Positions 1 through 32,679 of a DNA stretch of 32,679 nt are shown here, piece after piece; positions within the stretch are counted from its first letter, which is position 1, and every line of letters begins with the position of its first letter. This DNA comes from Planctomycetota bacterium. GTDB taxonomy: Bacteria > Planctomycetota > Planctomycetia > Pirellulales > Lacipirellulaceae. The position numbers and the translations under genes were made by a program. Location: assembly GCA_013152515.1 (NCBI GenBank), contig JAADGD010000318.1:1-32679 (forward strand), in the 5' to 3' direction. Below the pieces are notes generated by a model. It worked only from the letters and a program-made list of their open reading frames with translations, was not told the DNA's origin and searched no databases.

Positions 1-1
1 C

Positions 2-124
2 ATTTTTTTAGAGCGGATTGAGATCGGCTGCCGCTCGTTGCAAGTCGACTACGAACTATTGCGAACAGACCAGCCGTTTGACGAAGCGTTGCGCCAGATA
101 TTAACGAAACGCCGTGTTCGATGA
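2..124 (+). CDS. DUF58 domain protein, C-terminal end only
   Basis: Open reading frame entering from the left edge and ending at TGA 122-124. Its 40 visible residues end in LRQILTKRRVR and include a segment reading LQVDYELLRTDQPFDEAL. This strongly resembles the C-terminus of DUF58 proteins, which close with a short 'Y..L.T..P....L...L..R' stretch. DUF58 proteins normally sit next to MoxR ATPases and VWA proteins, and that is the context here: the next gene starts at 121 and overlaps this stop by four bases (ATGA). The rest of the gene, and any MoxR gene, lie outside the window. The call rests on a short tail plus operon position. Confidence 0.72.
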   Translation: MFLERIEIGCRSLQVDYELLRTDQPFDEALRQILTKRRVR

Positions 125-2265
125 TTCACCCGAAGCTATCGCCGATTGCCCTACTGGAATTCACCAGCCTTCCGATGCTCGGATGGTTGGCGGCTGCAGT
201 GTTGCCGTGGTTGATTCATCGCTGGCAGCGTCAACGACATATGAACACTTCCTGGGCAGCGATCGAATTGTTGCTCCGCGCCATGCAGCAACGGGGCCGA
301 CGGATACAAATGCAACAGTGGTTGTTACTCGCCGTTCGGACGGCAATTTTAGTACTTGCGGCGCTAGCCGTAGCTGATCCTATATTTCGGCAATGGGCGG
401 TTAGCGGTAGTGGCAGTGGGCTAACGCACCAAATTGTTGTTGTCGACCAATCGTATTCGATGGGTTGCGTGCAGGCAGGCACGTCGCGCTGGCAGCGTGG
501 GAAAGCGCAGGCTCGTCAGTGGATTGAGAACGGTGACGGCGAAGCGCTGACGTTGATTGGTTGGGCTGAACAAGCAGAAAACCTTCTCGGTCATCCTACG
601 TTGGATTCGTCAATTGCTCTCGCGGCATTAGAAGAGTTACAGCTTTCGCAATCGAGTGCCGACCTGTCTGCGGCATTACGCGAGATTCTCGCGGCGATCA
701 ACCGAGCCGAACTTGAATTCCCTCAGATCGCCACTCATCAGGTCGTGTTTTGTACCGATCATGGCCGTCCAACGTGGACCCTCGACGAACGCCAACATCA
801 ACTTTTTGAAGAAGTCGCCAAACGAGCGAACGTGACGATCGTCAATGTGGCTGAAGACCCTAGCTTGAATGTTGCGATCACGGATTTACAGATCACTCCT
901 CCAATGACACTTCAGCAACGCGAAGCAACCATTTCTGCGACGATCTCTTGCTTTGGAACCCCTACTGCCACGAGCCTGAGCGTTGAATTGCTGATCAATG
1001 GGAGTCTTGTTGACCAACAACAAGTCGAGCTACGAAAAGATGGCGAAATATCTGCGAGGTTCACTCATCGATTTGTTGGCGAAGGGACGCAGACGGTGCG
1101 CGTGTCACTAACCGAAAACAAAGACTGCTTGAGCATTGATGACGAGCGTTGGTTGATCGTCGAGGTGCGACCTAAGTTGCGAGTGGCGTGTTTCGCTGGC
1201 CAACCCAGAGCAGCGGACGATTTAGCGCGCGCGCTTGCACCGGGCAATGGGTTGACCGAAAAAGAAGGCACGATCGATTCCGAAGTATTTTCCATTAGCC
1301 GGTTAGGCGAAATGGAGATTTCCAACTATGACGCCGTTTTGCTAGGCAGCGTGAAAGAACTGTCGGCGCGCGAAGCCTTGGCTTTAACAGAATATGTGCG
1401 TCAAGGTGGCAGTCTGGCGATTTTTTTCGGTCAAGAAAATAGTTTGGAACCCTTCAAAGACCTGCAGAAGTTGCTGCCAGTGCATGTCGAGCGTATTCAG
1501 CCGGTCGGCGAATTCCGTTTCGACCCTTTAGAGTATCGTCATCCGATCGTGGCACCTTTTCGTGGGCAGACTCAGGCGGGGTTGTTGGGAGTTGCGATTT
1601 CTCAATACGTTCGGCTGCGTCTGCTGGAAGAGCATTCGTCGGCAGAAGTGGTACTCCGATTCGATACGGGCGACCCGGCGCTGGTCGTCGATCGTTTTGG
1701 ATTGGGACAGGTCGCAGTGTTGGCTTTGCCGGGATCGTTAGTTGCACGTACCTCAGCCGGCACGCCTTGGTCGAGCTTTGCCTTGAGCCCCAGTTTTTTG
1801 CCGGTGGTTCGTGAGCTGGTGGCACATCTTGTGGGTGATCGTTGGTTACAGCAGCGGAATTTGCTAGTGGGTGAGACAGCCATTCTTCCCTGGGAGACGG
1901 GTGCGAAAACATCAACCGTGCGATTGCCAGATGGAGTGCAACAGACCTTGCCAATGGCAGGCGAGAATGACCACGGAAAAACGATGTTTCGCGATACCAG
2001 CTTGAGTGGCATCTACCAGTTCAGCGACGCAGGCGAGGAACATGCCCGATTTGCTGTCAATCTTGATGGCCGAGAAAGCGACCTGACGCCCATCGATCGA
2101 ATACGAATTCCCGCGAACATTTCGGAGATCACGGTCGAAAGATCAATATCACCATACTCCTACAGCGGAAATCTTCCTTTTGCCCGGATACTGCTCGCTT
2201 GTGTCCTCGTTTTGCTTTTGCTCGAACTTGGGCTGGCTTGGACGCTCGGAAGGAAGTGGAGATGA
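121..2265 (+). CDS. BatA-type membrane protein with VWA domain
   Basis: 714 residues. The N-terminus (about residues 10-36 and 66-90) has the double-transmembrane arrangement with FTSLPMLGWLAAAVLPWLIH typical of the BatA N-terminal domain. A von Willebrand A domain follows, with a MIDAS-like DQSYS (D109, S111, S113) and a later FCTDHG strand. Residues about 340-450 look like a class I glutamine-amidotransferase-like fold (YDAVLLGSV...YVRQGGSLAIFFG), common in planctomycete versions. The protein ends with a hydrophobic helix (LLACVLVLLLLELGLAW), so both ends are membrane anchored. It overlaps the DUF58 gene upstream and the next VWA gene downstream by ATGA-type junctions, so translation is probably coupled. 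Bat-type clusters are linked to envelope stress or aerotolerance in some bacteria; the role here is inferred. Confidence 0.85.
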   Translation: MIHPKLSPIALLEFTSLPMLGWLAAAVLPWLIHRWQRQRHMNTSWAAIELLLRAMQQRGRRIQMQQWLLLAVRTAILVLAALAVADPIFRQWAVSGSGSGLTHQIVVVDQSYSMGCVQAGTSRWQRGKAQARQWIENGDGEALTLIGWAEQAENLLGHPTLDSSIALAALEELQLSQSSADLSAALREILAAINRAELEFPQIATHQVVFCTDHGRPTWTLDERQHQLFEEVAKRANVTIVNVAEDPSLNVAITDLQITPPMTLQQREATISATISCFGTPTATSLSVELLINGSLVDQQQVELRKDGEISARFTHRFVGEGTQTVRVSLTENKDCLSIDDERWLIVEVRPKLRVACFAGQPRAADDLARALAPGNGLTEKEGTIDSEVFSISRLGEMEISNYDAVLLGSVKELSAREALALTEYVRQGGSLAIFFGQENSLEPFKDLQKLLPVHVERIQPVGEFRFDPLEYRHPIVAPFRGQTQAGLLGVAISQYVRLRLLEEHSSAEVVLRFDTGDPALVVDRFGLGQVAVLALPGSLVARTSAGTPWSSFALSPSFLPVVRELVAHLVGDRWLQQRNLLVGETAILPWETGAKTSTVRLPDGVQQTLPMAGENDHGKTMFRDTSLSGIYQFSDAGEEHARFAVNLDGRESDLTPIDRIRIPANISEITVERSISPYSYSGNLPFARILLACVLVLLLLELGLAWTLGRKWR

Positions 2266-4619
2266 TGACTTCATCGACGCTACCGCCGTCTTTGCTTCTG
2301 GGCCTGACCGAGGCGACTGCACCGCTCCAGTGGCGTTTGCGCTGGAATTGGGACTGGCCGTTGTGGGCAACTGCGTTCATTTCCGTTTTTGCGATTTTTT
2401 GGGTGATGGTCTTTTACTTTCGCGAGGTCTCGACGGCAGGCAAAGGAGTACGCTCGGGACTTGGCTTGTTGCGATTGACTACGATTGGGCTGACATTGTT
2501 GATGCTCGCGCAGCCCACGCTCGAGTGGTTTCGTCTTGGACGACCCCGTTTGGTGCTGTTGGTCGATCGTTCGGCTAGCATGGGCACGATGGATCATTAT
2601 CCTGGCGCGACGACTGAAGATTCTAGCGACATTTCTCGCATTGTAGCTTGGCAGCAGATGTTGACCGCCGGCGAGCAAGCTTTGATTGAACGATGGCAGA
2701 CGGACTATCAGCTTGAAGTGGTCGCTTTTGATGAGCGGTTTGAGCGGCTGGTTGATTCAGAAACATCGTTAGCCGAACAACTCAGGGAACTCACGATTGT
2801 AGGTGAAACCACCACTGGCGGGACGCGATTGGGGGATGCGATTGATTATGCGCTGCGCGAGTTGCCTGGAAAGCCGCCGGTGGCGATCGTTGTGTTGACC
2901 GATGGCATTTCAACACGTGGGCAAACCTTGCAGCAGGCTGCCGAGCGCGCCCGACGACTACGCGTACCGCTTTACACGGTCGCGATTGGTAGCGACCTTC
3001 GACGTCCCGACATCGCGGTGGAGAACTTGTTGGTCGAAGAAATCGTCTTCCCCGGCGATCGTTTGCAAGTCGAAGCCACCGTGCGCGCCGTCGGCTACGA
3101 AGGTAAAACGGTTGACGTAGTGCTACGAGACGCAGACGCTCGCGACTTAGCAAAAACCACGATAAAACTCCCCCCTGACGAAACTCCCCAAACCGTCCGT
3201 CTTGCAATTCGTCCCGACGTTCCTGGGCAATTGTCCCTAGAATTGGCTATTGAGCCGCAGGACGAAGAGGCCAATACCATCAACAACGTCGCACGCCAAG
3301 TGATCGAAGTGCGTGACGAAAAAATCCGCGTCCTCTTTGTTCAATCGCAGCCAAGCTATGAGTATCGTGCGCTCAAAAGTTTGCTGGAACGCGATCCGGC
3401 TGTCACGCTGCATGTCGTACTACAAGAGGCCGATGCCGATTACTCGACGGTCGACGACACGGCCCTCCGAGCCTTTCCTGTCGGGGAACAGGAGTTATTT
3501 GCGTACGATGTTTTGATCTTGGGCGATGTCGATCCAAGCCTGCTGCCACGGTCGGTCTGGCCGCTCGTCGAACGGTTTGTGACCGTGCATGGTGGCGGAA
3601 TGGTGGGCATTGCCGGTCCCCGTTTTATGCCGCTCGCTTTTCAGGGCATCCGTTCGATGGAAATACTGTTGCCGATACGATTGGAATCGCTCAACCCATT
3701 GCGCTCGCAACTCAGTGACTCTGAAAATTTTGTCGTATCTCCAACTACGTTAGGATGGCAAACGCCTAGTCTACAATTAGGCGAGACGAGAGACGAGTCG
3801 CAGCACATCTGGCAAACGTTGCCGCCCGTGTCTTGGATGCTGCGTCTGGATGACATCAAACCGGGCACGCAAGTGTTGGCCGAACTTCCGGGGCAAAAAA
3901 ACCGCCAGGGCCAACGCCTACCGGTGATCTTGCGAAACTACGTGGGAGCAGGTGAAGTGTTGTTTCATGCGACCGACGAAACCTGGCGGTGGCGGTGGCG
4001 GACGGATGACCGCTATTTCGCACGCTATTGGGGCCAAGTCGTGCGACGACTGGGGCGTGGTCGACTCGCTGCAGGACGACAGGGAGTGCAGTTGACCACC
4101 GATCGTTCTCTTTACAAGCCAGACGAATCGATCCAATTGCAAGCCAGATTTCGCAACCCGTCGCAAGCGCCTGCCGACGACGACGAAGTCGTCGTACAGT
4201 TGCGAAGATCGTTTGGCCCACCTCGTCAGGTCACTTTACAGCGACGTTTGGGGCGACGAGGAATGTTTGTTGCTACCCTTGAAAACCTTGCGCCCGGCAA
4301 ATATGAGACGCTGCTGATCCGCCCTAATTTGAGTGGCTCTAGCGAGGTGGCAAGGTTCGAGGTCCGGCAACCGCCACGAGAGTTAGCTCAGGTGGTCGTC
4401 AACCGCTTAGAATTGGCTGAGGCTGCAAAAATTTCTGGGGGAAAATCGTACACGTTTGCCGATACTTCACAACTGATCAAAGAATTGCCTCAGCCCCAGC
4501 AACAAACATTAGCCGAATTACCCCCACGTCCACTTTGGAACAGCCATGCGATCATGGCGCTGTTTGTGATAACACTCACCTGCGAGTGGCTGCTTCGTCG
4601 TCGTTATGGAATGCTTTGA
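2262..4619 (+). CDS. VWA-domain membrane protein with glutamine-amidotransferase-like domain
   Basis: 785 residues from ATG 2262. The reading frame is open further upstream, but 2262 (or the adjacent ATG 2265) follows a GGAAG-type ribosome binding site and overlaps the previous stop. Two N-terminal membrane segments (about residues 30-55 and 70-85) precede a VWA domain with a full MIDAS: DRSAS (D102, S104, S106), a GGTRLGDA threonine and VVLTDGIS. A glutamine-amidotransferase-like region follows (RVLFVQSQPSYEYRALKSLL, then YDVLILGDVDP and VHGGGMVGIAGP). A C-terminal hydrophobic segment (IMALFVITLTCEWLL) ends the protein. Together with the gene before it, this gives the operon a pair of VWA proteins, as in BatA/BatB-like arrangements. 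They probably act as a membrane complex with the DUF58 and MoxR proteins. Confidence 0.85.
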   Translation: MMTSSTLPPSLLLGLTEATAPLQWRLRWNWDWPLWATAFISVFAIFWVMVFYFREVSTAGKGVRSGLGLLRLTTIGLTLLMLAQPTLEWFRLGRPRLVLLVDRSASMGTMDHYPGATTEDSSDISRIVAWQQMLTAGEQALIERWQTDYQLEVVAFDERFERLVDSETSLAEQLRELTIVGETTTGGTRLGDAIDYALRELPGKPPVAIVVLTDGISTRGQTLQQAAERARRLRVPLYTVAIGSDLRRPDIAVENLLVEEIVFPGDRLQVEATVRAVGYEGKTVDVVLRDADARDLAKTTIKLPPDETPQTVRLAIRPDVPGQLSLELAIEPQDEEANTINNVARQVIEVRDEKIRVLFVQSQPSYEYRALKSLLERDPAVTLHVVLQEADADYSTVDDTALRAFPVGEQELFAYDVLILGDVDPSLLPRSVWPLVERFVTVHGGGMVGIAGPRFMPLAFQGIRSMEILLPIRLESLNPLRSQLSDSENFVVSPTTLGWQTPSLQLGETRDESQHIWQTLPPVSWMLRLDDIKPGTQVLAELPGQKNRQGQRLPVILRNYVGAGEVLFHATDETWRWRWRTDDRYFARYWGQVVRRLGRGRLAAGRQGVQLTTDRSLYKPDESIQLQARFRNPSQAPADDDEVVVQLRRSFGPPRQVTLQRRLGRRGMFVATLENLAPGKYETLLIRPNLSGSSEVARFEVRQPPRELAQVVVNRLELAEAAKISGGKSYTFADTSQLIKELPQPQQQTLAELPPRPLWNSHAIMALFVITLTCEWLLRRRYGML

Positions 4620-7600
4620 TACTATGCCTCAACGGTTCGTCATCCAACTCGAACAAGTTTGCCGCCGACACAGGCGTCGACAATGGCTAACGGCCATTTG
4701 CTGGACACTTGTGGCTGTGCTGGTGGCTGCGCTCGTGTTGATGGGACTCGATCGAATGCTCGGCATTGCCGATCCGCTAGGGCGTGGTCTGTTGGCGATA
4801 ACGCTTCTCGTGCTTTGTGGACTGTGTGTTCGTCGTTGGTTCGTGACCGTGTCGGAGAACCGAGTAACGCCCCTACAAATTGCCCATGAAGTTGAACATC
4901 GTCATCCCGCGCTACGCGATGTCGTAGCGAATGCTTGGGAATTTTCTCGCCAAGCAGACGACGATCCCACCGCCGGGTCGGTGTCTCTACGCCGCGCGAT
5001 TGTGTTACGGGCCGCCACTGCAGCAGACGAAGTCGAATGGCGGCAACTCGTCCCGCGCCAACCTCTCCGACAAGCGGCGTTTGCTTTATCGTGCGTTGGA
5101 CTGACGATTGTTGCCCTCAGTTGGTCTTTTCCCCAAGCATTGCAAATCGGCCTGACACGCCTCACCAATCCATTCAGCTCGGCCGAGTGGCCACGCGAAC
5201 ACAATTTGCAATTCGTCGGACCACCGACATTACTAGCAGCAGGCGAAGACCTGGTCTTGCAACTGCGCGACACGCGCGGGCCTTTGCCATCGTCAATCAC
5301 GATGCACTATCGTACTCGTCGGCAGGGACGCTGGCACGAAGAGACGCAGCGGCTGGAGACGAGGACAAATCTTTCTGACGATCCTTTCGTTATCCGTCGT
5401 CTGGATGTGCAGCAATCATTGCAGTACCGCGTCACGGGCGCCGACCATCAGACGATGGCTTGGCAGTCGCTGAAAGTTGTGGCTGCGCCGCTTGTTGAGC
5501 AATTGCAAATTACCGTCTACCCGCCAGCCTACACACAACTGCCTGCACGTCTTTGGAACAAAAACACTTCGGTTTTTGCGGGCAGCAATCTCGAGTTGCA
5601 AGGCCAAACAGATCAGCCGGTTACCAACGTCGTGCTTCTTAGCTCGCAAGGTAAAAAAACAGCAGCTCAGATAGGCTCAGGAGGCCAATCGTTCAAAATC
5701 GAACGCTCTGATTGGCAAATCGAGAGCAGTGATACTTACACATTACAACTGACAACCGCCGCTGGACTCACCACGCGCGCGACAACCGTAATTGTCTTCG
5801 ATGTCGTCGCTGATCGGCCACCGGAAGTCCGTTTTATTGAACCGACAAACGACCTCGCGGTTTTGCCTTCGGTGACGGTGCCGCTAGAGATCGAGGCGGT
5901 CGATGAATTGGCCGTCCGTGAAATCGAGTTGATTTTTCGTCGGTCAGATCGGACGGAGGAAAGCGAACAACGGTTGTTGCTGTGGAGTGCGCCCGACGCC
6001 CCGGCAAGTTTGCCAAAAGAGGAAAGTCGTATACGACAGCAACGCGTAGATTTTCTTTGGCAGCTATCCGCTTTGTCCCTCGAACCAGGTTGTGTGGTTG
6101 ACTACTATGCGCGGGCCAGCGACTATAAACCAGAGACAGAGCAACCAGCGACAGGGCAACCAGCGACGGGACAAACCGTGCGCGTATTGCGATTGAAGAT
6201 TGTCTCGCGAGATGAACTATGGCGCCAGATTTTTGAGCAACAAGCACACCTTGTCGATTCGCTCGCCCAGTTGCTGAGAGAACAGCGAGAGCTGCGCGGG
6301 ATGACGTCCAATTGGGCGGAGTTTCCCGAATGGTCGTGGACGCGATGGGCGAACTCCAGCCATGCAGCATTGTTTCGACAGCGTCAGATTGCCGACGTAC
6401 TCGTCAAAGATCAACGTAGTTTGCTTGGCCAATTGGCCGATTTGACGCGGACCATCGAACGCAATCGATTGATGCGTCCCGAAGCAGCAGATCGCTTACG
6501 GGCGGCGCAGGAATTGTTGCAGAATCTGGCCGACGACCCATTGGCGGCGGTTGAGCAATCGTTGAGCGAGTTGACACGACAAATACAGCGTGAGCCAAAA
6601 CGCAAAATTTTAGAGCCTTTGATTACATCGACGGGTGATTTCCAAGAGCAAGTGGTTGTCGGTCTGCGCCGTGTGATCGATCTGCTCGCTTCGGGAAACG
6701 TGCTTGGTCGATTCGTAAGAGAAATGGCGATGATCGAGACAGATCAACATGCACTGGCCGAACGCTGTCGTGTGGAGATTGCCCCACAGTTGTTTTCGTC
6801 GCAAGGCGAAAAATCTGGGCAGTCAACGGCGCTCGACAGCGCAGTACGTAGGCAACGCGAATTAGCTCGCCGACTGGCCGAGCTGATTTTTGACATAACG
6901 CAGGCATCTCAGCGGATGGTAGAAGAAGAGCCAGCGTTGGCGTCACTCTTCGCAGAGACGGTCGCGCTCGCGGAGAAGCTAGGTACGCTGGCAACCATTC
7001 AAACAGCAGCCGATCAACTGGCGCTACGACGACTGGGACGTTCAGTGACCATGCAAAACCAAACGCTCGAAGACTTGGCAAAACTACGATCTCGCTTGGC
7101 TGGCCAAGACGTGGAGGGCGCCGCTGATCGCCTGAAGAGTTTGCAAGCTACTGAGCGTGAGCTACAACGATTGCGTCGACAAGTAGCGGCGCTCGAACGA
7201 GAACTCCGATCACTCAGTCCTGAACAACGAAAAAAACTGGCAAAAGAAACCGACGCAATAACCGATCAGCTTGAACAGTTGCGAGTCCCTCGCGCCGCCA
7301 AAGCCACACGCAACGCAGCGTCGCGACTCCGTCGCGCTACTTCCGAAAGCAAAGTGACCCAACAAGCTCGACAACAGCTCGACACCGCCCAACGCCACCT
7401 CACCACCGCACGCCGCCGCCAGCAGGTCGCGCTAGCTCGCCTACAAATGGCGCAACTAGACGCCAAGCTAGATTCACTCATCGCTCGTCAACAAACGATC
7501 CAACAAGGGCTTTACCACTTAGAGCACAACAAGGCTCAAGCACAAAATATATCGCAATTGGCCGGCCAGCAAGTCACATTGCGTGAGGAGGTGCTTGCAC

Positions 7601-8148
7601 AAGCGGACCAGTTGACTTCTTTGCCTGTCTTTGCCCACTTCTTAAAAATGGTTGGCGAGACGATGCAAGGTGTCGAAGATCGCCTTCAAAAAAACGTATT
7701 TGGCCAACCTACGCAAGTTTTGGCTGGGCAGGCAGTCAGTCAATTGACGCAATTGGCGAAAGCGTTGCGGCAGGAACGGAAAAAACTAGCGAATAGCAGT
7801 CGCAACCAAAACAGCAGTGGAACGGGCCAGCAACCCGCAGGCGACACTCCGCAGGAACAGACGCTACAATTAGCCTTGGGGCAGTTGCAACTACTCAAGT
7901 CGCTGCAAACAACTCTTTTTGATAAAACACGTACTCTAGAATCGCAATTAGCCGCCAGCCAATCACCTACCTATGTCGCCAGCGAACTCGCTCGCCAGCA
8001 ACAACAGCTCACCGAACTTGCCCGTCAATTGGTTCCTGAACCTGCTGATCCACCCACAAAAAAACTTTTCCCGAATCTGCGTCAAAAACTAGAACGACCG
8101 CTCGACGAGATCACCTTGCCAAATTCCTTTGAGGAGAATCAGCCATGA
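4606..8148 (+). CDS. Large membrane-anchored coiled-coil protein (DUF4175-like)
   Basis: 1,180 residues from ATG 4606. ATG 4624 (MPQRFVIQLEQ) is an equally likely start and neither has a clear ribosome binding site. It overlaps the previous gene by 14 bases. Three hydrophobic segments lie in the first about 190 residues (AICWTLVAVLVAALVLMGL; LLAITLLVLCGLC; ALSCVGLTIVALSW). Beta-rich, Ig-like extracytoplasmic domains follow (PPEVRFIEPTNDLAV...EIEAVDELAVREIELIF). The C-terminal half is rich in Gln, Arg, Leu and Ala and strongly predicted by eye to be coiled coil (for example RLKSLQATERELQRLRRQVAALERELRSL). This architecture is frequent in planctomycete MoxR/DUF58/VWA operons. No catalytic motif was recognised. 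A structural or scaffold role in the envelope complex is inferred. Confidence 0.8.
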   Translation: MECFDTMPQRFVIQLEQVCRRHRRRQWLTAICWTLVAVLVAALVLMGLDRMLGIADPLGRGLLAITLLVLCGLCVRRWFVTVSENRVTPLQIAHEVEHRHPALRDVVANAWEFSRQADDDPTAGSVSLRRAIVLRAATAADEVEWRQLVPRQPLRQAAFALSCVGLTIVALSWSFPQALQIGLTRLTNPFSSAEWPREHNLQFVGPPTLLAAGEDLVLQLRDTRGPLPSSITMHYRTRRQGRWHEETQRLETRTNLSDDPFVIRRLDVQQSLQYRVTGADHQTMAWQSLKVVAAPLVEQLQITVYPPAYTQLPARLWNKNTSVFAGSNLELQGQTDQPVTNVVLLSSQGKKTAAQIGSGGQSFKIERSDWQIESSDTYTLQLTTAAGLTTRATTVIVFDVVADRPPEVRFIEPTNDLAVLPSVTVPLEIEAVDELAVREIELIFRRSDRTEESEQRLLLWSAPDAPASLPKEESRIRQQRVDFLWQLSALSLEPGCVVDYYARASDYKPETEQPATGQPATGQTVRVLRLKIVSRDELWRQIFEQQAHLVDSLAQLLREQRELRGMTSNWAEFPEWSWTRWANSSHAALFRQRQIADVLVKDQRSLLGQLADLTRTIERNRLMRPEAADRLRAAQELLQNLADDPLAAVEQSLSELTRQIQREPKRKILEPLITSTGDFQEQVVVGLRRVIDLLASGNVLGRFVREMAMIETDQHALAERCRVEIAPQLFSSQGEKSGQSTALDSAVRRQRELARRLAELIFDITQASQRMVEEEPALASLFAETVALAEKLGTLATIQTAADQLALRRLGRSVTMQNQTLEDLAKLRSRLAGQDVEGAADRLKSLQATERELQRLRRQVAALERELRSLSPEQRKKLAKETDAITDQLEQLRVPRAAKATRNAASRLRRATSESKVTQQARQQLDTAQRHLTTARRRQQVALARLQMAQLDAKLDSLIARQQTIQQGLYHLEHNKAQAQNISQLAGQQVTLREEVLAQADQLTSLPVFAHFLKMVGETMQGVEDRLQKNVFGQPTQVLAGQAVSQLTQLAKALRQERKKLANSSRNQNSSGTGQQPAGDTPQEQTLQLALGQLQLLKSLQTTLFDKTRTLESQLAASQSPTYVASELARQQQQLTELARQLVPEPADPPTKKLFPNLRQKLERPLDEITLPNSFEENQP

Positions 8149-8849
8149 AAAATTTTCATGTCGCCTTTCTATCCAGCTTGTGCTTGCTATCTTTATCTTC
8201 GTTCGTTTACGCCGAAGATCGTGAGCGCGCCGACGATGTGCTGCTTGAAAATTTGGGTTCGGAAAATCGAAACTCCCCAGCAGAAAAACCGGCTAGCAAA
8301 TCGACAACGCCGCCAAACCAGCAATTTCTCAAACAGCAGGGCGAAGACTTGGGCGAAAGGCAAGCGGCCAAGGGCGATTGGTTGACGAAAGTCGTCACGC
8401 CTATGCAAGCAGCCCAAGCCTGCTTGGAGCAGCCGAATGACTCGGGCACTGCCAGTTCGGCACAAGCGGAGGCGCTGACAGGACTCGACGCGATGATTGC
8501 TGAACTCACCAAACGCCAAAGTCAATGTAAAGGGGGACAATGTAAAGGAGGCCAATGCAACAAACCAGGCTCATGCAAGCCCGGCGAAAAGCCCGCCTCG
8601 TCGGGTAAGGCGGGAAAAAGCCCTGCAAAATCTGCCACTTCTTCGACCAACAGCGGTGCCGATCTATCGACCGACTTGGCTGTCGCCGGTGAATTGGTGA
8701 AGGACCTCTGGGGCAAACTCCCCGAGCGTCAGCGCGAACAAATTTTGCAACCACTTCGCGAAGAATTTCTGCCCAAATACGCTAGCGAAATCGAAGCCTA
8801 CTTCCGTTCTCTTGCCGACCCCAACCGTAATCCTTCAGAATCGCAATGA
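8145..8849 (+). CDS. Exported hypothetical protein with CKGGQ repeats
   Basis: 234 residues, starting at an ATGA overlap with the previous stop and preceded by GAGGAG. The first 23 residues form a clear Sec signal peptide ending SFVYA. The mature protein is polar, and near residues 125-150 has a Cys/Gly/Lys-rich stretch (CKGGQCKGGQC, then NKPGSCKPGEKP). The C-terminal part (LVKDLWGKLPERQREQIL...EEFLPKYASEIEAYFRSLADP) is helical and resembles the short C-terminal segment often found in proteins of these operons. No known enzyme family was recognised. The spaced cysteines could bind metal or form disulfides in the periplasm; that is inference. It is translationally coupled to both neighbours. 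Confidence 0.75.
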   Translation: MKNFHVAFLSSLCLLSLSSFVYAEDRERADDVLLENLGSENRNSPAEKPASKSTTPPNQQFLKQQGEDLGERQAAKGDWLTKVVTPMQAAQACLEQPNDSGTASSAQAEALTGLDAMIAELTKRQSQCKGGQCKGGQCNKPGSCKPGEKPASSGKAGKSPAKSATSSTNSGADLSTDLAVAGELVKDLWGKLPERQREQILQPLREEFLPKYASEIEAYFRSLADPNRNPSESQ

Positions 8850-9871
8850 TCCGCGTACTCCTAACTCTCTCGGTCGTTTTTTGTTACACGGCACTCCTTG
8901 CGCGCGCTGCTGAACCTCTTGCACCGACCACACTCATCACACCTGCCGCCACGCAAGCCGCCGACAAAGGCCTCAAATTCCTTTCCGAACGCCAACTCGA
9001 AGACGGTTCGTTCGGCACGAGCGGTTACGCGCGCAACGTTGCCGTCTGCGGCCTGGGTGGTATGGCTTTTTTGGCCAACGGGAGTACGCCGACACGAGGC
9101 CCTTACGCCGCACAAATCAACCGCTGCATTGAGTATCTGCTTTCGCAGACGAGCGACACCGGTTTTATTGCAGCGCCCGACGCAACAAGTCGCGGACCGA
9201 TGTATGGTCATGGCTTTGCCACGTTGTTTCTTTGCGAAGTTTATGGCATGTCCGTGCAGCCCGAGTTGCGAGATCGGCTGGGTCAGGCTGTCGAGTTAAT
9301 CGTGGGCTCGCAGAATGCAGAGGGAGGTTGGCGTTATCAGCCGCAACCTAGCGACGCGGATATCTCGGTGACGGTTTGTCAGGTGATGGCATTGCGTGCG
9401 GCACGCAATGCGGGAATCGCCGTCCCGCGCGAGACCATTGATCAGGCGATTGCGTACGTCAAAAGTTGCCAGAATGAAGATGGCGGATTTCGTTACACTT
9501 TGGCCAGCAGCGAACAGAGCAGTCAGTTTGCGCGTTCGGCGGCGGGCGTGGTGGCACTCTACAATGCTGGAATATACGAGGGTCCAGAACTAAACAGCGG
9601 TCTCGATTATCTCGAACAATTTCGTCCCGGAGAAGAAAAGGCGAGACACGGCGGGTTTTATTTTTACGCTCACTACTACGCAGTCCAGGCGATGTGGCAT
9701 GCGGGCGGCGAACGCTGGCAGCGATGGTATCCGGCGATTCGTGACGAACTGGTGACTCGCCAACGAGCGGATAACTCGTGGAGTGCCTCGATTTGCTCTG
9801 AGTACGGCACGGCGATGGCGTGCATCGTCTTGCAAGTGCCCAATAACTATTTGCCTATCCTCCAAAGATAA
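8846..9871 (+). CDS. Exported prenyltransferase/squalene-cyclase-like repeat protein
   Basis: 341 residues, ATGA overlap with the preceding gene. The signal peptide covers about residues 1-22 (VLLTLSVVFCYTALLARAA). The mature protein contains repeated alpha-toroid motifs of the squalene cyclase/prenyltransferase beta-subunit superfamily: GLKFLSERQLEDGSFG, LIVGSQNAEGGWRYQP, AYVKSCQNEDGGFRYT and ELVTRQRADNSWS. These QxxDGxW/F-like repeats form an alpha/alpha barrel. The catalytic DxDD motif of squalene-hopene cyclases is not evident, and the protein is short for that enzyme (usually over 600 residues) and exported. It is therefore more likely a non-catalytic or unknown-substrate member. It is the last tightly coupled gene of the VWA operon, as is common in planctomycetes. 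Confidence 0.82.
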   Translation: MIRVLLTLSVVFCYTALLARAAEPLAPTTLITPAATQAADKGLKFLSERQLEDGSFGTSGYARNVAVCGLGGMAFLANGSTPTRGPYAAQINRCIEYLLSQTSDTGFIAAPDATSRGPMYGHGFATLFLCEVYGMSVQPELRDRLGQAVELIVGSQNAEGGWRYQPQPSDADISVTVCQVMALRAARNAGIAVPRETIDQAIAYVKSCQNEDGGFRYTLASSEQSSQFARSAAGVVALYNAGIYEGPELNSGLDYLEQFRPGEEKARHGGFYFYAHYYAVQAMWHAGGERWQRWYPAIRDELVTRQRADNSWSASICSEYGTAMACIVLQVPNNYLPILQR

Positions 9872-9873
9872 AA

Positions 9874-9953
9874 GTAGCCTCCGGCTCTGCCGGGGGACAA
9901 CACTACCATGAATTTTTATCGTGAAAAAATCCCCCGACAGAGCCGGGGGCTAC
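9874..9953. repeat. Paired inverted repeat, arms 24 bases
   Basis: Left arm 9874-9897 and right arm 9930-9953 match as reverse complements with two mismatches in 24 (core CCGGCTCTG / CAGAGCCGG). The right arm lies inside the first codons of the downstream gene, and the 32-base loop holds its ATG. The sequence resembles GC-rich repeats scattered in planctomycete genomes; whether it is repeated elsewhere was not tested. Confidence 0.75.
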
Positions 9954-11209
9954 AGGTGGTTTTGGTGACGGCGTTTTTCTTGACGGTGTTTTTTTTGAAT
10001 ACGGGCCCAGCCATTTTGAATGCTGAACCGCTACTGCTCGTACGTCAGGCGACAGTGGAAGCGACATTCCTCAGTGCTACAACGGAAGGCGATTTACAGT
10101 TCGAGGTGGACGGCCAGACGCGTCGTATCCACTGCCAGAACTTGATCCGATGGTCAACACAGCCAAGCAAACTCAAACGAAGCGAACTCTTACTCACCGA
10201 TGGTAGCTGCCTCGTACTTGCCGATGCTTGGACCGGACAGCCGATTTGGCAAATGACAGAAGGTTCGATTTCTGCTGCGACGAAACTCTTTGGCACAATC
10301 ATTGTGCCGCGTAACGAAGTACGAGCGATCTTGCTTCACGCTCCCAAGGGTTTGAAACAGCGCAGGCAGTTTTTGGATCAGCTACTCCAACTAAAAGGTG
10401 GCGACGAAAAAGCTGGGAACATCATTCGCTTGACAAATGGAGACCAATGGCAAGGCCAAGTCGTGCGTCTCGCCAACAACCCCAAGGGTCCACGGCTGAT
10501 CCATTTGTTACAGGATACGTCAAGCGAGCCGCTGCTACTGCCTGAAAATCGTGTCGCAGCGATACGATTTGGCCATCCGGCGACACGACTTGGGCAAACC
10601 AAGAAATTAGTAGTCGGCCTGCGCGAGGGTAGCTTGTTGATGGCAGAATCGATCGTTACCGATGACGAGCAACTACGTCTGCAATTGGCTAATGGCGTAG
10701 AACTCACCGGTTCCGACCGTCGCGATGTTGTCCACTTACGCTCGCTCACGTCAGATTGCGTCTATCTTTCTGATCTCGTCGCGACCGACTACCGGCATCT
10801 GTCGTACTTAGACATCCCGTGGCCCTATCATCGCGACCGAAATGTCCTCGGAGGACCTTTGCAAGTGGCTGGTCGCAGCTACGCGAAAGGACTGGGGATG
10901 CTCACGGCCGCGCGATTGACATATCGCTTAGACACAAAAGACCTCGTTGACCGTGTCCGACGTTTGGTCGCAACCGTTGCCGTCGACGATGCAGCGGCCC
11001 GCCGCGGCAGCGTTATTTTTCGCGTTTACCTTCAAAACAACGGCGATTGGCAGCAAGCCTTCGCCAGTCCCGTCGTGCGCGGAGGCGATCCGCCAGTATC
11101 CGTCTCGGTCGAACTTGGCGATGCCCAGAAGCTTGCGCTAGTAACCGACTATGCAGACCGTGGGGATGAGTGTGACTATGCGAATTGGTTGGATGCTCGT
11201 CTGGAATAA
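9908..11209 (+). CDS. Exported NPCBM/NEW2-domain protein
   Basis: 433 residues from ATG 9908. The first 16 residues are encoded largely by a repeat arm, so GTG 9956 or GTG 9965, nearer the hydrophobic signal core VLVTAFFLTVFFLNTG, are credible alternative starts. A signal peptide is followed by a beta-rich middle region with repeated LTNGDQWQGQVVRL-like segments. The C-terminal about 140 residues fit the NPCBM/NEW2 carbohydrate-binding-like domain: SYAKGLGMLTAARLTYRL, VATVAVDDAAARRGSVIFRVY, then VTDYADRGDECDYANWLDARL. NPCBM domains occur in glycosidases and planctomycete surface proteins. No catalytic domain is visible. It follows the VWA operon by 36 bases, separated by the hairpin repeat, so it may be transcribed with it. 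Confidence 0.82.
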   Translation: MNFYREKIPRQSRGLQVVLVTAFFLTVFFLNTGPAILNAEPLLLVRQATVEATFLSATTEGDLQFEVDGQTRRIHCQNLIRWSTQPSKLKRSELLLTDGSCLVLADAWTGQPIWQMTEGSISAATKLFGTIIVPRNEVRAILLHAPKGLKQRRQFLDQLLQLKGGDEKAGNIIRLTNGDQWQGQVVRLANNPKGPRLIHLLQDTSSEPLLLPENRVAAIRFGHPATRLGQTKKLVVGLREGSLLMAESIVTDDEQLRLQLANGVELTGSDRRDVVHLRSLTSDCVYLSDLVATDYRHLSYLDIPWPYHRDRNVLGGPLQVAGRSYAKGLGMLTAARLTYRLDTKDLVDRVRRLVATVAVDDAAARRGSVIFRVYLQNNGDWQQAFASPVVRGGDPPVSVSVELGDAQKLALVTDYADRGDECDYANWLDARLE

Positions 11210-11329
11210 ACGTAACCATTCATTGCGTCCATCGGCGGTTCTTTCTTCCCATTGTGAGCTATGCTTGACCAGGGCTTTCTCTGCGAGGCCTCGGCAAATA
11301 CCCCTCTTAGCGAACAAAAGGCAACCAAC

Positions 11330-11635
11330 ATGGCAGCTACACAAAATTGGGATTCTTTTTTCAGTAACTGGCCCTCGTCGCTACCTCGGCGAGGAATGTT
11401 ACAGACGTCGCTTAACGAAACGATGCCCTTCAAAGATTTCTGGATCAAAAACGGCATGTTGTTGATCGAACGAGTGACGCCCGATGCGCAGGGAGCACGG
11501 TTTGTGCTGCTAGGCTTTGATGTCATTTCCGCCGTGAAATTCATCAACCCACTTTCCGCTGCAGAAATCGCCGATGCAGGTTTTCGGGCAGAGGTTCCCA
11601 GTCGTCAGCCACAGCGGCAACCTCAGCCGGTTTAG
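11330..11635 (+). CDS. Small hypothetical protein
   Basis: 101 residues from ATG 11330. The frame is open to 11261, but this ATG follows an AGG about eight bases upstream and begins a well-formed sequence MAATQNWDSFFSNWPSSLPRRGML. The visible core (FKDFWIKNGMLLIERVTPDAQGARFVLLGFDVISAVKFINPL) is compact with alternating hydrophobic residues, suggesting a small mixed alpha/beta cytoplasmic domain. There is no signal peptide, membrane segment or recognised motif. It ends 34 bases before the convergent lactonase gene. I do not recognise the family. Composition and lack of low-complexity sequence argue that it is real. Confidence 0.62.
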   Translation: MAATQNWDSFFSNWPSSLPRRGMLQTSLNETMPFKDFWIKNGMLLIERVTPDAQGARFVLLGFDVISAVKFINPLSAAEIADAGFRAEVPSRQPQRQPQPV

Positions 11636-11668
11636 TGTTCTGGCTTTGGACTGGTGTTCTTGCTACTG

Positions 11669-12817
11669 CTATTTGCGTGGGAACACTACACATACAGGCT
11701 GTGGAATCCTGATTTGATGACCTGTGGGCGTGAGTTCGCCAGACTTTTGATCGATTTGAAAGGACACCAAATTATCAGCATCACGGTTCGCGGCAATCAA
11801 ATAATTGCCGCTAGGCTCAATGCCAATAAACCGTGGATGCCCTCCTTGGGTCGGTTCGGTTTCAAGGAAGGTTAATCGACCAGTGCCCTCATCAATGGCA
11901 AACACCGCAGTGCTGTCGTGCCCGCGATTCGAGCAATAGACAAATCGTCCGCTTGGGTGGACAACCACTTCGGCTGTTGTATTCGATCCGGAAAAATCTG
12001 ACGGCAGTGTGCCAATCGTTTGCATCTCGGTGAGCTCGCCTGCTTTGGCGTCAAATTTCAGCGAGGTCAACGTATTATCTAATTCGTTGTTGCAATAGAG
12101 CCAGCGGCCGTTAGGGTGAAATGAGACATGCCGCGGACCTGCGCCCGGCTTGGCATTCCAGGTCGTGTGTCGCTCCAACTTCCCTTCTGCATTTAGCCGA
12201 TAAACAATCACCTCGTCAGTGCCTAAGTCGGCGACGCACGCGAACTGGCCGGCAGAATCTATGGCGACACCATGTGTATGCGATTTGCCTTGCCGATTGG
12301 GATGAACGCTAGAGCCGGGGTGTTTGACGAGAGAGGTCAACGGTTTGAGAGCGCCCTCGGCGGTCAACGGCAGCAAAGACGTGCTCCCACCACTGTAGTT
12401 AGCGATCACGATCACTTTGCCCGCCGGGTCGAGAGCTAAGTGGGTCGTTCCCTCGTCTCCGGTCGATTGCTGGTTGACGAGCGTAAGTCGCTGCGCTGCC
12501 GAATCGATTCTAAAAGAGCGTAGCCCGCCAGAAGGAAGCCCTTTTTTACGAGCTTCGACTTCGACAGATATTGTGTACAGCATTGGTAACTTGGGGTGCA
12601 ATGCCAAGAAGCCAGGACGCGGCGCATCGCCCACCGCTCGGGCGGGGCCAAACTCGCCCGTCGCGAGATCGAGCGTACAGGCATAAATTCCCATCTGCGC
12701 GGCATTCGTCCCCACAAACATTGGCTGATCGGCAGCGAATGCGCTAGACGCTTGAAAAAGAGGAGGTTGAAAAAGAGTCATTGCGATCAAACAAACGAAC
12801 CACTGTAAATTTGGCAT
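11669..12817 (-). CDS. Exported lactonase-family beta-propeller (6-phosphogluconolactonase-like)
   Basis: 382 residues from the ATG at 12817 (plus-strand CAT 12815-12817), preceded on its strand by GGAAGAGGAA. A longer open frame to 12862 has no such site. The signal peptide ends near SAFA/ADQ. The body shows repeated propeller-blade motifs of the YbhE/lactonase family: LALHPKLPMLYTISVE, HVSFHPNGRWLYCNNELDNTLT, VVHPSGRFVYCSNRGHDSTAVF, FIGIEPSGNYLIAANRDADNLVSF. The family includes cytoplasmic 6-phosphogluconolactonases, but exported versions in planctomycetes probably act on other lactones, or only bind. It ends in VCVVFPRK, normal for the family. It stands alone on the minus strand. Confidence 0.88.
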   Translation of the reverse strand: MPNLQWFVCLIAMTLFQPPLFQASSAFAADQPMFVGTNAAQMGIYACTLDLATGEFGPARAVGDAPRPGFLALHPKLPMLYTISVEVEARKKGLPSGGLRSFRIDSAAQRLTLVNQQSTGDEGTTHLALDPAGKVIVIANYSGGSTSLLPLTAEGALKPLTSLVKHPGSSVHPNRQGKSHTHGVAIDSAGQFACVADLGTDEVIVYRLNAEGKLERHTTWNAKPGAGPRHVSFHPNGRWLYCNNELDNTLTSLKFDAKAGELTEMQTIGTLPSDFSGSNTTAEVVVHPSGRFVYCSNRGHDSTAVFAIDEGTGRLTFLETEPTQGGHPRFIGIEPSGNYLIAANRDADNLVSFQIDQKSGELTPTGHQIRIPQPVCVVFPRK

Positions 12818-12868
12818 AAAAAAGTTCCTCTTCCATTGCGTACCACGAGCATCCAAAAACACTTCGTC

Positions 12869-12892
12869 GGTGGATTGACAGGTGGATTGACA
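12869..12892. repeat. Perfect tandem 12-bp repeat upstream of the lactonase gene
   Basis: Two adjacent copies of GGTGGATTGACA, 52-75 bases upstream of the lactonase start. A short palindrome TGACA-T-TGTCA (12887-12897) overlaps the second copy. It could be an operator or promoter element, or a simple duplication. Confidence 0.55.
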
Positions 12893-13056
12893 TTGTCAAA
12901 AGAGAGTGCCGTTTGGATTGGTCTTGCAGCCTATTTTTCCACCACGGCCTCAGTCTAGCACATCTGAACACGCAAAGAAAACAGACGTCTAGATTATAAC
13001 TCTCGAAGCGACACTTGGACGCTCGTAGAGTACGATGAAAAAGAGACTTTTTGACA

Positions 13057-13126
13057 GAACCGCGCCCGTTAGGAAGCGTCGCATTAGGCGTCCAACTCCA
13101 TTGACGCTTCCTTACGGGCGCGGTTC
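13057..13126. repeat. Paired inverted repeat, arms 24 bases
   Basis: Arms 13057-13080 and 13103-13126 are reverse complements with one mismatch in 24 (GAACCGCGCCCGT...GGAAGCGTC), loop 22 bases. It lies between the lactonase gene and the small basic ORF and would form a very stable hairpin. There is no T-tract beyond the arms, so I call it a dispersed-repeat type element rather than a terminator. The rest of 12893-13199 shows no gene. Confidence 0.78.
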
Positions 13127-13199
13127 GGTGTTTCCCAGCTAAAGAATATGAAAATGCAGACAGATCACCGGTTAAAGAACCACACCTTGCGTCTAGCCG

Positions 13200-13403
13200 C
13201 TAGTCGGTGAAAATCCGCAGCAAGTGGTTATTCGAGCGTTGGCCGATGTAGTTCGACGGACGCGAAGGCTTGCGGTTCTTCCGTAACGGCTTTCGACGTT
13301 TTTTACCTCGACGATTTTGCTTCGATTGCTCATCGTCGTCAGAAGCATCCAACCATTTGTCTAAATTCAACTTGTCTTGATCATCATGGGTCGCGTTATC
13401 CAT
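13200..13403 (-). CDS. Small basic hypothetical protein
   Basis: 67 residues from the ATG at 13403, which has an excellent GGAGG seven bases upstream on its strand. The frame stays open to 13463 without such a site. The N-terminal third is acidic (MDNATHDDQDKLNLDKWLDASDDDEQ). The middle is very basic (RRGKKRRKPLRKNRKPSR) and the end is SNNHLLRIFTD. There is no signal peptide or membrane helix. The split acidic/basic composition resembles small nucleic-acid-binding or ribosome-associated proteins, but no family is recognised and function is unknown. Its length and composition alone would be weak evidence; the ribosome binding site is the main support. Confidence 0.5.
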   Translation of the reverse strand: MDNATHDDQDKLNLDKWLDASDDDEQSKQNRRGKKRRKPLRKNRKPSRPSNYIGQRSNNHLLRIFTD

Positions 13404-13684
13404 CGCACAACCTCCAGAGGCCTCATTCTGGTAGTCTCGAATCAAGCTCCTCGCTTGCGTCAATGACGGGGCGCGAGTTTGCGTGATCCATACGCAATTC
13501 CCCCCTCCTATGTAATTCTTGTGTCCTACGAGCGCCGCTGCAAGATCAAATTGGCGAGGGGAGAGCCAAATAAAAAGCCATGACGCAACTGGTGATTCGA
13601 CTGGCTAAACTGTTCCACGCATGTCAGAGAATCTGCGGGGACTCTGCAATTTAGACGAGTCGTAGGGCATTTTTACCATCGACT

Positions 13685-14476
13685 TTAAGATGGTATTGTT
13701 TGTCGTACGACAGAGAGAGCCGACAGGCAGAATAGCAGTAAAACGATTGCCGAGGGCTCTGGCACAGAAATCGTAAGGGCTTGCAGCGGAACGACGGTGC
13801 CATAATTCGCTTCCCAGTCGGTGAGATCGGCAGCCACGTAGGGCGAACCAAAATTCTGCTGCCATTCCAAAAGGTCGGCGCCATCGACGTCGCAGTCCGC
13901 ATCGAAATCGCCCGCTGGCTCAGCGGAACTGCCTTGATAACCCGTGAAATTTTGGCCTGCTTGGGCGATCAACGCGCCCTCGTACTCGTCAACCTCTCCT
14001 TCCAACACCGTTTGCCCACCCCACATCACCGTTGTACAACCGCTCCCAGAAGTTTCAATGGTCAATACCTCAACCGCCGTGTCGGCAGCAAAAAAGTTAC
14101 TCAAGAGTGAAGCAAAAACCGTGTCATTTGCCATGTTCACTAAAGCACCCATAGTTACGGTACGTGTGAAGGGGTTGTTGCCAGAGATGTCCAAAGGCCA
14201 GTCGGCAGCGTTGACTGTAATACCCAAAAGTTCGCTACCACTGATTTCCAATGCGAGTTCAACAGCCAACGAACCGCCAAGCCCGAGACCGGTGTTGGTA
14301 AACAGCGTCGCGTCGGGCGACACTTCGACCAACCATTCGAGATTGCCACTTAAATTGGGCCCCTGGTTAGAAACCGTCAGCGACGGCGCAGCATCGGCCA
14401 CTCTCGGCAGGAACAGTCCAGCCAAAGTGCAAGCTATGCCACACCAAATAATTGGATGGGTCGTGTGAATTCTCAT
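13685..14476 (-). CDS. PEP-CTERM protein with dockerin-like calcium loop
   Basis: 263 residues from the ATG at 14476 (MRIHTTHPIIWCGIACTLAG), which starts a good signal peptide ending VADAA. The frame is open to 14521, where MGMLSFERGN would place 15 extra residues before it. The mature part is a beta-rich domain typical of exported planctomycete proteins. A dockerin/EF-hand-like loop follows (DFDADCDVDGADLLEWQQNFG, then DLTDWEANYG). The C-terminus has VPEP followed by a hydrophobic helix (SAIVLLLFCLSALSVV), the PEP-CTERM sorting signal recognised by exosortase. The tail ends RQTIPS with a single basic residue rather than the usual Arg cluster. Such proteins are exported and processed at the envelope; a specific ligand cannot be assigned. 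Confidence 0.82.
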   Translation of the reverse strand: MRIHTTHPIIWCGIACTLAGLFLPRVADAAPSLTVSNQGPNLSGNLEWLVEVSPDATLFTNTGLGLGGSLAVELALEISGSELLGITVNAADWPLDISGNNPFTRTVTMGALVNMANDTVFASLLSNFFAADTAVEVLTIETSGSGCTTVMWGGQTVLEGEVDEYEGALIAQAGQNFTGYQGSSAEPAGDFDADCDVDGADLLEWQQNFGSPYVAADLTDWEANYGTVVPLQALTISVPEPSAIVLLLFCLSALSVVRQTIPS

Positions 14477-14642
14477 CCGATTGTTTTCTCTGTTACCGCG
14501 CTCAAAAGAAAGCATGCCCATACTGCCAGCTTACGTAGCTCTAGGGGTAGGTGTCAATAAAAATGCTCCGGTGGCCGCTTGAACGATCTCTTTTTCCGCA
14601 GGTCCACAATTATCTCCGGGATATTGCTAAATGCGATTGCTA

Positions 14643-14684
14643 TGTTAGCCTGTAGGTATACAGTGTTAGCCTGTAGGTATACAG
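14643..14684. promoter_or_regulatory. Duplicated 21-bp unit carrying a CTGTA-N4-TACAG dyad
   Basis: Two perfect adjacent copies of a 21-base unit (14643-14663 and 14664-14684). Each holds the perfect inverted repeat CTGTA-GGTA-TACAG (14650-14663 and 14671-14684). The dyads are spaced exactly 21 bp centre to centre, about two helical turns, so two dimers could bind the same face of DNA. The second ends 33 bases before the first cytochrome ATG. The 5-4-5 geometry matches that of FNR/CRP-family sites, though the half-site sequence differs from TTGAT. Operator function is inferred. Confidence 0.55.
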
Positions 14685-14717
14685 TTTCCCAAAGTCTGGT
14701 AACGTAGGTGGGATAGA

Positions 14718-15356
14718 ATGAATGCACTGAGGAAACATCGATTCGGCCATGCCATTGTTGTCACCCTGGCAGGTCTTCTGTTCAGTGGGCTGGGCATGTT
14801 TGCATTGAGTCAAATTACGTTGGGGGATCCAGTTGCATTGGGGGCAAAGGAGAAATCGGAAAAGAGAGAAGCTACGCCACCCAAAGACCAAAAGTATGTC
14901 GGAAAAAACACTTGCGCCGCATGCCATTATTCTAAATACCGCACTTGGAAGCATGAAAAACATGCTAAGGGTTTCGATATCCTGCCCAAGAAATATCGTA
15001 CGGATCCCAAATGCCTCGTCTGCCACACAACCGGCTACGGTGAACCGACAGGATACAAGGATGTCTCGACACCCCAACTGGCTGGTATCACATGCGAAAC
15101 ATGCCATGGGCCGGGAAGCGAACATGTGAAATTGGCCCAGAAGTTGTTTCTGGCGGTCGAGGTTGAGGTGACCTTGGAGGCGGAGAAGAAAATCCGCGAT
15201 TCGATTGAATTGTTTCTGGAGAAAGACACGACCGCTGCCCGGGAAGCCCAAAAAAAGGCTCGCAACTCGATCTTCCGGATTAAGCCAGGCAATGCATGCG
15301 TCAAATGTCATACTACGAAGGCGCACCAAGCGCACCTGGAATATGACAAAGAATAA
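14718..15356 (+). CDS. Tetraheme cytochrome c (c554-like)
   Basis: 212 residues from ATG 14718, preceded by GGTGGG. An N-terminal hydrophobic segment (about 11-30) serves as an uncleaved anchor or signal. Four CXXCH heme sites are visible: CAACH (C66), CLVCH (C99), CETCH (C126) and CVKCH (C194). The pattern 'YVGKNTCAACH...WKHEKHAKGFD' with a later 'TCETCHGPGSEH' matches the cytochrome c554/multiheme family, in which the heme near 'GPGSEH' is typical. A charged helical segment (about 145-185) separates hemes 3 and 4. First gene of the nitrate-reductase cluster, 27 bases before the second cytochrome. It could pass electrons between a quinol oxidoreductase and NapB; that role is inferred from context. 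Confidence 0.87.
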   Translation: MNALRKHRFGHAIVVTLAGLLFSGLGMFALSQITLGDPVALGAKEKSEKREATPPKDQKYVGKNTCAACHYSKYRTWKHEKHAKGFDILPKKYRTDPKCLVCHTTGYGEPTGYKDVSTPQLAGITCETCHGPGSEHVKLAQKLFLAVEVEVTLEAEKKIRDSIELFLEKDTTAAREAQKKARNSIFRIKPGNACVKCHTTKAHQAHLEYDKE

Positions 15357-15382
15357 GCTGTCCCAGCTAAAAGGCATATCGA

Positions 15383-16138
15383 ATGATTGGCAGCGTCGCA
15401 AAAGTGCATTGGGTATTGCTACTGGCTGTTGGTGTGCTGGCGGCTGCTGCGGGCACGGGTTGGGCCTGGAGAAATGCGTCCGAAGGCAATTCGACTGCTA
15501 GTTCGGACGATAAAGTAGGGCGACTCTCCGAGTCGTTTAGTGATCGAAAAAAACGGCTTGGAGAGTCGTCCTACTCTGGTCTTGAGAGAAAGCTTAGGGG
15601 CCAACGCGACAAATTCACCATAACGATCCGCCAGCCTGTTGGGCCTCCACGGGTCGAATTGAGGGCACCTAATTCTTTGCAGAGGGGCAAGCCGATCACC
15701 GTGGCGTGTTCGACCTGTCATGCGTCGCGTCCGGCGAACTTCGCCAACCGTACGCCTGCGGATCTCGACGAGTTTCACCAGGACCTCACCTTTGCACATG
15801 GTAACGTGACCTGCCTTTCTTGCCACAATCCGGACAATTACGACACCCTGCATTTGGCCGACGGCAGCTCGGTGGAGTACTCCGACGTGATGACCCTTTG
15901 TGCCCAATGTCACGGGCCGCAAACTCGCGATTATCGGCATGGTGCTCATGGTGGAATGATCGGGTATTGGGATCTGTCGCGCGGTCCGAGGACTCGAAAC
16001 AATTGCGTCGACTGCCACGACCCTCACGCGCCCAGTTTCCCAGCCATGAAGCCAACTTTCAAACCGCGGGATCGTTTTTTGAACAGCACGATTGATGCTA
16101 AAAAGGGCCATTCGGAGGTACACCCCCATGAGCGATAG
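15383..16138 (+). CDS. Membrane-anchored tetraheme cytochrome c
   Basis: 251 residues. An N-terminal hydrophobic helix (about 8-29) anchors or exports the protein. Residues about 44-65 (KVGRLSESFSDRKKRLGESSYS) are encoded by an inverted-repeat element inserted in frame, forming a charged linker. The heme domain carries CSTCH (C109), CLSCH (C144), CAQCH (C173) and CVDCH (C208), with extra His residues (HGAHGGMIGYWD, DPHAPSFP) suited to axial ligation. I recognise a small tetraheme cytochrome but cannot assign a precise family. Its end overlaps the start of the ferredoxin gene by 11 bases, so translation is coupled. Likely partner of the NrfCD-like module or of NapB. Confidence 0.84.
   Translation: MIGSVAKVHWVLLLAVGVLAAAAGTGWAWRNASEGNSTASSDDKVGRLSESFSDRKKRLGESSYSGLERKLRGQRDKFTITIRQPVGPPRVELRAPNSLQRGKPITVACSTCHASRPANFANRTPADLDEFHQDLTFAHGNVTCLSCHNPDNYDTLHLADGSSVEYSDVMTLCAQCHGPQTRDYRHGAHGGMIGYWDLSRGPRTRNNCVDCHDPHAPSFPAMKPTFKPRDRFLNSTIDAKKGHSEVHPHER
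15515..15574. repeat. Inverted-repeat element inside the second tetraheme cytochrome gene
   Basis: Arms 15515-15538 and 15551-15574 are reverse complements with three mismatches in 24 (GTAGG.CGACTCTCC.AG.CGTTT type), with a 12-base loop. The element lies within the reading frame and adds about 20 codons without disrupting it. Confidence 0.75.
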
Positions 16139-17108
16139 CCAACGGGCCAACGGCTCCGATCCATCCTCGGCCAGCAACGCAGAGCCCCTACTGCCGATAC
16201 TGGGCCAGAGTGGTTCGACTCGTCGTACGATGATGAAGGGAGCGGGACTGACGCTAGGCTTGGCGGCGTTTGGCAAGGCGATTTCGCCGCTGACGGCCAT
16301 TCCCGAAAATGTTTCGGTCGCCGAGTTTCTGCAGCAGCACTACAAAGAACTCTCGAGCGACGACAAAAAAACGATTCTTGCACGGTTGGAGGCCGAGGCG
16401 AAAGAAAACTACGGCGCGGAGGTTTCGATCAGCGATCATCGCCCCATTCCCGGCGTCAAGTTTGGCTACGCCATCAATCTGAGCAAATGCAACGGCAACG
16501 GAAAATGTGTCGAAGCTTGCCACACAGAAAACAACCACGACCGGACTACACAAGAGTCGTACATTCGAGTCCTAGAAATGGACAAGGGCTCGATGGACCT
16601 GGAAACCGCCAACACGACTTACACCCATACGGTGCCTCAAGACGACAAGTTCTACATGCCCGTCCAATGCCAGCAGTGCGACAATCCGCCTTGCGTGACC
16701 GTCTGCCCGGTCGAGGCCACATGGAAAGAAGAAGACGGCATCGTTGTGGTCGATTACAACTGGTGTATTGGTTGTCGCTACTGCGAGGCAGCTTGCCCGT
16801 ACCATGCCCGTCGGTTCAATTGGGAAGCGCCGACAGTACCGACCGACGACATCAACCCCAACCAAAGCTACCTCTCCAACCGAATCCGTCCTCAAGGGGT
16901 CGTAGAGAAATGCCACTACTGCCTGCACCGGACGCGCGAAGGTCGCCTGCCTGCCTGCCTGGAAGCCTGCCCTACGGGGGCACGCGTGTTTGGAGACCTG
17001 AACGATCCCGAATCAGAGATCGTCTGGATTCTTAAAAATAAACGCGTGTTTGTGCTCAAAGAAGATCTCGGCACGCAACCTAGTTTTTTTTACTTTTTCG
17101 ATAGCTAA
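16128..17108 (+). CDS. Tat-type 4Fe-4S ferredoxin subunit (NrfC/DsrO-like)
   Basis: 326 residues from ATG 16128, eight bases after a strong GGAGGT. A Tat-like signal (S-T-R32-R33-T-M-M-K then GAGLTLGLAAFG) implies export of the folded protein. Residues about 118-285 form a ferredoxin fold with four cluster motifs: C121..C127..C131, C181-C184-C189-C193, C213-C216-C219-C223 and C262-C265-C277-C281. This is the arrangement of NrfC, PsrB, TtrB and DsrO subunits that relay electrons between an NrfD-type membrane protein and a periplasmic partner. The first motif reads CNGNGKCVEAC, with Asn124 where families usually have Cys, so 15 rather than 16 cysteines are present. It is followed by the NrfD-like gene. 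Confidence 0.9.
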   Translation: MSDSQRANGSDPSSASNAEPLLPILGQSGSTRRTMMKGAGLTLGLAAFGKAISPLTAIPENVSVAEFLQQHYKELSSDDKKTILARLEAEAKENYGAEVSISDHRPIPGVKFGYAINLSKCNGNGKCVEACHTENNHDRTTQESYIRVLEMDKGSMDLETANTTYTHTVPQDDKFYMPVQCQQCDNPPCVTVCPVEATWKEEDGIVVVDYNWCIGCRYCEAACPYHARRFNWEAPTVPTDDINPNQSYLSNRIRPQGVVEKCHYCLHRTREGRLPACLEACPTGARVFGDLNDPESEIVWILKNKRVFVLKEDLGTQPSFFYFFDS

Positions 17109-17112
17109 CAAG

Positions 17113-17140
17113 GGGTCGAGAGTCTAGGGTCGAGAGTCTA
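17113..17140. repeat. Perfect tandem 14-bp repeat
   Basis: Two adjacent copies of GGGTCGAGAGTCTA in the 107-base gap between the ferredoxin and NrfD-like genes. No promoter or terminator was recognised around it. Confidence 0.7.
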
Positions 17141-17215
17141 GAGCCAGAAAGAGCCCCAAACTGACGATTTGTCGTTAGAGTATTCCTTAAGAACAAATTC
17201 TGAAATAAATATCCC

Positions 17216-18499
17216 GTGTCATCCGTTACCTTACCCAAATCATCCGATACTGCTCGAATCGCCGCGCCTCAGGTCCGCAACTACCCTCGCTTTTTGCTGT
17301 GGTTGTTGGGAGTTGCTACCGATGGTGGCGTTTGGTTTTACACTTGGATGTTTGTGTTGACCGCGATATTTTTGGTGGGCGCCAACGCCTGGGCAATCCA
17401 AGTTGCCGAGGGAATGATCGTCACGCACATGACCGATCATGTCAGTTGGGGGCTTTACATCGCGAATTTTACTTTTGCCGTTGGAGTTGCCGCCGGTGGC
17501 GTCATGATGGTCATCCCGGCGTACCTTTACCACAACAAAAAAATGCACGATGTCGTTATCGTTGGTGAGTTGCTCGCCATCGCAGCGATTGTTATGTGTC
17601 TGATGTTTGTTACTGCCGACCTGGGGCGCCCCGATCGGTTTTGGCATATGATTCCCGGGCTGGGGCGATTCAATTTCCCGCTCTCGATGCTCACGTGGGA
17701 TGTCGTGGTTCTCAACGGTTACCTTCTGATAAATCTACATATCTGTGGCTACATGTTGTACATGCGGTACTTAGGGCAGCGCCCGAACCCGCGGTGGTAT
17801 GTGCCCTTTGTGATGGTCTCGGTGTTCTGGGCGATTTCGATTCACACCGTGACAGCCTTTCTCTATTGCGGGCTGGGGGGACGCCCTTTTTGGAACTCGG
17901 CCTTGCTGGCACCACGGTTTTTGGCCAGCGCTTTCGTCTCAGGGCCCGCGTTCATCATTGTTACGCTACTGATCCTCAAACGAATGCTGGGCGAACGCAT
18001 TTCCGACGAGCCGATTCGCCTGCTCGTGAACATTGTACGCGTCACGATGGTCGTGAACCTAATCATGATTGTGTCGGAAGTTTTTACCGAGTTCTACACC
18101 GGTGGCAGCCATACCGCCTCTGCCCGTTATCTGTTTATTGGTCTCCATGGGCACTATGGACTGGTACCCTGGATTTGGACTGCCATGGTTGCCAACGTGG
18201 CCGCCGCCGTTTTGTTTCTGTCGCCTCTGGTGTTCCGCCGGACGAGCGTGTTGGTTGTGGCTTGCGGCCTGGCCTTTTTAGCTGCATGGATCGAAAAAGG
18301 AATGGGCCTGATTGTGCCGGGGTTCGTTCCCAGCACCTTACATGAAATTGTCGAATACCAACCTAGCTTGTTGGAATGGAAGGTCACCGCGAGTGTCTGG
18401 GCTTTTGGGCTCATGGTCTATACGATCGGGCTCAAGGCTGCGATAGGCGTTATCGCGCAAAGCCCCCAACTGCCGGACGAGGGCCCAACCCATGATTAG
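17216..18499 (+). CDS. NrfD/PsrC-family membrane quinol oxidoreductase subunit
   Basis: 427 residues from GTG 17216; no in-frame ATG occurs before residue 45, so the GTG (or another upstream non-ATG) start is needed to keep the first helix. About ten transmembrane helices are visible. Family signatures include SWGLYIANFTFAVGVAAGGVMM near residues 78-99, ADLGRPDRFWHM and FPLSMLTWDVVVLNGYL, which match NrfD/PsrC/DsrP proteins, where the early helices form the quinone site. Together with the upstream ferredoxin it would form a two-subunit quinol dehydrogenase delivering electrons to periplasmic carriers. It takes the place that NapC or NapGH holds in better-known nap clusters. Its end overlaps napD by eight bases. 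Confidence 0.9.
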   Translation: MSSVTLPKSSDTARIAAPQVRNYPRFLLWLLGVATDGGVWFYTWMFVLTAIFLVGANAWAIQVAEGMIVTHMTDHVSWGLYIANFTFAVGVAAGGVMMVIPAYLYHNKKMHDVVIVGELLAIAAIVMCLMFVTADLGRPDRFWHMIPGLGRFNFPLSMLTWDVVVLNGYLLINLHICGYMLYMRYLGQRPNPRWYVPFVMVSVFWAISIHTVTAFLYCGLGGRPFWNSALLAPRFLASAFVSGPAFIIVTLLILKRMLGERISDEPIRLLVNIVRVTMVVNLIMIVSEVFTEFYTGGSHTASARYLFIGLHGHYGLVPWIWTAMVANVAAAVLFLSPLVFRRTSVLVVACGLAFLAAWIEKGMGLIVPGFVPSTLHEIVEYQPSLLEWKVTASVWAFGLMVYTIGLKAAIGVIAQSPQLPDEGPTHD

Positions 18500-18764
18500 C
18501 GGACTTGTTGCCACGCTGAATACCGATGTCGAGCTGGCCCAATCGGCCCTGCAAGCGATTGGACTCCACCCCGCTTTGGAATCTGGTCCGCAAAAGGGTT
18601 GTCGACTTCCGCTGGTGCTTGAAACGAGAACCCCAGCCGAGTCGCACGATCTGACCAACTGGCTGGGCGAGCTACTCGGGGTCGAACACGTGGACGTTGT
18701 GTATGTCGATTTGGGCGACGACTCGGGATCGTTCGAGAAATTAGTATCGCACTTGAATAAATGA
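18492..18764 (+). CDS. napD: NapD-type chaperone of nitrate reductase
   Basis: 90 residues, overlapping the NrfD-like gene by eight bases and napA by four. The sequence starts MISGLVATLN, has GCRLPLVLETRTPAESHDLTNWLGEL in the middle and ends in GVEHVDVVYVDLGDDS. This matches NapD in length and layout: an N-terminal strand, then a strand with the 'lvlE' motif, a helix, and the 'GV..v.vVY' strand near the end. NapD binds the Tat signal of NapA and guards cofactor loading before export. Position directly before napA supports this strongly. Sequence identity to proteobacterial NapD appears low, so the symbol rests on both motif pattern and synteny. Confidence 0.82.
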   Translation: MISGLVATLNTDVELAQSALQAIGLHPALESGPQKGCRLPLVLETRTPAESHDLTNWLGELLGVEHVDVVYVDLGDDSGSFEKLVSHLNK

Positions 18765-21181
18765 CCATGGACCAAGATCGCCGCCACTTTATCCGTTCTG
18801 CCGCGATGAGCGCCGCCACAGCGATTGCCTCGGGATCGGGCCCGTTTTCCTTGCCAATCGTTCACGCGACCGAAAGTTCGCCGATCTCGTGGAAGAAAGC
18901 CCCTTGTCGGTTTTGCGGGACCGGATGCCATGTGCAGGTGGGCGTGGAAAATGGCCGGGTCGTAGCAATCGCCGGCGATCAAGACGCCGAAGTCAACAAG
19001 GGGCTACTCTGCGTCAAGGGTTACCACGTCGGCTCGGTGCTGTACGGCAAAGATCGCCTCACTCGACCGCTGCTTCGCCGAGGCGACCGCTACGAAGCGA
19101 TTTCATGGGACCAAGCACTCGACGTGATCGCATCGCGGATCGAAGCGGCCCCCGAGCGGTTTGCCCTGTATGGCTCGGGCCAATGGACCATTCCCGAGGG
19201 CTACGCCGCACAAAAATTCATGAAAGGTGGTCTGTCGAATAACCACATCGACCCCAACGCGCGGCTCTGCATGGCCTCGGCCGTGACCGGGTTCCTGGCC
19301 ACGTACGGTGTCGACGAGCCGGCGGGCTGCTTCGACGATCTCGACCATTGCGACGTGCTGATCCTATGGGGCAACAATCCGGCGGAGATGCACCCGGTGT
19401 TGTTTTCGCGAGTGGTCGATCGACGTTCGCGAGGCGCGTCCGTCGAGATGATCGACATCAGCACGCGCCGCACGCGCAGCACCGAGCAGTGCCAACACTA
19501 TCTCGAAATGAAACCGAACGGCGACGTTGCTATCGCCAACGGCATTGCGCACCTGCTGCTCAAAAATGGGACCTACGATCGCGCGTTTGTCGAGTCGCAT
19601 TGCAATTTCAAGGCACCGAATCCCGACAAACCCAATCTGCATGGCAAATCAATCCGCTTCGACGAATATCGACAACTGCTCGAGCCCTACACGCCGGAAT
19701 ATGTTGAAAAGCTGTCGGGAGTGCCGGCAGAGCAGATTCGCATGTTGGGAGATCGATTCGGCAACCGCGATTTGAAGATCACCTCGCTCTGGTGCATGGG
19801 AATGAATCAGCACACGATGGGGACGGCGATCAACACCATGGTCCACGGCCTCCACCTGTTGAGCGGGCATTTTGGACGCCCTGGCGACGCGCCAACCAGC
19901 TTGACCGGACAGCCTTCGGCATGCGGCACAGTACGGGAAGTTGGCACGCTTGCCCACGCCCTACCGGGAGGCCGGCTAGTGGCCAAGCCGGAGCACCGCC
20001 AACAGACCGAAGCGTTTTGGAATCTTCCCGAGGGTCGCGTGAACCCCAAACCGGGTTACCACACGGTGAAAATGTGGGAACAGTTCTGCACGCCCGCAGA
20101 TCAAGGTGGGGACATCGACACGATCTGGGTCCAGGTGACCAACCCGGGCCAGACGTTGCCGAATCTGCACAAGCTGTTCAATGCCAAACAAGGGCTCAAG
20201 GAAAAGTTCCTGATTGTCTCGGATGTCTACCCTACGGCCACGACGCAACTGGCCGATTTGATTTTGCCTTCCGCCATGTGGGTGGAAAAGAACGGCGTCT
20301 TCGGCAACTCGGAACGCCGCACGCAACAGTGGTTCAAAATGGTCGAGCCTCCCGGCGAGGCACGCGACGACCTTTGGCAAACCTTGGCCGTGGCCCATCG
20401 ATTATTCGACCGAGGCTTTGCCGGTATGCGAGACAAGGAGGGGCGTTTCCTGTTCGAAGTGGTCGACGACTCGGGCACGCCAGTCCCCGCGTGGCAATGG
20501 GAACACTACTACGACGTCAACGTCGACAAACATCTGTTCGAGGAATATCGGCCATTCACTCGCCTCAAGCACAAGGACTTGGCACCGTACGATGAGTATG
20601 TTCGGACGCGTGGAATGCGATGGCCGGTAGTTGAACAGTCCGACGGAACATGGGCCGAGACCCGGTTTCGTTTTGTGGAAGGTTACGATCCGTACGTGGA
20701 AGAGGGGTCGGAAATTCAATTTTATCATTCGACGACCCAAGACCACCGTGCGCAGCTATGGTTCCATCCCTACGAGCCGCCGGCCGAAGTACCCGACGTA
20801 GCCTATCCTCTGATGATGACAACCGGTCGTGTGTTGGAACATTGGCACTCCGGCTCGATGACCCGTCGCATTCCACAACTGAGCCAGGCGATGCCCTCGG
20901 CCTACGTAGAAATGAACCCTGACGACGCTCGCGAGCGCGGTATCCATAGTGGCGACCAGGTCGTGATTCGCTCACGGCGAGGCGAGCTAAAACTGGTCGC
21001 GTGGGTCAATGGCCGTGGCCGACCACCGCGAGGCACGGTGTTCGTCCCGTTTTTCGATGAGACCTTGCTCATCAATGAGCTCACGCTCGACGCGTTAGAT
21101 CCCTTTTCCAAGCAACCCGATTATAAAAAGAGTGCAGTGGAAGTGACAAAAATCGTAACCGTTCACGACAAAAAAGAATAG
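18761..21181 (+). CDS. napA: Periplasmic nitrate reductase catalytic subunit
   Basis: 806 residues; ATG 18761 overlaps the napD stop, and ATG 18767 is a possible alternative. A Tat signal (RRHFIRSAAMSAATAIASG) leads the protein. A [4Fe-4S] site follows: C49, C52, C56 and C84 in CRFCGTGCHVQVGVENGRV and LLCVKGY. Residues NARLCMASAVTGF place the Mo-ligating cysteine at C170. NapA signatures follow: WGNNPAEMHPVLFSRV, DISTRRTRSTEQCQHYLEM, SLTGQPSACGTVREVGTLAH and PKPGYHTVKMWEQF. The C-terminal MGD-binding domain is complete (TTGRVLEHWHSGSMTRRIPQL). The length fits NapA. It reduces nitrate to nitrite in the periplasm with bis-MGD molybdenum. Assimilatory or other substrates are less likely because of the Tat signal, the NapD neighbour and the NapB-like gene. 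Confidence 0.94.
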   Translation: MTMDQDRRHFIRSAAMSAATAIASGSGPFSLPIVHATESSPISWKKAPCRFCGTGCHVQVGVENGRVVAIAGDQDAEVNKGLLCVKGYHVGSVLYGKDRLTRPLLRRGDRYEAISWDQALDVIASRIEAAPERFALYGSGQWTIPEGYAAQKFMKGGLSNNHIDPNARLCMASAVTGFLATYGVDEPAGCFDDLDHCDVLILWGNNPAEMHPVLFSRVVDRRSRGASVEMIDISTRRTRSTEQCQHYLEMKPNGDVAIANGIAHLLLKNGTYDRAFVESHCNFKAPNPDKPNLHGKSIRFDEYRQLLEPYTPEYVEKLSGVPAEQIRMLGDRFGNRDLKITSLWCMGMNQHTMGTAINTMVHGLHLLSGHFGRPGDAPTSLTGQPSACGTVREVGTLAHALPGGRLVAKPEHRQQTEAFWNLPEGRVNPKPGYHTVKMWEQFCTPADQGGDIDTIWVQVTNPGQTLPNLHKLFNAKQGLKEKFLIVSDVYPTATTQLADLILPSAMWVEKNGVFGNSERRTQQWFKMVEPPGEARDDLWQTLAVAHRLFDRGFAGMRDKEGRFLFEVVDDSGTPVPAWQWEHYYDVNVDKHLFEEYRPFTRLKHKDLAPYDEYVRTRGMRWPVVEQSDGTWAETRFRFVEGYDPYVEEGSEIQFYHSTTQDHRAQLWFHPYEPPAEVPDVAYPLMMTTGRVLEHWHSGSMTRRIPQLSQAMPSAYVEMNPDDARERGIHSGDQVVIRSRRGELKLVAWVNGRGRPPRGTVFVPFFDETLLINELTLDALDPFSKQPDYKKSAVEVTKIVTVHDKKE

Positions 21182-21327
21182 AACGCGGATGAACGCGGAT
21201 CCAACAGATTTCCGCAGATAAAAACAGGGGTGTTTATTCGCTTTTGCAACTCACACACTTATAAACGGGGCAACCCTTTTTTTCTTGGATCAGCGACTAT
21301 CCGCCTAATCTGCGTTTATCCGCGTTC
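21181..21327. repeat. Paired inverted repeat, arms 20 bases
   Basis: Left arm 21181-21200 (GAACGCGGATGAACGCGGAT) and right arm 21308-21327 are reverse complements with two mismatches in 20, separated by 107 bases. The left arm begins on the last base of the napA stop codon. This GAACGCGGAT-type sequence resembles short repeats dispersed in several bacterial genomes. The remaining gap to 21457 holds no gene. Confidence 0.7.
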
Positions 21328-21457
21328 TATTCGTAAACGTTCACGATAAAGAATGAAAAACAACCACGAATCCTGTGAACGGTTACCAAAAATCTAACTT
21401 GGACCCTTGATGAAACCCCTCGATGAAACCCTTCAATGAAACTCGAAGCAAATTTCC

Positions 21458-22396
21458 ATGCAACTCTCCTCTCACCATGACGATCCTGTCCAAAAAGGTG
21501 CCAAGCCGCCGCCGTCCGCACCAGGCGATTTTACGCAACGGCAGACGGTGCTTATCGCGATTGGGCTGATCGGCGTTGCTACGACCGGTTATTTTTTGGG
21601 GCTTACCTCGCCCATGATGGCCGGCGACGAGCGGCCCTCCGATGCGGCCGAGGCAGTGCAAACAGAAGAACACCCTCCTGCGTCCTCGACGGTCATCCCC
21701 GCGACAGCCTATGCCGAGATGCCTTTTGTCCAGACTCGATCCCGTCGGTTACGAGCCACTCGGTTGAACATGCTTCGTCAAACTCCCTACGATGTCAATG
21801 TGAAAATCGATGTGAATGAGGCGGAGAAACTTGCCTCGCTCGCAGATCGAGAAACACGCCGGGCTTTCGATGGAGCACCTCCCACCGTTCCCCATCCGAT
21901 TGACCAACTCGATTCGACGGCTTGCATGGCATGTCACGGCGAAGGCTTGCGGAGCGGAACCTTTCGAGCGAGCAAGATGCCGCACCCCTATTACTCCAGT
22001 TGCACGCAATGTCATGTAGAACAAAATGCCAAATTCGCACCCGCATCGGCGACCTTTGAAAATTCGTTTACCGGGGTCGCCGCGCCCACCAGTGGAGGGC
22101 GTGCTTCTCAAGGTGCTACGCCGACGCTCCCGTATACCGATTGGATGCGCAAGGCCATTCAGAATAGGGACCCCGCTACCGATTGGGTACCGCCGGTGTT
22201 TCCTCATACCACCTGGATGCGCAACGACTGCCTGAGTTGCCACGGACGGACCGCTGCGCCTGGGATGGAATCAACACACCCCTGGCAAGCGAATTGCTTG
22301 CGATGTCATGGCAAATCACCTCAACTGAACCCAACCGAACTGCCCGACGTTCCCAAATTCTTGTCCTCCCCTGCCATACTGGATAGCGATGAGTAA
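21458..22396 (+). CDS. Tetraheme NapB-like cytochrome c
   Basis: 312 residues from ATG 21458; no clear ribosome binding site. An N-terminal transmembrane helix (about 30-49) suggests a membrane anchor. The region after residue 130 reads FDGAPPTVPHPID...CMACH (C156)...MPHPYYSSCTQCHVEQNAKFAP, with CTQCH at C182. This fits the diheme NapB fold (APPviPH, first CXXCH, 'H', then 'C..CHv.q'). A second half repeats the pattern: TDWVPPVFPHTTWMRNDCLSCH (C258)...STHPWQANCLRCH (C280). The protein thus looks like two fused NapB-like diheme units. NapB passes electrons to NapA in the periplasm. A tetraheme membrane-bound form would make a longer relay. It follows napA after a repeat-containing gap. Confidence 0.83.
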   Translation: MQLSSHHDDPVQKGAKPPPSAPGDFTQRQTVLIAIGLIGVATTGYFLGLTSPMMAGDERPSDAAEAVQTEEHPPASSTVIPATAYAEMPFVQTRSRRLRATRLNMLRQTPYDVNVKIDVNEAEKLASLADRETRRAFDGAPPTVPHPIDQLDSTACMACHGEGLRSGTFRASKMPHPYYSSCTQCHVEQNAKFAPASATFENSFTGVAAPTSGGRASQGATPTLPYTDWMRKAIQNRDPATDWVPPVFPHTTWMRNDCLSCHGRTAAPGMESTHPWQANCLRCHGKSPQLNPTELPDVPKFLSSPAILDSDE

Positions 22397-22841
22397 ACAG
22401 CAGCCCCAAATGTCGCGTCGCGATTGGTTTCGACTTCGCTTGCCGGTCACGCCGTCTGAAAAGCAACAACGACTAGGGGCCGAACCGCCGACTGGCTTGC
22501 AATCGATCGATGATCCGATCAATCATGGTGGCTTCGATTTGTCGTCGTTGCCGCCGATGCACGAGGCAACGCTTGACGCCCAAGAAGTCGCCGCCCTGTT
22601 TGCCGATCTCGAGCAACATGCCACAGCGGTGCAATTCGTAGCACGCAGTAACACAGGCAACGCGTCTGATCGATTCAGCCATGTGGACATAAAAGGAGCC
22701 CGCGATCAGCTACTCGGCGGCAACGTACGTAAATTACAGATCCGCTACCAATGGCAGAACGCCCACTGGATCGATACGCTTGAACGACGCCCCGATGGCT
22801 TTCGGCTAGTGCGCATCCAGCACGCCAAGGTTTCAAAGTAG
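22389..22841 (+). CDS. Hypothetical protein of the nap cluster
   Basis: 150 residues, start ATG 22389 overlapping the NapB-like stop by eight bases, so probably coupled. The N-terminus contains SRRDWFRLR, reminiscent of a twin-arginine motif, but no hydrophobic stretch follows (LPVTPSEKQQRLGAEPP), so export by this route is doubtful. NapF-type proteins also begin with such a motif, but no cysteine cluster is present here. The middle reads FDLSSLPPMHEATLDAQEVAALFADLEQHA, and the end is basic and beta-rich (VRKLQIRYQWQNAHWIDTLERRPDGFRLVRIQ). No family is recognised. The position implies a role in assembling or tuning the nitrate reductase. Confidence 0.68.
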   Translation: MSKQQPQMSRRDWFRLRLPVTPSEKQQRLGAEPPTGLQSIDDPINHGGFDLSSLPPMHEATLDAQEVAALFADLEQHATAVQFVARSNTGNASDRFSHVDIKGARDQLLGGNVRKLQIRYQWQNAHWIDTLERRPDGFRLVRIQHAKVSK

Positions 22842-23555
22842 CAGGCACACGAAGTTTGTCTACTACTTTCTGTTTCTGTGCCACATTAAGAACACGCCTT
22901 AGCTGTGCATATTCGCACATACGCGCACCAACGGGCACACTTTTAGTGGCTTTAACAGCCCATGAAGTAACAAGAGATGGAGATAAATCATATTTGGACA
23001 TTTTTGTCCTTTATTCTGAAATAATTATTTGCTTAGCATCATGACGTATGCTACTCTTAGAACCATCTGAGGGGACGTTGTGTTCTTGCAAAAACTTCCC
23101 CCACATCAGTGAGCCCGCATCCAGAAAGCTAATGGATCTATTATCTTCGACAGCTAGCTCTTAGCGTCTTGTTCCAGCATTGTTTTGATGTTCAATGCTG
23201 AACAGGTATTCGGAGTGGAACGGGCGTTCTTCGTTTCATCTCACGAACGTTCTGGTCACGAAAGTTCTGGAGATGCTCTGTCGGCATCTTTTCGGGTGTG
23301 TCCTCGAATGAGGAATTCTAGCGAATAGGAACTCAACCGAGTCCACCTCTTGTGTGATAAGGTATGGGATTTGCTCCTTGGTCACGCGTAACCCTTTCAG
23401 TTCAATAGTCACGCGCTAATGGATCACGACAATTGCTATTTTTTCTCGGAGGAACTTCGAGAGAGGCCCAGTAGTGGGTGGGTCCGTGAGTGGCCTATCC
23501 GTTTTTCACGCATCAAAAATACATGATGCACACGTTTATTAGTGGAGGGTTGATT
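22842..23555 (+). other. Intergenic region with hairpin and tandem repeat, no gene seen
   Basis: About 710 bases between the nap cluster and the PEP-CTERM cytochrome. Short open frames here have no coding character. Two structures stand out. A hairpin spans 23170-23204, with stem CAGCATTG/CAATGCTG, a 10-base loop and an outer TGTT/AACA extension across one bulged base. A tandem pair of 15-base units spans 23241-23270 (TCACGAACGTTCTGG, one mismatch in the second). Both lie upstream of the cytochrome start and could be 5' regulatory elements. No promoter could be placed with confidence. Confidence 0.5.
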
Positions 23556-24263
23556 ATGAAAACTAGATCAATAGTGGCTCCAATGTTGGCATTGGGAGTG
23601 TTGTTTGCCTTTGAGAATGTGGCCCAGGCGTTTCCCGGTTCGGCGGTGGGCACCGGAAACAGTTGCGCTTCGTGTCACAGTTCCGATGGCGGATCGAATC
23701 CCGTGCAACCCACGAATGATCCAGCATCGGATCGTGTGGATGCCCTGGAAATTCTCGGGGAAGCCCTTTTAGACCTGGGAGATGGCAATCGCAATGATGG
23801 AAAGGACCGGGGGTCGCTTCAGGTCTTTACCGTGCAACCCGGTGGTACCGTCGACCTGACGATGCAAGTCCTTGATGGGGCCGACAAATATGCTGTGCAA
23901 TTAAAGCGTTTAGAAAAAGCGGGTGTTTTGGGGCCTGCCGATACCGATTTCTTGACCGGTTTTGTTCCGGACGTCAGTTGGTTTGCACAGGGGGTTCCGA
24001 ATACGTATTACACGAGTGTCCCGTTTTCTACCAGCTGGGCCGTCGTTTCACCCAGCGGACCCGATCCTTACACTTTTAGCCTAACCGTTGATCCGGGTAC
24101 GCCTCTGAACGTATACGATCTGGAGTTTGCCGTCGCCGGCCACCAGAATGTAAGGTTCTACGACGATCTGCACTTCTACTTGAACGTAGTTCCCGAACCG
24201 AACACGTTGGCACTGCTGGCTGTGGCCGGAATGGGAATCTGCTACTTGAGGAGACGACCTTAG
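23556..24263 (+). CDS. PEP-CTERM monoheme cytochrome-like protein
   Basis: 235 residues from ATG 23556, which follows GGAGGG by seven bases. The frame is open to 23490 but the upstream segment lacks such a site. The signal peptide ends near AQA/FPGS. One heme motif CASCH (C37, C40, H41) lies in GTGNSCASCHSSDGGS just after it. A beta-rich domain follows (LQVFTVQPGGTVDLTMQVLDG... SGPDPYTFSLTVD), comparable to exported proteins in which a GxGxCxxCH segment precedes a Reeler or choice-of-anchor-type domain. The C-terminus VPEPNTLALLAVAGMGICYLRRRP is a complete PEP-CTERM signal with an Arg tail. It is therefore exported and probably exosortase processed. It is convergent with the porin gene. Confidence 0.85.
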   Translation: MKTRSIVAPMLALGVLFAFENVAQAFPGSAVGTGNSCASCHSSDGGSNPVQPTNDPASDRVDALEILGEALLDLGDGNRNDGKDRGSLQVFTVQPGGTVDLTMQVLDGADKYAVQLKRLEKAGVLGPADTDFLTGFVPDVSWFAQGVPNTYYTSVPFSTSWAVVSPSGPDPYTFSLTVDPGTPLNVYDLEFAVAGHQNVRFYDDLHFYLNVVPEPNTLALLAVAGMGICYLRRRP

Positions 24264-24318
24264 AGCAAGCTGACTCGGAAATCCCATCCGGTCTCTCCCT
24301 CTGATGTCTGCTGGCATT

Positions 24319-24353
24319 GCACGGTCAGGGTGTCTCCCCTGGCCGTGCTTTTC
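24319..24353 (+). terminator. Rho-independent terminator
   Basis: Stem 24319-24330 (GCACGGTCAGGG) pairs with 24337-24348 (CCCTGGCCGTGC) with one G-U pair and a six-base loop, followed by TTTT. It lies 55 bases after the stop of the PEP-CTERM cytochrome gene and would end its transcript before the convergent porin gene. Confidence 0.85.
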
Positions 24354-24435
24354 TATGTTCCAACAAAACGATGCTGACACAGCACGAATGCATTTCCAAA
24401 TACTAATCTTTAGGTGTCCCGCCGTGACACTCTAT

Positions 24436-26742
24436 CTAATAAACGGCCTGGAGGCCTGCCAGAAGCATGTTCGCGGTGCCGCTGTTGTACGACTTCGACT
24501 TATCTTCGTAGTCGAATAGTTGGTAACGAAAGTAAAAATCCATTCCTTGGTTTATTTGGTAGTCGACGCCCGCCGTCCAACGGTTAATCGTAATCAGGAC
24601 ATCGGAGTATTGTGGCAAATCAGGCCAAAGGGCGGGTGAGCCTAATCGGTTGCTGCCGCGAACATACTCATAGCCACCCGTCAGGGTCAGGCGATCAGTC
24701 CAGGCATAAGTGGACCCCAAGTTAACCGTGTCACTCCGGCCAGCGTAATTCCATTGGGAAGTTATTGGATCGCTCAATCCGCCAAGCGTAATGTCCTGGT
24801 CGATCCAGTTGGAAAAGAAGGCCATGCCGCCAGAAAAAGTCCACCGTGGTTCGGGTGCGTACCAAGCCGTCACCACGATTGGATAATCATCCTCCTGGAA
24901 AGTACTGATCCCGGATCGGTTCGAACGCTTAGTAACCCCCAATGTGGCGCTCAGCAGAAAATTGTCAGCCGGAGTCCAGGTGCTGCCGAGTTCGAAGTTG
25001 TGCTCCTGGGTAGGTAGCAGTGTGTTGGTAGTGCCGTTTTTCGCGATTCCAAACAGAGGGTTCTCGATAAAATCAAGCCGGTAACGGACGTGCGACTCGA
25101 AAGCAGGCGCCCACTTCATCGAGCCCCGAAGGTGCATCCGATTGGTCGTGGTTAACGACTGGTTTACCGAGACCGTATCCTCTGGAAAAACGGCGTTTTC
25201 ACGTCCTAATTGGCGGAATTCGTAACCGCCCGACAACAACAGGCGGCGCCATGGATAATTGTCGACGCGAGGACGCCAGCGACCTTTGAGTCCTGCAATG
25301 GTTTGGTCGTAATTGATCGGAGCACGCATGTCCGCTAGGCTTTCTTCGGCCAGCAGTAGGGATGGCAATTGGCCGGTTTGCACGTTTTTCTTGGCATAGC
25401 CTGTCAGAGAGATTCCGTGATGCAACCGAGCAGTGGTGCGTAGGTCGAATCCCGAAATACGGCGGTTTGTGTTGCGGAATTTATTTCTGGTGTTTCCTGT
25501 GTAATACGTGGAATAGAGATCCCATTGGGGGCCCAGTAATAGGTTGGCTTTCAATCGATCGATCTGGGTAAAATTCTCTGGAACGACCGCGTAAGGCAGA
25601 TCCCCGTTAAAGCCGAAATTATCGTAGGCGCGGGTCGTCAATTGATCATTCTGATCAAAAGCGCGCATGGTCCTTTCGTATTCAACGATGGCGGAGCCGA
25701 TTCTTGCCTCAATGGCCGGTTTTAGCTCCGTGGTGATCCAGTCGATTCGCTGCGACTGCGTCTGCGTATGGCAATTGGAACAAGAGAAAGATACCGGATT
25801 GCCATTGATATCCCTGGCGTTTGGGTCACTGAAACCATGGGCGACAGCATTCACCTGTCGTTCGCCTTTTTTTCGCATTCCCCAGACCCCAAGTCGCCAT
25901 CGGATATTGTCTGTTATATTCCCCTTGAATTTGGCATTCAGTTCCTGCACTCGAATGGCGTAATCGTCATCCACATTGAGATCTTCCTTCGTGACCCACT
26001 CGCCAGAAGCAAAAGGACCTCCAGGCGTCAGTTGTTGAGAGTCAACCATGCCGCGCAAGGGGTCGTGATCGAGCCGACGCAAAAAACGCTCGTACTGAAT
26101 GTTTGCAGACATGCGAGGTCCATAGTATCGCAAAGCGGTGTTGGTTGCTTCCGAGTCGAGACCTGTCGCAGAAAAGTCGACTGTTTCGTTGCCGTTCGTG
26201 TAGAGTCCATCGGCGTCCCAGAACTCGGAAGACAGCAGGCTCTGATACTCACCCGTCTTGACTTCGGCTCCACGATTGCTGGCAGACCACCAACCCCCAC
26301 GAAAAACGAGACCGTAAGGTGCCGTAAAATGCCTGCGATAACGATAGAAATCGGTTGGGTCGGGTGGCTTAGGATGTGAATCTGCCGGTTCGACAAAAAG
26401 GGCGACTTGTTCCACCTGCTTAGCCAATTCTGGGACGAACGGCTCGATGTTATTCAGGCCATTTCCCCACGCCTCGATCGACTCGACCGTATCGATTTCC
26501 ATACCCACAATTCTAATGGATGAAGGCAGAACTTGATCTTGAGGCACTGGAGGGAGACTGGCGAACCAATCTGGCATAATGAATAATAACGTGGTGGAAT
26601 CTAAGCTGCCGTTATCCTGTTTGAACGCTTCTGCCTGTCCGAGCATTTCTGGTGATCTCGAACCATCCGATGGTTTTGCATCGGCAGCAGGTGTCAGCAG
26701 CGCGCACAGAAGCGCAGAACCTATCGCAAGCTTGTGAATCAT
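24436..26742 (-). CDS. Heme-bearing MtrB/PioB-like outer-membrane porin
   Basis: 768 residues from the ATG at 26742 (MIHKLAIGSALLCALLTPAADA, a good signal peptide), preceded by a G-rich ribosome-binding region. The mature protein is a long series of amphipathic strands with turns typical of outer-membrane beta-barrels (RWRLGVWGMRKKGERQ, WDLYSTYYTG, LTLTGGYEYVRGSN, MDFYFRYQLFDYEDK). It ends with an aromatic residue (LQAVY). A CXXCH (CSNCH, C321-H325) lies mid-protein in NGNPVSFSCSNCHTQTQSQRIDWITTELKP. It is encoded directly downstream of a 14-heme lipoprotein, the order seen in porin-cytochrome electron conduits. No conventional porin or TonB signature was recognised. The MtrB-like call rests on length, barrel pattern and partner gene. 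Confidence 0.75.
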   Translation of the reverse strand: MIHKLAIGSALLCALLTPAADAKPSDGSRSPEMLGQAEAFKQDNGSLDSTTLLFIMPDWFASLPPVPQDQVLPSSIRIVGMEIDTVESIEAWGNGLNNIEPFVPELAKQVEQVALFVEPADSHPKPPDPTDFYRYRRHFTAPYGLVFRGGWWSASNRGAEVKTGEYQSLLSSEFWDADGLYTNGNETVDFSATGLDSEATNTALRYYGPRMSANIQYERFLRRLDHDPLRGMVDSQQLTPGGPFASGEWVTKEDLNVDDDYAIRVQELNAKFKGNITDNIRWRLGVWGMRKKGERQVNAVAHGFSDPNARDINGNPVSFSCSNCHTQTQSQRIDWITTELKPAIEARIGSAIVEYERTMRAFDQNDQLTTRAYDNFGFNGDLPYAVVPENFTQIDRLKANLLLGPQWDLYSTYYTGNTRNKFRNTNRRISGFDLRTTARLHHGISLTGYAKKNVQTGQLPSLLLAEESLADMRAPINYDQTIAGLKGRWRPRVDNYPWRRLLLSGGYEFRQLGRENAVFPEDTVSVNQSLTTTNRMHLRGSMKWAPAFESHVRYRLDFIENPLFGIAKNGTTNTLLPTQEHNFELGSTWTPADNFLLSATLGVTKRSNRSGISTFQEDDYPIVVTAWYAPEPRWTFSGGMAFFSNWIDQDITLGGLSDPITSQWNYAGRSDTVNLGSTYAWTDRLTLTGGYEYVRGSNRLGSPALWPDLPQYSDVLITINRWTAGVDYQINQGMDFYFRYQLFDYEDKSKSYNSGTANMLLAGLQAVY

Positions 26743-26772
26743 CCCCCCCCCCTTTCCCCTGTAGCACAGTAC

Positions 26773-26792
26773 ATGACAATAGTTTTTGTCAT
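26773..26792. promoter_or_regulatory. Dyad between the 14-heme and porin genes
   Basis: Perfect inverted repeat ATGACAA-N6-TTGTCAT, 31 bases upstream of the porin ATG in the 96-base gap between the two genes. It is too short and lacks a T-tract to be a convincing terminator; a regulator-binding site or RNA structure is possible. Confidence 0.4.
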
Positions 26793-26838
26793 AGTGCAAC
26801 TCTGTTGACCTTTTCGTTATAGGTCTTCTACCAACAGT

Positions 26839-28347
26839 TTATCTCAATAGCGCCCCCGCTCGATGCTGTGAAGGCAAATCACTGCCGTGAATTTGATCGT
26901 GGCATTGAGTGCAGTCGCTATAAAACGCCGACCGCAAGCCTGGATTGCCATCAATGTCAGCTACTCCCAATCCAAAATGGTCGCCTGGCGGCACTCGGTG
27001 ACCCGTGTGGCATCGCAAGCATAAAAAGGCCGGTGGCTGATGCAGTAGATTGTTGGCTACCGTACCATGTGGATTATGGCAGTGCGCACAGTCTTCCGTA
27101 ACTGGTGGATGCTCATACACAAACGGGCCTTGCTTCTCAGCGTGGCATTTGTAGCAAACCATATTGACGGTAGGCTCATTGAGGTTGCCTTCCGCCTGGC
27201 CGTGGGCATCGTGGCAATCAGAGCAGGTGACTTTTCCCTCTCTAATGGGATGGTGGGATGGTAGTCCGACCAGTCCTCTGATTTTAGGGTGGCATTTGTA
27301 GCACGCTTCCGGCTCGTTGACGGACATGGGCAGCCGCTTAGGACGCTGAATTGAAGTGTGACTAATGTTCACCACGCGCTGGACGCTTGTGTTCGGGTGC
27401 GGATTGTGGCAGTCCGTGCATGCCACGCCGGCTTGGTCGTGAGTTGAGGAGTGCCATGCAGCGTTCGGCGATGTCCCTTCATGGCACTTCAAACACAAAT
27501 CTTTCCTCGACGACGGTAGGACATTGCCGTGGGAATTGTGGCATGTCGTACAATTCAGACTGTTGGGGCCATGAATCTGATGAGGATGGGCAACTTCCTC
27601 CAATTCACTTTTGTCTCCATGGCATTGATAGCACACCTGGGGAGCTACAGCTGCTAAATGGTTCGACGTGCCACGCAACGAAGGCAAGGCCTGTCTCTTT
27701 GCTAGCTCTTTATCTTGATCAGCCTGCATACTCACCAACTGTACTCTCCAGTCTGCGGGAAATCCTCCCTGAGCAATTGGTATCGGAGTTAACGTCGGTG
27801 TGTTGGCTGGGACATTGTAATGATTATGGTGGCAATCGGTGCAGGAGACCCCTTGGTGCGCATGAACCGACCGACGCCATGTATTGCCCGGAGCGCAAGA
27901 GTTGTCTTCATGGCAACTGGCGCAAACTTCAGACCGCCCAGCAGGTTGCATGGTCTTAAAATCCAGGATCAACCCCGGCTCCTTACCACGGGCGTCCAGG
28001 TGCAGGCTTGCCGGACCGTGACATGATTCACAGCTTTGTTTTCGGTGGACATTCTGTGAGAAGGCCTTGCCATGCGCGTTATGGCACACAGCGCAAAGGG
28101 CATCGTTATTCACATACTCTGCACCGGCTATGGTGGGCACAGCCACCTGGATTCTCGGCAAGGCCGCCTCTTGAAACGAGACATTGCTGACGGGCCAACC
28201 TGAATCAACACGAGGCTCGTCATCGCGAGGAGTGTCTTTCGTCGATTTACAGGAAACCACAAACATAAGACAGGCTAAACCTAATACTGCAAACCAGGAC
28301 GTAAGAGAAGATCGTCGACACTTTGCATTCTGGAGTTCTTTGTGCAT
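26839..28347 (-). CDS. 14-heme MtrA/DmsE-like cytochrome c lipoprotein
   Basis: 502 residues from the ATG at 28347. The frame extends to 28434 but would place about 29 extra residues before the signal. The N-terminus has RR, a hydrophobic stretch and the lipobox VVSC (Cys33), so a lipoprotein is predicted. Fourteen CXXCH sites run from residue 85 to about 483: CAVCH, CESCH, CASCH, CTDCH, CYQCH, CTTCH, CLKCH, CTDCH, CYKCH, CSDCH, CYKCH, CAHCH, CLRCH and CTQCH. Many are followed by NxHG or DxHG (CTTCHNSHG, CSDCHDAHG, CAHCHNPHG), the repeat style of MtrA/DmsE-type cytochromes. Those usually carry ten hemes, so this is an extended form. It forms an operon with the downstream heme-bearing porin and probably threads or docks at it. 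Confidence 0.88.
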   Translation of the reverse strand: MHKELQNAKCRRSSLTSWFAVLGLACLMFVVSCKSTKDTPRDDEPRVDSGWPVSNVSFQEAALPRIQVAVPTIAGAEYVNNDALCAVCHNAHGKAFSQNVHRKQSCESCHGPASLHLDARGKEPGLILDFKTMQPAGRSEVCASCHEDNSCAPGNTWRRSVHAHQGVSCTDCHHNHYNVPANTPTLTPIPIAQGGFPADWRVQLVSMQADQDKELAKRQALPSLRGTSNHLAAVAPQVCYQCHGDKSELEEVAHPHQIHGPNSLNCTTCHNSHGNVLPSSRKDLCLKCHEGTSPNAAWHSSTHDQAGVACTDCHNPHPNTSVQRVVNISHTSIQRPKRLPMSVNEPEACYKCHPKIRGLVGLPSHHPIREGKVTCSDCHDAHGQAEGNLNEPTVNMVCYKCHAEKQGPFVYEHPPVTEDCAHCHNPHGTVANNLLHQPPAFLCLRCHTGHRVPPGDHFGLGVADIDGNPGLRSAFYSDCTQCHDQIHGSDLPSQHRAGALLR

Positions 28348-28479
28348 GAAACGTACCGCTCTGATCAACCAAGCAGGAATTCCTAAGTTAGCCCATACTA
28401 CAAGGACCTGTGTAATTTGGCGCGAATTCATCAACTTTGCCGGTCTTAGGGATAATTCGCCTTACTAAGACATCTGACT

Positions 28480-28710
28480 TTAGCCCAAATTCCCGGCAAT
28501 TCCCGGAACTGATATTGCTGCTTGCAAGTACTCGCCATCGCTCAAGGGCGGCTTGGAGGAGGTCGATGAATCTTTCTGGGCTTTCGCCAGCGATAACTTC
28601 AACTCCTCGATCTGCTCGGCTTGCCGCTCCAGTTGCGGAGTCAACTTAGCTACCAACCGTCGCAATTCGGCGATAACTTGATACTTGCCGTCCAGGCTAG
28701 AGAGTAGCAA
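28480..28710 (-). pseudogene. IS66-family transposase N-terminal remnant
   Basis: About 76 residues on the minus strand. ELRRLVAKLTPQLERQAEQIEELKLSLAKAQKDSSTSSKPPLSDGE matches the leucine-rich coiled N-terminus of IS66-type TnpC transposases, which ends in a 'DSSNSSKPPSSD'-like motif. The frame stops soon after (ISVPGIAGNLG) and no catalytic DDE core was found. No terminal inverted repeats were located. It is therefore an old fragment, 133 bases upstream of the 14-heme cytochrome start, and suggests past insertion or rearrangement at this edge of the respiratory island. Confidence 0.62.
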
Positions 28711-29112
28711 ATCAGCTAAATTGACGCCCTAGCAATTTCAAACTCGTGAATGGCCAAAGAAGGCCAGGGGGCAGCAGCGAGATCTAAGCCTTGAGGCTGC
28801 TAGCGGCTACCGAGAAGGTCCATTTGACGCGACAGCTTGTTTTTTTCGTTAAAATGGCTAACGGCAGTAATCCTGGGAGAGAATCTACCTTGTGGGGAAG
28901 GGGGCGATCCGTACTTCGTCAACCACCGTGCGGCTTATCTGAGTTAGCTAAACTTCCGAAAGTGTGCATGATGTGCATGCGTCGCCAGAAAAACTACCCG
29001 TGAAACGATCCCGTTCCTGCACCCCGTTAGGCTTGATCATTGCGGTCGTCGTGACGATTGATTCGGTTCAAGTCCGCGATGGAGGCAAGCTCGTGTTTTC
29101 CAGCGTCGGAAA
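28711..29112. other. Intergenic region, no gene seen
   Basis: About 400 bases between the IS66 remnant and the short exported ORF. Open frames here are short and lack coding character. Parts may be decayed remains of the mobile element or of a neighbouring exported gene. No structured RNA, terminator or repeat was recognised. Confidence 0.4.
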
Positions 29113-29256
29113 TCAGCCACGTTTGAAAAAAGTGTTGCTGTCGAGAACGTTTTGAATGACGCCATCATTTTCCGTGATAGTGACCACGGCTTGAGGTTGT
29201 GGAGCAAGCAAAGCGCTAACGAGCAATGCCAGAGCTACCTGCTTAAGAATCGACAT
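29113..29256 (-). CDS. Short exported peptide, possibly a truncated gene
   Basis: 47 residues from the ATG at 29256, preceded by GGGAAG. MSILKQVALALLVSALLAPQPQA is a good signal peptide. The mature part is only VVTITENDGVIQNVLDSNTFFKRG. The frame ends just after a run of six T on its strand (AAAAAA near 29126 on the plus strand). In the next frame the sequence continues QTWLISDAGKHELASIADLNRINRHDDRNDQA before a stop, which looks like plausible protein. A frameshift in a formerly longer exported protein is one explanation; a real short peptide is another. No family recognised. Confidence 0.35.
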   Translation of the reverse strand: MSILKQVALALLVSALLAPQPQAVVTITENDGVIQNVLDSNTFFKRG

Positions 29257-29630
29257 GACCACACACTTCCCGAGTGACAAGGGAAATAAAGTGCCTGCCT
29301 CTCGCATGCTAGGCGGAGGACGAAGTCGTTGCCGGAAAACGGAGTGAGGTAACTGGCCTTGGTCGAGGCTCTGTTTGCCCGCCTGCTGCAGAGGCCGTCG
29401 CCTTATGTGACACCGAGCTAACATGAGTTCACCAAGGACAGATTGCGAGAGGGCTGTCGCGCGGCTGCGTTGCCGCGCTCTCCTAGTGGCAATCAGCAAC
29501 CGCCATCGAACCCCGACAGCGACCTGGGCGAAATCTTCAACAATACCTAGAATTGGTTACCAGCCTCGTCGTAGGGTTGTGTTTATAATCAACGGACACG
29601 CCCACCCTTGCCGTCCCTCGGAGTTGCTTG
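29257..29630. other. Intergenic region upstream of the kinase gene
   Basis: About 370 bases separating the divergently oriented short exported ORF and the kinase gene. Only unconvincing open frames are present. It should contain promoters for both genes, but no clear -35/-10 pair could be assigned. Confidence 0.35.
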
Positions 29631-31733
29631 ATGCGAAGCACCACGATCCGCGCCGAGTCACTTTCGCTCGAACTGCAACAGCAGATTGACGCTTGTTGCG
29701 ACAAGTTTGAGCTGGCCCTAAAACAGGGCCAGTCGCCAGAGTTGGCCGAGTACTTGCGAGACCTCCCACCAGCGGGGCATGTCGAGCTGCGCCGCGAATT
29801 CTTGGCGATCGAACTCGCCTATCAGCGCACGCAGGCGCGTCGCGACAGCCAAGGGTTGCATCTCCGTTGTCCGCACTGCCAAAACCAAGTTGAATTGCTA
29901 GACGACGCGCGACTCGAAGAGATCACCTGTAATTCGTGTGGCGACACATTCAGTCTCATCGACGAAGACGCGACCTCCGACAGCCCTCAAGCGTCGCAAC
30001 GTGTCGCCCACTTCGAGCTCATCACGCGGTTGGGGACAGGCGGCTTTGGCACGGTTTGGGAAGCTCGCGACACGGAACTCGATCGCTTGGTCGCGCTGAA
30101 GATCCCACGCAAGAGCCAGCTTACCACTCGCGAGACCGAGCAGTTTTTTCGCGAAGCGCGGACTGCCGCGCAGCTCAAACACCCCAACATCGTTCCCGTC
30201 CACGAAGTTGGCAAAGCAGGGTCGGTCGTTTTTATTGTCACCGACTTGATCCACGGTGTGCCGTTGTCGGATTGGTTAAAAGAAATGCGGCCTACCGTCC
30301 AAGAGACAGTGCAACTGTGCGCCACGCTGGCCGAAGCGTTAGCTTACGCACACCAACAAGGCGTGATCCACCGCGACTTAAAACCGTCGAACGTCATGCT
30401 CGACCGAGACCATCAGCCACACATCATGGACTTTGGCCTCGCCAAACGAGAGCTTGGTGAGATCACGATGACCATCGACGGCACGGTACTCGGCACGCCT
30501 GCCTACATGTCGCCCGAACAGGCGCAAGGCAAGTCGCATTGGATCGATCGTCGCACCGACATTTATTCGATGGGCGTGATGTTGTTCCAGATGCTGACTG
30601 GGGAGCTGCCGTATCGTGGTACAGCGCAGCAACAAATCCAGCAGCGCGTAGTCGACGACGCGCCTGACCCTCGCAAGTTGAATGCCCATGTGCCCGCTGA
30701 TTTGGCAACGATTTGCTTGAAATGTTTGGAGCGGGATGCGAATCGGCGTTTTGCGAATGCCGGGGAGTTCGCAGCGGAACTGCGTCGATTCTTGGCGGGA
30801 GAGCCGATCAAATCGAGGCCCATTTCTAACTTCAAACGCGCGGTGCGTTGGGCGAAACGCAAACCGGCGTTGGCGACCGCTGGAATTCTCACCTGCTTTC
30901 TCGCGATTGCGGGGCCCTTGGCTGCGGTGACTATTTTGAGCAGAAATCAAACGATTGAAACACAACTCGTCGAGCGAAACAACGTCATCGCTCGTGAGGA
31001 AAAAGAAAAAAAGGAACTCTCCAAGCAGTTACGACAAGCCCGACAAGATCTCTTGCTTTTTCAGCAACGAAATCCCGACCGAGTCGAGCTGGCTGATTGG
31101 CGCAAACGATTCATTGCAGACTTCATCGACCAGAACCAGCCGGCACGAAAGTCGTTGTTGCAAGGCGACTCGCGGCCAAGTACGAATGAAGCATTGAAGC
31201 ATCTGGCTGGCACTCATCTCGGTTGGGTTTATCTCTTGCGATCAGCGGAGGAACCAACACAGGCACTTGAGCATAGTCTAGTAGCCCAACAACTTTTGTC
31301 GGAGTTACTACTTCAGAACCCCAAGTCCGTTCCGTATCGCATCCTTCTTGCCGAGTGTTTTCAGGAACTGAGCGAATTACAAACGCAAGTAGAACAGGGA
31401 GAACAAGCCTCGCAGTCGGCTGAGGCTGCATTAAGAATCCGCTCTGCCCTCACCAACGAGCACCCCGAGTTGCTTGCCTACCAAATAGAGGAATATGCCT
31501 CGCGTGAATGGCAGTTGTCACAATTGCAAACAGGCACAATTTCGTCCGACGAGAAAAAGCAATCACTCGCCGATTGGCAACGACTAAAAAATGATCTCCA
31601 ACAAAAGCTGTCGGCAAACACCGCCAACTTTTACTCTTTGGCTTGTTTTCTCACACAGCGAGAGCCACGGCTAGGGAACGACCTCGCCCCCGTTCCGGCT
31701 AGCCAAGTCCTCGAACAAGACAAAATCGATTGA
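29631..31733 (+). CDS. Membrane Ser/Thr protein kinase with N-terminal zinc ribbon
   Basis: 700 residues from ATG 29631, preceded by CGGAG; the TTG three bases earlier is less likely. Residues 80-103 form a zinc-ribbon-like CPHC...CNSC. The kinase domain starts about residue 128 with GTGGFGTVWEA (135-145), the ATP-binding lysine in VALKIP (K157), HRDLKPSNVML (D249), DFGLAK (D267) and GTPAYMSPEQA, so it has all residues needed for activity. A transmembrane helix near 420-440 (ATAGILTCFLAIAGPLAAVTIL) is followed by a coiled and TPR-like helical extracytoplasmic region (EALKHLAGTHLGWVYLL, QASQSAEAALRIRSAL). This is a typical planctomycete Hanks-type kinase. Its last 63 bases overlap antisense with the DUF1559 gene. 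Confidence 0.92.
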   Translation: MRSTTIRAESLSLELQQQIDACCDKFELALKQGQSPELAEYLRDLPPAGHVELRREFLAIELAYQRTQARRDSQGLHLRCPHCQNQVELLDDARLEEITCNSCGDTFSLIDEDATSDSPQASQRVAHFELITRLGTGGFGTVWEARDTELDRLVALKIPRKSQLTTRETEQFFREARTAAQLKHPNIVPVHEVGKAGSVVFIVTDLIHGVPLSDWLKEMRPTVQETVQLCATLAEALAYAHQQGVIHRDLKPSNVMLDRDHQPHIMDFGLAKRELGEITMTIDGTVLGTPAYMSPEQAQGKSHWIDRRTDIYSMGVMLFQMLTGELPYRGTAQQQIQQRVVDDAPDPRKLNAHVPADLATICLKCLERDANRRFANAGEFAAELRRFLAGEPIKSRPISNFKRAVRWAKRKPALATAGILTCFLAIAGPLAAVTILSRNQTIETQLVERNNVIAREEKEKKELSKQLRQARQDLLLFQQRNPDRVELADWRKRFIADFIDQNQPARKSLLQGDSRPSTNEALKHLAGTHLGWVYLLRSAEEPTQALEHSLVAQQLLSELLLQNPKSVPYRILLAECFQELSELQTQVEQGEQASQSAEAALRIRSALTNEHPELLAYQIEEYASREWQLSQLQTGTISSDEKKQSLADWQRLKNDLQQKLSANTANFYSLACFLTQREPRLGNDLAPVPASQVLEQDKID

Positions 31734-32573
31734 TTCGTCAAAAAAGTGGACGCTACCATCGACTCTCGCAAAATGCGCTCCCCCCGGATGCAGGCTGCTA
31801 AAGAAGAGGTCGTTGCTCAAAATAGTTCGCTGGGCTCCGTCGGGTGCGAAAGGATCGGCCAAGCTATAGCCGAACTGGGCATGGCTAGCGTTGATCGGAT
31901 AGCGAATGTTCTTGGACGCACTGACACAAAGCCACTCCTCGGGGCTATTGAGCCAAGTCGCTCCCAATACCCAATCGCCAAGCAAATAGGTCCGTTCGCC
32001 AAGGGCCAGCGTATGGGCAGTACCATCGGTGATTTGGCCGAGACGTATTTTGCTATCTGGATAGAACACCCCATCAATAAAAACATCGCCGCAGAAGGTG
32101 TCGTCAAGATCCCACCGTTGCTCAGCAGTGTGACCCGAGCCAGAAACAGCTCCATAGTGAGACGGCAGCTTGCCCACTTCGGGGAGATCTGGCGAGGCAG
32201 AGGGGCATAAATAAGTGGCCGGTATTTGCTCGGCAGCGCTGTGGTTGTTCAATCCTCCTTCTGGCGTGGGATCAAGCAACTCCAGCAACGCTTGCTCTTC
32301 CAGGTGAGGAAGTAAAAGAACTCGCCAACTTGTACTTTTCGCATATTCTTGCTGGTGGATACGCGCTCCCGCCGGCAAAAAACCTTGCTGCGATTCGTAG
32401 TTCAGCACCGCCATCATCTGCTGCTTGAGATGATTGCGACACACCGTTTGCCGGCTCGCTTCGCGCGCAGCTTGCACCGCCGGCAGTAACAGGCCGGTCA
32501 GGACCGAGATGATTGTGATCACCACAAGCAATTCGATCAGGGTAAAACCAAAAAGTTTGTTGCGTTGTTTCAC
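31671..32573 (-). CDS. DUF1559 protein with prepilin-type N-terminus
   Basis: 300 residues. It starts MKQRNKLFGFTLIELLVVITIISVLTGLLLPAVQAAREASR, a type IV prepilin-like cleavage and methylation motif (G-F-T-L-I-E) plus helix, found in large paralogous DUF1559 families of planctomycetes. The body has the family features NHLKQ, LLPHLEEQALL, LCPSA, GQITDGTAHTLALGER, and the C-terminal H-X-DG segment HPGGAHFARVDGSVHFFDESID. It is probably processed and assembled at the envelope like a pseudopilin; exact role unknown. Its 3' end overlaps the kinase gene on the opposite strand by 63 bases. Both C-termini look normal for their families, so the overlap appears real. Confidence 0.93.
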   Translation of the reverse strand: MKQRNKLFGFTLIELLVVITIISVLTGLLLPAVQAAREASRQTVCRNHLKQQMMAVLNYESQQGFLPAGARIHQQEYAKSTSWRVLLLPHLEEQALLELLDPTPEGGLNNHSAAEQIPATYLCPSASPDLPEVGKLPSHYGAVSGSGHTAEQRWDLDDTFCGDVFIDGVFYPDSKIRLGQITDGTAHTLALGERTYLLGDWVLGATWLNSPEEWLCVSASKNIRYPINASHAQFGYSLADPFAPDGAQRTILSNDLFFSSLHPGGAHFARVDGSVHFFDESIDFVLFEDLASRNGGEVVP

Positions 32574-32659
32574 GCTAGTCTCAAAAAGAGGGTTCTTCCG
32601 GGATTTTAGTGGCTCAGGAGTAAAGGTCTGGTTGTCCCGGTAGGGACATTTGACAATAG

Positions 32660-32679
32660 CCCAGCGATTTATCGCTGGG
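32660..32679. repeat. Perfect palindrome at the right edge
   Basis: CCCAGCGAT-TT-ATCGCTGGG, a perfect 9-bp stem with a 2-base loop, reaching the window edge. It is preceded by GTCCCGGTAGGGAC (32628-32641), another short dyad. Together they look like part of a dispersed repeat element cut by the window end. Confidence 0.55.

Follow-up and report, generated by a model that had tools for sequence, protein, structure and literature searches.

MtrA-type wires, the textbook route by which electrons cross the outer membrane, are usually regarded as ten hemes long. In MtrA itself, these ten hemes cover 80 angstroms, and the N-terminal half of the protein faces the periplasm. Higher heme numbers are also on record: two-gene conduits with 12–14-heme cytochromes have been known since 2014, one of them in a planctomycete (PMC4245776). 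Herein, we describe a gene pair from a Planctomycetota bacterium that very probably encodes an electron conduit of the MtrAB type, spanning the outer membrane and built with a lengthened cytochrome.

Results

The window, i.e., the whole stretch of 32,679 nt that was analysed, corresponds to positions 1 to 32,679 of the forward strand of contig JAADGD010000318.1 (assembly GCA_013152515.1). The cytochrome and barrel genes are neighbours on its minus strand, the cytochrome gene coming first (Table 1). For the cytochrome, we prefer the ATG at 28347, which is also the end coordinate given in the preliminary description of this DNA; for the barrel, we prefer the ATG at 26742, preceded by a G-rich Shine-Dalgarno-like stretch, to the TTG of the mechanical ORF. 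The barrel protein bears a signal sequence. A minus-strand pair of a predicted 14-CXXCH lipoprotein and a signal-bearing barrel, as first described, is borne out by the coordinates, the motif count and a lipobox-like VVSC. The gene order is also kept: in all orthologous loci having both genes complete, they are adjacent and co-directional.

Table 1. Features of the conduit gene pair and its surroundings in the window.
Feature	Position	Strand	Basis
14-heme MtrA/DmsE-family putative lipoprotein gene	26839..28347	-	14 CXXCH; TIGR03508 above cut-off; MtrA best PDB relative
Lipobox-like VVSC, signal peptide end	28249..28260	-	Sequence; similar motifs about 55-65 residues ahead of heme 1 in orthologues L035-L046
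Hemes 1-2, equivalent to MtrA-type hemes 1-2	27943..28095	-	Alignment with ten-heme relatives
Four-heme unit, hemes 3-6, first tandem copy	27514..27942	-	Local alignment with hemes 7-10 unit
Four-heme unit, hemes 7-10, second tandem copy	27175..27513	-	Repeat alignment; counterpart of hemes 3-6 in ten-heme relatives
Hemes 11-14, equivalent to MtrA-type hemes 7-10	26842..27174	-	PDB-relative search and ten-heme alignment
MtrB-like outer-membrane barrel gene	24436..26742	-	Predicted 26-strand barrel; MtrB best fold; adjoins cytochrome in orthologous loci
CSNCH in barrel loop, between strands 7 and 8 by strand count	25768..25782	-	Motif scan; predicted structure
c554-type tetraheme cytochrome, possible periplasmic carrier	14718..15356	+	PF13435; orthologues <=10 kb from the pair in four other genomes
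Second tetraheme cytochrome of neighbouring cluster	15383..16138	+	4 CXXCH; PF09699 and PF14522
DsrO-like Fe-S protein and DsrP/NrfD-like membrane protein, candidate quinone-side module	16092..18499	+	Profile matches
NapA-like nitrate reductase and tetraheme NapB-like protein	18761..22396	+	NF010055; PF03892 above cut-off

A single frame of about 500 residues holds all fourteen CXXCH motifs of the cytochrome, a number far beyond chance given that no other frame in the window exceeds four. Heme count and spacing are kept in the complete Pirellulales-type orthologues, with two exceptions that have one or five extra hemes, and about 18 planctomycete loci share the conserved 14-heme form. Sixteen histidines outside the CXXCH motifs are invariant in the seven orthologues compared, which suffices for bis-His ligation of 14 hemes. 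The search against an MtrA/DmsE profile, proposed in the preliminary description, placed the protein in this family: TIGR03508 was matched with 247.3 bits (curated cut-off 192.2), although this model is described as decaheme and the cytochrome has 14 CXXCH, ten of which align with the hemes of ten-heme relatives. MtrA is its sole strong PDB relative by sequence (E 8e-39). It is also the best relative by fold, the predicted structure being poor (pLDDT 54) and too weak for length measurement. We considered lipidation as a hallmark of the 14-heme form and rejected this idea because lipobox-like motifs occur in ten-heme planctomycete proteins too.

How the four additional hemes arose may be read from the repeat within the chain. 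The unit of hemes 3–6 aligns locally with that of hemes 7–10 (z 7.5), and none of 500 shuffles scored as high; the ten hemes of ordinary relatives align with hemes 1–2 and 7–14. Judging from these alignments, the chain appears to have been lengthened from ten to 14 hemes by tandem copying of one four-heme block. Since the repeat lies in the periplasmic half, the extension probably carries the wire deeper into the periplasm. The earlier suggestion that 14 hemes could span a thicker or different envelope found no support as far as the membrane itself is concerned, because the predicted barrel has 26 strands, as MtrB does, and the extra hemes stem from a duplication in the N-terminal half, the one facing the periplasm in MtrA.

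The barrel is the member of the pair for which fold and sequence models speak differently. The 26 strands were counted on the predicted structure, whose fold is closest to MtrB (6r2q_B; Foldseek 2.3e-20) by a wide margin, with a VIA Z of 23.7 over 554/649 residues against 16.3 for the next entry; the structure predictor's input alignment included MtrB-type relatives. On the other hand, neither PF11854 nor TIGR03509 (MtrB/PioB) matched the window barrel at E 0.01, so the assignment to the MtrB/PioB kind is upheld by predicted fold but not by these profiles. A planctomycete-only barrel profile matched no PDB sequence. A profile comparison matched the planctomycete barrels to those of relatives with ten hemes (probability 96.4%, E 1.4e-9), and 23 of the 24 barrels of the wider alignment matched NF041027, described as an MtrB/PioB-family protein (PMC13188914).

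We also observed that the barrel has a CXXCH of its own (CSNCH), absent from the preliminary description, in a loop that is probably extracellular. At this site, all 13/13 barrels keep the second Cys-His unchanged and have another Cys 2–18 residues before it; the two Cys are 11–18 residues apart in nine of the 13. A fifteenth heme is disfavoured by such spacing. As far as the alignment tells, a loop-closing disulfide fits the variable Cys spacing better, though the window barrel may bind a heme here.

Across the phylum, complete homologues with at least ten hemes have 10, 14, 18 or 22 of them, while the forms with 15 and 19 share one added heme. A second clade shows a four-heme duplication in a different register, and some of its barrel partners themselves carry 4 or 8 hemes. 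A single group of extended forms is compatible with the tree (94/91 support); two separate duplications are suggested by the different repeated signatures and not by the tree.

Several redox genes lie near the pair (Table 1). A nitrate-reductase cluster lies beside it on the opposite strand, its NapA-like protein scoring 885 bits against NF010055 (cut-off 904). In one orthologous locus (L037), orthologues of the Fe-S/NrfD module with 76% and 60% identity lie directly upstream of the conduit pair, and in several relatives tetraheme carriers, quinone-linked modules or cytochrome maturation genes are found near it. In 11 genomes, every one with the conduit seemed to have either a CbcL-like or an NrfD module, as if these were mutually exclusive partners; this idea was dropped after a search of 59 genomes because NrfD was found in nine of them, six without the conduit. 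The window holds no outer-surface multiheme gene beside the pair, as initially reported, and no OmcA/MtrC-family protein (TIGR03507) was found in the window's own MAG, which is 80% complete, where the MtrC/MtrF domain model gave sub-threshold matches only.

Discussion

Overall, the reading of the pair as a conduit, made at the outset from the sequence alone, has gained support from the family match of the cytochrome, its relationship to MtrA and the MtrB fold predicted for its partner, while the thicker envelope attached to it has not. We picture the barrel as an insulating sheath around the cytochrome in the outer membrane. The C-terminal hemes (about 7–14, equivalent to MtrA hemes 3–10) would run through it, and the N-terminal hemes would project into the periplasm, with a putative lipid anchor tethering the protein. 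The tandem duplication of the four-heme block would have added four hemes on the periplasmic side and roughly 35 angstroms of reach, if scaled from MtrA. At its inner end, the cytochrome may swap electrons with periplasmic tetraheme cytochromes and a quinone-side module, the latter possibly being the Fe-S/NrfD proteins of the adjacent cluster. Such a pair suggests that Pirellulales-type planctomycetes exchange electrons with the outside of the cell, which may be connected with nitrate reduction.

It is tempting to go further and suppose that planctomycetes tune the length of their outer-membrane wires in four-heme steps (10, 14, 18, 22), having extended them at least twice, in different registers, on the periplasmic side and toward the inner membrane. 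The ladder and the two registers are there in the sequences; the scenario as a whole seems rather unlikely to us at the current point. If it held, the wire would cross the periplasm toward the inner membrane. A family growing in four-heme steps would also offer natural wires of graded length, comparable for rate and reach, which could test whether wire length tracks periplasm width. The step unit shares its geometry with the four-heme arrangement found in two superposable copies within MtrA.

The direction of electron flow through the conduit is a separate matter. A mainly outward flow, in which CbcL-like, cytochrome b or NrfD-type modules would take electrons from quinol and a partner, humic matter or a mineral would receive them outside, falls only slightly short of an even chance. 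In G024, the pair lies next to CbcL-like cytochromes of the fused c/b type, the pair is followed in G001 by a cytochrome b with a 9-heme protein, and CbcL-type matches occur in only 4/59 relatives, all four with the conduit. However, no such match was found in the window's own MAG, and only G010 and G024 have true b/c fusions: the G001 match consists of separate cytochrome b and 9-heme genes, and that of G042 lies in the c-type part only. Moreover, Mtr-type wires can work in either direction (PMC10734462).

A mainly inward flow resembling MtoAB/PioAB-type uptake, in which Fe(II), a mineral or a partner cell on the outside would supply electrons to the periplasm and to the nitrate reductase encoded nearby, is a serious possibility, though we would not wager on it. 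It would agree with the NapA, NapB-like and Fe-S/NrfD genes adjoining the pair, with the end of the nitrate cluster being kept beside it in the nearest relative (G012), and with a neighbourhood free of surface cytochromes, as in Mto/Pio clusters (PMC4245776). Yet the nitrate cluster occupies the opposite strand, other pair-bearing genomes lack close NapA and NrfD homologues, and NrfD also occurs in the six relatives without the conduit.

It is very improbable that there is no transmembrane wire at all, the cytochrome storing or carrying electrons in the periplasm and the barrel being an ordinary transport porin encoded next to it by chance: the barrel does miss the MtrB/PioB sequence models, and charge storage could be the role of the extra hemes, but the conserved pairing, the clear MtrB fold and the NF041027 matches of nearly all related barrels argue against it.

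Comparison with known systems

Like MtrAB of Shewanella (PDB 6r2q) and MtoAB/PioAB, our conduit pair combines an MtrA/DmsE-family cytochrome with a 26-strand barrel partner encoded by an adjacent gene, and it shares with Mto/Pio the lack of a surface cytochrome gene alongside. It differs from all three in having 14 hemes instead of 10, by way of the four-heme tandem repeat, and a lipobox-like motif on the cytochrome; its barrel falls outside the MtrB/PioB sequence models and has a long low-confidence stretch before the barrel as well as the loop Cys pair. Unlike MtrCAB, it is accompanied by no OmcA/MtrC-family decaheme in the window, nor did TIGR03507 find one in the 80%-complete MAG. The nearest named sequence families for both proteins are GSU2203/GSU2204 of Geobacter (NF041028/NF041027), whose cut-offs the pair does not reach (294.6/325 and 158.6/350 bits, respectively). 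GSU2203 is a decaheme family, in contrast to the 14 hemes here, while the GSU2204-type barrel family is named for a CXXCH, of which the window barrel has one.

PCC3 of iron oxidizers resembles the pair in joining a porin to an enlarged, internally repeated periplasmic multiheme cytochrome, but its periplasmic hemes number 21 in the median, and both a large extracellular cytochrome and a conserved inner-membrane protein belong to it (PMC5566968); no large extracellular multiheme gene lies beside the pair in the window. By description, the two-gene Pcc of Kuenenia, a planctomycete like the source organism, and of Anaeromyxobacter is likewise a porin with a 12–14-heme periplasmic cytochrome and no surface cytochrome, the cytochromes being 338–344 residues long versus about 500 here (PMC4245776). 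Because such conduits were described in 2014, the pair is not wholly new in type: a 14-heme two-gene conduit without a surface cytochrome has precedent, to which our locus adds a variant.

A Probable MtrAB-Type Conduit Pair

The window, contig C71 of a planctomycete MAG (3.7 Mb, 80% complete) whose close relatives bearing names are Planctomycetota and Pirellulaceae MAGs, carries on its minus strand a predicted 14-CXXCH lipoprotein and a signal-bearing barrel, just as the preliminary description had stated. Both genes run in the same direction, about 97 bases separating the cytochrome stop from the preferred barrel ATG, and the barrel protein contains one CXXCH besides those of the cytochrome. 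The same adjacent pair was found in about 18 planctomycete loci, almost all of them 14-heme, and 16 non-motif histidines are invariant across seven orthologues. Overall, the pair is well supported as an MtrAB-type conduit, a variant on the known type.

The proposed MtrA/DmsE membership of the cytochrome was borne out by TIGR03508 (247 bits, cut-off 192), while the score against the GSU2203 model was below the cut-off (294.6 bits against 325). Among solved structures, MtrA is its sole strong sequence relative (E 8e-39). Its predicted model is of low quality (pLDDT 54), perhaps unsurprisingly for a prediction made without hemes; even so, the best fold match is MtrA (Foldseek 2.5e-6, VIA Z 7.1).

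For the barrel, the suggested MtrB/PioB affiliation held in predicted fold and not in sequence models: PF11854 and TIGR03509 gave no match, and the GSU2204 score was under its cut-off. The predicted structure, confident across the barrel part and with 26 strands by our count, is by far closest in fold to MtrB (Foldseek 2.3e-20; VIA Z 23.7, rmsd 3.9, 554 of 649 residues; runner-up entry Z 16.3), it being noted that the alignment fed to the predictor contained MtrB-type relatives. A planctomycete barrel profile matched the barrels of ten-heme relatives (probability 96.4%, E 1.4e-9), and a PDB search with the planctomycete-only profile found no PDB sequence.

Heme Number and Two Clades of Extended Cytochromes

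Matches at E ≤ 1e-15 occurred in 20 of the 392 sampled genomes of the phylum, and complete homologues with at least 10 hemes from these genomes have 10, 14, 18 or 22. One candidate 22-heme form (genome G225) has an in-frame TAG following heme 18; the 15- and 19-heme proteins of L047 and G022 are sisters with one extra heme near the C-terminus common to both. Shorter 7–8-heme forms are also present, some at contig ends. In the literature searched, which was covered in part, we found no account of MtrA-family proteins lengthening in such steps of four hemes. Separately, MtrA-related frames with 32, 21 and 26 CXXCH were seen in a Nitrospira, a gammaproteobacterial and an unclassified MAG (loci L064, L069 and L085), each with a large heme-motif-free frame nearby downstream.

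In an alignment to nine ten-heme proteins from Acidobacteriota, Pseudomonadota and one uncultured bacterium, hemes 1, 2 and 7–14 of the window cytochrome match their hemes 1–10, and four are left over. Since the position of an insertion within a repeat is arbitrary in an alignment, internal repeats were tested directly: the similarity of the heme 3–6 block to the heme 7–10 block stood 7.5 SD over shuffles holding heme residues in position (0 of 500 as high). Heme-context similarity was elevated at offset four in every extended protein tested, including 18-, 19- and 22-heme forms, and likewise at offset two in many, where it slightly exceeded offset four in the window protein.

The N-terminus of MtrA points toward the periplasm, with heme 1 some 20 angstroms into it. 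Its ten-heme chain covers 80 angstroms, and STC, a tetraheme protein, can be superposed on hemes 2–5 and 6–9 (PMC7198977). The extra block would thus add roughly 35 angstroms at the periplasmic end. Because this added length would lie in the periplasm and the predicted barrel retains the MtrB strand number, the earlier idea that 14 hemes could span a thicker envelope is not favoured as far as the membrane is concerned.

A tree built on the last eight hemes gave two supported groups of extended proteins: clade (i), including the window, and clade (ii), from other planctomycete families (support 100/100). The label clade (i) denotes one side of the 100/100 branch against clade (ii), its own branch having 95/97 counting ten-heme rows. 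Clade (i) proteins have a single conserved copy of the heme-2 signature CxxCHG and two of the heme-6 signature CxxCHxxHG, at hemes 6 and 10. Those of clade (ii) repeat CxxCHG with a period of four hemes, from hemes 2 and 6 up to hemes 2, 6, 10 and 14 in 22-heme forms. Such different duplicated registers argue for independent extension. Taken by itself, the tree is compatible with a single origin of the extended forms (94/91).

Heme Motifs in Barrel Proteins

Clade (ii) includes five loci where the barrel gene adjoining the cytochrome opens with 4 or 8 CXXCH motifs and looks like a cytochrome–barrel fusion. The MtrA-like neighbours have 18 or 22 hemes (at least 14 in L146). Four of the five barrel parts weakly match GSU2204 or MtrB models; that of L146 had neither match in the same scan. 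A porin-like 10-heme protein with hemes in loops was reported earlier from Geobacter sp. M18 (PMC4245776). The window barrel and the matching loop of 12 others hold an invariant Cys-His, with another Cys 2–18 residues before it. The loop is probably extracellular, and the Cys pair may form a disulfide with variable loop length or, possibly, bind heme in the window protein.

Neighbouring Genes and Possible Electron Partners

The plus strand encodes two tetraheme cytochromes, DsrO-like Fe-S and DsrP/NrfD-like proteins, and NapA-like and tetraheme NapB-like proteins; no NapC turned up among the proteins scanned. At a relative's locus (L037), orthologues of the Fe-S (76% identity) and NrfD (60%) proteins lie immediately upstream of the conduit pair, and four further genomes have an orthologue of the window's c554-type protein no more than 10 kb from the pair. 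The pair is followed by cytochrome b and a 9-heme protein in genome G001, and adjoined by CbcL-like fused proteins in G024. These associations support a chain linking the quinone pool and the conduit and do not fix its direction; the NrfD protein is found in genomes without the conduit too.

The nap cluster and the conduit pair are separated by a gene for a one-CXXCH PEP-CTERM protein, which has a one-CXXCH homologue at the equivalent position in genome G012. Four large multiheme genes are clustered in genome G010; a cytochrome b domain occurs in two of them (CbcL-like) and a NapC/NirT domain in one.

Coordinates of features in the window and in related loci
Feature	Coordinates	Strand	Remark
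NapA/NapB-like cluster with DsrO/DsrP-like Fe-S/NrfD pair	14718-22841	+	NapB-like protein: four CXXCH
PEP-CTERM protein	23490-24263		one CXXCH
Signal-bearing barrel gene	24436-26742	-	from sequence; preferred ATG start
CXXCH of barrel loop	25768-25782		
Predicted 14-CXXCH lipoprotein gene	26839-28347	-	from sequence
Clade (ii) barrel genes with N-terminal CXXCH	L148:3143-5932, L147:4176-6854, L159:107-2470, L146:1871-4264, L149:3249-5624		
Multiheme cluster, genome G010	L096:7522-16440		9, 9, 12 and 11 hemes

Comparison with Known Systems

Two-gene porin-cytochrome clusters with a 12- or 14-heme cytochrome and without a surface cytochrome were described in 2014 from Anaeromyxobacter and the planctomycete Kuenenia (PMC4245776). 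Their cytochromes are much smaller than that of the window. PCC3 cytochromes are larger and repetitive (PMC5566968).
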